Shown here piece after piece: positions 1-64,000 of a stretch of DNA of 64,000 bases. The position numbers and the translations under genes were made by a program. Origin of the DNA: Yinghuangia soli. GTDB taxonomy: Bacteria > Actinomycetota > Actinomycetes > Streptomycetales > Streptomycetaceae. Position 1 is the stretch's first letter, and each line of letters begins with the position of its first letter. The notes under the pieces are model-generated. The model saw only the letters and a list, made by a program, of their open reading frames with translations. It was not told where the DNA came from and searched no databases. The stretch is taken from positions 1 through 64,000 of the forward strand of contig NZ_JAKFHA010000022.1 in assembly GCF_021502675.1 (NCBI RefSeq), read 5' to 3'.

Positions 1-725
1 GGCGCCGGAGCGGCCGGAGCGGCAGCCGGGGCCGCCGGAGCAGGCGCGGCAGCGGCGGCCGGAGCAGCCGGGGCAGCGGCCGGCGCGGCCGCCCCCGGAG
101 CACCGATCACCGCGAGCTGGGCGCCGACCTCGACGGTCTCGTCCTCGGCCACGCTGATGGCCAGCAGCACGCCGCCGACCGGGGCCGGGATCTCGGTGTC
201 GACCTTGTCGGTGGACACCTCCAGGAGCGGCTCGTCGGCCGCGACGGTGTCGCCGACCTGCTTGAGCCAGCGCGTGATGGTGCCTTCCTGCACGCTCTCG
301 CCGAGTGCGGGCAGCACCACCGGGGTGCCCTGCGCCTCGCCCGCGGGTGCGGCGGGAGCAGCGGCCAGAGCCGCGGGCGCGGCCTCGGCCGGGGCGGCCG
401 GAGCGGCCGGGGCCTCGGCGGCGGGCGCCGGAGCGGCCGCGGCCGGAGCCTCGGCGGCAGGGGCGGCGGCGGGCACCGGTGCGCCGGAGCCGTCGTCGAT
501 GATCGCCAGTTCGGCGCCCACCTCGACGGTGTCGTCCTCGGCCGCCTTGATGGAGACGAGGATGCCGGAGGCCGGCGCGGGGATCTCGGTGTCGACCTTG
601 TCGGTCGAGACCTCGAGGAGCGGCTCGTCCATCTCGACGCGGTCACCCTCGGCCTTGAGCCAACGGGTGATGATGCCCTCCTGCACGCTCTCGCCGAGCG
701 CGGGCAGTGTTACAGAGACCGGCAT
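1..725 (-). CDS. sucB: 2-oxoglutarate dehydrogenase E2 (dihydrolipoamide acyltransferase), N-terminal part
   Basis: E2 core subunit of a 2-oxoacid dehydrogenase complex; it carries acyl groups on lipoyl-lysine arms in the cytoplasm. The start [14 protein letters not shown] is at 725. Two lipoyl domains are visible (about residues 1-78 and 136-213), each with the STDKVDTE motif; the lipoyl lysines are K43 and K174. They are joined by a long Ala/Pro/Glu linker, and a second Ala/Pro linker starts near residue 215 and runs off the window edge at residue 241. The subunit-binding and catalytic domains are outside the window. The E3 gene lies 53 bp upstream on the same strand, so lpd and sucB probably share a transcript. 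Two lipoyl domains are common in actinobacterial SucB. A BkdC- or AceF-type E2 cannot be excluded without the C-terminus. Confidence 0.9.
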
Positions 726-778
726 GGGGTCAGTGACTCCTTCGTACGCTTCCGGGCAAAAGTGTCAGCAGGGGCGCG

Positions 779-2167
779 TCAGTCGTGCACATGCAACGGC
801 TTGCCGGCGAGCGCCAGGTGGGCCTCGCCGATCGCCTCGGACTGGGACGGGTGGGGGTGGATCAACTGGGCCACCTCGGAGGGCAGCGCCTCCCAGTTGT
901 AGATCAGCTGGGCCTCGGCGACGAGTTCGCCCATACGGGCGCCGACCATGTGGATGCCCACGACCGGGCCGTCCTTGACCGAGACGACCTTGACGGAGCC
1001 CGCGGTCTTGAGGATCTGGCTCTTGCCGTTGCCGCCGAGGTTGTAGTCGATCACCGCGATCTTGTCGGCGCCGTAGCGCTCGACCGCCTGCGCCTGGGTG
1101 ATGCCGACGGACGCGACCTCGGGGTCGCAGTAGGTGACGCGGGGGACGCCCGCGTAGTCGATCGGCGCGGCGGGCAGGCCGGCGATGTGCTCGGCGACGA
1201 GGATGCCCTCGCCGAAGCCCACATGGGCCAGCTGCAGCGTCGGGATCAGGTCGCCGACCGCGTAGACGTTCGGCACGTTGGTGCGGCAGTACTCGTCGGC
1301 GAGGACGTAGCCGCGGTCCATCGCGACCCCGGCCTCCTCGTACCCGAGGCCGGCCGAGACCGGGCCGCGGCCGACCGCGACGAGCATGAGCTCGGCCTCG
1401 ATCTGCTTGCCGTTCTCCAGCGAGACCCGGATGCCGTTGTCGGTGTACTCCACGCCGCTGAAGCGCGAGCCGAGTTCGAACTTGATGCCGCGCTTGCGGA
1501 ACGCGCGCTCGAGCAGCTTGCTGCTCGCCTCGTCCTCGACCGGCACCAGGTGCGGCAGGGCCTCGACGATGGTCACGTCGACGCCGAAGGACTTCCAGGC
1601 GCTCGCGAACTCGACGCCGATGACGCCGCCGCCCAGGATCACCGCGGACGCCGGGACCCGGTCCAGGACGAGCGCGTGGTCGCTGTTGATGACGCGGTTG
1701 CCGTCGATCTCCAGGCCGGGCAGCGACTTCGGCACCGAGCCGGTCGCCAGCACGATGTTGCGGCCCTCGTAGCGCACCCCGTCGACCTCGACGGCGTTCG
1801 GCGCGACCAGGCGGCCGGCGCCCTCCACCACGGTGATCTTGCGGCTCGCGATCAGTCCGCTCAGGCCCTTGTAGAGCCGGGAGATGACCCCGTCCTTGTA
1901 CTTGTGCACGGCCGCGATATCGATGCCCTCAAACGTCGACTTGACGCCGAACTGCTCGCTCTCGCGGGTCTGGTCCGCCACCTCGCCGGCATGCAGGAGC
2001 GCCTTGGTCGGAATGCAGCCCTGGTGGAGGCAGGTGCCGCCGAGCTTGCCCTTCTCGATGAGCGCGACTTGCATCCCCAGTTCAGCGGCTCGGAGCGCGC
2101 AGGCGTAGCCGCCGCTCCCGCCTCCGAGGATGACTACATCGAAAACGGCTCCGGCGTCGTTCGCCAC
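779..2167 (-). CDS. lpdA: dihydrolipoamide dehydrogenase (E3)
   Basis: FAD enzyme (462 aa) that reoxidises dihydrolipoyl groups of E2 with NAD+. The N-terminus has the Rossmann motif GGGSGG (residues 15-20) and the redox disulfide motif GGTCLHQGCIPTK (C46, C51). A second glycine-rich dinucleotide motif, VILGGGVIGVEFAS, sits in the middle, and the C-terminal HPHPSQSEA carries the His-Glu pair used as base across the dimer. Length is normal for the family. It is followed by sucB on the same strand, so E3 and E2 are probably co-expressed. Confidence 0.97.
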   Translation of the reverse strand: MANDAGAVFDVVILGGGSGGYACALRAAELGMQVALIEKGKLGGTCLHQGCIPTKALLHAGEVADQTRESEQFGVKSTFEGIDIAAVHKYKDGVISRLYKGLSGLIASRKITVVEGAGRLVAPNAVEVDGVRYEGRNIVLATGSVPKSLPGLEIDGNRVINSDHALVLDRVPASAVILGGGVIGVEFASAWKSFGVDVTIVEALPHLVPVEDEASSKLLERAFRKRGIKFELGSRFSGVEYTDNGIRVSLENGKQIEAELMLVAVGRGPVSAGLGYEEAGVAMDRGYVLADEYCRTNVPNVYAVGDLIPTLQLAHVGFGEGILVAEHIAGLPAAPIDYAGVPRVTYCDPEVASVGITQAQAVERYGADKIAVIDYNLGGNGKSQILKTAGSVKVVSVKDGPVVGIHMVGARMGELVAEAQLIYNWEALPSEVAQLIHPHPSQSEAIGEAHLALAGKPLHVHD

Positions 2168-2422
2168 GTCACGTCCTCCTGCTGGATTGCGATGTGCTCA
2201 CCCGGGCTATGACCCCGGGTAGCACCCCCTTCTTGTGGAAGGCTCTAAGTGCCGGTACAACATCCTCCCACTTGTTGTCGGGGGCCGGGCACCTCGGGTC
2301 TGTGCGGCACGTTCCCAGGGTGTGTTGCCTGGGCCACAACTGCGGCGGCAAGCTGTCCGCCACGGCACGCCGACTGCTCCTCGGGCGGCCGACCGAACGA
2401 TCGGCCGAAGAAGGGATCGGAC

Positions 2423-2743
2423 GTGGGACTGTTCCGACGCGGTTCGCGGGCCGGACGCGGGCGCGTCGAGCGCGACGCAGCGGCCGCAGCCGTCGAGCAC
2501 CTGAAGGAATTCGCCCGCAGCCGGCGCGGTGTCGAGGCCTATCTGGAGCCGACCACGCAGGTGAGCGGCACGACGATGGTGCTGGTGGCGGACACCGGCG
2601 AGTGGACGCGCCGCCGGGTCGCCGACCCGGGCGCCGGGAAGGCGCTGGCCCGCAAACTGGGCGTGCCGCTCTACGAGGCAGGCATCGTGGGCTACCCGCA
2701 GCGCATGCGCGAGTGGACCCAGAAGAACAAGAGCGGCAGCTGA
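2423..2743 (+). CDS. conserved small actinobacterial protein, function unknown
   Basis: A 106-residue soluble protein starting GLFRRGSRAG. The GTG at 2423 is chosen because AAGGGA ends six bases upstream; the open frame reaches further back without a good ribosome site. It is rich in Arg, has no signal peptide or membrane segment, and ends in a basic QKNKSGS tail. The central VEAYLEPTTQVSGTTMVLVADTGEWTRR and the DPGAGKALARKLGVPLYEAGIVGYPQRM region look like a folded domain. It is divergent from lpdA and convergent with pepA. I recall similar small genes beside lpd in Streptomyces but no known role, so none is assigned. Confidence 0.8.
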   Translation: MGLFRRGSRAGRGRVERDAAAAAVEHLKEFARSRRGVEAYLEPTTQVSGTTMVLVADTGEWTRRRVADPGAGKALARKLGVPLYEAGIVGYPQRMREWTQKNKSGS

Positions 2744-2763
2744 TCACGCTTCGCGGCAACAAA

Positions 2764-2797
2764 ACGTCCGGGACGCGGATTCCCGCGCCCCGGACGT
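2764..2797. terminator. bidirectional hairpin between convergent genes
   Basis: ACGTCCGGG and CCCGGACGT form perfect 9-bp arms around a G/C-rich loop. It lies between the stop of the small + strand gene and the stop of pepA on the - strand, so it can end both transcripts. Confidence 0.7.
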
Positions 2798-2825
2798 CTG
2801 CGTCGCCGGACCTTTTCCGGACGTT

Positions 2826-2857
2826 CCCGGGCCCTGCCCGGGCCCTGCCCGGGCCTG
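2826..2857. repeat. 11-bp tandem repeat, about three copies
   Basis: CCCGGGCCCTG is repeated at 2826, 2837 and 2848 (the last copy lacks one C). It sits just downstream of pepA, after the hairpin. No function is evident. Confidence 0.75.
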
Positions 2858-2867
2858 AGCCGGACGG

Positions 2868-4382
<1,515 letters not shown>

Positions 4383-4530
4383 GGGTGTCCTGTTCTCTTC
4401 TCGTTCGAATACGCGGTCCGAATCAGCGGTTCGCATCCGCGGAGGGGCCCCGCGTGTGGCGGGGATCCGTCAGGGACTTGGTGGGTCCCTTGGTATGCCC
4501 AAAGCATTACATGCTCATGTGCGGCGTGTC

Positions 4531-5331
4531 TCAACCCGTGGACATGACGACCAGCGCGGTCGCGGTCGCCGTCTCGCTCAACGCGCCCAGCACGTCTCCG
4601 GTGATGCCGCCGAACCGGCGAATCGTGTGGCGCAGCAGGGCGGTTGCCGCGAGCAGCCCGGCCGCGGCGGCCACCGCCGGGCGTACCGGCCCGAGTTCGG
4701 CCGCGGCACCGAGACCCGCTGCGGCCCCGGCGAGCAGGACGGCAAGTACCGCCACGACTCCCGGCCGCAGCGTCCCGGCGACCATCGCGCCCAGCCCGCC
4801 GGGGCGTGCACTCGGCACCCGGCGCAGGCAGCCGAGCCCGATCGCGACGCGGCCGCACACCACCGCGACGGCCAGCGCGGCCGCGGCCGCGGCAGTGCCG
4901 TGCCCGGCACCGATCCGGGCCAGCGCCGCGGTCTGCACGAGCAGCGCGAAGACCAGCGTGAGCACGCCGAACGGCCCGATGTCGGACGCCTTCATGATGC
5001 GCAGCGCGTCGTCCGCGGGCTTGCCGGAGCCGAGTCCGTCGGCGACGTCGGCCAAGCCGTCCAGATGCAGGCCGCGGGTGGCCACGGCCAGCGTGCCGAG
5101 CGCGAGCACGGCGGCCAGGAGCGGACCGGTGCCCGCGTACGCGGCCAGGGCCTGGACCCCGGCAGCGAGGCCGGCCAGCACCAGGCCCACCAGGGGGGCG
5201 AGCGCCATCGCCCGGGCGGCCACCGCCCGGTCCACGTGCGGGACGCGGACCGGCAGCACCGACAACGTGCCGAACGCCAGCCGGAGCCCGTTGCGCAGCG
5301 GAGCGGGGGCGGCAGCGGGCGGGGCGGTCAT
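4531..5331 (-). CDS. cobS: adenosylcobinamide-GDP ribazoletransferase (cobalamin synthase)
   Basis: Integral membrane enzyme (266 aa) that joins alpha-ribazole to adenosylcobinamide-GDP, the last assembly step of coenzyme B12. The conserved N-terminal FGTLSVLPVR and the DGLADVADGL acidic motif (about residues 95-104, binding the metal/nucleotide) are visible, followed by several Ala/Leu/Val membrane helices; GGITGDVLGA near the C-terminus is the second family motif. ATG overlaps the cobT stop by four bases (ATGA), so translation is coupled. Confidence 0.93.
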   Translation of the reverse strand: MTAPPAAAPAPLRNGLRLAFGTLSVLPVRVPHVDRAVAARAMALAPLVGLVLAGLAAGVQALAAYAGTGPLLAAVLALGTLAVATRGLHLDGLADVADGLGSGKPADDALRIMKASDIGPFGVLTLVFALLVQTAALARIGAGHGTAAAAAALAVAVVCGRVAIGLGCLRRVPSARPGGLGAMVAGTLRPGVVAVLAVLLAGAAAGLGAAAELGPVRPAVAAAAGLLAATALLRHTIRRFGGITGDVLGALSETATATALVVMSTG

Positions 5332-6548
5332 GGAGCAGGCTTGAAGGCGGGCTGTCCGGTGTCCGGGTCGATGTAGCCGATGCCGACGCCCGGTTCGGGG
5401 GCGCCGGGCTGCGGCTGCTTGCTCAGGGACGGAGCCTCGGCGGGCTCGGCGGCCTCGACCTCTTCGGCAGCGGTCTCGTCCGCGGCTTCCTCGGCCGGTG
5501 CCTCTTCCTTTGCCGCCACCGGGAGTTCGGCGGCCAGCAGCGCGGCGGCCTGCACCACCGGCAGGGCCAGCAGCGCGCCGGTGCCCTCGCCGTACCGGAG
5601 CTTGTAGTCGAGCAGCGGGTCCAGCGCCATGCGGTCGAGCGCCTTGGCGTGGCTCGGCTCGGGGGTCACGTGGCCGGCGAGGTACCAGTCCGGGGTGCGG
5701 TAGGCGATGCGCTGCACCACCAGGGCCGCGGCCGCCGACGCGATGCCGTCCAGGATCACCGGGGTACGCCGGATCGCGGCCTGCAGCAGGAATCCGCTCA
5801 GCCCCGCGAAGTCCGCGCCGCCGGACACCGCGAGGAGCCGCAGCGGGTCGCCGAGCACCGGGCGGGCCCGGCGCAGCGCGTCGCGGATGGCCGCGCACTT
5901 GCGGATCCACGTCGCGTCGTCGATGCCCGAGCCGCGGCCGATCGCGGCCGCCGCGTCGGTGCCGGTCAGCGCGCCGATCAGGACCGCCGCGGCGGTGGTG
6001 TTGCCGACCCCGATGTCGCCGACCAGCAGCAGGTCCGCACCGCCGTCGATCTCCGCGTCGGCGATCTCCATGCCGGTCCGGAAGGCCTGTTCGGCCTGCG
6101 CGGTGGTCAGCGCGTCGTGCCGGTCGATGCTGCCCGAGGAGTGCCGCACCCGGTGCCGGGCGACCGCGTCGGGGAGCAGCGCGGGGTCGGTGTCGACGGC
6201 CATGTCGACCACCCGCACGCCCGCCCCGTACAGCCCGGCGAGCAGCCCCACGGCGCCGCCGCCCGCGGCCGCCTCGCGCACCGCGTGCGCGGTGTGCCCG
6301 GGGGCCAGCGCGGAGACGTCCTTGGCCGCGATGCCGTGGTCGCCCGCGAAGACGACCATGCGGGGCTGCCGGACCGCGTGCACGGTCTCGCCGCCCTGCA
6401 CGCCGGCGAGCCAGACGGCGATGTCCTCCAGGCGCCCCAGGGCGCCCGCGGAGCCGGTCTGCCGGGGCAGCCGCGCGCGCAGCCGGTCCCGGGCCTCGTC
6501 GTCCGGGCGTTCGACGAGGGCGCTGAGGGAGTCGAGGTCGATAGTCAT
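5328..6548 (-). CDS. cobT: nicotinate-nucleotide-dimethylbenzimidazole phosphoribosyltransferase
   Basis: Makes alpha-ribazole phosphate, the lower ligand of cobalamin, from nicotinate mononucleotide and dimethylbenzimidazole. The core spans about residues 1-345, with GDIGVGNTTAAA (about 177-188) binding substrate and the general base Glu at position 321 in RYGEGTGA. The protein (406 aa) is about 55 residues longer than typical CobT because of an acidic, Ala/Glu-rich C-terminal tail ending in a Pro/Gly segment; the tail has no counterpart in the enzymes I know. It overlaps cobS by four bases, and a hairpin separates it from the upstream cobU fusion. Confidence 0.94.
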   Translation of the reverse strand: MTIDLDSLSALVERPDDEARDRLRARLPRQTGSAGALGRLEDIAVWLAGVQGGETVHAVRQPRMVVFAGDHGIAAKDVSALAPGHTAHAVREAAAGGGAVGLLAGLYGAGVRVVDMAVDTDPALLPDAVARHRVRHSSGSIDRHDALTTAQAEQAFRTGMEIADAEIDGGADLLLVGDIGVGNTTAAAVLIGALTGTDAAAAIGRGSGIDDATWIRKCAAIRDALRRARPVLGDPLRLLAVSGGADFAGLSGFLLQAAIRRTPVILDGIASAAAALVVQRIAYRTPDWYLAGHVTPEPSHAKALDRMALDPLLDYKLRYGEGTGALLALPVVQAAALLAAELPVAAKEEAPAEEAADETAAEEVEAAEPAEAPSLSKQPQPGAPEPGVGIGYIDPDTGQPAFKPAP

Positions 6549-6607
6549 CGCGGGTCAGCGTAGTCCGTGCCGCAACACCCCTGCGGAAGGGCGGTCCGGC
6601 CCGGCGG

Positions 6608-6640
6608 CGCGGGTGCCGGAACCGGGACCCGGCACCCGCG
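6608..6640 (-). terminator. hairpin between cobU fusion and cobT
   Basis: CGCGGGTGCCGG and CCGGCACCCGCG form a perfect 12-bp stem with a 9-base loop, just after the stop of the MBL/CobU gene. It may end or attenuate transcription before cobT. Confidence 0.6.
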
Positions 6641-6650
6641 TCCGGTCCGG

Positions 6651-7964
6651 TCAAGCGCGGGCGTGGCGCGGCTTCCTGGGCAGGCCGCGGAGGGTCAGGA
6701 CCTGGCCGGCGACGACCAGCAGCACCTCGTCGGACTCCTCCGCGACCGCGGCGTTCAGGCGTCCGAGCTCGTCGCGGTAGCGGCGGCCCGACGCGGTCGC
6801 CGGGACGACGCCGCTGCCGACCTCGTTGCTCACCGCGACCAGCGGCACCCGGCAGGAGCGCAGCGCCGCGGCCAGTTCGTCGACCCGGGCCCGGACCGCC
6901 TCGCGGCCGCCGGCCGCCCACGTCGCGTCGTCCCACGCGCCGCACTCGTCCATGACCGCGGTCAGCCACAGCGACAGGCAGTCGATCAGCAGCGGCGCCG
7001 CGGCCCCCGCGATCAGCCCGGCCAGGTCGGTGGACTCCGCGGTCGACCAGCCCGCAGGCCGCCGCTCGCGGTGCGTCTCGATGCGCTCCGCCCACTCGGG
7101 GTCGCCTTCGCGGGTCCCGCCGGTGGCCACGTAGACCACGTCCGGGACGGCGGCCAGGCGGCGTTCGGCCTCGGCCGACTTGCCGGACCGGGCACCGCCC
7201 AGGATCAGCGTGCGGTGCGGCCGCGCCGGGCGGCCGCCCGGATCCGAGCCGAGGTGCACGACGCCGCCGTCCGCGACCGCGCGGGCGCCCCAGGCGGCCA
7301 GCCGCCGGGTCAACTCCTCGCCGGGCGGCGCCTCGTGCGACAGGTGCACGGCCAACACGTCGGTGCTCTCCGTCACCGCGCCCTCGCGGCGCAGCGCGGC
7401 CAGCCGCTCCGGCCAGGCCACCACGTCGAGCAGCACCGCGTCGTACGGGCGGCCGTCGGCCCAGGCCCGTGCGGTGTCCGCCTCGGGGGCGAGCAGCGAC
7501 GAGGGTATGTAGAGCAGCCGGGCGCCCTCCGCCCCGGTCACCGCGTACGCGACGCGTCCGGGGGAGCCGCCGGGCAGCACCCGGATGCGGTGCGCGCCCA
7601 GTTCGAACTCGTCGCCGGGCGCCACGGTCTGCCACGGCGGGCCGCCCGCGGTCGGGGCCGGCAGGCCGGCCGGCGGACCGGACGGCGCAGCGACCGCGTC
7701 GAGGCCCGCGGCCGGCAGCCAGCCCAGCGGCGCGGCCTCGGCCGGCCCGGTGAGGAGCAGGTGGCGGACGCCGGTCAGCGGCCGCGCGGCCCGGGCCGCG
7801 GCGTGCGCCGGCTCGGGCCCGCAGTCGATCAGCAGCGTGCCGTCGACGAGGACGCAACTGGGCTCGCGCACCGCGGAACCGGTGCAGCCCAGACACGAGG
7901 CGCAGGTGCAGAACGGCTGGGGCCAGCCGCGCGGGCCGGCCGTGCCGAGGAACGTCAACTCCAT
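6651..7964 (-). CDS. cobU: MBL-fold domain fused to adenosylcobinamide kinase/guanylyltransferase
   Basis: Two-domain protein (437 aa). The C-terminal domain (about 250-437) is CobU/CobP: P-loop GGARSGKS (256-263), followed by VYVATGG and ETHRERRP motifs. It phosphorylates adenosylcobinamide and transfers GMP in B12 assembly. Residues 1-240 look like a metallo-beta-lactamase fold (starting ELTFLGTAGPRG, with LLIDCGP at 45-50) with a CTCASCLGC cysteine cluster at 19-27, but the HxHxDH metal motif is replaced by LLLTGPAEA, so hydrolase activity is doubtful. The ATG at 7964 begins the MBL fold; the frame is open to 8135 without a better start. From memory such fusions occur in actinobacteria; the role of the first domain is unknown. 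Confidence 0.9.
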   Translation of the reverse strand: MELTFLGTAGPRGWPQPFCTCASCLGCTGSAVREPSCVLVDGTLLIDCGPEPAHAAARAARPLTGVRHLLLTGPAEAAPLGWLPAAGLDAVAAPSGPPAGLPAPTAGGPPWQTVAPGDEFELGAHRIRVLPGGSPGRVAYAVTGAEGARLLYIPSSLLAPEADTARAWADGRPYDAVLLDVVAWPERLAALRREGAVTESTDVLAVHLSHEAPPGEELTRRLAAWGARAVADGGVVHLGSDPGGRPARPHRTLILGGARSGKSAEAERRLAAVPDVVYVATGGTREGDPEWAERIETHRERRPAGWSTAESTDLAGLIAGAAAPLLIDCLSLWLTAVMDECGAWDDATWAAGGREAVRARVDELAAALRSCRVPLVAVSNEVGSGVVPATASGRRYRDELGRLNAAVAEESDEVLLVVAGQVLTLRGLPRKPRHARA

Positions 7965-8136
7965 GGTGTGCTGCGCTACTCCCGAGCGATGCGGCGACGA
8001 TGACTGCGTTGATGGGGCGTCACGGAATCCGTGGACGGAATGTCTGGTGGGTCCGGGTCGGCTACTGTGCGGACCGTTCACGGCCTGAGTCCGAAACGGT
8101 CCGGTCCGACGCAAGCCCCGAGCGAAGGAGCCCACG

Positions 8137-8343
8137 ATGATGTGGCAGTGGCGGTACGAGAATGCGGCCGGTGCAGTGGTCCCCGGGCCGAAGTCCGAGG
8201 AGTTCTCGAACCAGTCGGACGCGGAGAGCTGGCTCGGCGAGAACTGGCGCGGCCTGCTCGACGCGGGGGTCGAACAAGTCAGCCTGCTCGAAGGCGAAGA
8301 GGTCGTCTACGCCGCGATGAGCCTGCGCGCCGCGGCCGAATAG
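8137..8343 (+). CDS. conserved small protein, function unknown
   Basis: A 68-residue acidic protein (starting MMWQWRYENAAG) with a good ribosome site, AAGGAG, eight bases before ATG. It is Trp/Glu-rich with no membrane segment or Cys pair. The pattern of a short beta segment (WQWRYENAAG), a helix (SDAESWLGENWRGLLDAGV) and a strand (EQVSLLEGEEVVYAAMSL) suggests a compact alpha/beta domain. It is divergent from the cobU fusion. TACTGT near 8075 could be its -10 box. I recall very similar short genes in Streptomyces annotated only as hypothetical. Confidence 0.85.
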   Translation: MMWQWRYENAAGAVVPGPKSEEFSNQSDAESWLGENWRGLLDAGVEQVSLLEGEEVVYAAMSLRAAAE

Positions 8344-8443
8344 CCGTACCGCGCACGGGTTCTCCGTGCCCGCACGGTGCCCGGCCCGGCCCGTGCCGGG
8401 TCCGCTTCTCCAACGCCCGGCGGTACGCGGGGGTCACGCCGGC

Positions 8444-8473
8444 GGGGGCGGTCCGGTCGGCCGGACCGCCCCC
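8444..8473. terminator. perfect 13-bp hairpin, bidirectional
   Basis: GGGGGCGGTCCGG and CCGGACCGCCCCC pair around a TCGG tetraloop. It lies between the convergent small gene (+) and aldo/keto reductase (-) and should terminate both. Confidence 0.75.
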
Positions 8474-8496
8474 GGGGGGACCGGGGGGGCCCCGCC

Positions 8497-8529
8497 GGGG
8501 GGGGGGGGGGGGGCGCCCCCCCCCCCCCC
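8497..8529. repeat. G17-CG-C14 homopolymer palindrome
   Basis: A run of 17 G, then CG, then 14 C. The two runs can fold into a G:C hairpin, and the G run could also form a quadruplex. It lies 11 bp from the aldo/keto reductase stop. Such tracts slip readily, so the copy number may vary or be a sequencing artefact. Confidence 0.9.
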
Positions 8530-8539
8530 GCCGCACGTG

Positions 8540-9538
8540 TCACGGACGGCTTGCCGGGCTCTGCGTCAGCGCCGGGTCGCGCTGCACGAAGGGCTCCAGG
8601 ATCACGTCGATCTTGGTGAGCAGTTCGTCGTCGAGCTTCACGCCCGCGGCCTTCACGTTCTCGGCGACCTGCTCGGGACGCGAGGCGCCGATGATGGCCG
8701 CCGACACGTTGGAGTTCTGCAGCACCCAGGCGACCGCCAGCTGGGCCATGGTGAGCCCGGCCTGGTCGGCCAGCGGGCGCAGGCCCTGCACCGCGGTGAG
8801 CAGGTCGTCGCCCATCATCCGGGAGATGAAGTCCTGGCCGCCCTTGTCGTCGGTGGCGCGCGAGCCGGCCGGCGGCGGCTGACCGGGCAGGTACTTGCCG
8901 GTGAGCACGCCCTGCGCGATCGGCGACCAGACGATCTGGCCCAGGCCCAGCTCCTCGCTGGTCGGCACGACCTCGGGCTCGATCACGCGCCACAGCATCG
9001 AGTACTGCGGCTGGTTCGAGATGAACGGCACGCGCAGCTCGCGGGCCAGTTCGGCGCCCGCGCGGATCTGCTCGGCGTTCCACTCCGAGACGCCGATGTA
9101 CAGCGCCTTGCCGGCCCGCACCACGTCGGCGAACGCCAGCATGGTCTCTTCCAGCGGGGTGGCGTGGTCGTACCGGTGGGCCTGGTAGAGGTCCACGTAG
9201 TCGGTGCCGAGCCGCGTCAGGGACGCGTCGATCGACTCCATGATGTGCTTGCGCGACAGGCCGCGGTCGTTGTGGCCGGGGCCGGTGGGCCAGTAGACCT
9301 TGGTGAAGATCTCCAGGCCTTCGCGGCGCTCGCCCTTCAGGGCGCGGCCCATGACCGACTCGGCACGCGTCTCCGCGTACACGTCGGCGGTGTCGAAAGT
9401 CGTGATCCCGGCGTCGAGGGCGGCGCGCACGCAGGCGAGCGCGGCCTCCTCCTCGACCTGGGAGCCGTGCGTCAGCCAGTTGCCGTACGCGATCTCGCTG
9501 ATGACCAGACCGCTGCGGCCGAGGTGTCGGAACTCCAT
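8540..9538 (-). CDS. aldo/keto reductase (AKR; potassium-channel beta-like subgroup)
   Basis: NADPH-dependent reductase with TIM-barrel fold (332 aa). Catalytic tetrad segments are visible: FDTADVYAE (Asp, Tyr), FTKVYWP (Lys) and YQAHRYD (His). NADPH-binding motifs SPIAQGVLTGKY and IIGASRPEQVAEN lie in the C-terminal half. The substrate cannot be inferred; the sequence resembles the Kv-beta/YghZ group acting on aldehydes. The start at 9538 is supported by TAGGGT seven bases upstream, which fits a leaderless message; a GTG at 9547 is possible but lacks support. Confidence 0.9.
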   Translation of the reverse strand: MEFRHLGRSGLVISEIAYGNWLTHGSQVEEEAALACVRAALDAGITTFDTADVYAETRAESVMGRALKGERREGLEIFTKVYWPTGPGHNDRGLSRKHIMESIDASLTRLGTDYVDLYQAHRYDHATPLEETMLAFADVVRAGKALYIGVSEWNAEQIRAGAELARELRVPFISNQPQYSMLWRVIEPEVVPTSEELGLGQIVWSPIAQGVLTGKYLPGQPPPAGSRATDDKGGQDFISRMMGDDLLTAVQGLRPLADQAGLTMAQLAVAWVLQNSNVSAAIIGASRPEQVAENVKAAGVKLDDELLTKIDVILEPFVQRDPALTQSPASRP

Positions 9539-9545
9539 AGGCGAC

Positions 9546-9551
9546 ACCCTA
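9546..9551 (-). promoter_or_regulatory. -10 box of probable leaderless promoter (aldo/keto reductase)
   Basis: TAGGGT on the minus strand, seven bases before ATG at 9538. With normal spacing, transcription would begin at the start codon. No clear -35 is seen. Confidence 0.45.
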
Positions 9552-9559
9552 TGCCGCTA

Positions 9560-10336
9560 TTACCTGATGGTCTTCTCGCCCACCAGGTGCAGCGTCGCGG
9601 CGATGCCGCGGTACGGGTCGGTACGCCCGGCTTCCTCCTCGACCGCGATGAGGTTCTGCCAGGTCTTGGTGCCGCGGCCGGGGGCCGGCTGCTCGCCGCG
9701 CAGCGAGCTGAAGACGCCCACGCCGTACCAGGACAGCACCGGCGCGCCGAGGTCGGCGAGCACCACCGACAGGCCCTCCGCGGACCCGGTGTCGGTGCCG
9801 TCCGCGCTGCCCACCGCACGGGCGCCGAGCGCCTTGCGGGTGGCGGACCACTCGCCTGCGGCGCCGGCGCGCATCGCGGCCGCGGCGCTGTTGGCCGCGG
9901 TGACCGAGAGCAGGCCGCCGGGATTGAGGATGCGGGCCAGCGCGGCCAGCATGCCGTCCGGCTCGGCCAGGTCGTCCAGCACGCCGTGGCACAGTGCCAG
10001 GTCGAAGCTGCCGGGCGGGAAGTGCCGGCCCGCCTCGCTGCCGTCGCCCTCGACCAGCCGCAGCCGGGCCCGGACGTCCTCGGGCTCGGCCGCCATCTCG
10101 TCGTGCAGCGCGGTCAGCTGCAGGGTGTCCGTGCTGACCGCGGTGACCAGGTGCCCGGCCCGGGCCAGCAGGAGCGACGGGGTGGCCGGGCCGCAGCCCA
10201 CGTCGAGCACCTTGAGCGGGCCGCGCGAGCGCAGCCGGACCAGGTGCTCGGCGAGCTGCCGCGAGGCGATCTCGCGGAGCACGCAGGTGTGCAGGTCCGT
10301 GGGCCAGGTGGTCGCCTCGTGCAGGGCGGTCGTCAT
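9560..10336 (-). CDS. class I SAM-dependent methyltransferase
   Basis: A 258-residue Rossmann-type methyltransferase. Motif I is VLDVGCGPATPS (about residues 43-54), the acidic loop after strand 2 is VSTDTLQL, and motif IV is FDLALCHGVLDDL. It resembles SmtA/CmoM-like enzymes, but the substrate is unknown. GGAG lies four bases before the ATG. It ends 21 bp upstream of the aldo/keto reductase start on the same strand, although the latter has its own likely promoter. Confidence 0.88.
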   Translation of the reverse strand: MTTALHEATTWPTDLHTCVLREIASRQLAEHLVRLRSRGPLKVLDVGCGPATPSLLLARAGHLVTAVSTDTLQLTALHDEMAAEPEDVRARLRLVEGDGSEAGRHFPPGSFDLALCHGVLDDLAEPDGMLAALARILNPGGLLSVTAANSAAAAMRAGAAGEWSATRKALGARAVGSADGTDTGSAEGLSVVLADLGAPVLSWYGVGVFSSLRGEQPAPGRGTKTWQNLIAVEEEAGRTDPYRGIAATLHLVGEKTIR

Positions 10337-10403
10337 GGTGCTCCGTCGTCGGTGACTTGGTGCGCGCAGAACGGTGGTGCAGAAGGGCCTGGGGCCGCTG
10401 CGC

Positions 10404-10994
10404 TCAGAACTTCTCGCCGCGCTTGACCTGCGGCTTCGGCAGGCGCAGGCGGCGCATCTGGAGCGAGCGCATCAGGGCGTACGGGGTGCAGCCCTTCAGG
10501 TTCGCGTCCGGGAAGCGCTCGCGCAGCCGCTTCTTGAGCGTGTAGTTGAGCCGGATCGAGTCCAGGACGATGAGCACGATGATCGCGGCCCACATCAGCA
10601 GCGACGCGTTCTTCAGGGCCGCGCTCGGCATGATGCTCATGATGAGGATGAGCACGGCCGAGGGCAGGAAGAACTCGGCGGCCGAGAAGCGCGCGTCCAC
10701 GAAGTCGCGGCAGTACCTGCGCACCGGGCCCTTGTCGCGCAGCGGCAGCGCGCGCTCTTCGCCGGTGAGCAGCGCATTGCGCTGCGCCTCGCGGTCCTCG
10801 CGGGCCCGCTGGCGCGCCACCCGGGCGGCCTCCTTGCGGTCCTTCGGCGGGGTCACGCGCGTCTTGCGATTGGCCTGGGCCTCGCTGCGCTTGGGCGTGG
10901 GGCGGCCCTTGGGCGCCTCGGGGTCGCGGACATCAGCCTCGACGGGGTCCGTCTCGGGGGCCGCGGTCTCTGCCTGGGAACGACGTCTGAACAC
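10404..10994 (-). CDS. DUF3043 family membrane protein
   Basis: A 196-residue protein of the actinobacterial DUF3043 family. The first 100 residues are highly charged and basic (KRSEAQANRKTRVTPPKDRK), followed by GPVRRYCRDFVDARFSAAEF and two membrane helices at about 108-124 and 130-147. The C-terminus (RLRERFPDANLKGCTPYALMRSLQ) is cytosolic. Function is unknown. The GTG start has TAGGCT six bases upstream, pointing to a leaderless transcript. It is divergent from pspA, suggesting an envelope context. Confidence 0.88.
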   Translation of the reverse strand: MFRRRSQAETAAPETDPVEADVRDPEAPKGRPTPKRSEAQANRKTRVTPPKDRKEAARVARQRAREDREAQRNALLTGEERALPLRDKGPVRRYCRDFVDARFSAAEFFLPSAVLILIMSIMPSAALKNASLLMWAAIIVLIVLDSIRLNYTLKKRLRERFPDANLKGCTPYALMRSLQMRRLRLPKPQVKRGEKF

Positions 10995-11000
10995 GCCACA

Positions 11001-11006
11001 AGCCTA
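11001..11006 (-). promoter_or_regulatory. -10 box of probable leaderless promoter (DUF3043 gene)
   Basis: TAGGCT on the minus strand, six bases before the GTG at 10994. This fits transcription starting at the initiation codon. No -35 consensus is visible. Confidence 0.5.
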
Positions 11007-11206
11007 CGTGTTCGAGCAAGCCCCCCGGACCGCCGGTCGGCCGGGCAGCTGATGGAGTGCCCTCCTGCCGGAAGGTCCATTCGCCATTTAGGCTGGTACA
11101 GCGCACAAGCTTGCCTACGAAGGGGGCGCGCGAGGCTCATGAGCAAGCGAATCGACCGGATGGACGCGCTTCGCGGATGCGGCGCCGAGCGCATCGAGGT
11201 GTCGGC

Positions 11207-12013
11207 ATGACCGGTGTCATGAAGCGGATGGCCATGATCTTCCGCGCAAAGACCAACAAAGCACTCGACAAGTACGAGGATCCGCGCGAAATGCTGGATT
11301 ACTCGTACCAGAAGCAGCTGGAACTGCTGCAAAAGGTGCGGCGCGGAGTGGCCGACGTCGCCACCTCCCGCAAGCGCCTGGAGCTCCAGCTGCGCCAGCT
11401 CGAGCAGCAGGCCGCCAAGCACGAGGACCAGGGCCGCAAGGCGCTGTCGCTGGGCCGCGAGGACCTTGCCCGTGAGGCGCTGACCCGGCGCAGCGGCATC
11501 ATGCAGCAGATCGCCGACCTGCAGCTCCAGTACCAGCAGCTGCAGTCCGAGGAAGAGAAGCTGACGCTCGCCTCGCAGCGCCTCCAGGCGCGCGTGGACG
11601 CCTTCCGGATCCGCAAGGAGACCATCAAGGCGACCTACACCGCGTCCGAGGCGCAGGCCAACATCGGCGGCGCGATCGCCGGCATCTCGGAGGAGATGGC
11701 GGACGTCGGCCTGGCGATGCAGCGGGCCGAGGACAAGACCGCGCAGATGCAGGCGCGGGCCGGGGCGATCGACGAGCTGCTGGCCTCCGGCGCGCTCGAC
11801 GACCCGACCGGGATGACCAAGGACGACATCACCGCGGAGCTGGAGCGCCTGTCCAGCGGCTCGGACGTCGAGCTGGAGCTCATGCGCATGAAGCAGGAGC
11901 TCGGCCAGGGCCCGGCCCCGCAGGCGCTCGGTCCCGGCCAGGCCGGGGGCCCCGGTGCCGCGCAGCAGGCCGATCCGCAGTACCAGCCCCGGTTCGAGAA
12001 GCAAGGGGAGTGA
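11207..12013 (+). CDS. pspA: PspA/IM30 (Vipp1-like) membrane-stress protein
   Basis: Peripheral inner-face membrane protein (268 aa) of the PspA/IM30 family, which polymerises on damaged membranes. The N-terminal MKRMAMIFRAKTNKALDKYE is the amphipathic helix that binds lipid; a long coiled coil rich in Gln/Glu/Arg follows (about residues 30-220), then a Gly/Pro/Gln-rich tail. The ATG at 11207 follows GAGG at a seven-base distance; a second ATG at 11219 is possible. TAGGCT at 11089-11094 may be the promoter -10. The stop is next to the PspAA gene start, so the two form an operon. Confidence 0.93.
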   Translation: MTGVMKRMAMIFRAKTNKALDKYEDPREMLDYSYQKQLELLQKVRRGVADVATSRKRLELQLRQLEQQAAKHEDQGRKALSLGREDLAREALTRRSGIMQQIADLQLQYQQLQSEEEKLTLASQRLQARVDAFRIRKETIKATYTASEAQANIGGAIAGISEEMADVGLAMQRAEDKTAQMQARAGAIDELLASGALDDPTGMTKDDITAELERLSSGSDVELELMRMKQELGQGPAPQALGPGQAGGPGAAQQADPQYQPRFEKQGE

Positions 12014-12015
12014 CC

Positions 12016-12294
12016 ATGATCGTCCGCATCATGGGGGAGGGGCAGCTGGAAGTCGCGGAGGCCCAGCTCGGCGCGCTCGACCTGCTGGACGACCGGATCG
12101 AGGCCGCGGTCGAGGCCGACGACGAGGCGGAGTTCCGCGCCGCGCTCGGCGCGCTGCTCGACAAGGTCCGCGAGGTCGGTACCCCCGTACCGGACGACGT
12201 GCTGGAACCGTCCGACCTGGTCCTGCCGGGTCCGGACGCCCATGTGGACGAGGTGCGCGAGCTGTTCCAGGAGGGCGGGCTGATCCCGGGCTGA
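12016..12294 (+). CDS. pspAA: PspA-associated protein PspAA
   Basis: A 92-residue acidic protein that begins IVRIMGEGQLEVAEAQL and matches the small PspAA partners found behind actinobacterial pspA. It probably helps PspA at the membrane. I place the start at ATG 12016 because AAGGGGAG precedes it at five bases; the GTG at 12010 would overlap the pspA stop and lie inside that ribosome site. No motif for catalysis is present. Confidence 0.85.
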   Translation: MIVRIMGEGQLEVAEAQLGALDLLDDRIEAAVEADDEAEFRAALGALLDKVREVGTPVPDDVLEPSDLVLPGPDAHVDEVRELFQEGGLIPG

Positions 12295-12440
12295 CCCGGG
12301 ACGGACCGCGGATGTCCGGGCGGGGCCCGCAAGGGCCCGGTGCGCGCGCCCGGACGGGGAGCACGCCGCGCCCCTTCCGCAAATCCCTTGACTCTGACAA
12401 GCTTCTCGGGTCGAGGCCGTCCGCGGAAGGGTCATGTGCT

Positions 12441-13466
12441 GTGAAGGTCTACACCGGCATGGACCCGCGCCTGCCGCTGCGCGAGGTCGCCGCCCACGCC
12501 CGCCGGGCGGAGGCGGCCGGCTACGACGGCCTGCAGGTCGCCGAGACGGTCCACGACGCCTTCGGGGTGGCGCTGCTGGCCCTGGAGCACACCGAGCGGA
12601 TCACCGTGCGCACGTCCGTCGCGCTGGCCTTCGTCCGGGCGCCGCTGCTCACCGCGTACGCGTCCTGGGACCTCGCCAAGTTCTCCGGCGGGCGCTTCCA
12701 ACTGGGCCTGGGCACCCAGATCCGGCAGAACATCGAGGACCGCTACGGCATGCCGTGGTCCGAACCGGCCGCCCGGATGCGCGAGTACGTCACCGCCGTG
12801 CGCACCGCGTTCGCGACCTTCCGCACCGGCGAGCGCCCCGCGTACGAGGGCGAGCACTACCGGATGACCCGCATGCAGCCGTACTTCAACCCGGGCCCCG
12901 ACGCGGAGACCCCCGAGCCCCGGATCTACCTCGGCGGCGTCAACCGGGCCATGTGCGCACTGGCCGGCGAGCTCGCCGACGGGTTCGTCACGCACCCCAC
13001 CAACTCGAACCCCCGCTACCTCGACGAGATCTGCCGCCCCGGCCTCACCGCCGGCGCCGACGCGGCCGGCCGCACCCTGGCGGACCTCGAACTCGTCGCC
13101 GGCACCCAGATCGTCGCGGGCGCCACCGCCGCCGAGGTCGCCGCCGAACGCGAGCGCCAGCGCCGCCTCTTCGCTTTCCTCTACTCCACCCCGGCCTACC
13201 GCCGCACTTTGGAGCTGTGCGGCATGGCCGGCCTCCAGGAGAAGCTCGCCGCCCTGATCCGCGCCGACGACTGGGCCGCACTCCCCGCCCTCGTCACCGA
13301 CGAAGTCCTCGACGCCCTCGTCCCGATCGGCACCTACGCCGAACTCCCGGACCTGATCCGCACTCGCTGGTCCACCAGAGCCGACGCCGTCACCGTCCCC
13401 CTCCCGGCCGACCCCGCCCACGACGCCCTGGTCGCCGAGGTCGTCGCCGCCCTGCAGACGCCCTGA
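12441..13466 (+). CDS. LLM-class F420-dependent oxidoreductase
   Basis: A 341-residue luciferase-like TIM-barrel oxidoreductase. The N-terminal KVYTGMDPRLPLREVAAHA followed by RRAEAAGYDGLQVAET, the FVRAPLLTAYASWDLA segment and FQLGLGTQIRQNIEDRYGMP match the actinobacterial F420 family related to methylene-tetrahydromethanopterin reductases; I recall the MSMEG_2256-type subgroup. The IYLGGVNRAMCALAGELADGF segment is the second conserved block. The cofactor F420 is inferred from family membership and the substrate is unknown. The GTG is ten bases after GAAGGG. It is alone, convergent with a membrane protein gene 22 bp away. Confidence 0.85.
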   Translation: MKVYTGMDPRLPLREVAAHARRAEAAGYDGLQVAETVHDAFGVALLALEHTERITVRTSVALAFVRAPLLTAYASWDLAKFSGGRFQLGLGTQIRQNIEDRYGMPWSEPAARMREYVTAVRTAFATFRTGERPAYEGEHYRMTRMQPYFNPGPDAETPEPRIYLGGVNRAMCALAGELADGFVTHPTNSNPRYLDEICRPGLTAGADAAGRTLADLELVAGTQIVAGATAAEVAAERERQRRLFAFLYSTPAYRRTLELCGMAGLQEKLAALIRADDWAALPALVTDEVLDALVPIGTYAELPDLIRTRWSTRADAVTVPLPADPAHDALVAEVVAALQTP

Positions 13467-13488
13467 CGCAGCCGGCCGCGGCGGAGGC

Positions 13489-13875
13489 TCAACTGACCGG
13501 GTGCGTATCCGCGATCCGGATCACGGTCACCCACACGGCCACCAGCCCGAGAATCCAGCCGAGCGGGGCCAGGTAGCGCACGAGCCGCTTGCGGGAGGCG
13601 ATCCCGAGGCCGCCCAGCGCACCCAGCACCGGACCGGACACCCAGGGGATCCACACCACCAGGCTCTGCCCGCGGGAAGTGCAGATCAGCGCTTCGTCCG
13701 CCGCCTCGCAGCCGGCGCTGTTGATCACCCCCAGCGGCGCAAACAGCATTGTCCCGAGCGTGGCCAGGACGAGTGCCAGCAGCACCGGGACGCGGATCCA
13801 GACGCGCCCCTTCGGCGATGCGGTGTCCCGCGACCAGCTCCAGCCGAACGGGTCGTGCTGCCTCTGCGTCGTCAT
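13489..13875 (-). CDS. small membrane protein, function unknown
   Basis: A 128-residue protein with three likely membrane helices (about 30-52, 70-90 and 101-119), separated by a loop with two cysteines (SAGCEAADEALICTS) that could form an extracytoplasmic disulfide. No family is recognised. No ribosome site or strong promoter was seen before the ATG. Confidence 0.7.
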   Translation of the reverse strand: MTTQRQHDPFGWSWSRDTASPKGRVWIRVPVLLALVLATLGTMLFAPLGVINSAGCEAADEALICTSRGQSLVVWIPWVSGPVLGALGGLGIASRKRLVRYLAPLGWILGLVAVWVTVIRIADTHPVS

Positions 13876-13965
13876 ACACCGACGATGGCGGATCCGAGCG
13901 GTCCCGGTTCAGTGTCGGGCTACTCGGATCCGCACCGCGCGGATACTCGGCCGGGCGGTCACCCG

Positions 13966-14547
13966 TCACTGCTCCGCAGCCGCCGGGCGGTGCCGGAGCA
14001 TGGTCACCGTGCCGTCGAAGGTGCGCGTCTCGACCAGGTCCAGCTTGTGGCGCAGGGCGGACTTCTCGAACACCGGGCGGCCGCCGCCCAGCAGGACCGG
14101 GTGCACGAAGATCCGGAACTCGTCGACCGCGCCGTGCTCGGTCAGGTACGACGCCAGCGAGGAGCCGCCGAACAGCACCAGGTCCTTGCCGGACGCCTTG
14201 ATCTCGGCGAGCTGCGCGACCACGTCGTCGTTGATCACGCGGGTGTTCCAGTCGGCCTTCTCCTTGGTGCGGGAGACGACGACCTTCTCCGCCGCCCGCC
14301 ACACCGGCGCGAACGCCAGGTCGTGCTCGTGGTCGGAGATCTCCTCGGCCTTGGGCCAGTACGACGCCATGAAGTCGTAGACCACCCGGCCGTACAGGAA
14401 GACCTTGTCGCCGCCGGTCAGTTCGTGCGAGTACGCGGAGAGCTCGGGGCCCATCGACGGCCAGTCGAACTCGCCGTTCGGGCCCTCGATGTAGCCGTCC
14501 AGCGACTGGTGCACGAAGTGGACGAGCTTGCCGGCGGTGTTGCCCAT
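13966..14547 (-). CDS. dihydrofolate reductase-like (RibD C-terminal domain) protein
   Basis: A 193-residue single-domain protein of the RibD-C/YyaP type. The HFVHQSLDGYIEGPNGEFDW start, the FLYGRVVYDFM motif and the DLVLFGGSSLASYLTEHG nucleotide-binding stretch are diagnostic, as is VHPVLLGGGRPVFE. NADPH-dependent reduction is probable but the substrate is unknown; it is not a canonical FolA. It is transcribed alone. Confidence 0.88.
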   Translation of the reverse strand: MGNTAGKLVHFVHQSLDGYIEGPNGEFDWPSMGPELSAYSHELTGGDKVFLYGRVVYDFMASYWPKAEEISDHEHDLAFAPVWRAAEKVVVSRTKEKADWNTRVINDDVVAQLAEIKASGKDLVLFGGSSLASYLTEHGAVDEFRIFVHPVLLGGGRPVFEKSALRHKLDLVETRTFDGTVTMLRHRPAAAEQ

Positions 14548-14680
14548 GATGATCAGCCTGCCTCGGTGTCGATCCCTGCGGCGCGCCGCTCCGGCGCGCT
14601 CTCACCGGATACGTCGGAGGCCTCCGGCGCTTCTCGACATCCCCGCGGACCTTCTTCGAAAGAATTTTTCGGCGGGGTCC

Positions 14681-15118
14681 TCAGGAGGCGGGCCCGATGA
14701 CGTCGTCGCCCGGTTCGGCGGCCGCCGCGCGGATGATCCAGTTCTGCAGCTCGCGGCGGTCCCGGCTGCCGTGCACGTGCGCGTACTGGGCGGGGGACAG
14801 GCTCAGTTCGCGCACCGTCATCATGGTGAGGAGCGCGTCGCGCATCCCGTACACGGCCCCGTCGATGAACAGCTCCTCGACGCCCGGCGCGGCCAGCTCC
14901 GGAACCCCGGCGGGCGCTTCGATGCGGACCACCTCCACCCGGACATTGGCGGTGTCGCCGATGTCGACGCCCGCCTCGCGCAGCAGCGTCCCGAGGAACT
15001 CGGGCTGCCGGACGCAGAGTTCGACTATCCCCTGACGCACCGCCTCGGCCTGCTCGTCGGTCCAGCCGCCGTCTTCGGCTTCGTCGTGGGGCTCAGGAAT
15101 GTCACCGGTCGATGTCAT
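14681..15118 (-). CDS. conserved hypothetical protein
   Basis: A 145-residue acidic soluble protein (starting MTSTGDIPEPHDE) that I do not recognise. It has a helix-rich middle (DEQAEAVRQGIVELCVRQ), a beta segment (VRVEVVRIEAPAGV) and a C-terminal helix (RRELQNWIIRAAAAEP). No catalytic motif is apparent. TAGTCT six bases before the ATG fits a leaderless message. An AT-rich imperfect hairpin at about 14641-14677 may end it. Confidence 0.7.
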   Translation of the reverse strand: MTSTGDIPEPHDEAEDGGWTDEQAEAVRQGIVELCVRQPEFLGTLLREAGVDIGDTANVRVEVVRIEAPAGVPELAAPGVEELFIDGAVYGMRDALLTMMTVRELSLSPAQYAHVHGSRDRRELQNWIIRAAAAEPGDDVIGPAS

Positions 15119-15124
15119 GGCGGC

Positions 15125-15130
15125 AGACTA
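15125..15130 (-). promoter_or_regulatory. -10 box of probable leaderless promoter (hypothetical gene)
   Basis: TAGTCT on the minus strand with six bases (GCCGCC) before ATG 15118, matching the TANNNT spacing of leaderless genes elsewhere in this window. Confidence 0.5.
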
Positions 15131-15280
15131 GCCGCGGGAACTCCGCTGTGCAGTCGAATGACTACACAACGTGCTCATCCGACAATGCTGAACACCGGCT
15201 GTCGGCAAAAGTACCTGCCGCCCGCGGGGGGAATGCGGGCGGCAGGAGTGGTGGGGCGGTGCAGTGGGGCCACAGCAGGG

Positions 15281-16465
15281 CTACGGCAGGGCCAGCATCT
15301 GGTCGAGGGCCTGCTTGGCGTACTTCTCGGTGTCGGCGTCGACCTGGATGCGGTTGACGACCTTGCCGTCCACCAGGGATTCCAGCGCCCACACGAGGTG
15401 CGGCAGGTCGATGCGGTTCATGGTCGAGCAGAAGCAGACGGTCTTGTCGAGGAAGACGACCTGCTTGTCCGGGTGCGCGGCGGCCAGGCGGCGGACCAGG
15501 TTGAGCTCGGTGCCGATGGCCCAGGCGCTGCCGGGCTCGGCGGCGTCGAGGGCCTTGATGATGTATTCGGTCGAGCCGACGTAGTCCGCGGCCGTGACGA
15601 CCTCGTGCTTGCACTCCGGGTGCACGAGGACGTTGACGCCGGGGATGCGGGCGCGGACGTCGTCCACCGAGTCGACGCTGAAGCGGCCGTGCACCGAGCA
15701 GTGGCCGCGCCACAGGATCATCTTCGCGGCGCGCAGCTGGTCGGCGGTGACGCCGCCGTTCGGCTTGTGCGGGTTGTAGACGACGCAGTCGTCGAGCGAG
15801 AAGCCCATCTCCAGGACCGCGGTGTTGCGGCCGAGGTGCTGGTCCGGCATGAACAGGACCTTCTCGCCCTGCTCGAAGGCCCACTCCAGGGCGCGCTTGG
15901 CGTTGGAGGAGGTGCAGATCGTGCCGTTGTGGCGGCCGGTGAAGGCCTTGATGTCGGCCGAGGAGTTCATGTACGAGACGGGGACCGTCACGTCGGCTAT
16001 GCCGGCGTCGGCCAGGACGTCCCAGCACTCCTCGACCTGGTCGTAGGTCGCCATGTCGGCCATCGAGCAGCCCGCCGCGAGGTCCGGCAGGATCACCTGC
16101 TGGGCGTCGTTGGTCAGGATGTCGGCGCTCTCCGCCATGAAGTGCACGCCGCAGAAGACGATGTACGGCGCGTCCGGGCGGGCCGCGGCCTCGCGGGCCA
16201 GCTTGAACGAGTCGCCCGTCACGTCGGCGAACTGGATGACCTCGTCGCGCTGGTAGTGGTGGCCCAGGATGAAGACCGAGTCGCCGAGCTTCTCCTTGGC
16301 GGCGCGGGCGCGCGCGACCAGCGTGGGGTCGGCCGGGTTCGGCAGGTCGCCGGGGCACTCGACGCCGCGCTCGCTGTACGGGTCGGCGCCGCGGCCCAGC
16401 ATGAGCAGGGCGAGCGGGGTCGCCTCGACGCCCGGGGGCAGGTCCAGATCGTTCGTGGCCGTCAC
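15281..16465 (-). CDS. nadA: quinolinate synthase
   Basis: A 4Fe-4S enzyme (394 aa) that condenses iminoaspartate with dihydroxyacetone phosphate in NAD synthesis. LGHHYQRDEVIQFADVTGDS, the VFCGVHFMAESADIL block and PDQHLGRNTA are family motifs. Cysteines in VFCGVHF, HPECKHE and CFCSTMNR (C-terminal) are positioned to bind the cluster. I choose GTG 16465 because AAGGA lies eight bases upstream; the in-frame ATG at 16474 sits right on that site. nadB and nadC are not beside it. It is divergent from erpA, whose product could supply the cluster. Confidence 0.95.
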   Translation of the reverse strand: MTATNDLDLPPGVEATPLALLMLGRGADPYSERGVECPGDLPNPADPTLVARARAAKEKLGDSVFILGHHYQRDEVIQFADVTGDSFKLAREAAARPDAPYIVFCGVHFMAESADILTNDAQQVILPDLAAGCSMADMATYDQVEECWDVLADAGIADVTVPVSYMNSSADIKAFTGRHNGTICTSSNAKRALEWAFEQGEKVLFMPDQHLGRNTAVLEMGFSLDDCVVYNPHKPNGGVTADQLRAAKMILWRGHCSVHGRFSVDSVDDVRARIPGVNVLVHPECKHEVVTAADYVGSTEYIIKALDAAEPGSAWAIGTELNLVRRLAAAHPDKQVVFLDKTVCFCSTMNRIDLPHLVWALESLVDGKVVNRIQVDADTEKYAKQALDQMLALP

Positions 16466-16499
16466 GTCGCACATCCTTTTCGTCTATCTGACACTATGT

Positions 16500-16505
16500 A
16501 TCTTA
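16500..16505 (-). promoter_or_regulatory. candidate -10 box of nadA
   Basis: TAAGAT on the minus strand within an unusually AT-rich stretch (about 16475-16510), 34 bases before the chosen start. No good -35 is seen. The stretch may also hold a repressor site, but no clear palindrome is present. Confidence 0.35.
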
Positions 16506-16694
16506 CCTTGATGTCGTCGGATTGACGAGAGCGGGGGGCGGCACGCGACGCGGGTCACAATGCCGGGGCCGTCCCGGCACGTGGCGCGGTATGCGACCAT
16601 GAACGGATCGGGCCTGGAATAGAAACCAGGGCACCGTTCGTTGCGGACGGTGATAGCCGTATCCAGCACCGAACCATCACGTGGGAGCATCCAG

Positions 16695-17045
16695 ATGACG
16701 GTCAAGGACGAGACCACGACCAGTGGCGTCATCCTCACCGATGAGGCCGCGGCCAAGGTCAAGGCCCTGCTCGAGCAGGAGGGGCGCGACGACCTCGCGC
16801 TGCGTGTCCAGGTGCAGCCGGGCGGCTGTTCCGGTATGCGTTACCAGCTCTACTTCGACGAGCGCTCGCTCGACGGCGACTCCGTGCAGGAGTTCGGCGG
16901 CGTCCGCGTCGTCACCGACCGCATGAGCGTCCCGTACCTCGGCGGCGCGACGATCGACTTCGTCGACACCATCGAGAAGCAGGGCTTCACGATCGACAAC
17001 CCGAACGCGGCCGGCTCTTGCGCGTGCGGCGACTCGTTCAGCTGA
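16695..17045 (+). CDS. erpA: iron-sulfur cluster insertion protein, A-type carrier
   Basis: A-type carrier (116 aa) that passes Fe-S clusters to apo-enzymes. Three conserved cysteines are present: PGGCSGMRY near residue 45 and GSCACGDSF at the C-terminus. Length fits ErpA/IscA/HesB. The ATG follows GGGAG at seven bases. It is divergent from nadA, a 4Fe-4S enzyme, and several Fe-S users (the Rieske protein in particular) are in the same window. Confidence 0.95.
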   Translation: MTVKDETTTSGVILTDEAAAKVKALLEQEGRDDLALRVQVQPGGCSGMRYQLYFDERSLDGDSVQEFGGVRVVTDRMSVPYLGGATIDFVDTIEKQGFTIDNPNAAGSCACGDSFS

Positions 17046-18650
<1,605 letters not shown>

Positions 18651-18681
18651 CGCCGGACCCGTTCGGGTGATCCTGCCGGGC

Positions 18682-18713
18682 GGGGCCGGGCCGCGTACGT
18701 GCGGACCGGCCCC
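18682..18713. terminator. bidirectional hairpin after adoK and csd-tusA
   Basis: GGGGCCGG and CCGGCCCC form the stem, with an inner CCGC/GCGG pair. It lies between two convergent stop codons. Confidence 0.75.
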
Positions 18714-18736
18714 GCTCTGCTGCGTCCGGACCGGGG

Positions 18737-20224
18737 TCAGGAGGTGCGGCGGACCAGGTAGGCGACCCCGCCCTCCGGGGACGGGCGTTCACCCGCGTAT
18801 GCGTGGCCGGTCATCTCGCACCAGGCCGGCACGTCGAGCCGGGCCGCCTCGTCGTCGGAGAGCACCGCGACCAGCGCGCCGGGCGGCACCTCTCCGATGT
18901 GCTTGGCGAGTTCGATCACCGGGATCGGGCAGCGGCGGCCCAGGGTGTCCAGGACGAGTGCGGGGGAGCCGGGTTCGCCGGAGCCCTGCTCGCCGGTGCC
19001 CGGCTCAGCGGATTCCGGCATGGGGGAGTCTGCGATGGCGGAGTCCGCGATGGCGGAGTCCGCCGCAGTGCCGGCCGCGGATGGCAGCACGCCGGGCGTC
19101 ACCCCGGTGACCGCCCGCAGGTCCGCCACGATCCCGGGCAGCACCGCGAGGAACCGGTCCACCTCCGCGGCCGGCGTCCCGTGCGGCAGCGACACCCGCA
19201 CGTTGCCCTGCGACAACACCCCCATCGCCGCCAGCACATGACTGGGCGTCAGGGTCGAGGACGTGCACGACGAGCCGGACGAGACCGCGAACCCGGCCCG
19301 GTCCAGCGCGGTCAGCAGCGCCTCGCCGTCCACGTACAGGCAGGAGAACGTCACCAGGTGGGGGAGGCGCGCGACCGGGTCGCCGACCACTTCGACGTCC
19401 GGCACGGTCTGCGGCACCCGGGTGCGGATCTTGTCGACCAGTCCGGCCAGCCTGCGGTTCTCGTCGTCGCCGCCGGTGGCCACCGCGCCGAGTGCGACCG
19501 CGGCCGCGACGATCGCGGGCACGTTGACGAAGCCCGGCACGCGGCGCGCCTCGCGTTCGTCGTAAGGCAGCGGCGAGGCATATCGTGTGCCCTTTTTCAC
19601 GACGAGGACCCCGACGCCCGCGGGACCGCCCCATTTATGTGCGCTGGCGGCGAGCACCGACCAGCCGTCCGGAACGGCGACACGCCCGACCGATTGTGCG
19701 GCGTCGACAATCAGCGGAATACCCCGGGCAGCACACAAATCGGCGGCTTCGGCGACCGGCTGAAGTGTGCCGACTTCGTGGTTCGCGCTCTGCAGCGCGA
19801 CTGCCGCGGTGTCGGCCCGTAGATCATTTTCCAGTGCCGCGAGGTCGACGCGCCCCGTACGGTCCACCACCGTCCGGGTGATTTCCCCGCCGCGCGCCTC
19901 GTGCTGCTCCGCGGCGTGCAGGACCGAGGAGTGTTCCACCGCGCTCACCACCGCATGCGCGCCGACCCGGCGCCGGCCGGCGAGCGTGCCGAGGAGCGCC
20001 AACTGGACTGCCTGGGTGCCCGATCCGGTGAACGCCACCTCGTCCGGGCGCGCGCCGAGCACCGTCGCGACCGTCTCACGTGCGGCATCGAGCAGCAGGC
20101 GGGCGCGGCGGCCGTCGTGGTACTGCCGGGCGGGATCCGCCCAGCCCTCCTCCAGCGCACTGAGGAACGCCGCCCGTGCGGCGGGGTGGAGGGGTTCCGC
20201 GGAGGCCGCGTCGAAGTACGCCAT
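18737..20224 (-). CDS. cysteine desulfurase fused to a TusA-type sulfur carrier
   Basis: Two-domain protein (495 aa). Residues 1-375 are a class V PLP cysteine desulfurase: PLP lysine K197 in SAHKWGG and catalytic Cys C320 in SSGSSCTSS. Residues about 423-495 are a TusA/SirA domain with the CPIP sulfur-accepting cysteine (C432). The two are joined by a Ser/Ala/Glu linker built on a short DNA repeat. Fusion suggests direct persulfide transfer from desulfurase to carrier, for tRNA thiolation or cofactors; the final acceptor is not shown. TACCGT six bases before ATG fits a leaderless transcript. Confidence 0.93.
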   Translation of the reverse strand: MAYFDAASAEPLHPAARAAFLSALEEGWADPARQYHDGRRARLLLDAARETVATVLGARPDEVAFTGSGTQAVQLALLGTLAGRRRVGAHAVVSAVEHSSVLHAAEQHEARGGEITRTVVDRTGRVDLAALENDLRADTAAVALQSANHEVGTLQPVAEAADLCAARGIPLIVDAAQSVGRVAVPDGWSVLAASAHKWGGPAGVGVLVVKKGTRYASPLPYDEREARRVPGFVNVPAIVAAAVALGAVATGGDDENRRLAGLVDKIRTRVPQTVPDVEVVGDPVARLPHLVTFSCLYVDGEALLTALDRAGFAVSSGSSCTSSTLTPSHVLAAMGVLSQGNVRVSLPHGTPAAEVDRFLAVLPGIVADLRAVTGVTPGVLPSAAGTAADSAIADSAIADSPMPESAEPGTGEQGSGEPGSPALVLDTLGRRCPIPVIELAKHIGEVPPGALVAVLSDDEAARLDVPAWCEMTGHAYAGERPSPEGGVAYLVRRTS

Positions 20225-20230
20225 AAGGGG

Positions 20231-20236
20231 ACGGTA
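20231..20236 (-). promoter_or_regulatory. -10 box of probable leaderless promoter (csd-tusA)
   Basis: TACCGT on the minus strand, then six bases (CCCCTT) and the ATG at 20224. The palindrome at 20251-20280 covers the -35 position. Confidence 0.5.
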
Positions 20237-20250
20237 GTCCGCCTCTGACG

Positions 20251-20280
20251 GATCGCGTGAACCGGCTTGTTCACTCGATC
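20251..20280. promoter_or_regulatory. palindrome between csd-tusA and ctaC
   Basis: GTGAAC and GTTCAC flank CGGCTT, with outer arms GATCG and CGATC (one mismatch inside). No gene ends here, so a terminator role is unlikely. It lies over the -35 region of the minus-strand gene and about 180 bp upstream of ctaC; a repressor or activator site is plausible. Confidence 0.5.
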
Positions 20281-20456
20281 GGACGGCGCGTCACATTCCT
20301 CTTTTCCGCCACACCGGACCTCGGCGCGCGACCCGAATACCGCTCCAGTAGGGTTGCCCCGCAGAAACATCCAAACCTGCCCGTGCGACGGACGACCGGG
20401 GGACGAAGTTCCCGGGGAGACCGGCCTCATGGGCGAGACATTCGGGAAGGCGCTAC

Positions 20457-21350
20457 GTGAGTCCCTACGGCTCCGACCGCTCGCCGCGGCGCTGGATGCG
20501 GCGCAGGGTGCCGCAGCTGCTGGCTCTGGGCCTCGTCACTGTGACCGCCACCGGCTGCTCCGTCGACTCCAAGGATCTGCCCAGACTCGGACTGCCGAAC
20601 CCGGCGACCGAGCAGGGCCACAGGGTTCTCTCACTCTGGCAGGGCTCTTGGATCGCAGCCCTCATCGTCGGCGTAGTGGTGTGGGGGCTCATCCTGTGGA
20701 GCATCGTGTTCCACCGGCGCAGCCGCACGAAGCAGGAGATCCCGCCGCAGACCCGGTACAACCTCCCCCTGGAGGTCCTGTACACGGTGATCCCCGGCAT
20801 CATCATCGCGGTCTTCTTCTACTTCACCGCTCGTGACGAGACCGAGCTGCAGAAGACGACCAAGCCGGGCACCGAGGCGTACGCCTCGGTGAACGTCATC
20901 GAGGTCGTCGGCTTCCAGTGGAGCTGGGCGTTCAACTACAAGGAAGGTCCGGCGAACAAGACCGGTGCGGTCTACGACGTCGGAACTCCGGGCGAACGTC
21001 CCACGCTCTACCTGCCCCAGGGGCAGAAGGTGCAGTTCGAACTGAACTCGCCGGACGTGATCCACTCGTTCTACGTGCCGTCGTTCCTCTACAAGTTGGA
21101 CGTCATCCCCGGCAAGACGAACAAGTTCGAGATCACGCCCGAGGTCCTGGGCACCTACGACGGCAAGTGCGCGGAACTGTGCGGTGCCGACCACTCCCGC
21201 ATGCTCTTCTACGTGAAGATCGTCACCCCCGAGGAGTACCAGGCGCGCCTCGCCGCGCTGAAGGCCAAGGGGAACGACGGCGCTATCCGCAGCCAGATCA
21301 ACATGCCGGCCACTCCTGAGAACGCCGAGCACGCGGGAAGTGAAAAGTGA
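20457..21350 (+). CDS. ctaC: cytochrome c oxidase subunit II
   Basis: CuA-bearing subunit (297 aa) of the aa3 oxidase, receiving electrons from cytochrome cc. It has a lipoprotein signal ending ATGC (C34), two membrane helices (about 63-85 and 106-123) and the CuA motif [12 protein letters not shown] (C238, C242, H246, M249) with H203 in [11 protein letters not shown] 20457 follows GGAAGG at six bases. TAGGGT near 20348 may be the promoter. The stop overlaps the ctaD GTG by four bases. Confidence 0.97.
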
Positions 21351-23056
21351 CCATCCTCAACGAGCCACAGAGCGTGGCGGTGGGCGCGGCGGGGGTGCGT
21401 CGCAAGTCCCCCGGCAACGCGGTGGTCAAGTGGATGACGACCACTGACCACAAGACCATCGGCAGCCTGTACCTCATCACCTCGTTCGTCTTCTTCTGCA
21501 TCGGCGGCGTCCTGGCGCTCGTCATGCGCGCCGAGCTGGCCCGCCCGGGCACGCAGGTGATGTCGAACGAGCAGTTCAACCAGGCGTTCACGATGCACGG
21601 CACGATCATGCTGCTGATGTTCGCGACGCCGCTGTTCGCCGGTTTCACGAACTGGATCATGCCGCTGCAGATCGGCGCGCCCGACGTGGCGTTCCCGCGG
21701 CTGAACATGTTCGCGTACTGGCTCTACCTGTTCGGCTCGATCATCGCGGTGGCCGGCTTCCTCACCCCGCAGGGTGCGGCGGACTTCGGCTGGTTCGCGT
21801 ACGCCCCGCTGTCGGACTCGGTCCGCTCGCCGGGCATCGGCGCCGACATGTGGATCATGGGCCTGGCGATGTCCGGCTTCGGCACCATCCTCGGTGCGGT
21901 CAACTTCATCACGACGATCATCGCGATGCGGGCGCCCGGTCTGACGATGTTCCGGATGTCGATCTTCTGCTGGAACGTCCTGCTGACCTCGATCCTGGTC
22001 CTCATGGCGTTCCCGGTCCTGGCCGCCGCGCTCTTCGCGCTGGAGGCGGACCGCAAGTTCGGTACCCACATCTTCGATCCGGCCAACGGCGGACCGATCC
22101 TGTGGCAGCACCTCTTCTGGTTCTTCGGACACCCAGAGGTGTACATCATCGCGCTGCCGTTCTTCGGCATCGTCTCCGAGGTCATCCCGGTCTTCGCCCG
22201 CAAGCCGATGTTCGGCTACAAGGGCCTGATCGGCGCGACCATCGCGATCGCGGGTCTGTCCGTCACGGTGTGGGCGCACCACATGTTCGTGACCGGCTCG
22301 GTCCTGCTGCCGTTCTTCTCCTTCATGACGTTCCTCATCGCGGTGCCCACCGGGGTGAAGTTCTTCAACTGGATCGGCACGATGTGGCGCGGCTCGCTGT
22401 CCTTCGAGACACCGATGCTGTGGACCATCGGCTTCCTGGTGACCTTCGTCTTCGGTGGTCTCACCGGCGTCATCCTGGCCTCGCCGCCGCTGGACTTCGC
22501 GGTGTCCGACACGTACTTCGTCGTCGCGCACTTCCACTACGTGGTCTTCGGCACCGTCGTGTTCGCGATGTTCGCCGGCTTCCACTTCTGGTGGCCGAAG
22601 TTCACCGGCAAGATGCTGGACGAGCGGCTCGGCAAGATCACCTTCTGGACGCTGTTCATCGGCTTCCACACCACGTTCCTGGTGCAGCACTGGCTGGGCG
22701 CGGAGGGCATGCCGCGGCGCTACGCGGACTACATGGAATCGGACGGCTACACGTCCCTGAACATGGTGTCGACCATCGGGTCGTTCCTGCTCGGCCTGTC
22801 GATCCTGCCGTTCCTCTACAACGTGTGGAAGACGCACAAGTACGGCAAGAAGATCACCGTGGACGACCCGTGGGGCTACGGCCGTTCGCTCGAATGGGCG
22901 ACGTCCTGCCCGCCGCCGCGGCACAACTTCACGTCGATGCCGCGCATCCGTTCGGAATCGCCGGCCTTCGACCTCCACCACCCGGAGATCGCCGCCCTGG
23001 ACTACCTGGGCGACGACAGGCAGGCCGTCTCGGCGAGCAAGGACGGTGAGCGGTGA
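21347..23056 (+). CDS. ctaD: cytochrome c oxidase subunit I
   Basis: Catalytic subunit (569 aa) of the aa3-type terminal oxidase, with about twelve membrane helices, heme a and the heme a3-CuB site. WFFGHPEVY carries the CuB histidine and cross-linked tyrosine, and HHMFVTG and the VVAHFHYV segment give the other CuB/heme ligands. The start (GTG) overlaps ctaC and the end overlaps ctaF, each through GTGA, which keeps subunit synthesis coupled. Confidence 0.98.
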
Positions 23057-23451
23057 AGTTCACCGGTGCGCTGATGACGCTGGTGGCGATCTTCCTGCTG
23101 CCCGTCACGATCATCTACTGGGTGCTCTCCGAGGACCCGACCGGAACGACGGCCCTGGCCCTGGCCTTCGGCCTGTCGATCATGATCGGCTACTACCTCT
23201 GGTTCACCGCGCGGCGCAGCGATCTGCTCCCGCAGGACAACGAGGTCGGCGACGTCGCGGACGACGCGGGCGACCTGGGCTTCTTCAGCCCGCACAGCTG
23301 GGCTCCGCTCATGCTGGCGTCGGGTACGTCGCTCATGTTCCTCGGTGTCATCTTCGGGTGGTGGCTCTGCTACTTCGCCGCCCCGATCGTCGGTATCGGC
23401 GTGTTCGCGTGGGTCTTCGAGTACTACCGCGGAGAGAACGCCAACCAGTGA
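23053..23451 (+). CDS. ctaF: cytochrome c oxidase subunit 4 (actinobacterial type)
   Basis: A 132-residue membrane protein with four predicted helices ([75 protein letters not shown]). It is the small subunit specific to actinobacterial aa3 oxidase. The GTG start overlaps the ctaD stop. A hairpin follows the stop. Confidence 0.93.
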
Positions 23452-23476
23452 TCGCTTGAACAAGCGGTACAGCGAG

Positions 23477-23502
23477 GCCGGTCACCCGTCTGGGTGGCCG
23501 GC
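23477..23502 (+). terminator. terminator of ctaCDF
   Basis: GCCGGTCACCC and GGGTGGCCGGC pair (one G-T) around GTCT, 25 bases after the ctaF stop. There is no strong T run, as is common in this G+C range. Confidence 0.7.
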
Positions 23503-23674
23503 TTCGTGCATTCGGGTCATTGTTGGACCAATCGGGTCGAGACCCGCTCCGGAGCCGGGAGTTGTCACTGTTGTGTGACTGTCTCCAGGACCGGGAACCC
23601 CGCGCGCTGAGGGGGCGTCACACACAGCGCATACGGTTCGCAGCAGGACTGCGCAAGCATGAGGGAGGGATCGC

Positions 23675-24973
23675 GTGCCCCGTATATCTGGGACATCGCG
23701 CATGGGGGCCGCCAGGCTGGCCGCAGGACTGCTCGTCGTACCTTTGGTACTTCTGACGGGATGTTCTTCGTCGGGCGGCAAGGAGACCCCGAAGGGGACC
23801 GGCGGCGCGTCCGCCGACCAGGCGGGCGGCGGGGGCGGCAAGAACAAGGTGCCGGCGGCGCCCGCGGGCCTCGTCATCAGCCCGGCCGACGGTGCCAAGT
23901 CGGTCGAGACCGACGGCGCGCTCACCGTCACCGCGACCGGCGGCAAGGTCCTGTCGGTGCAGGTCGCGGACCCCAAGGGCAAGGCCGTCGAGGGCAACAC
24001 GTCGACGGACGGCGCCAAGTGGACGCCCAAGGCGCCGCTGGCCAACAACACCAAGTACACGGTCGCCGCGAAGGCGGCCAACGCGGACGGCGCCGAGGTC
24101 ACCGCGAACAGCAGCTTCACCACCATTGCGGCCGGGAAGACCTTCGAGTACTCCTACAAGCCGGACTCCGACGACGGCGACAAGCTGGGCGTCGGCGCGA
24201 TCATCTCGCTGAAGTTCAACAAGTCGGTCAAGGACAAGGCCGCGGTCGAGCGCAACCTCAGCGTGGTCGCCGAGCCGGCCGTCGAGGGCTCCTGGAGCTG
24301 GCTCACCGACCTGGACGGCAGCGACCGCATCGACTACCGGCCCAAGGAGTACTGGAAGCCGGGCACCAAGGTGACCTGGGCGGCCAACCTGGCCGGCGCC
24401 AAGGCGGCGGACGGCACGTACGGCACGCAGAACCGCGGCGGCACCTTCACGATCGACGACTCGATCGTGGCGACCGCGGACCTCAAGTCCAAGCAGATGA
24501 CGGTCAAGAAGAACGGCGAGGTCGTCCACACGCTGCCGATCTCCGCGGGCGGGCCGCAGTTCCCGACCTGGACCGGCACGATGGTCGTGATGGACAAGGT
24601 CGACGGCATCGACATGAACTCCGAGACCGTGGGCCTGGGCAACGCGTACGCGGTGGACAACGTCCGGTTCGCCGTGCACCTCTCCGCCTCCGGCACCTAC
24701 GCGCACGCCGCGCCGTGGAACGAGGGCAAGTTCGGCCGGCAGAACGACAGCCACGGCTGCATCGGCATGAGCACCGCGAACGCCAAGATCTTCTACGACA
24801 TGGTCGGCGCCGGCGACGTCGTCGAGGTGATCAACGGCACCGAGAAGAAGATCAAGGCCGGCAACGGCTTCGGCGGCTGGAGCCTGGACTGGGACACCTG
24901 GGTGAAGGGCAGCGCCCTGACCGCCCCTGCAGGGGGTACTCCCGGCGTGTCCGCCACTCCTGCCGCTCAATAG
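23675..24973 (+). CDS. L,D-transpeptidase lipoprotein (YkuD) with Ig-like domains
   Basis: A 432-residue cell-wall cross-linking enzyme. It has a lipoprotein signal ending LLTGC (C30), then a Gly/Lys-rich spacer, two Ig-like domains (about 60-150 and 150-255) and a C-terminal YkuD domain with the catalytic SHGCIGMS motif (Cys 362). It would form 3-3 cross-links in peptidoglycan outside the membrane. The GTG start has a long purine site (GAGGGAGGGA) upstream. A paralogue follows directly, from tandem duplication. Confidence 0.95.
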   Translation: MPRISGTSRMGAARLAAGLLVVPLVLLTGCSSSGGKETPKGTGGASADQAGGGGGKNKVPAAPAGLVISPADGAKSVETDGALTVTATGGKVLSVQVADPKGKAVEGNTSTDGAKWTPKAPLANNTKYTVAAKAANADGAEVTANSSFTTIAAGKTFEYSYKPDSDDGDKLGVGAIISLKFNKSVKDKAAVERNLSVVAEPAVEGSWSWLTDLDGSDRIDYRPKEYWKPGTKVTWAANLAGAKAADGTYGTQNRGGTFTIDDSIVATADLKSKQMTVKKNGEVVHTLPISAGGPQFPTWTGTMVVMDKVDGIDMNSETVGLGNAYAVDNVRFAVHLSASGTYAHAAPWNEGKFGRQNDSHGCIGMSTANAKIFYDMVGAGDVVEVINGTEKKIKAGNGFGGWSLDWDTWVKGSALTAPAGGTPGVSATPAAQ

Positions 24974-25017
24974 TGTGATATTTCGTCCCTAATGGGTGCA
25001 TAGCCGATCGTTTCTGA

Positions 25018-25061
25018 CCGCATCAGGTGACACTTGATCAGACAGTGCTCACCTGATGCGG
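25018..25061 (+). promoter_or_regulatory. large stem-loop touching the ribosome site of the second L,D-transpeptidase
   Basis: CCGCATCAGGTGA (25018-25030) pairs perfectly with TCACCTGATGCGG (25049-25061). Inside the loop CACT and AGTG extend the hairpin. The 3' arm ends in the first G of the GGAGG ribosome site. It could terminate the upstream gene, bind a regulator as DNA, or gate translation of the second gene. Confidence 0.6.
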
Positions 25062-25071
25062 GAGGTTCCGG

Positions 25072-26316
25072 GTGCGCGTCATCACGGATTCCATCGGCCG
25101 CCCCCGGCGACTGCTCCGCCCGGCTGCCGCGACCGCCCTGGTCCTGGCGCTGGGCGGTTGCCAGTTCTTCGGCAGCGAGGCCGCCAAGCCGGCCCCCAAG
25201 CCGACGGTCAGCACCGCCCGCTTCACCATGACCCCGCTCGACGGCAGCGCCACCGTGGCGCCGGAGAGCGTGGTCACGGTGGGCTCCGGCGGCGGCGTGC
25301 TCTCCGCGGTCACCCTGGCCGCCGCGGACGGCACGGCGGTCCCCGGCAAGCTCAGCCCCGGCGGCGCCTCCTGGCACAGCTCGGGGCCGCTCAAGTACGG
25401 CACCAAGTACACCGTGCAGGCCACCGCGGTCGACGGCCACGGGCTCACCGCCACCGGCACCTCGTCCTTCACCACGGCCACCCCGGAGACGCTCGTCAGC
25501 GTCGCCAAGGTGATCCCCGAGAAGGGCGCCACGGTCGGCGTCGGGATGCCGGTCAGCGTCGAGTTCGACCAGAAGATCGAGGACCCCGCGGTCCGCGCCG
25601 CGGTCGAGAAGCGCCTCGTCGTCGCCACCTCCACCCCCGTCGAGGGCGCGTGGTCCTGGATCGATGCCAAGACCGTCCGCTTCCGCCCCAAGACGTTCTG
25701 GCCCGCCGACACCAAGGTGTCCGTCTCCGGCGACCTCTACGCGCTGCCCATGGGCAAGGGCGTGTACGGCGGTTCCGGCACCGCCACGGACTTCACGGTC
25801 GGCTCCGCGGTCGTGGCCACCGTCGACTCCGCGGCCCACCAGATGACCGTCACCCGCAACGGCGAGGTCCTCAAGACCGTGCCGGTCACCACCGGCAAGC
25901 CCGGCTTCACCACGCGGGCCGGCACCAAGGTAATCCTCGGCAAAGAGGAGCACGTCCTGATGGACGGCACCACCGTGGGCATCTCGGAAGGCAGTTCCGA
26001 GTCGTACCGGCTCGACGTCTACTGGGCCGCCCGGGTCACCTGGAGCGGCGAGTACCTGCACGCCGCACCCTGGTCGGTCGGCTCCCAGGGCCGCGCCAAC
26101 GTCAGCCACGGCTGCGTGGGCATGAGCACCGACAACGCCCGCTGGTTCTTCGGCGTGGTCGGCGTCGGCGACGTGGTCAACGTCGTCAACACCGGCAGCA
26201 GCAAGAGCATGGAGCGCATCGGCAACGGCTACGGCGAGTGGAACGTGCCGTGGGAGGAATGGCTCCAGGGCAGCGCGTCCGGAGCGGTCACCACCGGGGC
26301 ACCCGCGGCCGGCTGA
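25072..26316 (+). CDS. L,D-transpeptidase lipoprotein, second copy
   Basis: A 414-residue paralogue of the upstream gene: lipoprotein signal ending ALGGC (C30), Ig-like region (about 45-230) and YkuD domain with SHGCVGMS (Cys 348). The C-terminal YGEWNVPWEEW matches FGGWSLDWDTW of the first copy. The GTG start follows GGAGG at six bases, next to the stem-loop at 25018-25061. The two enzymes likely share the 3-3 cross-linking job but may be expressed differently. Confidence 0.95.
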   Translation: MRVITDSIGRPRRLLRPAAATALVLALGGCQFFGSEAAKPAPKPTVSTARFTMTPLDGSATVAPESVVTVGSGGGVLSAVTLAAADGTAVPGKLSPGGASWHSSGPLKYGTKYTVQATAVDGHGLTATGTSSFTTATPETLVSVAKVIPEKGATVGVGMPVSVEFDQKIEDPAVRAAVEKRLVVATSTPVEGAWSWIDAKTVRFRPKTFWPADTKVSVSGDLYALPMGKGVYGGSGTATDFTVGSAVVATVDSAAHQMTVTRNGEVLKTVPVTTGKPGFTTRAGTKVILGKEEHVLMDGTTVGISEGSSESYRLDVYWAARVTWSGEYLHAAPWSVGSQGRANVSHGCVGMSTDNARWFFGVVGVGDVVNVVNTGSSKSMERIGNGYGEWNVPWEEWLQGSASGAVTTGAPAAG

Positions 26317-26330
26317 GCGGCGGTCCGGCA

Positions 26331-26370
26331 CGCGGCAAGCCCCTGCGCGGGTGCGCAGGGGCTTGCCGCG
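26331..26370. terminator. perfect 18-bp hairpin, bidirectional
   Basis: CGCGGCAAGCCCCTGCGC pairs with GCGCAGGGGCTTGCCGCG around GGGT. It lies between the convergent L,D-transpeptidase and putative sigma-partner genes. Confidence 0.85.
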
Positions 26371-26395
26371 GGCCGGCGGCGCCGAGGAGGCGGGA

Positions 26396-27331
26396 TCAGC
26401 CGGCCGCTCGGGAGATCGCGGTCGCCAGCACCTCAGGGGTCACCGCTGCGTCGCCCGGGGAGTTGCCGATGACGTGCAGAAGCACCACGGTGCGCCCGCT
26501 GCGGCCGAATCCCTGGTAGCCCCGGTAGCTGTCGTCGCCGTGGTTCCACTGCCACAGCTGGGCGTCTTCCGTCGCGGAGATGCGGGTGCTCACCGAGCCC
26601 GGCTGCGCCGTGGCGCAGTTGGCCAGGCCGGCCGCGAACTCTGCGACCACGCGGGCGGCTTCCGCCTCGCTGGGGGCCTGGAACGTCGTCTCGATCAGGG
26701 CGGGCATGAAGTCCCCCGGCCCGGCTTTCGACTCGTAGCGCGTGACCTCGGTGACGGTGTCGGGGGCAAGGCCGAGGTTGGCGATCGGATCCGCCAGCGG
26801 CGGCTGGGTGAGTGCGGGGGTGCAGTAGCCGCCGGGCTGCGCGTCCTTGACGGGACCGGTCCAGGTGCCCCGGTCGCCGTCCGGCAGGTGCCAGCTGCGG
26901 CCCGGCAGTCCGGGCAGGTCCGTGAGGGCCAGTGCCTTGGCGGACAGCGGTCCGTCCGTGCCGCCCCGCTGATAGCTGCAGGGGAACCTGCTGCCCGCCG
27001 CGGGCTGCCCCTTGGTGGACAGCGGCGGGATCGAACCGCCGGGGCCGGGCTGGGCCGTGCCGGGCCCTCCGGTCATCCGGGCGAATCCCGGCGGGCACGA
27101 GGCGGGCGAATCCGCCGCCGCCCGGTCGGCTTTGCCGTCGTCCGCGCCGAACACCGCGGTGCTCGCGACGACGGCGCCGAGCACGGCCAGCGCCGCGGCC
27201 CCGGCGGCGGCCCGCTGCCGCATCCGGTGCCGGGTGCCGCGCGTGCGGGTCTTCTCCGCGGGGGCGAGCACCACCAGCGGCTGCACGTCCTCGACCAGCG
27301 CGCGCAGGCGCCGGTCCAGATCCTCGGTCAT
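26396..27331 (-). CDS. single-pass membrane protein, probable partner of the adjacent sigma factor
   Basis: A 311-residue protein: about 40 cytosolic residues (starting TEDLDRRLRALVEDV), one membrane helix (about 41-62) and a large extracytoplasmic domain with several cysteines (CPPGF, PCSYQ, GYCTPAL, ANCATA). The ATG at 27331 follows GGAG at eight bases; an ATG at 27349 is weaker. It starts 34 bp after the SigE-type sigma gene stop on the same strand. The topology fits an anti-sigma or sensor, but the zinc-binding HxxxCxxC of classical anti-sigma factors is absent, so this role is inferred only from context. Confidence 0.75.
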   Translation of the reverse strand: MTEDLDRRLRALVEDVQPLVVLAPAEKTRTRGTRHRMRQRAAAGAAALAVLGAVVASTAVFGADDGKADRAAADSPASCPPGFARMTGGPGTAQPGPGGSIPPLSTKGQPAAGSRFPCSYQRGGTDGPLSAKALALTDLPGLPGRSWHLPDGDRGTWTGPVKDAQPGGYCTPALTQPPLADPIANLGLAPDTVTEVTRYESKAGPGDFMPALIETTFQAPSEAEAARVVAEFAAGLANCATAQPGSVSTRISATEDAQLWQWNHGDDSYRGYQGFGRSGRTVVLLHVIGNSPGDAAVTPEVLATAISRAAG

Positions 27332-27365
27332 GTTCGTGTCTCCTGCCATGGTCGGACGACGGTCG

Positions 27366-28055
27366 TCAGCGGGCGGCACGGCGACCGCCCGGCTCGGGCT
27401 CGGGCTCCGGCGCCTCGCCCAGGTCCCGGGCGAGCGCCTGGCGGGCCCGGTACAGCCGGGTCCGCACCGCTCCCTCCGAGCAGCCGACTTCGCGGGCCAC
27501 GGCCTCGGCGGGCAGGTCGTAGAGGTGGAAGAGCACCACCACGCGCCGCTGGTCCTTCGGCAGCTTCTGCAGTGCCGCCACCATCGCCACGTGGTCCGGT
27601 CCCAGCTCCGCGGCCGCCGCGGGGGAGCCGTGCCGCGCGTGCGCCCGGAGGCGGTTGCGGGCCTTGCGCCACGAACTGACCGCCAGGCGCTGCGCCACGA
27701 CCCGCACCCAGGCCGCCGGGTCGCCGCCGGCCTGGATCCGCGCCCAGCGCGCCCAGGCCCGGGCGTACGCCTCCTGGACGGCGTCCTCGGCGTCCGCCAG
27801 GTTCCCGGTGAGCGCGTACACCGCACCGGTCATCCGGCGCGCCGTGGCGGCGTAGAAGGCGTCGAACTCGGCCCGCGCCGCCCCTCCGCCCGGCTGCAAC
27901 GCCCCGGCCCCGCCGCCGGCCGCGGACTCCTCCGGTGGACCGCCGGGGTCGTCGGCGACGGCCACGTCCCCGCCTCTCGTGTGCTCGCGCTGCATCGCTT
28001 CCCCGTCTCCGTCGGCGTCTGCTGTCGTCATGAGCACGCGGGGCCGCCCGGGCAT
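27366..28055 (-). CDS. SigE-family ECF sigma factor
   Basis: A 229-residue extracytoplasmic-function sigma factor. Region 2 (FDAFYAATARRMTGAVYALTG and AEDAVQEAYARAWARW, about residues 63-105) and region 4 (LPKDQRRVVVLFHLYD, then REVGCSEGAVRTRLYRARQAL, about 165-215) are clear. A 60-residue Gly/Pro/Glu-rich N-terminal extension precedes region 2. AAGGGGG six bases before the ATG supports this start over internal methionines. It forms an operon with the membrane protein downstream. Confidence 0.92.
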   Translation of the reverse strand: MPGRPRVLMTTADADGDGEAMQREHTRGGDVAVADDPGGPPEESAAGGGAGALQPGGGAARAEFDAFYAATARRMTGAVYALTGNLADAEDAVQEAYARAWARWARIQAGGDPAAWVRVVAQRLAVSSWRKARNRLRAHARHGSPAAAAELGPDHVAMVAALQKLPKDQRRVVVLFHLYDLPAEAVAREVGCSEGAVRTRLYRARQALARDLGEAPEPEPEPGGRRAAR

Positions 28056-28090
28056 GTCACGCCCCCTTGGGCAGTGTCCGGAAAACGCGG

Positions 28091-28120
28091 AGGGCCCCGC
28101 CGGAAATCCGGCGGGGCCCT
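28091..28120. terminator. perfect 14-bp hairpin after qcrB
   Basis: AGGGCCCCGCCGGA and TCCGGCGGGGCCCT pair around AA, 40 bases past the qcrB stop on the minus strand. It ends the ctaE-qcrCAB transcript. Confidence 0.85.
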
Positions 28121-28160
28121 CTGTTGCTGATGTGGCGTCAGCGAGGTGGTTCAGCGGCGA

Positions 28161-29795
28161 TCAGTGGTGGCCGTGGCCGCTCGTGATCTCCTTGTATTCC
28201 TCTGCGGTCGGCTTCTCGACCTTCTCGTCGAAGTACCAGCGCGACAGGCGCACGCGGAGCTTCTCGCCCGGCTTGAGCTTGCGGGCGACGCCGTTCTCGT
28301 CGACGGCGGGCGGCAGAGCGGCCGGGGTGGGCTGCTCGTGCGAGGTCAGGAAGTGCAGGCGCTCGGCGTCGAGGGGCTCGTGCACCTCGATGAACTCGCC
28401 GTGCGGCAGCTTCTTGATGATGCCGGTCTCGCGGCCGTGCAGGACCTTGTCCTTGTCGCGGCGCTGCAGGGCCATCGCGATCCGGCGGGCGACCACGAAG
28501 GCCAGTACCGGAGCCACGAAGAACAGGACCCGCATCGTCCACGTGATCGAGTTGATCGACAAGTGGAAGTGGGTGGCGATGATGTCGTTGCCACCGCCGA
28601 TCCACAGGACCAGGTACATCGCGATCCACGCGGCACCGAGGCCGGTACGCACCGGCACGTTGCGCGGCCGGTCCAGCAGGTGGTGCTCACGCTTGTCGCC
28701 GGTGACCCAGGCCTCGAGCCAGGGGTAGGCGGCGATGAAGGTGAACATCACGCCGGGCACCACGAGGGACGGGATCAGCACGTTCCAGCTGATCGTGTGG
28801 CCCCACAGGTTGGTCTCCCAGTTCGGCATGATGCGCAGGGAGCCTTCGAGGAAGCCGATGTACCAGTCGGGCTGCGAGCCCGCGGTGATCTGCCCCGGGT
28901 GGTAGGGGCCGTACGACCAGATCGGGTTGATCTGGACCAGGCCGCCCAGCGCCGCGGTGATGCCGAAGACGATGAAGAAGAAGCCGCCCGCCTTCGCGGT
29001 GTAGACCGGCAGCAGGGGCAGGCCGACCACGTTCTTCTCGGTGCGTCCGGCACCCGGGAACTGCGTGTGCTTGTGGTAGAAGACCAGGATCAGGTGGACG
29101 GTCAGCAGGCCGACCATGATCGCGGGCACCAGCAGCACGTGGATGGTGAACAGGCGCGGCACGATGTCCGTACCCGGGAACTCCCCGCCGAACAGGAAGA
29201 ACTGCAGGTAGGTGCCGACCAGCGGAATCGCGAGGACCACGCCTTCCGCGATGCGCAGACCCGTACCGGAGAGCAGGTCGTCCGGGAGCGAGTAGCCGGT
29301 GAAGCCGTTCACCATCGCCAGCACCAGCAGGAGGAACCCGAACAGCCAGTTCATCTCGCGGGGCTTGCGGAATGCACCGGTGAAGAAGATCCGGAACATG
29401 TGCACGAACAGCGACGACACGAAGATCAGCGCCGCCCAGTGGTGGATCTGACGGATCGCCAGACCACCGCGGATGTCGAAGCTGATGTCCAGCGTCGACG
29501 CGTACGCCTCGGACATGTGGATGCCCTGCAGCGGCACGTACGAGCCGTCGTAGACGACCTCGGTCATGCTCGGCTTGAAGAACAGCGTCAGCCAGACGCC
29601 GGTCAGCAGGATGATGATGAAGCTGTACAGCGCCACTTCACCGAGCATGAAGGACCAGTGGTCCGGGAAGACCTTGCGGAGGTTCTTCTTCGCGGCGCCG
29701 TAGATGCCCAGGCGCTCGTCGAAGTAGTCCGCGGTCTTGGTGGCGGCGTTGTCCGGGATCGGACCCGTCGCCTTGTTGGAGTGCGCGTTCGACAT
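28161..29795 (-). CDS. qcrB: cytochrome bc1 complex cytochrome b subunit
   Basis: Diheme membrane subunit (544 aa) that oxidises menaquinol. Heme-binding histidines occur in RQIHHWAALIFVSSLFVHMFR and in TIHVLLVPAIMVGLLTVHLI; the Qo-site region (PIWSYGPYHP variant) follows. About nine helices are visible, with a long charged C-terminal tail as in actinobacterial QcrB. The start (ATG) overlaps the qcrA stop by one base. QcrB is the last gene of the operon. Confidence 0.97.
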   Translation of the reverse strand: MSNAHSNKATGPIPDNAATKTADYFDERLGIYGAAKKNLRKVFPDHWSFMLGEVALYSFIIILLTGVWLTLFFKPSMTEVVYDGSYVPLQGIHMSEAYASTLDISFDIRGGLAIRQIHHWAALIFVSSLFVHMFRIFFTGAFRKPREMNWLFGFLLLVLAMVNGFTGYSLPDDLLSGTGLRIAEGVVLAIPLVGTYLQFFLFGGEFPGTDIVPRLFTIHVLLVPAIMVGLLTVHLILVFYHKHTQFPGAGRTEKNVVGLPLLPVYTAKAGGFFFIVFGITAALGGLVQINPIWSYGPYHPGQITAGSQPDWYIGFLEGSLRIMPNWETNLWGHTISWNVLIPSLVVPGVMFTFIAAYPWLEAWVTGDKREHHLLDRPRNVPVRTGLGAAWIAMYLVLWIGGGNDIIATHFHLSINSITWTMRVLFFVAPVLAFVVARRIAMALQRRDKDKVLHGRETGIIKKLPHGEFIEVHEPLDAERLHFLTSHEQPTPAALPPAVDENGVARKLKPGEKLRVRLSRWYFDEKVEKPTAEEYKEITSGHGHH

Positions 29796-30871
29796 CAGCC
29801 ACGCTCCCAGAAGCTCGGGCCGACGGGTTCGGCGAAGTCGCCGACGGCCTCGAGGAAGCCGGTCGACTCGTTCACGGTGATCTTCAGCTGCGGCAGCGAG
29901 CGCGCCGCCGGGCCGAAGACGACCGCGCCGTCGTCCGCGAGGTCGAAGGTCGACTGGTGGCACGGGCACAGCAGGTGGTGCGTCTGCTGCTCGTACAGGC
30001 CGATCGGGCAGCCCACGTGGGTGCAGATCTTCGAGTACGCCACGATGCCCTGGTAGGACCACTCGAGCTGCTTCTTGGACTTGATCTCGTCCGGCTCGAG
30101 GCGGACCAGCAGGATCACCGCCTTGCCCATCTCGGCAAGGTAGTGCTCGTTGGGCTGGTGGTCCTCGGTCTCCTGGTTCAGACCCTCGGGCTTCGCCATG
30201 GTGAGCGAGCCCTTGATGATGTGGTCCGGCTTGAGCGGCTTGCCGGTGTTCTCGTTGATGATCACCGTGCGGCCCTCGGGACCCTTGCGGCCCCAGAAGG
30301 TGTGCCGCAGCTTGTTGCCCGGCAGCGGTCCGAGGTCGCGCAGCAGCACCACACCGGACAGCGGGACCAGCGCCATGGCGCCGATCATCGTGCGGCGGAT
30401 GAGCGGCCGGCGGCCGATGCCCGAGTCGGCAGCGCCCTGCTGGAACTCCCGGATGCCCGCCTCGCGGTCCTCCGGGGAGGACTTGAGCTCGTGGCGCTCC
30501 TGGACGATCTCCTCGTCGGTCATCAGCGTGCGGGCCCAGTGGACCGCGCCGGCGCCGATGCAGAACAGCGCGATGCCCAGCGTGACGCCGAGCGCGAGGT
30601 TCAGCGCGCCGATCTTCCCGAAGAAGAAGAGGTCGACGATCCGGTACTTGTCGATCGTGACGTACGACGCGATGAAGCCGACGGTGGCCAGCATCGAGAT
30701 CACGAACAGCAGGGACACCTGGCGCTCGGCGCGCTTGGCGGCCTTCTCGTCGATGTCCGTGCGACGCGGCTCGTGCTCCGGCAGACCCGGGTCGGCGAAC
30801 GGGTCGAGAGTACCGGCCGGGGCGTGCGCCGCCGGCAGCTTCTCTTCTGACATGTCGTGGTTGCTACTCAC
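29795..30871 (-). CDS. qcrA: Rieske iron-sulfur subunit of bc1 complex
   Basis: A 358-residue Rieske protein. The 2Fe-2S ligands are in CTHVGCPIG and CPCHQSTF near residues 290-315, and DLADDGAVVFGPAARSLP completes the fold. Three membrane helices precede it (about 60-80, 92-112 and 160-180), the actinobacterial layout. GTG 30871 overlaps the qcrC stop by four bases and has AGGA upstream; the ATG at 30853 is an alternative. Confidence 0.96.
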   Translation of the reverse strand: MSSNHDMSEEKLPAAHAPAGTLDPFADPGLPEHEPRRTDIDEKAAKRAERQVSLLFVISMLATVGFIASYVTIDKYRIVDLFFFGKIGALNLALGVTLGIALFCIGAGAVHWARTLMTDEEIVQERHELKSSPEDREAGIREFQQGAADSGIGRRPLIRRTMIGAMALVPLSGVVLLRDLGPLPGNKLRHTFWGRKGPEGRTVIINENTGKPLKPDHIIKGSLTMAKPEGLNQETEDHQPNEHYLAEMGKAVILLVRLEPDEIKSKKQLEWSYQGIVAYSKICTHVGCPIGLYEQQTHHLLCPCHQSTFDLADDGAVVFGPAARSLPQLKITVNESTGFLEAVGDFAEPVGPSFWERG

Positions 30872-31686
30872 TTGGTCCTGGCCTTGGGGGTGCGGGCAGC
30901 GATCCAGATGGCGGCGGCGATCAGGAAGCCGAGCCCGAAGATCCACACGAACAGACCCTCGGAGACCGGGCCGAGGCGGCCGAGTCCGAGACCACCCGGG
31001 TTCGGCTCGTCCTTCGTCACACCGGTGATGTAGGTGACGATGGCCTTCTTCTGCTCCGGCGGCATGATCGTGTCGGGGAACGACGGCATGTTCTGCGGGC
31101 CGGTGAGCATGGCCTCGTAGATGTGCTTCGGGTCCACGTCCACCAGCGACGGCGCGAACTTGCCGTCCGGGAGGGCACCGCCTTCACCGGCGAAGTTGTG
31201 GCACTGCGAGCAGTTGGTGCGGAAGAGCTCGCCGCCCTCCGCGATCATCGCGTTGTTGCCCTCTTCGAGCGCGTAGTCCTCCTCGCGGGGCACGGCCGGG
31301 CCGGCACCGAGGGAGGCGATGAACGCACCGAGCTGGTCCGACTGCTCCTGCGTGAACACCACGGGCTTGCGCGGGGCCTGCGGGCCCTGCTGCTGCATCG
31401 GCATGCGGCCGGTCATGACCTGGAAGTCGACCGCCGCGGCACCGACGCCCACGAGGGACGGGCCGTCGCTGCTGCCCTGGCCGTTGAGGCCGTGGCAGCT
31501 GGAACAACCGCTCAGGTACAGCTTCTTGCCCTCTTCGATGTCGGAGAGGGCGGTCGCAGCGCCTTCGGCCTGTGCGGGCTTGGCGGGCGCGAACGCGGCG
31601 TACAGCCCCCCGGTCGCCGCGAGCGCGAAGAGTAGGACGACGAGCGCCGCCAGGGGATGGCGCCGTCGTGCGGAGAGCTTCTTCAC
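30868..31686 (-). CDS. qcrC: diheme cytochrome c subunit (cytochrome cc)
   Basis: A 272-residue protein with an N-terminal anchor, two c-type hemes (CSSCH at 61-65 and CSQCH at 159-163) and a C-terminal helix (FVWIFGLGFLIAAAIWIAA). It passes electrons from the Rieske protein straight to CtaC CuA, replacing soluble cytochrome c. GTG 31686 is preferred, with GAGG six bases upstream, over the TTG one codon earlier. Confidence 0.97.
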   Translation of the reverse strand: MKKLSARRRHPLAALVVLLFALAATGGLYAAFAPAKPAQAEGAATALSDIEEGKKLYLSGCSSCHGLNGQGSSDGPSLVGVGAAAVDFQVMTGRMPMQQQGPQAPRKPVVFTQEQSDQLGAFIASLGAGPAVPREEDYALEEGNNAMIAEGGELFRTNCSQCHNFAGEGGALPDGKFAPSLVDVDPKHIYEAMLTGPQNMPSFPDTIMPPEQKKAIVTYITGVTKDEPNPGGLGLGRLGPVSEGLFVWIFGLGFLIAAAIWIAARTPKARTK

Positions 31687-31737
31687 CAAAAACCTCGGTT
31701 GGTTTCGTCGGTTGTCGAGTGGGACGAGATGCCGCGT

Positions 31738-32355
31738 CTACTTGATGAGGTAGATCGTGGCGAAAAGCCCGATCCACACCACATCGACGAAGTGCCAGTA
31801 GTACGAGACGACGATCGCGCTCGTGGCCTGCTCGTGGGTGAACCGCTTGGCCGCATACGTCCGCCCGAGAACCAGGAGGAACGCAATGAGGCCGCCGGTC
31901 ACGTGCATGCCGTGGAAGCCGGTCGTCAGGTAGAAGACCGAGCCGTAGGCCGACGAGGAAAGCGTCAGGCCTTCCTTGACCAGCTCGGTGTACTCCATCA
32001 CCTGCCCGCCGATGAAGATCGCGCCCATCACGAAGGTGATCACGAACCACATGCGCAGCTTCTTGACGTCCCCGCGCTCCGCGGCGAAGACGCCCAGCTG
32101 GCAGGTCAGGGAGGAGAGCACCAGGATCGTGGTGTTCACCGACGAGAACGGGATGTTGAGCATCTCCGTGCCCTGTTCCCAGATCTCGGGTCCCTGGACC
32201 GACCGGATCGTGAAGTACATCGCGAAGAGGGCCGCGAAGAACATCAGCTCCGACGCCAACCAGACGATCGTGCCGATGCTGACCAAGTTGGGACGGTCGA
32301 CCGTCCCGTGTGCATGCCCGGTTTCTACTGCAGTTGCTGTCGCCACGGCCGCCAT
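31738..32355 (-). CDS. ctaE: cytochrome c oxidase subunit III
   Basis: A 205-residue subunit III with five membrane helices; it stabilises subunit [20 protein letters not shown], the [16 protein letters not shown] segment and the end [20 protein letters not shown] are typical. It leads the ctaE-qcrC-qcrA-qcrB operon (51-bp gap to qcrC). The ATG at 32355 begins [16 protein letters not shown], the usual start, though its ribosome site is weak. Confidence 0.95.
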
Positions 32356-32714
32356 TATTGCGGTCGCCGGATCAGCCCGCGCTCCGGGGGGCATCCTTCG
32401 GTGAACGTGTCTAACTCGGGGCGGTGTTCCCGGCGCTCGGGATTCGGCCAAACGGGCCCGGCAAGACGCTCGGCGGAGACTGTCCCTGACGCTCTTTCAG
32501 GCGAAGAAGCACAGGTCCGAACGGGTGCCGCGGCAATTCCGCGATCTTCCCTGCGCAATTCGCGCGGGGCGACCGACGGTGCTTCCGCAGAGCGTACGGA
32601 AAGGACTCGGTAGGGGGACCGACCCGAACGGGTGATTCTGCGACACGGCTCCCGGCGGTTGGGCCGAACGAGGTGCACAAGGAGTCGCAGAGACAGAGGG
32701 GTAGCGTCCCCTGC
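32356..32714. other. 359-bp divergent promoter region (ctaE / hypothetical)
   Basis: No gene is seen. On the minus strand GGGAAC, 18 bases, CGTT (about 32405-32435) resembles an ECF-type promoter and would drive ctaE with a leader of about 45 bases; this is a weak match. On the plus strand the only clear signal is TAGCGT at 32702. Confidence 0.35.
32702..32707 (+). promoter_or_regulatory. -10 box of probable leaderless promoter
   Basis: TAGCGT followed by seven bases and the ATG at 32715. Confidence 0.45.
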
Positions 32715-33122
32715 ATGGCTCTGGCAGGCATCGGCAAGATCTTCCGCCGCAAGCGCGGCACCCCCGAACCCCCGCTCGTCGACGACGGCACCCTGGTCGT
32801 GGTCGGCGAGTGCTTCGACCCGGCCCGCGCGGACTCCGCGGTGCTCGGCGAGCTGGCCGAGGCCGGCGTGGTGGTCGAGGGCCGGCCCCTGATCCTGCGT
32901 CATGTCCTGCGCCTGCCGGATGCCGACGCGGTCGCCGAGGCGGCCCGGCTGCTCGCCCCCGACGGCTGGACGCTCGCTGCCGGACCCGGCGGCGCGACCC
33001 ACGCGGACCGGCAGCAGAAGGTGACAGCCCTCGAATTGGCCCGCGAGCGCAGCCGCATGGCCGGCCTCGCGCAGCGCCTCGGCGGCGACGCCGAGGGCTG
33101 GCGGCTGCTCGGGCGGCCCTGA
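32715..33122 (+). CDS. conserved hypothetical protein
   Basis: A 135-residue soluble protein beginning ALAGIGKIFRRKRGTPEPP. Then come two alpha/beta units (LVVVGECFDPARADSAVLGELA; VVVEGRPLILRHVLRLPDADAV) and a basic C-terminal helix. The layout recalls small dual ferredoxin-like folds, but I do not recognise a family. It is divergent from ctaE, and from memory Streptomyces has a similar unknown gene at this spot. Confidence 0.75.
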   Translation: MALAGIGKIFRRKRGTPEPPLVDDGTLVVVGECFDPARADSAVLGELAEAGVVVEGRPLILRHVLRLPDADAVAEAARLLAPDGWTLAAGPGGATHADRQQKVTALELARERSRMAGLAQRLGGDAEGWRLLGRP

Positions 33123-33137
33123 CGCGGAGCGGTGCGG

Positions 33138-33165
33138 ACCGGCCGCGGGCCGATCGCGGCCCGGT
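33138..33165 (+). terminator. imperfect hairpin after hypothetical gene
   Basis: ACCGGCCGCG and CGCGGCCCGGT form a stem with one mismatch, 15 bases past the stop. Confidence 0.5.
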
Positions 33166-33286
33166 TCCGGCGCGGTTCCGGGTCTGCTGCGTCGATCAAG
33201 AGCTTGGAGGCCGTCGATCAAAGGGAGTAGCATCCGCGATGTTGTAACGCGGATCACATCCGGCTTGACGACCAGGGCAGGTGGCA

Positions 33287-33706
33287 ATGGCGCACAGCGG
33301 CGACACCATGACCGTCCTCGTGTACAGCGATGACCGCAACACCCGCGAGAAGGTCACGCTCGCGCTCGGACGGCGGCCCGCCGCCGACGCCCCGCGCGTG
33401 GAGTACTTCGAGTGCGCCACCGAGCCCGCCGTCATCGGGAAGATGGACAAGGGCGGCATCGACCTCGTCATCCTCGACGGCGAGGCGGCCCCGGCCGGCG
33501 GCATGGGCATCTGCCGCCAGCTCAAGGACGAGATCTACCGCTGCCCTCCGGTGCTGGTCCTGGTCGGCCGCCCGCAGGACGCATGGCTGGCCACCTGGTG
33601 CCGCGCGGATGCGGTCGTGTCGCACCCGCTCGACCCGGTGACGCTTGCCGCCGCGGCCGCGGACCTGCTGCGCAAGCGCGCCGCGGCCCGCGTGCCGGTC
33701 TCCTGA
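33287..33706 (+). CDS. stand-alone receiver-like protein, non-canonical
   Basis: A 139-residue CheY-like domain without output domain. The acidic pair D15-D16 (YSDDRN) and phosphoacceptor D64 (LVILDGE) are present, but the usual Thr/Ser is Gly (VLVGRP) and the conserved Lys is His 113 (VSHP). Phosphorylation signalling may therefore be altered or lost. ATG 33287 (AHSGDTMTVLVYS) has AGG upstream; 33308 is an alternative. It lies 107 bp before trpD on the same strand. No histidine kinase is nearby. Confidence 0.8.
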   Translation: MAHSGDTMTVLVYSDDRNTREKVTLALGRRPAADAPRVEYFECATEPAVIGKMDKGGIDLVILDGEAAPAGGMGICRQLKDEIYRCPPVLVLVGRPQDAWLATWCRADAVVSHPLDPVTLAAAAADLLRKRAAARVPVS

Positions 33707-33813
33707 CCGGTCGGCCTGCGCACGCCTCTCACGCCTCGGACATGCCGGAACCGGCTTGCCGCGCGCGGCTACGCTGAGTCCGACCTGACGGACTCGACAT
33801 GCGGGAGCGGACC

Positions 33814-34893
33814 ATGGGCGCCTCGGCCTCGGCAGCGGTGAGCAGCACCACCTCCGGGCAGGGCCGTTCCTGGCCGGACGTCCTGACCTCCTTGATGCGC
33901 GGCGAGGACCTCGACGCGGGCACCACCGCCTGGGCGATGGACCAGATCATGAGCGGCGATGCGACGCCGGTGCAGATCGCCGCGTTCGTCGTCGCGCTGC
34001 GCGCCAAGGGCGAGACCGTCGACGAGGTCGCCGGCCTGGTCGAGGCCATGTACGCGCATGCCGTGACCATCGAGGTGCCGGGTCCGATCGTGGACATCGT
34101 CGGCACCGGCGGCGACCGCGCGCGGACCGTGAACATCTCCACGATGTCCGCGATCGTCGTCGCGGGCACCGGGGCCACCGTGGTCAAGCACGGCAACCGC
34201 GCGGCGTCGTCCGCGAGCGGGGCCGCCGACGTGCTGGAGGCGCTCGGCGTCTCGCTCGACCTGACCCCCGATCAGGTGGCCCGCACCGCGGTGGAGGCCG
34301 GCGTCACGCTGTGCTTCGCGCAGCGCTTCCACCCCGCGCTGCGGCACGCCGCGCAGGCCCGCCGCGAACTCGGCGTGCAGACCACGTTCAACATCCTCGG
34401 CCCGCTGACCAACCCGGCCCGGGCCCCGCACACCGCGATCGGCGTCGCGGATGCCCGGATGGCCCCGCTGATGGCCGGCGTGCTGGCCCGGCGCGGCACC
34501 TCGGCGCTGGTGTTCCGCGGCGACGACGGGCTCGACGAGCTCACCATCACCACCACCTCGAAGGTGTGGGTCGTGCGCGACGGCGAGGTCCGCGAAGACC
34601 AGGTCGACCCCCGGGACTTCGGGATCGCGCTGGTGCCCATCGAGGCGCTGCGCGGCGGGGACGCGGCGTACAACGCGGACGTGGCCCGGAAGCTGCTGGC
34701 CGGCGAGCGCGGGCCGGTGCGCGACGCGGTGCTGCTCAACTCGGCGGCCGCCCTCGTGGCGCTCGGCCCCGGCGAGGGCCCGCTGAGCGAACAGCTGGCC
34801 GCGGGCATCGAGCGGGCCGCGGACGCGGTCGACTCGGGCAAGGCGCAGGCCGCGCTGGAGCGCTGGGTCGAGACGACGCGCGCCTTCGGCTGA
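33814..34893 (+). CDS. trpD: anthranilate phosphoribosyltransferase
   Basis: Transfers phosphoribose to anthranilate in tryptophan synthesis (359 aa). The PRPP loop [15 protein letters not shown] is at about 96-110, KHGNRAASS follows at about 127-135, and [11 protein letters not shown] is the third motif. ATG 33814 follows GGGAG at six bases; the ATG at 33799 is unlikely. TACGCT at 33770 may be its -10. Other trp genes are absent here, as usual for scattered actinobacterial trp genes. A strong terminator follows. Confidence 0.95.
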
Positions 34894-34951
34894 CGCCGAC
34901 AGGCCCGGCACGTGCGGCGTCCGGCCGGGCGCCGCACGGGATTTGGCGGTG

Positions 34952-35000
34952 GCCCGCGGCCGGGCGCCGGGCGGAAGCCGGTGCCCGGCCGCGGGCTTTT
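34952..35000 (+). terminator. rho-independent terminator of trpD
   Basis: GCCCGCGGCCGGGCGCCGG pairs (one G-T) with CCGGTGCCCGGCCGCGGGC around a 7-base loop, followed by TTTT: a classical intrinsic terminator. Confidence 0.9.
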
Positions 35001-35038
35001 GCCTGCCGTCTCACATGCTGATACGTCGAATATCCATG

Positions 35039-35068
35039 TTGAGAGACCGTCGATCGTGCGGTAATAAT
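35039..35068 (+). promoter_or_regulatory. sigma-70 type promoter of the riboswitch transcript
   Basis: TTGAGA (35039-35044), 18 bases, AATAAT (35063-35068). Both boxes match five of six consensus bases. Transcription would begin near 35075, exactly before the riboswitch. Confidence 0.75.
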
Positions 35069-35076
35069 TCCTTCCA

Positions 35077-35195
35077 GGTCACGAGTGACAGCGTTTTGGC
35101 CCCGGCTTGCTGTCCGGCAACCCTCCTCCGCGGTGGGGTGCCCCGGGTGATGACCAGGCCGGACGCCATGAGGCGCTCCGGCAAGCGCGGACCTC
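35077..35195 (+). ncRNA. SAM-IV riboswitch
   Basis: S-adenosylmethionine-binding leader. P1 arms GGTCA (35077) and TGACC (35151) close the junction; CCCCGGCTTGCTGTCCGG and the SAM-core GGCAACCCTCC with GGTGGGGTGCC are as I remember for SAM-IV. A pseudoknot/hairpin region follows (GGCGCTCCGGC), then a CCTCC stretch that could mask the downstream GGAGAG ribosome site. Such RNAs repress sulfur genes when SAM is abundant. Confidence 0.88.
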
Positions 35196-35240
35196 CTTCC
35201 GGTCATCGGTACCCGGGGTCCCTGTCCCTGGAGAGCTGCC

Positions 35241-36671
35241 ATGACCGCTGTCGCCTTCGCCCCCGCTGCCGCCGAGACCGCCCCGACCGCGGCTGCGGCC
35301 CCCGCCGGAACCTCCCGCCCGGACGCCCCGCTCGCCGTCGTCGGCCGCGACGTCCGCGTCCCGCTGGTCACCGGCGGCGAGGTCGAATACGCCGCCCTCG
35401 ACTACGCGGCCAGCGCGCCCTGTCTGCAGCGGGTCTGGGACGACGTCTCCGCCTACCTGCCGTACTACGGCAGCGTGCACCGCGGCGCCGGCTACCTCTC
35501 GCAGCTGTCCACCGACCTGTACGAGTCGAGCCGCAAGACCGTCGCGTCCTACCTCGGCGCCCGTGCCGACGACGTCGTCCTGTTCACCCGCGGCACCACC
35601 GACTCGCTCAATCTGCTGGCCGCCGCACTCCCGGCCGGCACCCGGGTGTTCGTCTTCGAGACCGAGCACCACGCCGCACTGCTGCCCTGGCGCCGCACCG
35701 CCGAGGTGACCCACCTGCCCGCCCCCGGCAGCCACGCCGAGGCCGTCGCCACCCTGGACGCCGCGCTCGCCGCCGCACCCGCCGACGGCCCGCGCCTGGT
35801 GTGCGTGACCGGCGCGTCCAACGTCACCGGCGAGCTGTTCCCGGTCCGCGAACTGGCCGCGACCGCGCACCGGCACGGCGCCCGCATCGTGCTGGACGCC
35901 GCGCAGCTCGCCCCGCACCACCCGGTCTCGCTCACCGGTCTGGACGTCGACTGGGTGGCCTTCTCCGGCCACAAGCTCTACGCGCCGTTCGGGGCCGGCG
36001 TGCTGGCCGGCCGCGGCGACTGGCTCGCGGACGCCGAGCCGTACCTCGCGGGCGGCGGCGCCAGCAAGTCGGTCACCGCCGACGCGGTGGAGTGGAACAC
36101 CGGTTCGGCCCGGCACGAGGCCGGCTCGCCCAACGTCATCGGGGCGTACGCGATCGCCTCGGCCTGCCGCGCGCTCACCGAGGCCGGACTCGACGCCCTC
36201 GCGGCGCGCGAGGACGCCCTCCTGGCCCGGCTGCGCGCCGGCCTCGCGGACATCCCCGAGGTGCGCACGCTGGACCTGTTCGGCCCCGGCGCGGCGCGCG
36301 TGTCGGTGGTGTCGTTCGTGGTGGAGGGCTGGAACAGCTCGCGGTTCGCCGCCGCGCTGTCCGCGGAGTACGGCATCGGGGTCCGCGACGGGCTGTTCTG
36401 CGCGCACCCGCTGGTGCGCCGGCTGCTCGGCGGCCGGGACGACGCGCCGACCGAGTGCGGCGCGCCGGACGCCCCGGCCGGCGAGCAGAACCTCAACGCG
36501 ATCCGGGTCAGCTTCGGTGCGGGCACGCCCGAGGAGCACCTCGACCGGTTCGTCGGCGCGGTGCGCGAACTGGTGCGCCGCGGTGCGAAGTGGACGTACC
36601 GCACCGACGGCGGCCGCTGCGTGCCCGAGTCGGACCCCCGCGGACCCGCCTCGGTCGCGGGCCTGATCTGA
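35241..36671 (+). CDS. class V PLP-dependent aminotransferase (cysteine desulfurase-like), SAM-riboswitch controlled
   Basis: A 476-residue fold-type I enzyme. PLP lysine K245 is in FSGHKLYAPFGAG, with the PLP-binding Asp in VLDAAQLAPHH. YLPYYGSVHRGAGYLSQLST and ASNVTGELFPV match the desulfurase/isopenicillin-epimerase-like group. No flexible-loop catalytic Cys is obvious (a Cys in GLFCAHPL is in place of it), so the reaction is uncertain. The SAM-IV riboswitch ties it to methionine/sulfur supply; GGAGAG lies seven bases before ATG. Confidence 0.85.
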   Translation: MTAVAFAPAAAETAPTAAAAPAGTSRPDAPLAVVGRDVRVPLVTGGEVEYAALDYAASAPCLQRVWDDVSAYLPYYGSVHRGAGYLSQLSTDLYESSRKTVASYLGARADDVVLFTRGTTDSLNLLAAALPAGTRVFVFETEHHAALLPWRRTAEVTHLPAPGSHAEAVATLDAALAAAPADGPRLVCVTGASNVTGELFPVRELAATAHRHGARIVLDAAQLAPHHPVSLTGLDVDWVAFSGHKLYAPFGAGVLAGRGDWLADAEPYLAGGGASKSVTADAVEWNTGSARHEAGSPNVIGAYAIASACRALTEAGLDALAAREDALLARLRAGLADIPEVRTLDLFGPGAARVSVVSFVVEGWNSSRFAAALSAEYGIGVRDGLFCAHPLVRRLLGGRDDAPTECGAPDAPAGEQNLNAIRVSFGAGTPEEHLDRFVGAVRELVRRGAKWTYRTDGGRCVPESDPRGPASVAGLI

Positions 36672-36679
36672 CGGGTGCT

Positions 36680-36970
36680 CTAGAAGCCGTCGTCCAGGCC
36701 GATCGCGAACGCGGCCTCGAGGTCGTGCTTGGAGTATGTGCGGAACGCGATGTGGGTCGCGGTGTGCAGCACGCCGGGGACCTTGTTCAGCTGCCCCGGG
36801 ATCGCGTCGGCGAGCTGGTCGTGCTCGCGGACCCGGACCATCGCCACGAGGTCGAACTCGCCACCGGTGACCGAATAGACCTCGGTGACCGCGTCGATGG
36901 CCGTGATCGCTTCGGCGATCTCGGGGATGCGGTCGACGGCGGCCTTGACGTGCACGATCGCGGTGATCAC
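36680..36970 (-). CDS. stand-alone Lrp/AsnC ligand-binding (RAM) domain protein
   Basis: A 96-residue protein starting ITAIVHVKAAVDRI with the RAM fold: VTEVYSVTGGEFDLVAMVRV is the effector-binding core. The usual helix-turn-helix is missing, so it cannot bind DNA alone but may sense amino acids or join other Lrp proteins. GTG 36970 follows AGAGG at eight bases. It is third in a - strand set after the exonuclease and rhomboid genes. Confidence 0.85.
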   Translation of the reverse strand: MITAIVHVKAAVDRIPEIAEAITAIDAVTEVYSVTGGEFDLVAMVRVREHDQLADAIPGQLNKVPGVLHTATHIAFRTYSKHDLEAAFAIGLDDGF

Positions 36971-37017
36971 AGCGGAGGCCTCTCCTCGGCGGGGCGGTGC
37001 GGTCCGGGATCCAGAGC

Positions 37018-37875
37018 CTATCCCGGCGGGGTCGGCGGGATGACCGGGGCGGGCGGCAGCGTGTGCGGGTACGGCTGCGGATCCGCGGGGCCGGCCGGCC
37101 CCGCCGGGCCGCGGCCGCTCTTGCGGCGGCCGTACAGCGCCCAGGTGTAGGCGAACCCGGAGGCGAAGCCGACCAAGTGCGCGGAGTAGGCCACATTGGC
37201 GTCGCCGCTCACCCCGAGGCCCTGGAAGTACAGCCACTGCAGCACGAAGTAGAAGCCCAGGACCGCCCAGGCCGGGAAGCGCAGCGGGAGGAAGAGGAGC
37301 AGCGGGACCAGGCTGGTGACCCGGGCCTTGGGATAGAGGTAGAGATACGCGCCGAGCACCGCGGCGATCGCCCCGGACGCGCCGACCAGCGGCTGCACCG
37401 AACCCGGATTGAGCAAGGCGAACCCGTACGTGGCCAGATAACCGGCGGCCAGATAGAAGAGCGCGAAATGCCCGCGGCCCATGCGGTCCTCGACGTTGTT
37501 GCCGAAGACGTACAGATAGAGCATGTTCCCGATCAGATGCACCCAGCCGCCGTGCATGAACATCGCGAACAGCACGGAAAGCGCCGGGATCTTGTCGGGA
37601 TCGGGCACGACCTTGCAGCGCACCGGGCCGCGGTCGGTGGCCACCACCTCGGGCGGGTCGACGCGCGGGCCGCCGCCGACCAGTTCGCGCGGGATCGCGC
37701 CGTACTCGTAGTAGTAGCCGTTCTCCGCGCAGACCCGGGATTCCGGGCTGTCGTACCGGCTGCCGAAGCCGGACAGCGGACTGAGCAGGAAGATCACCAC
37801 GTTGAGTGCGATCAACGCATAAGTGACCACCGGGGTGCGGCGGACCGGGTTGGCGTCGTGCACGGGGATCAACAT
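37018..37875 (-). CDS. rhomboid-family intramembrane serine protease
   Basis: A 285-residue polytopic protease. The catalytic Ser is S167 in VGASGAI and the His H233 in YSAHLVGFASG; HGGWVHLIGNMLYLYVFG is the typical loop-1/helix-2 block. The loop after helix 1 is about 70 residues with two cysteines. The C-terminus is a Pro-rich tail. Substrates are unknown. It follows the exonuclease gene by 50 bp. Confidence 0.93.
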   Translation of the reverse strand: MLIPVHDANPVRRTPVVTYALIALNVVIFLLSPLSGFGSRYDSPESRVCAENGYYYEYGAIPRELVGGGPRVDPPEVVATDRGPVRCKVVPDPDKIPALSVLFAMFMHGGWVHLIGNMLYLYVFGNNVEDRMGRGHFALFYLAAGYLATYGFALLNPGSVQPLVGASGAIAAVLGAYLYLYPKARVTSLVPLLLFLPLRFPAWAVLGFYFVLQWLYFQGLGVSGDANVAYSAHLVGFASGFAYTWALYGRRKSGRGPAGPAGPADPQPYPHTLPPAPVIPPTPPG

Positions 37876-37925
37876 GGCATCAATAGTCAGCCGACGCCCG
37901 GTTCGTACCCCGGTGATTGCCCCCT

Positions 37926-38684
37926 TCAGACTGCCTGTGGTTCACCCGGATGGCCGGTGCACCGGAGCAGACCGGACAGGTCGTGCACGCCCGCGCGCTG
38001 CAGGCGCGCGATGAGGGAGCGCAGGATGTGCGCGGTCGCGCGGGCATCCGCCGCGGCGCGGTGCACCGCGGGCTGCGGCGCGTCGAACAACCTGGCCAGG
38101 GTGCCCAGTTTGTAGTTCGCCACCTCGCCCCGCGAGACCAGCGCCCGGGCCAGCTCCAGCGTGTCCACCACGACCAGGTGCGGCCACGGCTCGCCGCACG
38201 CCGCGCACGCGGCCCGCAGGAAGCCGATGTCGAACGGCGCGTTGTGCGCCACCAGGACCGCGTCCCGGGCGAATTCGTGGAATGCGGGCAGCACGTGGTG
38301 CAGCGGCGGGGCGTCCGCCAGCATCGCGTCCGAGATGCCGGTCAGCGCGGTGATGAACGCCGGCACCGGCACACCCGGGGCGACCAGCGTGGCGAACTCG
38401 CCCAGCACGTCGCTGCCGCGCAGCCGCACCGCGGCTATCTCGGTGATGCGGTCCGCCTCCGCGGACAGCCCGGTCGTCTCCAGGTCGACGACCACGAACA
38501 CCTGCCGGTCCAGCGGCGTGCCGTGGTCCCACCGGCCGGACGCGTTTCGCGCCGCGTGCGCCGGAACGGTACTGTCCGCCGCGGGTACGCCGGACCCCGG
38601 CGCAGCCGCATCACCCGCCCCCGCTCCGGGCACGGGGTGTGCCTCAGGGACGTGCACCGGTGGTCCGGACCCGTGGATGCTCAT
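37926..38684 (-). CDS. DEDDh 3'-5' exonuclease (DnaQ-like)
   Basis: A 252-residue exonuclease. ExoI motif VVDLETTG (D67, E69), ExoII HNAPFDIGFL and ExoIII HRAAADARAT (His, Asp) are complete. It may proofread or trim DNA or RNA, like epsilon or polymerase-associated exonucleases. The first 55 residues are Pro/Ala/Gly-rich and probably disordered. The start is at ATG 38684, backed by TACCGT seven bases upstream (leaderless type); there is no ribosome site. Confidence 0.9.
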   Translation of the reverse strand: MSIHGSGPPVHVPEAHPVPGAGAGDAAAPGSGVPAADSTVPAHAARNASGRWDHGTPLDRQVFVVVDLETTGLSAEADRITEIAAVRLRGSDVLGEFATLVAPGVPVPAFITALTGISDAMLADAPPLHHVLPAFHEFARDAVLVAHNAPFDIGFLRAACAACGEPWPHLVVVDTLELARALVSRGEVANYKLGTLARLFDAPQPAVHRAAADARATAHILRSLIARLQRAGVHDLSGLLRCTGHPGEPQAV

Positions 38685-38691
38685 GGCAGGG

Positions 38692-38697
38692 ACGGTA
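38692..38697 (-). promoter_or_regulatory. -10 box of probable leaderless promoter (exonuclease)
   Basis: TACCGT on the minus strand, then CCCTGCC and the ATG. This fixes the exonuclease start despite the open upstream frame. Confidence 0.5.
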
Positions 38698-38832
38698 CGG
38701 ATCCGCCCTGACACCGGTGCGGGCACCCCTCCCGGACGGCCGCCCTCGCGCGGCGCGGGATGATGGTGTGCGACCCCTGACCGGGGTCCCGAGGAATTCC
38801 CCCCCGCAGCATCCAGAAGAAGAGGAACGTGC

Positions 38833-39093
38833 ATGTCGATTCCGGCCCCCACCGAGGCGACCCGGTGGCGCTGCTCGCTGTGCGGCAACCTGACGCGGTT
38901 CGACGTGACCCGGACGACCCGGGCGGTGGAGTTCGTCCACCTCGACCTCGCGGGTGAGCCCCGGGTGGACGAGCGCGAGGTGCTGGAGGACACCATCGAG
39001 TCGGTCCGCTGCCGCTGGTGCCAGGCCACCGACTCGGTGCAGCTGGTGCCGCGCCCGGACGCCGACGAGAAGGACGACACGCCCGCCGAGTAG
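38833..39093 (+). CDS. small zinc-ribbon-like protein
   Basis: An 86-residue protein with CSLCGN near residue 14 and CRWCQA near residue 60, a probable four-Cys zinc site. The segment between is acidic (EFVHLDLAGEPRVDEREVLED). AAGAGGAA before the ATG supports translation. It is divergent from the exonuclease. The family is unknown to me; it could bind nucleic acid or a partner. Confidence 0.8.
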   Translation: MSIPAPTEATRWRCSLCGNLTRFDVTRTTRAVEFVHLDLAGEPRVDEREVLEDTIESVRCRWCQATDSVQLVPRPDADEKDDTPAE

Positions 39094-39308
39094 CACCGCG
39101 GCGCCGCCCGGCCGCAGGCTGTCCGCACGATGTGGCACTTTTGGGGTGGCGGACGCCGTACGCGACGCGGCACGCTTGCGGGCCGGGTTGTGCATCTTTT
39201 CGGCATCGGCCCGGGGAGGCGTGTCCGCCCCTCCGGGCGGGCAGGCCATGATCAGGAGCAGTGGCGAGCCGGGCGGGGAGACCGGGCGGCGACGGAACCG
39301 GAGGAGCA

Positions 39309-41051
39309 GTGGGCGAGTCGGACACACGTGCCGAGCCGGGCTACCTGGCCCGCGGCTCCGCCGCGTCCGCGCCCGAGCCCGCCGGCTCCTGGACGACCGG
39401 GCCGAGCTGGACCCCGCCGACCGCAGGTTCCTACACCCCGCCCCGCAGCGGCACTGCGGCCGACAGCGCACCCGGAACCGGTGCAGCGGGTGCGGACGGC
39501 AGTTCCGCCCCCGGTGCCCCGGGCGACCAGGAGGCCGAAGCCCAAGGCGACGGCGCGGAGTCGTCCGGCAGCGCGGCCCGCAGCGCGTCGAACGGCGCGG
39601 CGGCGGATCCCGCGGCCGACGGTGCGCGCGCCGCAGATGCGGCCGGCGACACCGCATCGGCCGGCCCCGACTCGACTGATGCCGATGCGGACGGTGCTGC
39701 TTCGGACGGCGGCGGGCACGGGGATGAGCACGACGACACCGCCGAAGGCCTGCAAGGGCCGCTGCCGGACGGTGTGCGCCAGCGGGTGATCGCCCTGGCC
39801 GCGGACGGGCTCGGGGCCATGACGGCCGACGAGATCCCCGTCCCGCTGCGCCAGTTCGCCCGCTTCACGCCGTCCCGCCGGGCCAAGCTGGCGGCCACCC
39901 CGCTGGCCGGCGTCCTGGAGAACGACCCGGTGTTCCGGCAGCGCATAGCGGAGCGTCTGCGGCGCGGACTCCCCGACCTCGCGGCCGCGTTGGACGCGGG
40001 CCGCCCGCCCGCCGCCGCGGATCCGCTGGATGTCGCCGCCGCCGCGTACCTGCTGCGGCCGCGCGGCTGGACCGCACTGCTGGACACCGCGGGCCAGGCC
40101 GCCGAGAAGGCCGCCCAGGACCGGGCGGGTGCCGAGGCCGCCGCGGTCGTCGACCGCCTCGAATCCGAGCTGGGCACGCTGCGCGCCACCGCGCGCGCCG
40201 AGCAGGAGCGGCTGCGCACCGAACTCGACGAGGCCCGCAAGGAGACCGAGCAGCTGCGCCGCCAGGTGCGCGGCCTGCAGGGCGGTGCCAAGCACGCCGA
40301 GAAGGAAGCCAAGAACGCGCTGTCCGAACTCGCCGCGGTACGAGCCGAGGCGCAGGCGGCCATCGCCGCCGCGGACAAGGAGACGCGGCGGCTGCGCACG
40401 CGCGTCACCGAGGCGGAGTCGGCACTCGAGGCCAGCCGCCGGGCCGCGCGCGAGGGCCGCAGCATGGAGGACACCCGGGTACGCCTGCTCCTGGACACCG
40501 TCCTGGAGGCCGCGCAGGGGCTGCGCCGCGAACTGGCGCTGCCACCGGTCGACATCCGCCCCGCGGACACCGTGGACGCGGTCGCGCCCGAGGGCGCCAG
40601 CCCGAAGGACATCGCCAAGCGCGCCCTGGAGGGCGACGACCCGGCGGTCCTCGACCAGTTGCTGAGCCTGCCGCAGGCGCACCTGGTGATCGACGGCTAC
40701 AACGTCACCAAGACCGGTTACCCCTCGCTCGCGTTGTCGGAGCAGCGGGTGCGGCTCCTCGGCGGACTGGCGGTCATCGCCGCGCAGACCGGCGCGGAGA
40801 TCACCTGCGTCTTCGACGGCGCGCAGCTCGACGCACCGGTGCTGCTCGCGCCGCCGCGCGGCGTGCGGGTGCGGTTCAGCAAGGCGGGGGAGACCGCCGA
40901 CGAGCTGATCCGCCGCCTGGTGCGGGCCGAACCCCCGGGCCGGGTGGTCATCGTGGTGTCGTCGGACCGCGAAGTGGCCGACGGCGTACGCCGGGCCGGG
41001 GCGCGCCCGGTGCCGTCGACCATGCTGCTGCGCCGCCTCGCCCGCGGCTGA
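39309..41051 (+). CDS. NYN-domain (YacP-like) protein with coiled coil
   Basis: A 580-residue protein. About 150 disordered Ala/Gly/Asp/Ser residues come first, then a helical domain (GVRQRVIALAADGLGAMTAD onward), a long coiled coil (about 270-400) and a C-terminal NYN/PIN-like nuclease domain (about 455-580). VIDGYNVTKTGYP holds the first catalytic Asp, TCVFDGAQ and VSSDREVADG the others. It probably cuts structured RNA. The GTG follows GGAGGAG. It stands alone. Confidence 0.88.
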   Translation: MGESDTRAEPGYLARGSAASAPEPAGSWTTGPSWTPPTAGSYTPPRSGTAADSAPGTGAAGADGSSAPGAPGDQEAEAQGDGAESSGSAARSASNGAAADPAADGARAADAAGDTASAGPDSTDADADGAASDGGGHGDEHDDTAEGLQGPLPDGVRQRVIALAADGLGAMTADEIPVPLRQFARFTPSRRAKLAATPLAGVLENDPVFRQRIAERLRRGLPDLAAALDAGRPPAAADPLDVAAAAYLLRPRGWTALLDTAGQAAEKAAQDRAGAEAAAVVDRLESELGTLRATARAEQERLRTELDEARKETEQLRRQVRGLQGGAKHAEKEAKNALSELAAVRAEAQAAIAAADKETRRLRTRVTEAESALEASRRAAREGRSMEDTRVRLLLDTVLEAAQGLRRELALPPVDIRPADTVDAVAPEGASPKDIAKRALEGDDPAVLDQLLSLPQAHLVIDGYNVTKTGYPSLALSEQRVRLLGGLAVIAAQTGAEITCVFDGAQLDAPVLLAPPRGVRVRFSKAGETADELIRRLVRAEPPGRVVIVVSSDREVADGVRRAGARPVPSTMLLRRLARG

Positions 41052-41076
41052 CCGCCGCGTCGTCCGCGCCCCTTTC

Positions 41077-41114
41077 TGCGAGCTGTTCCGCGAGCTCTTC
41101 CCGCGAGCTCTTTC
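41077..41114. repeat. 12-bp tandem repeat, three copies
   Basis: TGCGAGCTGTTC, CGCGAGCTCTTC and CCGCGAGCTCTTTC follow head to tail 26 bases after the NYN gene stop. With CGCGGGC downstream the last copy can fold into a weak hairpin, so it may serve as a terminator. Confidence 0.7.
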
Positions 41115-41289
41115 GCGGGCCCGCTCGCAATCCCCCGCAAGCGCTCCCGCGCCCCTTTGCACTACGTCCCATCTCGACTGCCGTGGTTGACATGTGACGT
41201 TGTGTCAGTGCCCGTCCCTACCGTGGATGCCACGAGTACTTCGCTCCAACGGAAGCTCAACGGATACGCAGCGGAAGGGGTGGACGACC

Positions 41290-41718
41290 ATGTGGGTCTG
41301 CTGCCGTACGTGCCGTGCCCGAGGACCGGCGTGTGGCGATTGCGCGGTGCCCGAAATTCTGTCCGATAAATCGGACTTTTCGGATCAAAGTCATGACTCT
41401 CGGACGGCGGCGCCTGCCTGCCGACACGCTCTGACTCGGGTGGGAAATCCCACAAAACGGCGTTCCGGCACCGATACGGGTGATTCGCCCGTAGGGCGGA
41501 ATTCCGGAATTGCCGGATGCCTCGAACTGGGTCCGGAAACCCTGGAGGCCATCGCGGCACTCGCCGCCGAAGGGCTCGGAAAACCCCTGCGCTACGAGCC
41601 TGACCTGCGCGAAGACCCGCCTCCGCGCAGCGTTCCGGAGGCCCGGACGCCGCCCGCGCCGGCCCCGGCGGCACGCCGGAAGCCGCCGCGAAAATATGAA
41701 CAGATGGTCGCCCTCTGA
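41290..41718 (+). CDS. Cys-rich small protein, function unknown
   Basis: A 142-residue protein starting WVCCRTCRARGPACGDCAV; five or six cysteines in the first 20 residues suggest a metal site. The middle is Ser/Thr/Arg-rich and low in structure, and the end (LELGPETLEAIAALAAEGL) resembles the C-terminal helix of a small CxxC family common in Streptomyces. AAGGGG nine bases before ATG 41290 supports this start; the frame is open to 41194. The codon use is less G/C-rich than neighbours. The call is moderate. Confidence 0.5.
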   Translation: MWVCCRTCRARGPACGDCAVPEILSDKSDFSDQSHDSRTAAPACRHALTRVGNPTKRRSGTDTGDSPVGRNSGIAGCLELGPETLEAIAALAAEGLGKPLRYEPDLREDPPPRSVPEARTPPAPAPAARRKPPRKYEQMVAL

Positions 41719-41855
41719 CCACGTTCCGTGCCTCCGGAAGCCTTAATCCGAGGCTTTCTCGTAAAACTTTGCGGATTGATTTGAACGGATCAAGGCCGGG
41801 TCACTAATGTCTCTGGCTGAGTGCCCGCGCGGACGACCGCCCAGCCAGGGTGGCG

Positions 41856-42005
41856 GCGGGGGCTCCCGCCGAATCCGGCGCGGCCCACGGGGGGCCGGTC
41901 CGGAACCGGGGACCCGGTTCCCTGGGGTGAATCGGTGCGGCATGCCGCACTGTAGGGCTTGCTTCCAGCCCGAACCCGTCAGCTCACCCGGTAGGCGGCC
42001 GGAGG
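41856..42005 (+). ncRNA. ydaO-type riboswitch (cyclic di-AMP)
   Basis: Leader of the NlpC/P60 gene. CGCCGAATCCGGCG at 41868, the GGAACCGGGGACCC stretch, CCTGGGGTGAATCGGTGC and the 3' block TAGGGCTTGCTTCCAGCCC, CGAACCCGTCAGCT, ACCCGGTAGGCGGC are the conserved ydaO elements as I know them. In actinobacteria this RNA commonly precedes cell-wall hydrolases and turns expression down at high c-di-AMP. The ribosome site (CGGAG) lies directly after it. Confidence 0.9.
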
Positions 42006-42024
42006 AAGAACGGAGTTCGCCTGC

Positions 42025-43110
42025 GTGGCGTCCCATCGACGGCCCAAGAAGCCGAGCAAGGCGCGCGTCGGCGTCCTGACCGCCGCCGCGGCCACCGCGG
42101 TCGCGCTGTCGCCCGGCATGAGCCAGGCCGACCCCGCACCGTCCAAGGACCAGGTCAAGGCTCAGATCAACGAGCTGACCCACCAGGCCGAGGTGGCCAC
42201 CGAGGAGATGAACGGCTTCCAGGAGAAGTCGGAGCAACTCCAGGGCCAGGTCGCCCAGATCCAGGAGCGGATCGCCAAGGAGCAGTCCGACCTCCTCGCG
42301 CTGCAGGGCACCATGGGCGCGATGGCCAGCGCCCAGTACCGCAGCGCCGGCATCGACCCGACGCTGCAGCTGCTGCTCTCCGAGCAGCCGGACGAGTACC
42401 TGCGCAAGGCGTCCGCCCTCGACCAGGTCACCTCGCACCAGGCCGAGTCCCTGGTCCAGATCCAGGCGAAGAAGCGCATCCTCGACCAGGAGCGCGCCGA
42501 GGCCTCGCAGAAGCTCGGCCAGCTCGAGGAGACGCGCAAGAACCTCTCGGCCAAGAAGGCCGAGGTCGAGGCGAAGCTGCAGAAGGCGCAGACCCTTCTC
42601 AACACCCTCACCAAGGCCGAGCGCGACGCGATCCTCGCGGACGACGGCCACGGCGAGTCGGCCACCGACCGCGCCTCGCGCGACGACACCCGCACGCCCA
42701 CCTCGCCGAAGCCGTCGGCCAAGCCCGAGGTCGAGGCCCCGAAGGTCGACGTCCCGGTCTCCGGCCGGGCCGGTGCCGCGGTCGCGGCCGCCGCGGCCCA
42801 GATCGGCAAGCCGTACGTGTACGGCGCCACCGGTCCCAGCTCGTTCGACTGCTCGGGCCTCACCGGGTACGCCTGGAAGCAGGCCGGCGTCACGCTGCCG
42901 CGCACCTCGCAGTCCCAGGGCGGCGCCGGACGCAGCGTCCCGGTCTCCCAGATCCAGCCGGGCGACATCGTCATCTACTACAGCAGCGCCTCGCACGTCG
43001 GGATCTACGCCGGTGGCGGTCAGATAATCCACGCGCCGAAGCCCGGCACCAACGTGCGCTACGCCCCGCTGAACTCGATGCCGGTCAAGGACGTCCGCCG
43101 CATCTCCTAG
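42025..43110 (+). CDS. NlpC/P60 peptidoglycan endopeptidase
   Basis: A secreted 361-residue hydrolase. The signal peptide (about 1-37, ending SQADPAP) is followed by a coiled coil (about 45-200), a Pro/Glu linker and the NlpC/P60 domain with Cys 276 in SFDCSGLTGYAW and His 324 in SHVGIYAG; HAPKPG carries the third residue. It cuts peptide stems of peptidoglycan, in the RipA/CwlO manner, with the coiled coil likely an autoinhibitor or FtsEX-type contact. It lies behind the ydaO riboswitch. Confidence 0.95.
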   Translation: MASHRRPKKPSKARVGVLTAAAATAVALSPGMSQADPAPSKDQVKAQINELTHQAEVATEEMNGFQEKSEQLQGQVAQIQERIAKEQSDLLALQGTMGAMASAQYRSAGIDPTLQLLLSEQPDEYLRKASALDQVTSHQAESLVQIQAKKRILDQERAEASQKLGQLEETRKNLSAKKAEVEAKLQKAQTLLNTLTKAERDAILADDGHGESATDRASRDDTRTPTSPKPSAKPEVEAPKVDVPVSGRAGAAVAAAAAQIGKPYVYGATGPSSFDCSGLTGYAWKQAGVTLPRTSQSQGGAGRSVPVSQIQPGDIVIYYSSASHVGIYAGGGQIIHAPKPGTNVRYAPLNSMPVKDVRRIS

Positions 43111-43150
43111 GCAGCGCACCGCGCACGCCCCGGCCCTGCGCCACGCACAC

Positions 43151-43173
43151 GGCCGGCCCGCCCCGGGCCGGCC
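43151..43173 (+). terminator. hairpin after NlpC/P60 gene
   Basis: GGCCGGCCCG and CGGGCCGGCC, a perfect 10-bp stem around CCC, 41 bases past the stop. Confidence 0.7.
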
Positions 43174-43206
43174 TGCGCTCGGCGGGTGCCTCCGCGTGCG
43201 GTCTCG

Positions 43207-43212
43207 TACGAT
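43207..43212 (+). promoter_or_regulatory. -10 box of probable leaderless promoter (gluzincin gene)
   Basis: TACGAT, then six bases (CAGTCC) and the GTG at 43219. No ribosome site is present. Confidence 0.6.
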
Positions 43213-43218
43213 CAGTCC

Positions 43219-44610
43219 GTGGACGACCGGAGCCTGACGGCGCGACGGATCCCGCGGTGGTTCCTGGCACTCGTGGCGTTCTGCCTCGTGGTCGCCGCCG
43301 GAATCGCCCTGGGAAACCTCAGCCTGGGCGGCAGCGGATCGAGCCCCCCGCGCGCCGCTGCGAGCGGCACCCCGGAACCCGGGCAGGCCGCCGACCGGCC
43401 CGCGGGCACCGGCCGCCTGGACGTCACCCGCCACGACGAGATCGTCCGGCTGCTCGAACGCCGGGCCGCCGCGGTGCGGGACCGCGACCAGGCCGCCTAC
43501 CTGGCCACCGTCGACCCGCAGGCCACCGCCTTCCGGGCGGTGCAGGCGGCCTCGTTCGGCAATGCCGCGCAGATCCCCTTCGCGTCCTGGGACTACGAGC
43601 TCGTCACCCCCGATGCATTCACTCTTCCGGCGGTACGCCGCGCCGAACTCGGCGGCACCGCCGTCTTCACCGCGCACGTGGACCTCGCGTACCGGATCGC
43701 CGGCCTCGACGCCGCCCCGCTGCGCAGCCCGCAGTTCCTCACCTTCGTGCAGCGCGACGGCGCCTGGTACATCGCCGCGGACGGCGACGGCGCGGCGGCC
43801 GGGCAGCCGAGTGCGGCCCAGGTCTGGGACCTCGGCCCGGTGACCGTGCTGCAGACCAGGTCCGGCATCATCCTCGGGGTCGGCGCGAACGCCGACCTGA
43901 GCGCGTACCAGAAGGACGTCGAGACCGCGGTCCCCGACGTCACCGCGGTCTGGGGCCCGGACTGGGCCGGCAAGACCGTCCTGGTGGTGCCCGCCGACCA
44001 GGAGCAGATGGCCGAGCTGCTCGGCGCCGAACCGCAGAAGTACGCGCGCATCGCCGCGGTCACCACCGGCGAGCGCGGCGCGGGCCCCGACGAGGCGGCC
44101 GCCGACCGGATCATCGTGAACCCCGAGGCGTTCCGCGAACTGGGCACGGTGGAGCGCCGGGTCGTGATGACCCACGAGATCGCCCACGTGGCCAGCCGGG
44201 CGGCCACCCGCAACTGGACGCCGACCTGGCTCTCCGAGGGCTTCGCCGACTACATCGGGTACCTGAACTCCGGGCAGACCATCCGCAGCGCGGCCCCCGA
44301 ACTGCGCCGCGACGTGCGGGACGGCAAGGTGCCCGCGCAACTGCCGTCCGACGAGCAGTTCGAGACCACCCAGGACTCCCTCCCGCAGGCCTACGAGATG
44401 GGCTGGCTGGCCTGCCGCATGATCGCCGAGCAATGGGGCGGGACCAAGCTCGTCGACTTCTACCGCGCGGTCGGCGCCCCGCCGGCCGGCGGTGCCGGGC
44501 CGCCCGACCAGACGGCGCGGCTGGCCGAGGCGTTCACGTCGGTGCTCGGCACCACGCCCGCGGAATTCACCGCCAAGTGGGTCGCGTACGTGAAGGCCCA
44601 GGTGAAGTAG
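43219..44610 (+). CDS. membrane-anchored zinc metallopeptidase (peptidase MA-like)
   Basis: A 463-residue protein with an N-terminal signal anchor (WFLALVAFCLVVAAGIALG). An NTF2-like region (about 70-205) follows, then a gluzincin domain with HEIAH (H319, E320, H323) and WLSEGFADYIGY supplying the downstream Glu ligand. The catalytic part lies outside the membrane. Substrate is unknown. The GTG at 43219 is chosen because TACGAT precedes it by six bases; the frame is open to 43186. Confidence 0.85.
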   Translation: MDDRSLTARRIPRWFLALVAFCLVVAAGIALGNLSLGGSGSSPPRAAASGTPEPGQAADRPAGTGRLDVTRHDEIVRLLERRAAAVRDRDQAAYLATVDPQATAFRAVQAASFGNAAQIPFASWDYELVTPDAFTLPAVRRAELGGTAVFTAHVDLAYRIAGLDAAPLRSPQFLTFVQRDGAWYIAADGDGAAAGQPSAAQVWDLGPVTVLQTRSGIILGVGANADLSAYQKDVETAVPDVTAVWGPDWAGKTVLVVPADQEQMAELLGAEPQKYARIAAVTTGERGAGPDEAAADRIIVNPEAFRELGTVERRVVMTHEIAHVASRAATRNWTPTWLSEGFADYIGYLNSGQTIRSAAPELRRDVRDGKVPAQLPSDEQFETTQDSLPQAYEMGWLACRMIAEQWGGTKLVDFYRAVGAPPAGGAGPPDQTARLAEAFTSVLGTTPAEFTAKWVAYVKAQVK

Positions 44611-44644
44611 GCCGCCGCGGTCGGCCCCCGCACCCGGTGCGCCG

Positions 44645-44650
44645 TACGAT
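44645..44650 (+). promoter_or_regulatory. candidate -10 box of the M48 protease gene
   Basis: TACGAT, about 55 bases before the ATG at 44705, giving a leader of about 48 bases. Confidence 0.4.
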
Positions 44651-44704
44651 CGCGGAGCCGGGCGATGGCCCGGCGTCGCCTGCCGCGGAGGGGGAGAAGG
44701 ACCG

Positions 44705-45994
44705 ATGAGCGGCCAGAAGGTGCTGGTGCTCTGCCTCGCGGTCACCGCGGTCGTGCTGCTGGCCGCGGTCGCCTTCACCACGCCGTGGCGGCCGCTGCCG
44801 GACGTGCCCGGCGGGGCGACCGCCCCGGACGCGGCCCGCGACTTCTCCGCGGCCGAGATCGCCCGCGGCCGGGCCCTCGCCGAACAGGCCCGCCCGCCGG
44901 TCTACCTCGCCATGGCGCTGTCCTTGGCGGTCACGCTGCTGCTCGGGCTCACCCCGCTCGGCGCGCGCCTGGTCACCGCGGTGGCCCGGCCGTTCGGCGG
45001 CGGCTGGGTGTGGCAGGTGCTGCTCGGCGGACTCGCGCTGCTGGTCGTCGGCCGGCTCGTCGCGCTGCCCTTCGACGCCCGGCTGGAGGTGGTCCGGCGC
45101 CGGCACGGCCTGTCCGTGCAGACCTGGCCGGGCTGGTGGCTGGACCTGGCCAAGGGCTTCGCGATGTCGTCGGGGCTGCTGCTCGCCGTCCTCGTCGCGT
45201 TCTTCGCCCTGCTGCGGCACTGGCCCCGGGCCGCCTGGCCGATCGCGGCCGGGGCCGGCGCGCTGCTCGTGGTGGCGATCTCGTTCCTCTACCCGCTGCT
45301 GGTCGAGCCGGCGTTCAACAAGTTCCACCCGATGCCGGACGGGCCGCTCCGCACCTCGCTCATGCAGCTGGCCGAGAAGGACGGCGTGCCGGTCGAGGAC
45401 GTGCTGGTCGCCGACGCGTCGCGGCGCACGACCGCCTTGAACGCCTATGTCTCCGGCTTCGGTTCGACGCGCCGCATCGTCGTGTACGACACGACCGTGC
45501 AGACCGCGACCGCGCGCGAGATCGAGCTGATCACCGCGCACGAACTCGGCCACGCCAAGCGCAACGACGTCCTGCACGGCACCTTGATCGGCGCCGCCGG
45601 ACTGGCCGCGGGCGTCTGCGCGGCCGGGCTGCTGGTGACCTGGCAGCCGCTGCTGCGCCGCGCGGGGGCGGACAGCGCGGCCGATCCGCGGGCGCTGGCA
45701 CTGCTGATGGCCGTGGTCGCGGTGGTCGCCACGCTGTCCGGGCCGGCCCAGATGCTGATCAGCCGCCGCCTGGAGACCCGGGCGGACGTGCACGCTCTGG
45801 ACCTGACCCGGGACCCCGAGGGGATGATCGCGATGCAGCGCCGGCTGGCGCTGGCCAACCGGTCCAACCTCACACCGAACCCGGTGCTGCACGTCCTGTT
45901 CGGGTCGCATCCGGCGACGGTGGACCGGATCGCGCTGGCGCGGGACTGGGCGCGGCTGCACGGGGAACCGGTGCCGGCCAGTCCGCGGCCGTGA
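44705..45994 (+). CDS. M48 family (Ste24/HtpX-like) membrane metallopeptidase
   Basis: A 429-residue integral membrane zinc protease. The HELGH motif is H279-H283, and a third ligand is expected in RRLETRADVHALDL. Six or more membrane helices surround it (for example KVLVLCLAVTAVVLLAAVAF at the N-terminus). The NAYVSGFGSTRRIVVYDT block is typical of Ste24. In bacteria it may clear misfolded membrane proteins. AGAAGGA lies before the ATG. Its last 125 bases overlap the converging GT87-like gene. Confidence 0.93.
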   Translation: MSGQKVLVLCLAVTAVVLLAAVAFTTPWRPLPDVPGGATAPDAARDFSAAEIARGRALAEQARPPVYLAMALSLAVTLLLGLTPLGARLVTAVARPFGGGWVWQVLLGGLALLVVGRLVALPFDARLEVVRRRHGLSVQTWPGWWLDLAKGFAMSSGLLLAVLVAFFALLRHWPRAAWPIAAGAGALLVVAISFLYPLLVEPAFNKFHPMPDGPLRTSLMQLAEKDGVPVEDVLVADASRRTTALNAYVSGFGSTRRIVVYDTTVQTATAREIELITAHELGHAKRNDVLHGTLIGAAGLAAGVCAAGLLVTWQPLLRRAGADSAADPRALALLMAVVAVVATLSGPAQMLISRRLETRADVHALDLTRDPEGMIAMQRRLALANRSNLTPNPVLHVLFGSHPATVDRIALARDWARLHGEPVPASPRP

Positions 45995-47150
45995 ACTCCG
46001 GTTCGCGCGAACCGTTCCACAGCCGCCGCGCGGACCAGACCGCCGCGGCGACCAGCAGGACGTTCCGGGCCGCGAGCACCGCGACCGCCTGCGGTTCGCT
46101 CGCCGCCAGCCAGCCGAACCACACCGGGAACTCCCAGGTGGTCAGCGGCACGGCGAGCAGGATCAGCACGGCGGCGGGCCGCTGCGTGGTCTCGCGCCGG
46201 GTCAGGCACACCGCGGCCAGGCCGATCAGCCACACCATGTACTGCGGGCTGAGCACCCGGCTGGTCACCACGAAGAGCAGCACCGCGGTGAGCGCCGCAT
46301 CGGGCATCGTCGCGTGCGTCCAGCGCTGCGCCTGCCGCCGCCACAGCAGCAGCCACACCAGGTCGAGTGCGCTGGCCGCCAGGCAGATCCGGCCGGCCGC
46401 CGCGATGTGCGGGCCGAGGAACTCCATCGAGCCGTAGGTGAACCGGGCCTCGCCCGACCAGCCGTACGCGCGGGCGATGTGGAACGGCGTGGCCGCCACC
46501 GCCTCGATCTCGATGCCGCGGTCGCGCTGCGCGGTCACGAAGTCGAAGGCCCCCGGCAGCGCCGCGGCGAAGCCGAGCACCACGGCACCCGCACCGACCA
46601 GCGTCCACAGCGCCGCCTCGTACAGCCGGCGCCCGCGCGGCGCGCCGATCAGCAGCAGCACCGGCCACACCTTTATGGCCGCCGCGACGCCGGTCAGCAC
46701 GCCGCTCACCCGGGGGCGGGCGGCGCACGACAGCGCGGCGACCGCGAGTGCGGTGACCAGCAGGTCGTACCGGGACAGGATCATCGGGCCGAGCACCGGC
46801 ACCGCGGCCACCCACAGCATCGCGCCCAGCCGCGAGGGGCCGCGCAGCAGGAAGACCAGGGCGGCCAGGTCGGCCGCCAGCATCAGCGTGAAGAACGCGG
46901 TCGGGTAGGACAGCGGCAGCAGACCCGGGAGGAGCAACGCGCCCGCGGCGCCCGGCGGGTACTGCCACGTGACGTCGCCGATCGGGAAGGACCCGGCGCG
47001 CAGGATCTCGTACCAGCCGAAGTACGTGTACCGGACGTCGTCGGTGACGATCGGGTACGGGTTGTACAGCACGCCGAGCGTCACCAGGAACAGCCAAGCG
47101 CGCGAGACCGCCCACGCGGCGGCGATGCTCCAGCGGGATTCGCGGCTCAT
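45870..47150 (-). CDS. GT87/DUF2029-like polytopic glycosyltransferase
   Basis: A 426-residue protein with about ten membrane helices and a short acidic motif after helix 1 (TDDVRYTYFGWYEIL), typical of polyprenol-phosphate-mannose-dependent GT-C enzymes. WQYPPGAAGALLLPGLL and MILSRYDLLVTALAVAAL match the GT87/DUF2029 group. It may add mannose or arabinose to envelope glycans. The C-terminal 50 residues are Pro/Ala/Ser-rich and overlap the M48 gene. ATG 47150 has GAGG upstream; 47210 is an alternative. It is divergent from pimB. Confidence 0.85.
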   Translation of the reverse strand: MSRESRWSIAAAWAVSRAWLFLVTLGVLYNPYPIVTDDVRYTYFGWYEILRAGSFPIGDVTWQYPPGAAGALLLPGLLPLSYPTAFFTLMLAADLAALVFLLRGPSRLGAMLWVAAVPVLGPMILSRYDLLVTALAVAALSCAARPRVSGVLTGVAAAIKVWPVLLLIGAPRGRRLYEAALWTLVGAGAVVLGFAAALPGAFDFVTAQRDRGIEIEAVAATPFHIARAYGWSGEARFTYGSMEFLGPHIAAAGRICLAASALDLVWLLLWRRQAQRWTHATMPDAALTAVLLFVVTSRVLSPQYMVWLIGLAAVCLTRRETTQRPAAVLILLAVPLTTWEFPVWFGWLAASEPQAVAVLAARNVLLVAAAVWSARRLWNGSREPEFTAADWPAPVPRAAAPSPAPARSGPPSPDATRTGRAAPGSV

Positions 47151-47234
47151 GCTCTCCTCGTCGCTGCCCGGTCGCACCTGCCGCCCTTCGGCCGTCGTGC
47201 GCGCCACCATAACGTCTGAAATCATCGGGACCCG

Positions 47235-48416
47235 ATGAACAGCGAACAGACCGGCCGCGCGCCGACGACCAGGACCCTGATCGTCACCAACGACTTCCCG
47301 CCGCGTCCCGGGGGCATCCAGTCGTTCGTCCATTCGATGGCACTGCGGCTGCCGTCGGACAGCGTGGTCGTGTACACGTCCTCGTGGAAGGACAACGCGG
47401 AAGTCCGCGTGTTCGACCGCGAACAGCCGTTCCCCGTGGTGCGCGACGCGACCAAGATGATGGTCCCCAACCCCTGGGTGTTCCGCCGGGCGAAGGAGAT
47501 CGCGCAGGCCGAGAAATGCGATGCGGTGTGGTTCGGCGCCGCCGCGCCGCTCGGCCTGATGGGCGTCGGGCTCCGCGAGGCCGGCGTCACCCGATTGGTG
47601 GCCACCACCCACGGGCACGAGGCGGGCTGGGCCCAACTCCCGGTCTCGCGCGGCCTGATGCGCCGGATCGGCGACAGCGTCGACACCGTCACCTATCTGG
47701 GCGAGTACACCCGCTCGAAGATCGCTCCGGTGCTGAGTCCGCAAGCGGCCGCGCGCATGGTGCAGTTGCCGCCCGGCGTCGACGAGTCCGTCTTCCGGCC
47801 CGGCGTCGGCGGCGACGAAGTGCGGGCCCGGCACGGGCTCTCCGACCGGCCGGTCGCGGTGTGCGTATCGCGCCTGGTGAAGCGCAAGGGCCAGGACACG
47901 CTGATCCGCGCGATGCCGGAGATCCTGCGCCGCGTCCCGGACGCCGCGCTGCTCGTCGTGGGCGGCGGCCCGTACCGCGGCGACCTGGAGAAGCTGGTGG
48001 ACCAGGTCGGGGTACGCCGGTCGGTGGTCTTCACCGGCCCCGTCCCGTGGGCCGAACTCCCCGCGCACCACGAGGCCGGCGACGTCTTCGCGATGCCCTG
48101 CCGCACCCGGCGCAAGGGCCTGGACGTGGAGGGCCTGGGCATCGTCTACCTGGAGGCGTCCGCAGTCGGCCGCCCGGTGGTGGCCGGGAACTCCGGCGGT
48201 GCCCCCGACGCGGTGCTCGACGGCGAGACCGGCTACGTGGTGGACGGCCGCTCGCCCGCGCAGACCGCGGACCGGGTCGCCGAGCTCCTGCTCGACCCGG
48301 TCAAGGCCAAGGCGATGGGCGAGCGCGGCCGCCGCTGGGTCGAGGAGTCCTGGCGCTGGGACCTGCTGGCGGAACGGCTGAGGGGACTGCTCGGCTACCG
48401 CGCCGAAGGCGCGTGA
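47235..48416 (+). CDS. pimB: GDP-mannose-dependent PIM mannosyltransferase, GT4
   Basis: A 393-residue GT-B enzyme. The N-terminal VTNDFPPRPGGIQSFV and the C-terminal FAMPCRTRRKGLDVEGLGIVYLEA block (EX7E) match PimB as known in corynebacteria and mycobacteria. It would add the second mannose to phosphatidylinositol mannoside at the inner membrane face. The divergent GT87-like gene, only 84 bp away, may work in the same pathway. The ribosome site (CGGGA) is weak. Confidence 0.88.
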   Translation: MNSEQTGRAPTTRTLIVTNDFPPRPGGIQSFVHSMALRLPSDSVVVYTSSWKDNAEVRVFDREQPFPVVRDATKMMVPNPWVFRRAKEIAQAEKCDAVWFGAAAPLGLMGVGLREAGVTRLVATTHGHEAGWAQLPVSRGLMRRIGDSVDTVTYLGEYTRSKIAPVLSPQAAARMVQLPPGVDESVFRPGVGGDEVRARHGLSDRPVAVCVSRLVKRKGQDTLIRAMPEILRRVPDAALLVVGGGPYRGDLEKLVDQVGVRRSVVFTGPVPWAELPAHHEAGDVFAMPCRTRRKGLDVEGLGIVYLEASAVGRPVVAGNSGGAPDAVLDGETGYVVDGRSPAQTADRVAELLLDPVKAKAMGERGRRWVEESWRWDLLAERLRGLLGYRAEGA

Positions 48417-48449
48417 ACCGGTCAGCCCCCTCGGGAGCGTTCCGAGCCG

Positions 48450-48485
48450 CCGGCCGGCTCCGCGGGCACCCGCGGAGCCGGCCGG
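48450..48485. terminator. 17-bp perfect hairpin between pimB and fadD
   Basis: CCGGCCGGCTCCGCGGG and CCCGCGGAGCCGGCCGG pair around CA. It serves both convergent genes. Confidence 0.85.
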
Positions 48486-48492
48486 TCCGGCG

Positions 48493-50298
48493 TCACTTCG
48501 TGTAGATGGTCTCCACGTCCGCCGCGAAGTCCTTGAGCACCAGGTTGCGCTTGAGCTTCATGGACGGCGTGAGGTGGCCGCTCTCCTCGGTGAAGTTGAT
48601 GGTGAGGATGCGGAACTTCTTGACGCCCTCGGCCTTCGAGACCGCCTTGTTGCCCTCGTCCACCGCCTCCTGGACCGCGGCCAGCAGGTCCGCGTCGTCC
48701 AGCAGGTCGGCGACCTCGGCGTCGGCCGGCTTGCCGTTCAGCTCCTTCCAGCGCGGGAAGGTCTCCGGGTCGATGGTGACCAGCGCGGCCACGAACGGCC
48801 GGGCGTCGCCCACCACCATGCACTCGCTGATCAGCGAGTGCGCGCGGATGCGGTCCTCGATCACCGCGGGGGCGACGTTCTTGCCGCCCGCGGTCACCAG
48901 GATCTCCTTCTTGCGGCCGGTCACCGACAGGTAGCCCTCGTCGCTGAGCTCGCCCAGGTCGCCGGTGCGGAACCAGCCGTCCTCGAACGCCTCTTCGGTG
49001 GCCACGTCGTTGTGCCAGTAGCCGGAGAAGATGTTGACGCCCTTGAGCAGGATCTCGCCGTCGTCCGCGATACGCACCGCGGAGGACGGGATCGGGCGGC
49101 CGACGCTGCCGATGCGCACCGCGTTCGGCGGGTTCAGCGTGGTGGCCGCGGTCGACTCGGTCAGGCCGTAGCCCTCCAGGATGGTCAGCCCGATGCCGCG
49201 GTAGAAGTGCCCGAGCCGGGTGCCCAGCGGGGCGCCGCCGGAGACCGAGTACTTGCAGCGGCCGCCGAGCGCGGCGCGCAGCTTGCCGTACACCAGCTTG
49301 TCGAACATCGCGTGCTTGACGCGCAGACCGAAGCCCGGGCCGCCGGCGTCCAGCGCCTCGCTGTACGCGATCGCGGTGTCCGCGGCCTTCTTGAAGATCT
49401 TGCCCTTGCCGTCCGCCTCGGCCTTGGCCGTCGCGGAGTTGTAGACCTTCTCGAACACGCGCGGCACGGCCAGCACGAAGGTCGGCTTGAACTCGGCCAG
49501 TTCGCCGGTCAGCTGCTTGATGTCCGGACAGTGGCCGGTGCGCACCCGGGCCTGCATGCAGATCACGTGCAGCTCGCGGCCGAGCACGTGGGCCAGCGGC
49601 AGGAACAGCAGGCAGGACGGGTTCTCGACGCTGAAGAGGTCCTCGAGCTGCTCGATGAGGTTGGTGGACGCGCCGTAGAAGTTGCGATGCGTCAGCACGC
49701 AGCCCTTGGGGCGGCCGGTGGTGCCGGAGGTGTAGATGAGCGTCGCGGTCGACTCCCCGGTGAGCTCCGCGCAGCGGGCGTCGACCGCGTCGTCGCCGAG
49801 CCCGGCACCGGCCTCGGCCAGCGCAGCCTCGACCCCGGGGGTGTCGCCCTCGTCCATACGCCACACGTGCGCGAGCTCGGGGAGGTTGCCGCGGATGCCG
49901 GCCACCATCGCCTCGTGCCCGGCGGACTCCACGATGCACGCCTTCGCACCGGAGTCGGCCAGGATCCAGGACACCTGCTCGGCCGAGGAGGTCTCGTAGA
50001 TCGGCACGGTGACCGCGCCCGCCGACCAGATCGCGAAGTCCAGCAGGCACCACTCGTAGCGGGTCCGGGACATGAGGCCGACCCGGTCGCCCGGGCCGAT
50101 GCCGGACGCGATCAGGCCCTTGGCCGCCGCGTACACCTCGGCCTTGAACTGCACGGAGGACACGTCGGTCCAGCGGCCCCCCACCTTGCGGGAGAGAACG
50201 GGGGTGTCCGGGGCCTCGGTGGCGTTGGTCCTGATGATGTCGGTCAGGTTGCCTGCCGCAGGTACCTCGGCCACGGCCGGGACGCTGAACTCGCGCAC
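48493..50298 (-). CDS. long-chain fatty acid-CoA ligase (AMP-forming)
   Basis: A 601-residue ANL-superfamily enzyme that activates fatty acids to acyl-CoA. The AMP-binding P-loop LIYTSGTTGRPKG (about 185-197), GYGLTESTA and GWFRTGDLG are present, and the C-terminal TPSMKLKRN ends in the catalytic Lys. It resembles FadD15 of mycobacteria. The GTG at 50298 follows AAGGAG at six bases. It is transcribed toward pimB and divergent from the phosphoesterase. Confidence 0.94.
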   Translation of the reverse strand: MREFSVPAVAEVPAAGNLTDIIRTNATEAPDTPVLSRKVGGRWTDVSSVQFKAEVYAAAKGLIASGIGPGDRVGLMSRTRYEWCLLDFAIWSAGAVTVPIYETSSAEQVSWILADSGAKACIVESAGHEAMVAGIRGNLPELAHVWRMDEGDTPGVEAALAEAGAGLGDDAVDARCAELTGESTATLIYTSGTTGRPKGCVLTHRNFYGASTNLIEQLEDLFSVENPSCLLFLPLAHVLGRELHVICMQARVRTGHCPDIKQLTGELAEFKPTFVLAVPRVFEKVYNSATAKAEADGKGKIFKKAADTAIAYSEALDAGGPGFGLRVKHAMFDKLVYGKLRAALGGRCKYSVSGGAPLGTRLGHFYRGIGLTILEGYGLTESTAATTLNPPNAVRIGSVGRPIPSSAVRIADDGEILLKGVNIFSGYWHNDVATEEAFEDGWFRTGDLGELSDEGYLSVTGRKKEILVTAGGKNVAPAVIEDRIRAHSLISECMVVGDARPFVAALVTIDPETFPRWKELNGKPADAEVADLLDDADLLAAVQEAVDEGNKAVSKAEGVKKFRILTINFTEESGHLTPSMKLKRNLVLKDFAADVETIYTK

Positions 50299-50481
50299 GG
50301 ACTGCTCCTTGATGGCGTTGCCAGTGGTCGGGCGAACGTTACTAGCCGGTAAGGTCCGAGTGACAGGGGTTGTGACAATCCTGTGCCCTGGCTCACCTCG
50401 GGCTCTGCCGCATCGTTTCGCCGCACCCGTACCTTCGAGAGTATGCGAACCGGCGCCGGACACGGCGGCGGCGGGCGCCGG

Positions 50482-50487
50482 TACGCT
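50482..50487 (+). promoter_or_regulatory. -10 box of probable leaderless promoter (phosphoesterase)
   Basis: TACGCT, then GCGGAC and the ATG at 50494. No ribosome site is visible. Confidence 0.6.
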
Positions 50488-50493
50488 GCGGAC

Positions 50494-51261
50494 ATGCGGG
50501 TCCATGTGGTGAGCGATGTACACGGCGAGGCGGGGGCGCTGGCCCGGGCGGGGGACGGTGCCGATGCACTCGTGTGCCTCGGCGATCTCATCCTTTTCAT
50601 CGACTACCACGACCTGACGCAGGGGATCTTCCCCGAGCTCTTCGGCCTCGACAACGCCGTGCACCTGGTCGGCCTGCGCAATGCCAAGCGCTTCGCCGAG
50701 GCCCGCGACTTCTCCCGCTCGCTGTGGGCCTCGCTCGGCACCGATCCGCAGGCCGCCATAGAGAAGGCGGTGCGGCGGCAGTACGCCGAGCTGTTCGCGG
50801 CCTTCCCGGACCCCACCTATCTGACGTACGGCAACGTCGACCTGCCCGCGCTCTGGAAGGACTACGCGCGCGACGGCGTCACCGTGCTCGACGGCGCCAC
50901 CACCGAGATCGGCGGCCGCACCTTCGGCTTCGTCGGCGGCGGCCTCAAGACCCCCATGCACACCCCGTACGAGATCTCCGACGAGGAGTACGCCGCCAAG
51001 GTGGCCGCCCTGGGCAAGGTCGACGTGCTGTGCTCGCACATCCCGCCGGCCGTCCCCGAGCTCACCTACGACGTGGTGGCGCGCCGCTTCGAGCGCGGCA
51101 GCGAAGCCGTCCTCGATGCGATCCGCACCATGCAGCCGGACTACGCCCTGTTCGGGCACGTGCACCAGCCGCTCGCCCGGCGGATGCGCATCGGGCGGAC
51201 CGAGTGCATCAACGTCGGGCACTTCCAGGCCACCGGACGCCCCTTCGCGCTGTCCTGGTGA
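50494..51261 (+). CDS. calcineurin-like metallophosphoesterase
   Basis: A 255-residue phosphoesterase. The five metal motifs are visible: VVSDVHGE (D8, H10), LGDLI, GNVDLP, SHIPPAVP and FGHVHQPL. Substrate is unknown; the size suits cyclic-nucleotide or general phosphodiesterases. TACGCT six bases before ATG fits leaderless transcription. The next gene begins 98 bp later. Confidence 0.92.
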   Translation: MRVHVVSDVHGEAGALARAGDGADALVCLGDLILFIDYHDLTQGIFPELFGLDNAVHLVGLRNAKRFAEARDFSRSLWASLGTDPQAAIEKAVRRQYAELFAAFPDPTYLTYGNVDLPALWKDYARDGVTVLDGATTEIGGRTFGFVGGGLKTPMHTPYEISDEEYAAKVAALGKVDVLCSHIPPAVPELTYDVVARRFERGSEAVLDAIRTMQPDYALFGHVHQPLARRMRIGRTECINVGHFQATGRPFALSW

Positions 51262-51359
51262 CCCTCGGGCGGCGCGGCGCGATAGCCTTCGCAAGGAACC
51301 GCAGCGTCCCCGCCCGGGGCGGCGCGCAGGGCTGAAGGCTTCCCGGAGGGCTGCTGACG

Positions 51360-51818
51360 ATGGCGGAACGGACCAGATCGAGCATCACGATCGACGCCAC
51401 GCCGGCCGAGGTCATGGCGGTCATCGCGGGGTTCTCCGAATACCCGGACTGGACCGGCGAGGTCAAAGAGGCCGAGGTCCTGGAGAAGGACGAGCAGCTC
51501 GGCCGCGGCACGCGCGTCCGCCTGGTGCTGGACGCCGGCGCGATCAAGGACGAGCACGTGCTCGCCTACACCTGGGACGGCGACCGCGAGGTGCGCTGGA
51601 CGCTGGTGAGCAGCCAGATGCTCAAGTCGCTGGACGGTTCCTACAGCCTCCGGCCGCTGGGCACCGGCACCGAGGTCACCTACGAACTGCGCGTCGACGT
51701 CAAGATCCCGATGCTCGGGATGATCAAGCGCAAGGCCGAGAAGGTCATCATCGACCGCGCGCTGTCCGGCCTCAAGAAGCGGGTCGAGCAGCGCCCCGGC
51801 GCCGCGAAGAACGGCTGA
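51360..51818 (+). CDS. SRPBCC-family (polyketide cyclase/dehydrase) protein
   Basis: A 152-residue START-like barrel, beginning AERTRSSITIDATPAEVMAV. The core (FSEYPDWTGEVKEAEVLEKD; SSQMLKSLDGSYSLRPLG) and the C-terminal helix (KAEKVIIDRALSGLKKRVE) fit the SRPBCC fold that binds a hydrophobic ligand. The ligand is unknown. It has GGAGGG upstream and is followed by the ArsA-like gene at 54 bp; the two may be one operon. Confidence 0.9.
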   Translation: MAERTRSSITIDATPAEVMAVIAGFSEYPDWTGEVKEAEVLEKDEQLGRGTRVRLVLDAGAIKDEHVLAYTWDGDREVRWTLVSSQMLKSLDGSYSLRPLGTGTEVTYELRVDVKIPMLGMIKRKAEKVIIDRALSGLKKRVEQRPGAAKNG

Positions 51819-51872
51819 GGGTTTGGCGTCCCGGCAGCCCCTGATCCGCCCGCGCCCGTGCGGGGCCCGCGC

Positions 51873-53087
51873 ATGACCAGGGTCCTGCTGGTCACTGGCA
51901 CGGGCGGCGCGGGGCGCACCACCGTCGCCGCGGCGACCGCGGCCGCCGCGGCCCGGGCCGGTACGCGCACCCTGCTGCTGGCCGCCGACGGCACCGCCGA
52001 CGCGGAGACCGTGCTCGGCGTCGCGCTCGGCTCGGAACCGGTCGAGGTCGAGCCGCGGTTCTTCGCCGCCCGCGTCGCGGTGCGGGAGGAGTTCGAACGC
52101 GAGTTCCTGCTGGTCCAGGACCAGCTGCGCGGCGTGCTGGCGCTGATCGGGGTCGACCCGCTGGACCCCGAGGAGATCACCGCGGTCCCGGGCGCGGCCG
52201 ACGCGCTCGCACTGCGCGTGCTGGCCCGGCACGCCGGCGCCGCCGAGGACCCGTCCGGCCCGGCCCCGCGACCGCTGTGGGACCTGATCGTGGTCGACCT
52301 CCCGCCCGTCGACCGCACCGCCCTGGCCCTCGCCCTCCCCGAGTCGCTGGCCCGCTACCTCGACCGGCTGCTGCCCGTCGAACGCCAGGCCGCCCGCGCG
52401 CTGCGCCCGGTGCTGGCCGCGGTGGCCGGCGTGCCGATGCCGGACGAATGGCTGTACGAGACGGCCCGGCGCGTGATCGGCGAACTCGACGCGGTGCGGG
52501 CCGTCCTCGACGCCCCCGGCACCAGCGTCCGGCTGGTCACCCGGTCCGGCGCGGTCGCGGCCGCCACCGACCGGCGGGCCGCCGCCGCCCTCGCGCTCTA
52601 CGGGCGCCGGGTCGACGACGTGATCGTCAACGCCGTGCCGCACGGCGCCACGCTGCCGCGCGAGCGCGGGACTTCGCTGCGTGCGCTGTTCCCCGGCGCC
52701 GGGGTGGCCGCGGTGGGCGCGGCCGACGACGAACCGCTGGGCAGCGACGCGCTGGCCGAATTCGCGGAGAGCCTGCCGCCGGTGCCGGGCGTCGCGCTGC
52801 CCGGCGAGGCGTCCGACGCGCTCGGCGGGACCGAGTCGTACGGCCCGTTCGGCGTCGAGGCGGACGGCGAGCGCCTGGTCCTCGTCGTCCCGCTGCCCGG
52901 TGCCGAGCGCGGCGACCTGGACCTGCTGCGCCGCGGCGACGAACTCGTGGTGACCGTGGGGGCGCACCGCCGCCTCATCCCGCTGCCGTCCGCGCTGCGG
53001 CGCTGCACGATCGAAGGCGCCGGGCTGCGCGGCGGAATGCTGCGCGTCCGGTTCGTCCCGGATCCGGCCGTGTGGATGCGGACATGA
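51873..53087 (+). CDS. ArsA-like protein with altered P-loop and Hsp20-like C-terminus
   Basis: A 404-residue protein. The N-terminal P-loop reads GTGGAGRTT (residues 9-17), where ArsA/Get3 proteins have GKGGVGKTT; both signature lysines are missing. LIVVDLPPVDRTALAL stands at the switch-2 position. The C-terminal 80 residues (LVLVVPLPGAERGDLDLL and onward) look like the Hsp20-like domain found in ArsA proteins. ATP hydrolysis is doubtful; a scaffold role is possible. From memory, Streptomyces orthologues also have Arg here. ATG 51873 is chosen. Confidence 0.8.
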   Translation: MTRVLLVTGTGGAGRTTVAAATAAAAARAGTRTLLLAADGTADAETVLGVALGSEPVEVEPRFFAARVAVREEFEREFLLVQDQLRGVLALIGVDPLDPEEITAVPGAADALALRVLARHAGAAEDPSGPAPRPLWDLIVVDLPPVDRTALALALPESLARYLDRLLPVERQAARALRPVLAAVAGVPMPDEWLYETARRVIGELDAVRAVLDAPGTSVRLVTRSGAVAAATDRRAAAALALYGRRVDDVIVNAVPHGATLPRERGTSLRALFPGAGVAAVGAADDEPLGSDALAEFAESLPPVPGVALPGEASDALGGTESYGPFGVEADGERLVLVVPLPGAERGDLDLLRRGDELVVTVGAHRRLIPLPSALRRCTIEGAGLRGGMLRVRFVPDPAVWMRT

Positions 53088-53169
53088 CGCGGCGCCCGCA
53101 CCGCGGTCGGCCTGCAGAGTTCGCCCGAACACCCGCTCACCCGGGAGAATGCTGCAGGTGGAGCCTCCG

Positions 53170-53559
53170 ATGAAGACGACCGACGGACCCGACGACCCCT
53201 GGACGGGCGTCGCGGACCCGATCCCGGGCGCGCGCACCGAGCCGGGCCCGGACGAATCCGGCGCCCGGGAGCATCCGCAGGACGGCGACCGGCGCGAGCC
53301 CGGCGAGCGGCTGGCCGAAGAGGCCCGCAAGCTGGCCGAGGCGGTCGTCGGGCAGTTGGGCGAGGTCCGCCAGCGCGTCGTGGAGCCGCTCCTCAGGAAG
53401 CACCCCGAAGCGGCCGCGCACCTGGGTGCGGCGGGCTTCGAACTGATGGCCGCGTACCGGTCGTTCGTGGCCGACAAGGAGCGCCGCTGGGCCTCGCGCG
53501 CGGCACCCGCGCAGCGCGTGGACCTGGACGCCCCGGACGACGAGCCCCGCGGCACCTGA
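53170..53559 (+). CDS. DUF5304-like protein
   Basis: A 129-residue acidic protein. Its first 50 residues are Pro/Asp/Glu-rich; the rest is a helix-rich segment (ERLAEEARKLAEAVVGQLGE; RVVEPLLRKHPEAAAHLGAA). It matches, as I recall, the DUF5304 proteins beside glk in Streptomyces. GGTGGAG six bases before ATG 53170 decides the start. Its stop codon lies inside a tandem repeat. Confidence 0.75.
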   Translation: MKTTDGPDDPWTGVADPIPGARTEPGPDESGAREHPQDGDRREPGERLAEEARKLAEAVVGQLGEVRQRVVEPLLRKHPEAAAHLGAAGFELMAAYRSFVADKERRWASRAAPAQRVDLDAPDDEPRGT

Positions 53560-53632
53560 GCCCCCGCGGCACCTGAGCCCCTGAGCCCCTGAGCATCTGA
53601 GCATCTGAGCAGCATCTCGGCACCTGAGCACC
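53545..53632. repeat. minisatellite spanning the DUF5304 stop
   Basis: CCCCGCGGCACCTGAGCC is duplicated (53545 and 53562), and then 9-bp units of the CTGAGCCCC / CTGAGCATC type repeat about five times, up to the glk leader. The stop TGA is part of the unit. Confidence 0.85.
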
Positions 53633-53663
53633 GGCCACCGAATCACCGAGGACGACACACCAC

Positions 53664-54602
53664 ATGGGACTGACGATCGGCGTCGACATCGGCGGCACCA
53701 AGATCCTGGCCGGCGTCGTGGACGCCGCGGGCGTGGTCCTCGACCGCGTGAAGGTGCCCACTCCCGGCGAGCCCGACGCGGTCGCCGAGGCGATCGGCGA
53801 CGCCGTCCGGCACCTGTGCCAGGACCGCGAGGTCGAGGCCGTCGGCCTGGGCGCGGCCGGCTTCATCGCCGCGGACCGCGCCACCGTGATGTTCTCCGCG
53901 AACGTCTCGGCCTGGGTGGACGAGCCGCTGCGCGACCGCATCCAGGCGCTGACCGGGCTGCCGGTCGTGGTCGAGAACGACGCGAACGCGGCCGCCTGGG
54001 CCGAGGTCCGCTTCGGTGCGGGCGTCGGGCACGACGACGTGGTGTGCCTGACCGTCGGCACCGGCATCGGCGGCGCGATCGTGCAGGACGGCCGGCTGGT
54101 CCGCGGCCGGCACGGCATCGCGGGGGAGCCCGGCCACATGCGCGTCGTCCCGGACGGCCTGCCCTGCGGCTGCGGCAACTACGGCTGCTGGGAGCAGTAC
54201 GCGAGCGGCAACGCGCTCACCCGGTTCGCCCGCGAGCGGGCGGCCGGCGAACCGCACGCCGCCGAGAAGCTCCTCGCGTTCGGCGACGGCACCCCCGAGG
54301 GCATCCGCGGCCCGCACGTCACACAGGCCGCGCGGCTGGGCGACCCGGTCGCGCTGGCCGCGTTCACCGACATCGGCGAATGGCTCGGCCAGGGCATGGC
54401 CGACCTCGCCGCGCTGCTGGACCCGAGCGCATTCGTGCTGGGCGGCGGCGTCTCCGAGGCCGGCGACCTGCTGCTGCAGCCCACGCTGGCCGCGTACCAG
54501 CGCGTCCTCACCCGCGGCCACCGCCCGGGCGCGGAGGTGCTGGTCGCGAAGCTGGGCCCGGAGGCGGGACTCGTGGGGGCGGCCGACCTGGCCCGCTGCT
54601 GA
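53664..54602 (+). CDS. glk: ROK-family glucokinase
   Basis: A 312-residue glucokinase. The ATP motif VDIGGTK (residues 7-13), the substrate segment VENDANAAAWAEVRFGAG and the ROK zinc motif CGCGNYGCWEQYASGNAL are present. In Streptomyces the homologue GlkA also relays glucose repression. It is single, downstream of the minisatellite. Confidence 0.95.
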   Translation: MGLTIGVDIGGTKILAGVVDAAGVVLDRVKVPTPGEPDAVAEAIGDAVRHLCQDREVEAVGLGAAGFIAADRATVMFSANVSAWVDEPLRDRIQALTGLPVVVENDANAAAWAEVRFGAGVGHDDVVCLTVGTGIGGAIVQDGRLVRGRHGIAGEPGHMRVVPDGLPCGCGNYGCWEQYASGNALTRFARERAAGEPHAAEKLLAFGDGTPEGIRGPHVTQAARLGDPVALAAFTDIGEWLGQGMADLAALLDPSAFVLGGGVSEAGDLLLQPTLAAYQRVLTRGHRPGAEVLVAKLGPEAGLVGAADLARC

Positions 54603-54731
54603 GCCGCGGGCGTCCGGTCGGACCGCGCTGCCGCGACGTTGGTCCGCGTCCCGCCAAGGCCTTTGGTCCTTCCGGGCGTTCGCCATGCCCGGAGAGCCTG
54701 TTTCGAGTCGTCCATGTCGACTTTGGGTGCG

Positions 54732-54737
54732 TAGGGT
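54732..54737 (+). promoter_or_regulatory. -10 box before the leader ORF of the 2-hydroxyacid dehydrogenase
   Basis: TAGGGT, five bases, ATG at 54743. With normal spacing transcription would start at, or one base inside, this ATG. Confidence 0.5.
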
Positions 54738-54742
54738 CGGAG

Positions 54743-54772
54743 ATGTCCGACCGGTACGCACGGAAGCGGTGA
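54743..54772 (+). CDS. nine-codon leader ORF
   Basis: ATG to TGA encodes MSDRYARKR, a basic nonapeptide. It begins five bases after TAGGGT and ends eight bases before the dehydrogenase ATG. It could be a leaderless leader peptide coupling or modulating the next gene; no ribosome site precedes it. This may be chance. Confidence 0.35.
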   Translation: MSDRYARKR

Positions 54773-54780
54773 CGCAGCGC

Positions 54781-55770
54781 ATGGAGATCCTGGCCTACGG
54801 AGTCGAGAGCTACGAGCGGCCGCTGCTCGTCAAGGCCTTCGACGGGCACCACGCGCTGCGCTGCCTGGACGTGAACCTCGACGAGGACACCGCGGTCCTG
54901 GCGGCCGGCCACGAACTGGTGTCCACCAACGTCAACTCCAAGGCGGACGCCGAGGTGCTGCGCCGCCTCGCCGCGGGCGGGACGCGCCTGGTCACGCAGC
55001 GCTCCACCGGTTTCAACAACATCGACCTGGACGCCGCCGCGCGGTACGGCATCACGGTCATGCGGGTGTCGCACTATTCGCCGCACTCCGTCGCGGAGTT
55101 CGCCTGGGCGCTCGCCCAGGCCGCGAACCGGCACCTGCCGCGGGCGATCATCCGCACGCGCGACTTCGACTTCCGGCTGGACGGGCTGCTGGGCCGCGAC
55201 ATGCACGGCAAGACCGTCGGCGTGGTGGGCACCGGCAAGATCGGCGAGGTGTTCACCCGGATCGCCCACGGGCACGGCTGCGAGCTGCTGGGCTGGGACA
55301 TCGCGGAGAACCCCGCCTGCCGCGAGCTGGGCATGGAGTACGTCGAACTCCCGGAGCTGCTCTCGCGCTCCGACGTGGTCAGCCTGCATGTGCCGCTGAC
55401 CCCGGAGACCCACCACCTCATCGACGCCGCCGCACTGGACGCGATGCGCGAGGACGCCCTGCTGGTGAACACCAGCCGCGGCGGCCTGGTCGACACCTTC
55501 GCGCTGGTGGCAGCGCTGCGCCGCGGGCTGCTCGGCGGCGTCGCGCTGGACGTCTACGAGGAAGAGGAGCACTTCTTCTACCGCGACCTGTCCGACCGGG
55601 TGGTCACCGACGACGTCCTGGCCCGGCTCATGACGTACCCGAATGTGCTGGTCACCTCGCACCAGGCGTTCTTCACGCAGGAAGCGGTCGACCAGATCCT
55701 CGGCACCACGGTCCGCAACGTCGCGGACTTCCTGGCCGGCCGGACGACCGAGAACACGCTGACCGCGTAG
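54781..55770 (+). CDS. D-isomer 2-hydroxyacid dehydrogenase (D-lactate dehydrogenase-like)
   Basis: A 329-residue NAD-dependent reductase. The Rossmann motif GVVGTGKIG (about 146-154), the substrate Arg in NTSRGGLVD, the Glu in DVYEEEE and the His in SHQAFFT are present. RSTGFNNIDL and the SPHSVAEFAWAL segment are typical for D-LdhA of bacteria. ATG 54781 is chosen; an in-frame GTG at 54769 overlaps the leader ORF stop. Confidence 0.92.
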   Translation: MEILAYGVESYERPLLVKAFDGHHALRCLDVNLDEDTAVLAAGHELVSTNVNSKADAEVLRRLAAGGTRLVTQRSTGFNNIDLDAAARYGITVMRVSHYSPHSVAEFAWALAQAANRHLPRAIIRTRDFDFRLDGLLGRDMHGKTVGVVGTGKIGEVFTRIAHGHGCELLGWDIAENPACRELGMEYVELPELLSRSDVVSLHVPLTPETHHLIDAAALDAMREDALLVNTSRGGLVDTFALVAALRRGLLGGVALDVYEEEEHFFYRDLSDRVVTDDVLARLMTYPNVLVTSHQAFFTQEAVDQILGTTVRNVADFLAGRTTENTLTA

Positions 55771-55806
55771 CGGGGCGGGCCTGGTCGGGCAGCAAGATCG
55801 ATTGGT

Positions 55807-55830
55807 CAATGGTCTGCCCGATGACCATTG
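55807..55830. promoter_or_regulatory. 24-bp inverted repeat upstream of the HAD phosphatase
   Basis: CAATGGTC and GACCATTG are perfect arms 8 bp apart in an AT-richer stretch, about 97 bp before the gene. The symmetry suits a dimeric repressor (GntR- or TetR-like). The upstream gene's terminator function is also possible but the loop is long. Confidence 0.5.
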
Positions 55831-55926
55831 TAAAGATCGTATTACGTTGCCGCCGACGTCTTGTGGGGCACGTGGGGCGCGCCGTACAACTGCGCCACAC
55901 ATCACCACAGGCGAAGGGGGCGGCCG

Positions 55927-57216
55927 ATGCGGGCTCGACGATGGGCGGGAGCGGTCACGGGTCTGGGGCTGGCGGCATCGGTGCTGCTGCCGGTGTCCGG
56001 CGCGGACGCGGCGGAGCGGCACGGCGGAGGCGGCGCGCGGCCTTGCCCGACGCTCGACGCGAGCCTTCCGTGGTACGGCGAAAACCGGGCGGCGCTCCAG
56101 GAGTTCATCGACGAGGCGGGCCGCTGCGGCCGGAACGCCGGACGCCACGGACCGCGCCCGCTGGCGCTGTTCGACTGGGACAACACCGTGGTGAAGAACG
56201 ACGTCGGCGACGCCACGACGTTCTGGTCCCTGCGCAACGGCAAGATCCGGCAGCCGCCCGGCAAGGACTGGTCGCGGACCAGCCCGTACCTGACCCCGGC
56301 CGCCTCCGCGGCGCTGTCCGCGGCCTGCGGCACCGCCACCCCGGCCGGGCGTCCGCTGCCCACCGGGACCGACGCGGACTGCGCCGACGAGATCCTGTCG
56401 GTGTACAGCAGCGGCACCTCCACGGCAGGTGCGGCCGCCTTCGCCGGGTACGACCACCGCCGCATGGAGCCCGCGTACGCATGGGCGAACCAGCTGCTCG
56501 CCGGCTACACCGAGCGCGAGGTGGCCGGCTTCGCGGCCGCCGCCCGCGCCGAGAACCTCGCCGCCCCGGTCGGCACCCTCCAGCAGGTCGGCACCAAGCA
56601 GGTCACCGGCTGGGTCCGCTACTACGACCAGCAGCGGGACCTGATCGCGGTGCTGAAGCGCGCAGGCTTCGACGTGCGGATCATCACCGCGTCGCCGCAG
56701 ACCGTCGTCCAGGTCTGGGGCCGCTCGCTCGGCATCGCGCCGGACGAGGTCGTGGGCATCGACAGCCGCACCCGGAACGGCAAGCGCACGTACGACATCC
56801 GCGGCTGCGGCGGCGCCGCGGACAACACCGTGATCACCTACCTGGACGGGAAGCGCTGCTTCGTCAACCAGGACATCCTGGGGGTCCGCGGGGCCAAGGC
56901 CTACGAGCTGCAGCCCGCCGAACGGCGGCAGAAGTTCGGCGCGGGGGACTCGGACACCGACGCCACCTTCGTGCGCGACGCGACCGGCCTGCGGCTGGCG
57001 GTCAACCGGCAGAAGACCGAACTGATGTGCCGCGCCTACGCGAACGCCGACGGGCGCTGGCTCGTGCAGCCGATGTTCATCGAGCCGCGCGGGCAGAAGG
57101 CGACGCCGTACCCCTGCTCGACGGCCGGCTACGTCAACCCGGACGGCAGCAAGGCGCCGCTGCTGGACGACGCGGGGAACGTGGTGCCGGACCAGGTCGA
57201 CCGGGTCCACGGCTGA
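55927..57216 (+). CDS. secreted HAD-family phosphatase
   Basis: A 429-residue exported protein: signal peptide (about 1-29, ending SGADAAE), then a haloacid dehalogenase fold. Motif 1 is LFDWDNTV (D83, D85), motif 2 IITASPQTV and motif 4 AGDSDTDATF. The layout resembles phosphoserine phosphatase-like acid phosphatases, here extracellular. Several cysteines (PCPT, RCGR, ACGT, DCADE) suggest disulfides. AAGGGGG six bases before ATG supports the start. The palindrome at 55807-55830 may control it. Confidence 0.88.
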   Translation: MRARRWAGAVTGLGLAASVLLPVSGADAAERHGGGGARPCPTLDASLPWYGENRAALQEFIDEAGRCGRNAGRHGPRPLALFDWDNTVVKNDVGDATTFWSLRNGKIRQPPGKDWSRTSPYLTPAASAALSAACGTATPAGRPLPTGTDADCADEILSVYSSGTSTAGAAAFAGYDHRRMEPAYAWANQLLAGYTEREVAGFAAAARAENLAAPVGTLQQVGTKQVTGWVRYYDQQRDLIAVLKRAGFDVRIITASPQTVVQVWGRSLGIAPDEVVGIDSRTRNGKRTYDIRGCGGAADNTVITYLDGKRCFVNQDILGVRGAKAYELQPAERRQKFGAGDSDTDATFVRDATGLRLAVNRQKTELMCRAYANADGRWLVQPMFIEPRGQKATPYPCSTAGYVNPDGSKAPLLDDAGNVVPDQVDRVHG

Positions 57217-57228
57217 CCGGCCGACGCA

Positions 57229-57270
57229 CTGCGGGGCCGGCCCCGGGATTCTCCCGGGCCGGCCCCGCAG
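57229..57270. terminator. bidirectional hairpin, about 19 bp
   Basis: CTGCGGGGCCGGCCCCGGGA and TCCCGGGCCGGCCCCGCAG pair with one bulged base around TTC, between two convergent genes. Confidence 0.85.
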
Positions 57271-57285
57271 CGGCATCCGCAGGTG

Positions 57286-58239
57286 CTAGACGACCGCGCC
57301 GTCGTCCGGGTCGTCCTCGTCGTGGTCGTGCCGCAGGCGCGACACCAGCGCGATGAAGCCGCCGCCGCACACCGCGATCGCCATGAACGTCGTCCACTCG
57401 CCGATCGGCCGGCCCAGCAGGACCACGCCGAGCAGGAACAGCGGCCCGCCGAGCAGGGCGATCCAGGCCATCTTGGTGGCCAGATCGGTCTTGGGCAGCG
57501 GGGGCGGGGGCGGCGGTACGAAGTGGTCGTCGGGGTCCTCGTCCAGCTCGTCCGGCTCGCCGTCCTCGGGGCGTCCGTCGGCGGGCGACCAGTCGCGCGG
57601 GCCGGGCGTGGTGGGCACGCCCACCCGGAACGATCCGTCGCCGGACCGCGTGACGTTGCTCTTGCGGTCGCCCGATCCGGAGGCGTCGACGTCCTCGGCC
57701 ACCGGCCAGCGCGGCACCGGGTCGGTCACCTCGGTGTCGAACCCGGCGACGATCTGCGCCCAGAGCTCGTCCTCGTCGGGCACCTGGGCGGCGTCCGCGG
57801 ACTTCGTGCCCGGCTTGGCGTCGGGCTTGGCCTCCGCCTTGGCCTCGGCCTTCGCCTCCGCGGTGGCCTCGGACATCGGCTCGGACATTGCCTCGGAGAC
57901 CGGCTCGGAGACCGGCTCGGACACAGGGTCCGCCGGTGCGGACTCGGCGCGTGCGCTCTCGGCCGACCCGGCATCGGCGCCGGCTTCGGTGCCCGCCTCC
58001 TCGGCGAGCTCCCACTCCTCCCACTCCTCGCGGCGCTCGCGCAGCAGCGCGCGGGCACGCGAGGTCGCCGCCGCGTCCACCCACAGCCGCAGGAGGTCGG
58101 GCTCCTGGTCGAGGGGCGTCACGTAGGCGGCCACGCCCTCGGTCCGGAGCGTATCGAGCATGTCGTCGGCGTACTCGGGATCGAGGTCGGTGAGGGGCTT
58201 GTACGCCTCCGCGTCGAGCCCGTTGCCGCGTCCTGGCAC
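57286..58239 (-). CDS. membrane protein with acidic repeat region, function unknown
   Basis: A 317-residue protein. The first 85 residues look like a soluble DUF-type domain (AEAYKPLTDLDPEYADDML; AAYVTPLDQEPDLLRLWVD), followed by a low-complexity stretch of SEP and AEAK repeats (about 110-150), a disordered acidic region and two C-terminal helices (about 250-272 and 278-297). GTG 58239 lies two bases after the esterase stop with AAGGA six bases upstream, so translation is coupled. From memory Streptomyces has a similar gene after this hydrolase. Confidence 0.75.
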   Translation of the reverse strand: MPGRGNGLDAEAYKPLTDLDPEYADDMLDTLRTEGVAAYVTPLDQEPDLLRLWVDAAATSRARALLRERREEWEEWELAEEAGTEAGADAGSAESARAESAPADPVSEPVSEPVSEAMSEPMSEATAEAKAEAKAEAKPDAKPGTKSADAAQVPDEDELWAQIVAGFDTEVTDPVPRWPVAEDVDASGSGDRKSNVTRSGDGSFRVGVPTTPGPRDWSPADGRPEDGEPDELDEDPDDHFVPPPPPPLPKTDLATKMAWIALLGGPLFLLGVVLLGRPIGEWTTFMAIAVCGGGFIALVSRLRHDHDEDDPDDGAVV

Positions 58240-58241
58240 TC

Positions 58242-59111
58242 TCAGTCCTTCGCGTCGTCCTTGCCGTCGCCCTCGGCGCCGTCCCCGGCGTCGGCCTGGC
58301 TGCCGGCCGCTTCGCCCGCCGCGGCCGGGAGGGCCTCGTCGGGCTTGTCGGTGCTGTCCGTGTCGAACGCAGTCAGGCGGCGGACGAATTCCAGGGTGCC
58401 CGAGAAGATCCGCTCCGCGTCGTTGTCCAACGTGGCCACGTGGTAGCTGTCGGGCAGCAGTTCCGCGGTCACATCCGTCGACGATATCCGGGCCAGGACG
58501 GTCTCGGAGTTCGCCGGCGCCACCACGTGGTCCTGCGGCGAGCGGAACAGCAGCACCGGCTGCGTGACCTGCGGCAGGTCCGCCTGCACCAGCGGCCACG
58601 CCTTCGCCAGCGAGTGCAGGGGCTTGAGCGGCATGCGGGAGTACGCCAGCTCGGCGACCCCCTCCTTGCGGATGTCCGAGCCGATGCCGGGCAGCGAGCG
58701 CACCAGGTGCTTGAGCACCGGCAGCGCCTTCAGCCGCGCGTCGTCGGCGTGCACCGCGGGATTGACCAGCACCAGCCCGGCGACCTGGTCGCCGCGCAGC
58801 TCGGCCAGCCGCAGCGCCAGCGTGCCGCCCATCGACAGGCCGCCGACGAAGACGAAGTCGCAGCGCGAGCGCAGCGCGTCGAATGCGCGCTCCAGTTCGG
58901 CGTACCAGTCCTGCCAAGTGGTCATCTGCATGTCCTGCCACCGCGTACCGTGACCGGGAAGCAGGGGCAGCGAGACCGTCAGACCGCCCGCGGCGAGGTG
59001 CTCGGCCCACGGGCGCATCGACTGCGGGGAGCCGGTGAAGCCGTGGCTCAGCAGGAAGCCGACCCGGCCTCCGTCATGGTGGTACGGCTCGGCACCAGGC
59101 AGGATCGACAC
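58242..59111 (-). CDS. alpha/beta hydrolase (carboxylesterase/monoacylglycerol lipase-like)
   Basis: A 289-residue hydrolase. The oxyanion motif FLLSHGFTGSP, nucleophile elbow GGLSMGG, acid in FRSPQDHVV and the C-terminal SYHVATLDND histidine make the triad. It resembles carboxylesterase Est30 or monoacylglycerol lipases. The last 40 residues are an acidic Ala/Asp tail. GTG 59111 has GGAG seven bases upstream. It forms an operon with the next membrane protein, and is divergent from plsC. Confidence 0.9.
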   Translation of the reverse strand: MSILPGAEPYHHDGGRVGFLLSHGFTGSPQSMRPWAEHLAAGGLTVSLPLLPGHGTRWQDMQMTTWQDWYAELERAFDALRSRCDFVFVGGLSMGGTLALRLAELRGDQVAGLVLVNPAVHADDARLKALPVLKHLVRSLPGIGSDIRKEGVAELAYSRMPLKPLHSLAKAWPLVQADLPQVTQPVLLFRSPQDHVVAPANSETVLARISSTDVTAELLPDSYHVATLDNDAERIFSGTLEFVRRLTAFDTDSTDKPDEALPAAAGEAAGSQADAGDGAEGDGKDDAKD

Positions 59112-59380
59112 CGGGCGGCTCCTCTCACTTCCTCGCGGGCTGGCGGTCCGTGCGGGCCCTGCGGGTCCCGTCGACGGTGCACCGGGCACTCTGCGGAGGC
59201 TCGGCGGAGGTGCTCCGGGCCTGGCCCACGGGAATGCTCCCACGGGTCCGCACACCCCGTACAGCCGCGTACGCCCGCCCAGGCGACGCACCACCGCGGC
59301 CTGCCGGCCAACCGTCGGTCCTGACCGACCCGCACGTAGCCATGCCTTAAGGTTCGAGTCGGTTCACGAGGAGGTCAGGG

Positions 59381-60208
59381 TTGTTCTACCGGCTGATGAA
59401 GGCCATCATCGCCCCGCTTCTGCGGCTGTTCTTCCGCCCCGAGGTCGAGGGGCGCGAGAACATCCCGGAGCGCGGTCCGGCGATCCTGGCGAGCAACCAC
59501 CTCTCCTTCTCCGACTCGTTCTTCCTGCCCGCGATGGTGCCGCGGCGCGTGACGTTCCTGGCGAAGAGCGACTACTTCACCGGACGCGGCATCAAGGGCC
59601 GGCTCACCGCGGCGTTCTTCCGCGGCGCGGGCCAGGTGCCGGTGGACCGCACCGGCGGCACCGCGAGCGAGGCCGCGCTCAACGCCGGCCTCAAGGTGCT
59701 CGGCCACCAGGCGCTGCTCGGCATCTACCCCGAGGGCACCCGCTCGCCGGACGGCCGCCTGTACCGCGGCAAGACCGGCATCGCGCGCATGGCCCTGGAG
59801 TCCGGCGCCCCGGTCATCCCGGTCGTCATGATCGACACCGAGAAGATCCAGCCGCCCGGCAAGGTCATCCCCAAGGTCATGCGGGTCGGCATCAAGATCG
59901 GCGAGCCGCTCGACTTCTCCCGGTACGAGGGCATGGAGGACGACCGCTTCATCCTCCGCTCGATCACCGACGAGATCATGTACGCGCTGATGGAGCTGTC
60001 CGGCCAGGAGTACGTCGACGTGTACGCGGCGGACGCCAAGAAGGCCATCACCGAGGCGCGCAAGCTGGCCGCCGCGGCCGACAAGGCCGCCAAGGCGGAG
60101 GCCGCCGCCAAGGCCAAGGTCGAGGCGGAATCCGCTGCCAAGCCCGCCGCCAAGCCCGCCGAGGACACCACCGGCGGGACCCCGGAGAGCGGCACCAAGT
60201 CCGGCTGA
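59381..60208 (+). CDS. plsC: 1-acyl-sn-glycerol-3-phosphate acyltransferase (PlsC-like), with basic tail
   Basis: A 275-residue acyltransferase. The catalytic NHLSFSD (N39, H40, D45) and YPEGTRS (about 116-122) motifs are present. It acylates lysophosphatidate at the inner membrane face. It starts with TTG, fixed by GGAGG and a six-base gap. The last 70 residues are Lys/Ala-rich (KAAKAEAAAKAK), like histone H1 tails, beyond the usual family length. It is divergent from the esterase. Confidence 0.93.
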   Translation: MFYRLMKAIIAPLLRLFFRPEVEGRENIPERGPAILASNHLSFSDSFFLPAMVPRRVTFLAKSDYFTGRGIKGRLTAAFFRGAGQVPVDRTGGTASEAALNAGLKVLGHQALLGIYPEGTRSPDGRLYRGKTGIARMALESGAPVIPVVMIDTEKIQPPGKVIPKVMRVGIKIGEPLDFSRYEGMEDDRFILRSITDEIMYALMELSGQEYVDVYAADAKKAITEARKLAAAADKAAKAEAAAKAKVEAESAAKPAAKPAEDTTGGTPESGTKSG

Positions 60209-60243
60209 TCCGCTGATCCGCGCCCGCTGATCCGCGCCCGCGC
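60205..60243. repeat. short tandem repeat after plsC
   Basis: GCTGATCCGC is repeated three times, with GCTGATCCGCGCCC twice in a row. The plsC stop TGA is in the first unit. Confidence 0.8.
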
Positions 60244-60276
60244 GGACCCGCACACCCGTACCGGGGGAGGAAACGG

Positions 60277-61431
60277 ATGTCGGTCGAACAACCGCTGTGG
60301 CGCGCACTTGCGGTCTTCCGGCTGCTGGCGCTCGGCTACGCGCTCGGGCAATACGTCACGGTGGCCGACGAGTACCGCTACCCGCTCGGCGGCTGGGCCG
60401 TCATGGGCGTCCTCACCGTATGGACCGCGTACACCATGTACGCCTTCGAGAAGCCCGAGCTGCGCCGCTGGCCGGCGCTCGGCATCGACCTCGCGCTCGC
60501 GATGGGCAGCGTGCTGGCCACCCGCTGGCTGGACGACCCGGCCCGGGTCGCCGAAGGCTCCATGACCCTGCCCACGGTGTGGTCGTCCTCGCCCGTGCTG
60601 GCCTGGGCGATCATGGGCGGCTGGCAGACCGGCGCGGTCGCCGCGCTGCTCACCGGTGCGGCCAACGTCGCCGAGCGCGGCGAGGTCGCGCAGAGCAACG
60701 TGCACAACATAGTGCTGATGATGCTGGCCGCGACCGCCATCGGCTACGTCGTCGAACTCGCCCGGGCCAGCGAGCGCGCCCTCGCCCGGGCCATCCAGCT
60801 GGAGGCCGCGACCCGCGAACGCGAGCGCCTGGCCCGGGACATCCACGACAGCGTCCTGCAAGTCCTGGCCCTCGTGCAGCGCCGCGGCGCGGAGATCGGC
60901 GGCGACGCGGCCGAACTCGGCCGGCTGGCCGGCGAGCAGGAAGCCGCGCTGCGCCAACTCGTCTCGGACGCCCCGGCCGAACTGGAGGCCGACGACCTGC
61001 CCGGCTCCGGCGTCGGCACCGACCCGGCCCGCCAGGACGTCCGCACCCTGCTCGGCCGCCTCGCGGGCGCCCGGGTCAGCATCGCCTCGCCCGGCACGCC
61101 CGTCCTGCTGCCCACCCCCGTCGCCCGCGAACTCGTCGCCGCCACCTCGGCGGCCCTCGACAACGTCTGGCGGCACGCGGGCGACGGCGCCCGCGCGTGG
61201 ATCCTCCTCGAGGACGAACCCGACGAGATCATCGTCAGCGTCCGCGACGACGGCCCCGGCATCCCGCCCGGCCGCCTCGAAGAAGCCCGCGCGGCCGGGC
61301 GCCTCGGCGTCTCGCAGTCCATCGAAGGCCGCCTGCGCGACGTCGGCGGCACCGCACTGCTCACCTCGATCCCCGGCCAGGGCACCGAGGTCGAACTCCG
61401 CCTGCCGCGCCCGTCCGTCGCGGAGAGCTGA
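60277..61431 (+). CDS. macS: sensor histidine kinase MacS
   Basis: A 384-residue kinase. Four to six membrane helices (about 10-150) precede the dimerisation box ERLARDIHDSVLQVL (His 190) and a HATPase domain with ALDNVWRHAG and the DDGPGIP G-box. It fits MacS of Streptomyces (MacRS controls antibiotic onset and envelope proteins). GGAGG six bases before ATG. MacR is 1.07 kb further on, separated by an opposite-strand gene. Confidence 0.88.
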   Translation: MSVEQPLWRALAVFRLLALGYALGQYVTVADEYRYPLGGWAVMGVLTVWTAYTMYAFEKPELRRWPALGIDLALAMGSVLATRWLDDPARVAEGSMTLPTVWSSSPVLAWAIMGGWQTGAVAALLTGAANVAERGEVAQSNVHNIVLMMLAATAIGYVVELARASERALARAIQLEAATRERERLARDIHDSVLQVLALVQRRGAEIGGDAAELGRLAGEQEAALRQLVSDAPAELEADDLPGSGVGTDPARQDVRTLLGRLAGARVSIASPGTPVLLPTPVARELVAATSAALDNVWRHAGDGARAWILLEDEPDEIIVSVRDDGPGIPPGRLEEARAAGRLGVSQSIEGRLRDVGGTALLTSIPGQGTEVELRLPRPSVAES

Positions 61432-61436
61432 CGCGC

Positions 61437-62351
61437 TTAGCCCTTAGGGGGTGCGGGGGCCAGGACCTCCGCGGCTTTGCGCTGGCACGCGTCGATGTCC
61501 GCCCGCACCTTCGCGAGCAACTCGGCGTTCTCCCGGACGACCTTCTCTTGGTTCTCGTACGTGACCGAATGCCAGATGGTGGTCAGGTCGGTCTTCGTGC
61601 GGCAGGCGACGTCGGCACTGGCGACGGCGATCTCCTCCGCGCCCGCCGTGTCGCCCTGCTGCAACCGCTCGTCATTGTTCGCCGCCCAGGGATCGGCGTA
61701 GGAGTAGCCGGCCTTCTTCATGCAGGCCGACCATGCCTTGTTGGCGGCGATCACCCGCGGGTCCGTCGGCTCCTCGGTCGCGCTCGACAGGCCGGCCAAA
61801 TCGTCCAACGGGCTGTCGAGGGAGAACGGCTGCACTTCGGCACGGCCTGTCAGGGCGGTGTTCGCCTCCGCGGAGCACCCGCCGGGCGGCACGGCCTGCC
61901 CCTGGTACGTCTGCACGCTGCCGGTGAACACCTGCTGGGCGCCCGGCAGCGTGAAGGAAGGGGCACGAACCGCGAGCGTGCTCAAGGGCGGCGCCGGAGG
62001 CCGGTAGCCGATCCTGGCGACTTGCGCCGCGTCGATGACGCCGTACAACCTGCCGTTCCGCGGTATCCCCGACGGCCTCGGACCGCGCGGCCAGCCGGAT
62101 TCCGCCCGCGACGGCCACGGCACGCCATACCTGGTCATGCAGCGCTGGACGAGAACGGACAGCGCGTCGCCGGCGAACTCCAGCTCCGCGTCCGTCTGCC
62201 GGTACGCGTCCAGCGGCAGCACGATGCCGGCCGCCGAGGTGACCGGGCGCCGCACATAGTCCGGCTCGTTCGACGCTCCGCCTGTGCACCCTGCCACCAG
62301 CGCCATGGCAACTACCGGCAATGCCAGGCGCGTACGTGCAACCCCCACCAT
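61437..62351 (-). CDS. lipoprotein, function unknown
   Basis: A 304-residue protein with a lipobox ending ALVAGC (C22), then an extracellular mixed alpha/beta domain with seven or eight cysteines (QRCMTRYG; GGCSAE; WSACMKKAGY; ADVACRTKTDL; IDACQRKAAE) that suggest disulfides. It sits between macS and macR on the opposite strand. ATG 62351 follows GGGGG; a GTG one codon later is close. It ends five bases from the macS stop, with no terminator between. It may be a MacR target or the sensor's ligand, by position only. Confidence 0.8.
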   Translation of the reverse strand: MVGVARTRLALPVVAMALVAGCTGGASNEPDYVRRPVTSAAGIVLPLDAYRQTDAELEFAGDALSVLVQRCMTRYGVPWPSRAESGWPRGPRPSGIPRNGRLYGVIDAAQVARIGYRPPAPPLSTLAVRAPSFTLPGAQQVFTGSVQTYQGQAVPPGGCSAEANTALTGRAEVQPFSLDSPLDDLAGLSSATEEPTDPRVIAANKAWSACMKKAGYSYADPWAANNDERLQQGDTAGAEEIAVASADVACRTKTDLTTIWHSVTYENQEKVVRENAELLAKVRADIDACQRKAAEVLAPAPPKG

Positions 62352-62466
62352 GTGACCCCCGTCGTAAATGTGCCGGGACCCTACCCCGGACCGGCGGGAC
62401 CCGCGGCGGCGGCCCCCTCGACGAGCGGCCGCGGAAGGCCCGCGCACCGGAGCCGAACGTCTCCGG

Positions 62467-62472
62467 TAGGTT
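62467..62472 (+). promoter_or_regulatory. -10 box before macR
   Basis: TAGGTT, then six bases (TTGACG) and ATG 62479 of a leader ORF. Transcription from here would give macR a leader of about 23 bases. Confidence 0.5.
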
Positions 62473-62478
62473 TTGACG

Positions 62479-62505
62479 ATGGCTCAGACGAGGTGGCCCC
62501 GATGA
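62479..62505 (+). CDS. eight-codon leader ORF overlapping macR start
   Basis: ATG to TGA encodes MAQTRWPR; the stop overlaps the macR ATG as ATGA. It is preceded by TAGGTT at leaderless spacing. This suggests translation coupling for macR, though GAGG eight bases before macR also supports direct initiation. Confidence 0.4.
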   Translation: MAQTRWPR

Positions 62506-63182
62506 CCGAGACCGCTCCGGCGAGCGCCCCGATCCGGGTGCTCGTCGTCGACGACCACCCCATGTGGCGCGACGGTGTCGCCCGCGACCTCGCGGAGGCC
62601 GGCTACGACGTCGTCGCCACCGCCGGCGACGGCCCCGAGGCCATCCGCCGAGCCCGCGCCACCGCACCCCAGGTCGTCATCCTCGACCTCAACCTGCCCA
62701 AGCTGAGCGGCGACGAAGTCGCCCGCGAACTGGTCAAGAACGACCCGGGCGTGCGCATCCTCGTCCTCTCCGCGAGCGGCGAGCAGGAAGACGTCCTGGA
62801 GGCCGTCAAGGCCGGCGCCACCGGCTACCTGGTCAAGTCCGCCAGCCAGGCCGAACTCCTGGACGCCGTGGCCCGCACCGCCAAGGGCGACGCGGTCTTC
62901 ACCCCCGGCCTCGCCGGCCTCGTCCTCGGCGAGTTCCGCCGCATCGCCACCAACCCGGCCCCCTCCGGCTCCCGCGAACCGGCCGCCCCGCGCCTGACCG
63001 ACCGCGAGACCGAGGTCCTGCGCCTGGTCGCCAAGGGCCTGTCGTACAAGCAGATCGCCGAACGCCTCGTGCTCTCGCACCGCACGGTCCAGAACCACGT
63101 GCAGAACACCCTCAACAAGCTCCAGCTCCACAACCGCGTCGAACTCGTCCGCTACGCCATCGAACGCGGCCTGGACGACTGA
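62502..63182 (+). CDS. macR: response regulator MacR, LuxR type
   Basis: A 226-residue regulator: receiver domain (about 10-130) with D62 in VILDLNLP and Lys in YLVKSAS, then a LuxR-type helix-turn-helix (LTDRETEVLRLVAKGLSYKQ through SHRTVQNHVQNTLNKLQLH). It is the likely MacS partner. The start overlaps the leader ORF by ATGA. It ends 13 bp from the convergent glpK. Confidence 0.9.
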   Translation: MTETAPASAPIRVLVVDDHPMWRDGVARDLAEAGYDVVATAGDGPEAIRRARATAPQVVILDLNLPKLSGDEVARELVKNDPGVRILVLSASGEQEDVLEAVKAGATGYLVKSASQAELLDAVARTAKGDAVFTPGLAGLVLGEFRRIATNPAPSGSREPAAPRLTDRETEVLRLVAKGLSYKQIAERLVLSHRTVQNHVQNTLNKLQLHNRVELVRYAIERGLDD

Positions 63183-63195
63183 CCCGGCCTCGGCG

Positions 63196-64000
63196 TCAGA
63201 GCGCCCAGCCCTTGGATTTCTCGACGGCCAGGCGCCAGCGGTCGTAGGCGGCGTCGTCGCGGGGGCCGGGGGTGAAGCGGGCGTCGAGTTGCCAGGTGGC
63301 GGCGATCTCGGCGGTGTCGGACCAGATGCCGGTGCCCAGGCCGGCGAGGAAGGCCGCGCCGAGGGCGGTGGTCTCGCTGACCTTGGGGCGTTCGACCGCG
63401 ACGCCGAGCTGGTCGGCCTGCATGCGGCACAGGAGGTTGTTCTCCGAGGCGCCGCCGTCGACCTTGAGGGTGAGCAGGTCGAGGCCCGCGTCCGAGGTCA
63501 TGACGTCGACGACGTCCCGCACTTCGTACGCGATCGCCTCGAGCGTGGCGCGGACCAGGTGGGCGCGGGTGGTGCCGCGGGTGATGCCGAGGATCGTGCC
63601 GCGGGCGGTCGGGTCCCAGTCGGGTGCGCCGAGTCCGGTGAGCGCGGGGACGAACACCACGCCGCCGGAGTCCGCGACGGTCCGGGCGATGGGCTCGGTC
63701 TCCGCGGCCGCGCCGATGATGCCGAGGCCGTCGCGCAGCCACTGCACCGCGGCGCCGGTGACGAAGATGGAGCCTTCCAGGGCGTAGGCGAGCGATCCGT
63801 CCGGTGCGCCCCAGGCCACTGTGGTGAGCAGGCCGGCCGAGGACCGGACCGGCTCGGCACCGGTGTTGATGAGGACGAACGACCCCGTGCCATAGGTGCA
63901 CTTCACGTCGCCGGGGGAGTGGCAGGCCTGCCCGAACAGCGCCGCCTGCTGGTCGCCGGCGATGCCGGCGATCGGCAGGTCGAGTCCGAGGAACGCCTCC
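63196..64000 (-). CDS. glpK: glycerol kinase, C-terminal part
   Basis: The last 267 residues of a FGGY-family kinase. [20 protein letters not shown], then [15 protein letters not shown] and [20 protein letters not shown], and the C-terminal [19 protein letters not shown] and [14 protein letters not shown] motifs identify glycerol kinase. It phosphorylates glycerol for lipid and energy use. The N-terminus lies beyond the window edge. It is convergent with macR. Confidence 0.95.

Follow-up and report, generated by a model that had tools for sequence, protein, structure and literature searches.

The window, i.e., the whole 64,000-nucleotide stretch of DNA that was analysed, contained a SAM-IV riboswitch placed directly before a gene for a class V PLP enzyme. 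On the forward strand, trpD (33799-34893) was followed by a terminator-like site (34983-34996) that ends the trpD transcript ahead of the SAM-IV promoter. Next came the promoter (35039-35068), the aptamer (35077-35193), and the enzyme gene (35241-36671; 476 amino acids). An Lrp-type regulator was encoded beyond it on the reverse strand (36680-37237), and no suf operon partners adjoined the gene. Elsewhere in the window, a c-di-AMP (ydaO/yuaA) riboswitch (RF00379) was found on the forward strand at 41857-42012 (70 bits vs. 38).

A consensus scan of 34900-35400 revealed a single promoter-like site, comprised of the -35-like hexamer TTGAGA (35039-35044, forward strand) and the -10-like hexamer AATAAT (35063-35068, forward strand; TAATAAT when extended by one base) with a spacer of 18; shuffled sequences averaged 0.0 sites. 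These letters and this spacer had been named in an earlier reading of the DNA made from the sequence alone. Both other members of the genus carried TAATAAT at the same distance, and their -35 hexamers were TTGAGA in one and TTGGCT in the other. Across the 157 distinct loci described below, only an A at position -13 from the aptamer (112 loci) and a T at position -9 (114 loci) held, and these two positions fit the TAnnnT -10 element given for Streptomyces lividans in the available text of PMC8079986. The transcription start would lie at approximately 35075-35077.

The covariance model RF00634 matched 35077-35193 on the forward strand at 110.9 bits against a gathering threshold of 38 (E 1.3e-19). 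The match was full length (model positions 1-116), with zero non-standard pairs marked, and was the only SAM-IV match in the whole 9.7 Mb genome. The SAM-IV-like fold described in the sequence-only reading was thereby confirmed. Both strands of PK-2 were present: UCCGCG in the P3 loop (35127-35132, forward strand) and CGCGGA at the 3' end of the aptamer (35186-35191, forward strand) were complementary at six of six positions. In a motif search, 139 of 157 loci had fully pairable PK-2 strands (6/6); the remaining 18 were in part loose motif calls. The window aptamer is a well-formed predicted SAM-IV riboswitch.

The riboswitch and the gene occurred together repeatedly. Among 150 genomes of the family, SAM-IV was found in 147 and the gene in 147; the same three genomes lacked both. 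In 246 genomes drawn from across the class, 69 homologues from outside the family were checked, and at least 52 of them were preceded by a SAM-IV on their own strand at a distance of no more than 700 nt. A fuzzy motif placed a SAM-IV core upstream of the gene in 80 of 80 named loci, a non-random set made up of the best 80 of 577 matches; the further loci were likewise top matches of additional searches. Of the 80 named loci, some of them short, 74 encoded a TrpD homologue in the same direction as the gene and 63 encoded an Lrp homologue on the opposite strand. In total, 182 loci with the gene reduced to 157 distinct loci, 156 of which formed the layout set. A second SAM-IV (84.5 bits) was seen at 1501-1612 of one locus from the same genus (L004, genome G001), and the next long ORF downstream of it (1789-3102) had no NCBIfam match at 0.001. 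Closely spaced SAM-IV pairs on opposite strands were observed on two contigs without this gene (G041:C169, 14065-14498; G140:C344, 26626-28221).

Two layouts were distinguished. In the direct layout, represented by the window, aptamer and gene were joined by a short platform. In the leader layout, a six-codon leader ORF (MSKRMR, stop TAG) lay between SAM-IV and gene; this ORF was found in 119 of 157 distinct loci (most of L066-L144) and was absent from the window and from both genus relatives.

The gene opened at the ATG at 35241 and encoded a SufS-like class V PLP enzyme (Aminotran_5, 262.9 bits), in agreement with the class assigned earlier. Its best NCBIfam model was SufS TIGR01979, which has a cut-off of 475.1 bits and matched at 262.9; the enzyme is therefore SufS-like, yet not filed as SufS. 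It fell under the cut-off of every NCBIfam model matched, including that of the family 2A encapsulin cargo desulfurase (NF041166, 236.3 bits vs. 800). A canonical SufS (599.3 bits) was encoded on another contig of the genome. Among the matches listed, the closest named relative was from Embleya scabrispora (83%), and a plasmid search returned 555 records, every one below 60% identity. Within 17 kb, a second desulfurase was encoded on the reverse strand of the window (18737-20224), a NifS/IscS-type enzyme whose 495-aa ORF ends in a TusA sulfurtransferase domain (PF01206, 55.9 bits, residues 424-492).

It had been stated earlier that the enzyme lacks an obvious desulfurase cysteine, which was incorrect. 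Cys387 (codon 36399-36401, forward strand), within RDGLFCAHP, aligned with the catalytic Cys of SufS and was invariant in 158 of 158 alignment rows (157 loci, the window's own among them, plus the window protein). Given this alignment and invariance, the absence of a cysteine was rejected as a ground for calling the enzyme something other than a desulfurase. Also invariant in all 158 rows were His80, Asp121, His143, His144, Asn194, Asp219, Gln222, Lys245, Arg382, and His389; Arg422 was found in 150 rows, with gaps in the other eight. The four residues of the type II NifS-like test, i.e., the PLP lysine (Lys245), the stacking histidine (His143), the catalytic cysteine (Cys387), and the substrate arginine (Arg382), were all present; these roles are those assigned in published SufS work. 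Asp121 stands in the place of SufS Glu96.

The best PDB sequence matches were SufS-type desulfurases, and in the PDB alignments RDGLFCAHP fell on the RxGHHCAxP of SufS-type enzymes. An AlphaFold model of the enzyme had a mean pLDDT of 85.0. The 50 best fold matches listed for it were SufS-type desulfurases (TM to target 0.82-0.87, identity 27-34%), and the best among them were a mycobacterial encapsulin-cargo desulfurase and SufS structures. Fold and catalytic residues were alike between the window enzyme and SufS or the family 2A encapsulin cargo desulfurase (PDB 8kg1, 9ddd, 6mrh), whereas in the window enzyme the segment following the catalytic Cys was longer and was modelled poorly.

A different reaction on the same fold, with the enzyme acting as another C-S or C-Se lyase or other PLP enzyme (e.g., selenocysteine lyase or cysteine sulfinate lyase), is somewhat unlikely. 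Scores under every curated cut-off, the motif RDGxFCAHP where SufS has RxGHHCAxP, and the title of selenocysteine lyase on some matched E. coli structures are consistent with such an enzyme; however, the catalytic residues checked, all but Glu96, were kept and invariant, and the nearest solved structures were desulfurases. For the window enzyme, the reaction of a cysteine desulfurase is the likeliest candidate. Its place in sulfur metabolism, earlier called open, is also less so than was claimed: in the available text on S. lividans, the gene behind SAM-IV (SLIV_26975) is already annotated as a cysteine desulfurase (PMC8079986).

In a sample of 48 genomes, SAM-IV preceded at least 12 of 32 metY matches and at least 4 of 29 metX matches, which suggests that the desulfurase gene belongs to a SAM-controlled methionine regulon. 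The gene did not track MetY or MetX: of the 27 genomes that carry the gene 15 had MetY over the cut-off, as did 14 of the 21 that lack it, leaving 19 of the 48 with no MetY over the cut-off. No genome of the 48 had MetX over the curated cut-off of 500; MetX was counted by hand from matches of at least 346 bits, all under that value. The gene as a stand-in for MetX or MetY was rejected, as no exclusion pattern appeared in the 48-genome sample. MetA and HcyBio were each found in 0 of 20 genomes. Two genomes of the family (G009 and G112) had no SAM-IV, no desulfurase homologue at 1e-80, and no MetY over the cut-off; their MetX matches were short and weak only, and MetA and HcyBio were not found in them. 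A SAM-repressed desulfurase under the same class of switch as metY and metX would be a lead on actinobacterial sulfur supply to methionine.

The gene start of the window lay 47 nt past the Rfam aptamer end, and the hairpins of the intervening platform overlapped the Shine-Dalgarno sequence (GGAG, 35230-35233, 7 nt before the ATG) and the AUG. Two mutually exclusive pairings were recognised, all strands lying on the forward strand. In the first, termed the antisequestor, the 5' arm GGACCUC (35189-35195) pairs with the 3' arm GGGGUCC (35215-35221), and the GGA of the 5' arm is shared with PK-2. In the second, termed the sequestor, CCGGGG (35213-35218) pairs with CCCUGG (35226-35231), which runs into the Shine-Dalgarno sequence. 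The sequestor fold of the window had an energy of -23.3 kcal/mol and the antisequestor fold -17.6 kcal/mol. In the window the sequestor is extended by GGUCAU (35201-35206, forward strand), which complements both AUGACC at the start codon (35241-35246) and aptamer positions 35150-35155. The GGUCAU:AUGACC pairing over the start codon was part of the window's minimum-energy fold, and the motif was absent from the two genus relatives.

Covariation of the arms was measured by swapping them among loci, in permutation tests that ignore the relatedness of the loci; four Embleya-like loci were set aside, and in 22 loci a 3' arm could not be recognised. For the sequestor in 27 distinct direct loci, own arms paired at -12.82 kcal/mol against -11.42 kcal/mol for swapped arms, and none of 2000 permutations was as good; here the CCGGGG side covaried with the stretch running from before the Shine-Dalgarno sequence through it to the start. 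For the antisequestor in 27 direct loci the values were -13.03 and -12.3 kcal/mol (9 of 2000 permutations as good), and with a wider region in 30 direct loci 0 of 2000 permutations were as good. With the arms reversed as a control, no signal appeared (1645 and 1542 of 2000 permutations as good). Control close to the ribosome site, as anticipated by the sequence-only reading, is supported.

The same reading had also pointed to a CCTCC stretch that could mask the ribosome site. The stretch was present at 35192-35196, and most of it sits in the antisequestor 5' arm, but it failed as a Shine-Dalgarno mask in the direct layout: covariation was absent in 30 distinct loci (1391 of 2000 permutations as good), and in the window a forced CUCC:GGAG pairing reached -18.4 kcal/mol against -23.3 kcal/mol for the sequestor. 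In the leader layout the CCTCC-equivalent arm did covary with the Shine-Dalgarno sequence (0 of 2000; 77 loci). Sequestor covariation on the side of the 3' arm was not significant in that layout (326 of 2000; 89 loci).

When the window RNA was folded as it grows, at 35224-35228, the antisequestor had -14.5 kcal/mol with the GGA free and -6.1 kcal/mol with the GGA held. Among loci with an identified arm, holding the GGA cost 4 kcal/mol or more in 27 of 29 of the direct layout and in 101 of 101 of the leader layout, a cost that is partly built in by picking the arms for complementarity. The GGA shared by PK-2 and the antisequestor, together with this loss, points to an OFF switch by SAM. Against such a switch, exposure of the Shine-Dalgarno sequence in equilibrium folding was flat with and without the PK-2 strand (0.34 and 0.33 in direct loci; 0.23 and 0.23 in leader loci). 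It follows from the flat accessibility that the switch decision must be kinetic, i.e., co-transcriptional.

Taken with the regulon context, the direct-layout SAM-IV probably turns off translation in response to SAM, its target being a SufS-like enzyme of the methionine regulon that would mobilise sulfur from cysteine. The scores under the NCBIfam cut-offs, Asp121 in the place of Glu96, and the failure of the gene to track MetY or MetX count against this reading. The aptamer, the PK-2 complementarity, the covarying arms, and the catalytic residues are read from the sequence, and the steps of switching would be as follows. When SAM is scarce, GGACCUC (35189-35195) would pair with GGGGUCC (35215-35221) as the RNA emerges; the antisequestor thus formed would prevent the sequestor and leave GGAG and the AUG open. 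When SAM is bound, PK-2 would hold CGCGGA (35186-35191) and the antisequestor would lose three pairs. So weakened, it would allow CCGGGG:CCCUGG (35213-35218 with 35226-35231) to close over the Shine-Dalgarno sequence. The enzyme may draw sulfur from cysteine by way of a persulfide on Cys387, and this sulfur would serve to make methionine or SAM. This amounts to a testable, base-by-base proposal for the platform of a SAM-IV riboswitch, and the covarying platform itself, with an antisequestor sharing its GGA with PK-2 and a sequestor reaching into the Shine-Dalgarno sequence, appears to be new here.

Control of the same gene by the same switch mainly through premature transcription termination, either intrinsic or Rho-dependent after untranslated RNA, is unlikely. 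In S. clavuligerus, the available text reports a strong premature transcript, listed as a premature transcription unit, at the SAM-IV leader before the class V PLP gene CRV15_21540 (PMC8269248), and the Mbox of Mycobacterium tuberculosis is described as combining a translational platform with Rho (PMC12810186). Leader-layout loci also carried a hairpin at the leader stop codon, followed by a U-rich stretch in 45 of 101. Against this, the window gene starts 47 nt behind the Rfam aptamer end, the platform hairpins lie over the Shine-Dalgarno sequence and AUG, the conserved pairings of the direct layout are of the sequestor type, and a terminator scan of the leader between aptamer and gene, blind to Rho sites, found nothing. 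An anti-aptamer switch, in which the platform strand 35201-35218 would, without SAM, capture 35141-35155 of the aptamer (its core and P1 strand), is very unlikely: GGUCAUC and ACCCGGGG are nearly completely complementary to CCCCGGGUGAUGACC and the minimum-energy fold of 35075-35275 uses this pairing (z -2.07; 5 of 200 shuffles as stable), but CCGGGG is all that remains of the platform strand in the two genus relatives, and the fold ties up GGAG (35230-35233) with 35125-35129, so that the ribosome site is not opened.

For the leader ORF of the relatives, the first search demanded a start codon, a stop, and ATG as the fifth codon; a search for CGAATG that demanded neither start nor stop also returned 119 loci. 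The codon three before was GTG, ATG, or TTG in 118 of these 119 and codon 7 was TAG in 117; the exceptions were L082, with a second chance CGAATG, and L022, with a stop one codon earlier. Codon 4 was CGA in 119 of 119 with any CGN allowed, i.e., without synonymous variation. Codon 6 was CGA, CGC, or CGT in 114 of the 119 and the stop was TAG in 118. The exact pattern of the commonest form was found in 50 of 150 family genomes, once in each, and its reversed pattern in none; all 50 lay on the same strand as the desulfurase match, 26-238 nt before it.

By folding, a hairpin of at least four pairs within 4 nt of the leader stop was found in 93 of 101 distinct sequences, and it covaried (0 of 2000). 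Its stability against shuffles was weak (mean z -0.91; 45% below -1). A first regular expression for the hairpin had found only 3 of 119, being too strict. The gene's own start lay a median of 125 nt further on (range 44-260; 91 loci).

On a tree of 82 rows, which drew 45 of the 119 leader loci, the leader label required four changes, read as one gain and three losses, of which the well supported branches force only two changes. The gain was placed on the branch after a Kitasatospora-like clade (support 88). The direct layout of the window is probably older than the leader layout, because direct loci occur in other families. Four Embleya-like loci instead contained a different conserved mini-ORF, GTG ATG GCG TGA, with a similar Shine-Dalgarno sequence and well before the gene start; this mini-ORF was noted in L038-L041 and L065 (Embleya).

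It is quite possible, though tentative, that in most of the Streptomyces loci analysed SAM-IV gates a ribosome-dependent attenuator through the MSKRMR leader, probably gained once in the Streptomyces lineage and lost more than once, with the different mini-ORF as its match in Embleya. SAM-IV would then act on the MSKRMR peptide and not on the desulfurase's own ribosome site. A ribosome completing the peptide would cover the hairpin at the stop codon, and transcription would continue into the desulfurase; SAM would block the peptide, the hairpin would form, and transcription would stop. Across the loci compared, one aptamer drives two expression layouts, one direct and one through a conserved six-codon ORF.

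In kind, the window is ordinary. The available texts on S. lividans (SLIV_26975; PMC8079986) and S. clavuligerus (CRV15_21540; PMC8269248) also place SAM-IV upstream of a class V PLP enzyme, so that in both species this combination of switch and gene has been published before. The window shares with the RF00634 class the full-length match and both PK-2 strands. In the cryo-EM structure of SAM-IV, as given in the available text (PMC6890682), PK-2 is formed with the 3' end and SAM leaves the base pairing of the aptamer unchanged, the latter counting against the switch proposed here; that text contains zero occurrences of "expression platform," whereas a platform is proposed here. For the leader layout, no published description of a SAM-IV-linked MSKRMR ORF was found in the open-licence literature. 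The available texts of the S. lividans and S. clavuligerus papers mention no such leader ORF, and the eight leader peptides of the S. lividans paper (PMC8079986) do not include it, whereas many Streptomyces loci here have one and the window does not. The conserved six-codon ORF and its covarying hairpin appear to be new here, in relatives of the window. The nearest likeness is in M. tuberculosis, where the available texts describe riboswitches facing small ORFs, for B12 (PMC11260477) and Mbox (PMC12810186). There, as in the Streptomyces relatives, a riboswitch is followed by a small conserved ORF and then by the main gene; the Streptomyces leader differs in its ligand and aptamer, its six-codon peptide, and its hairpin at the stop.
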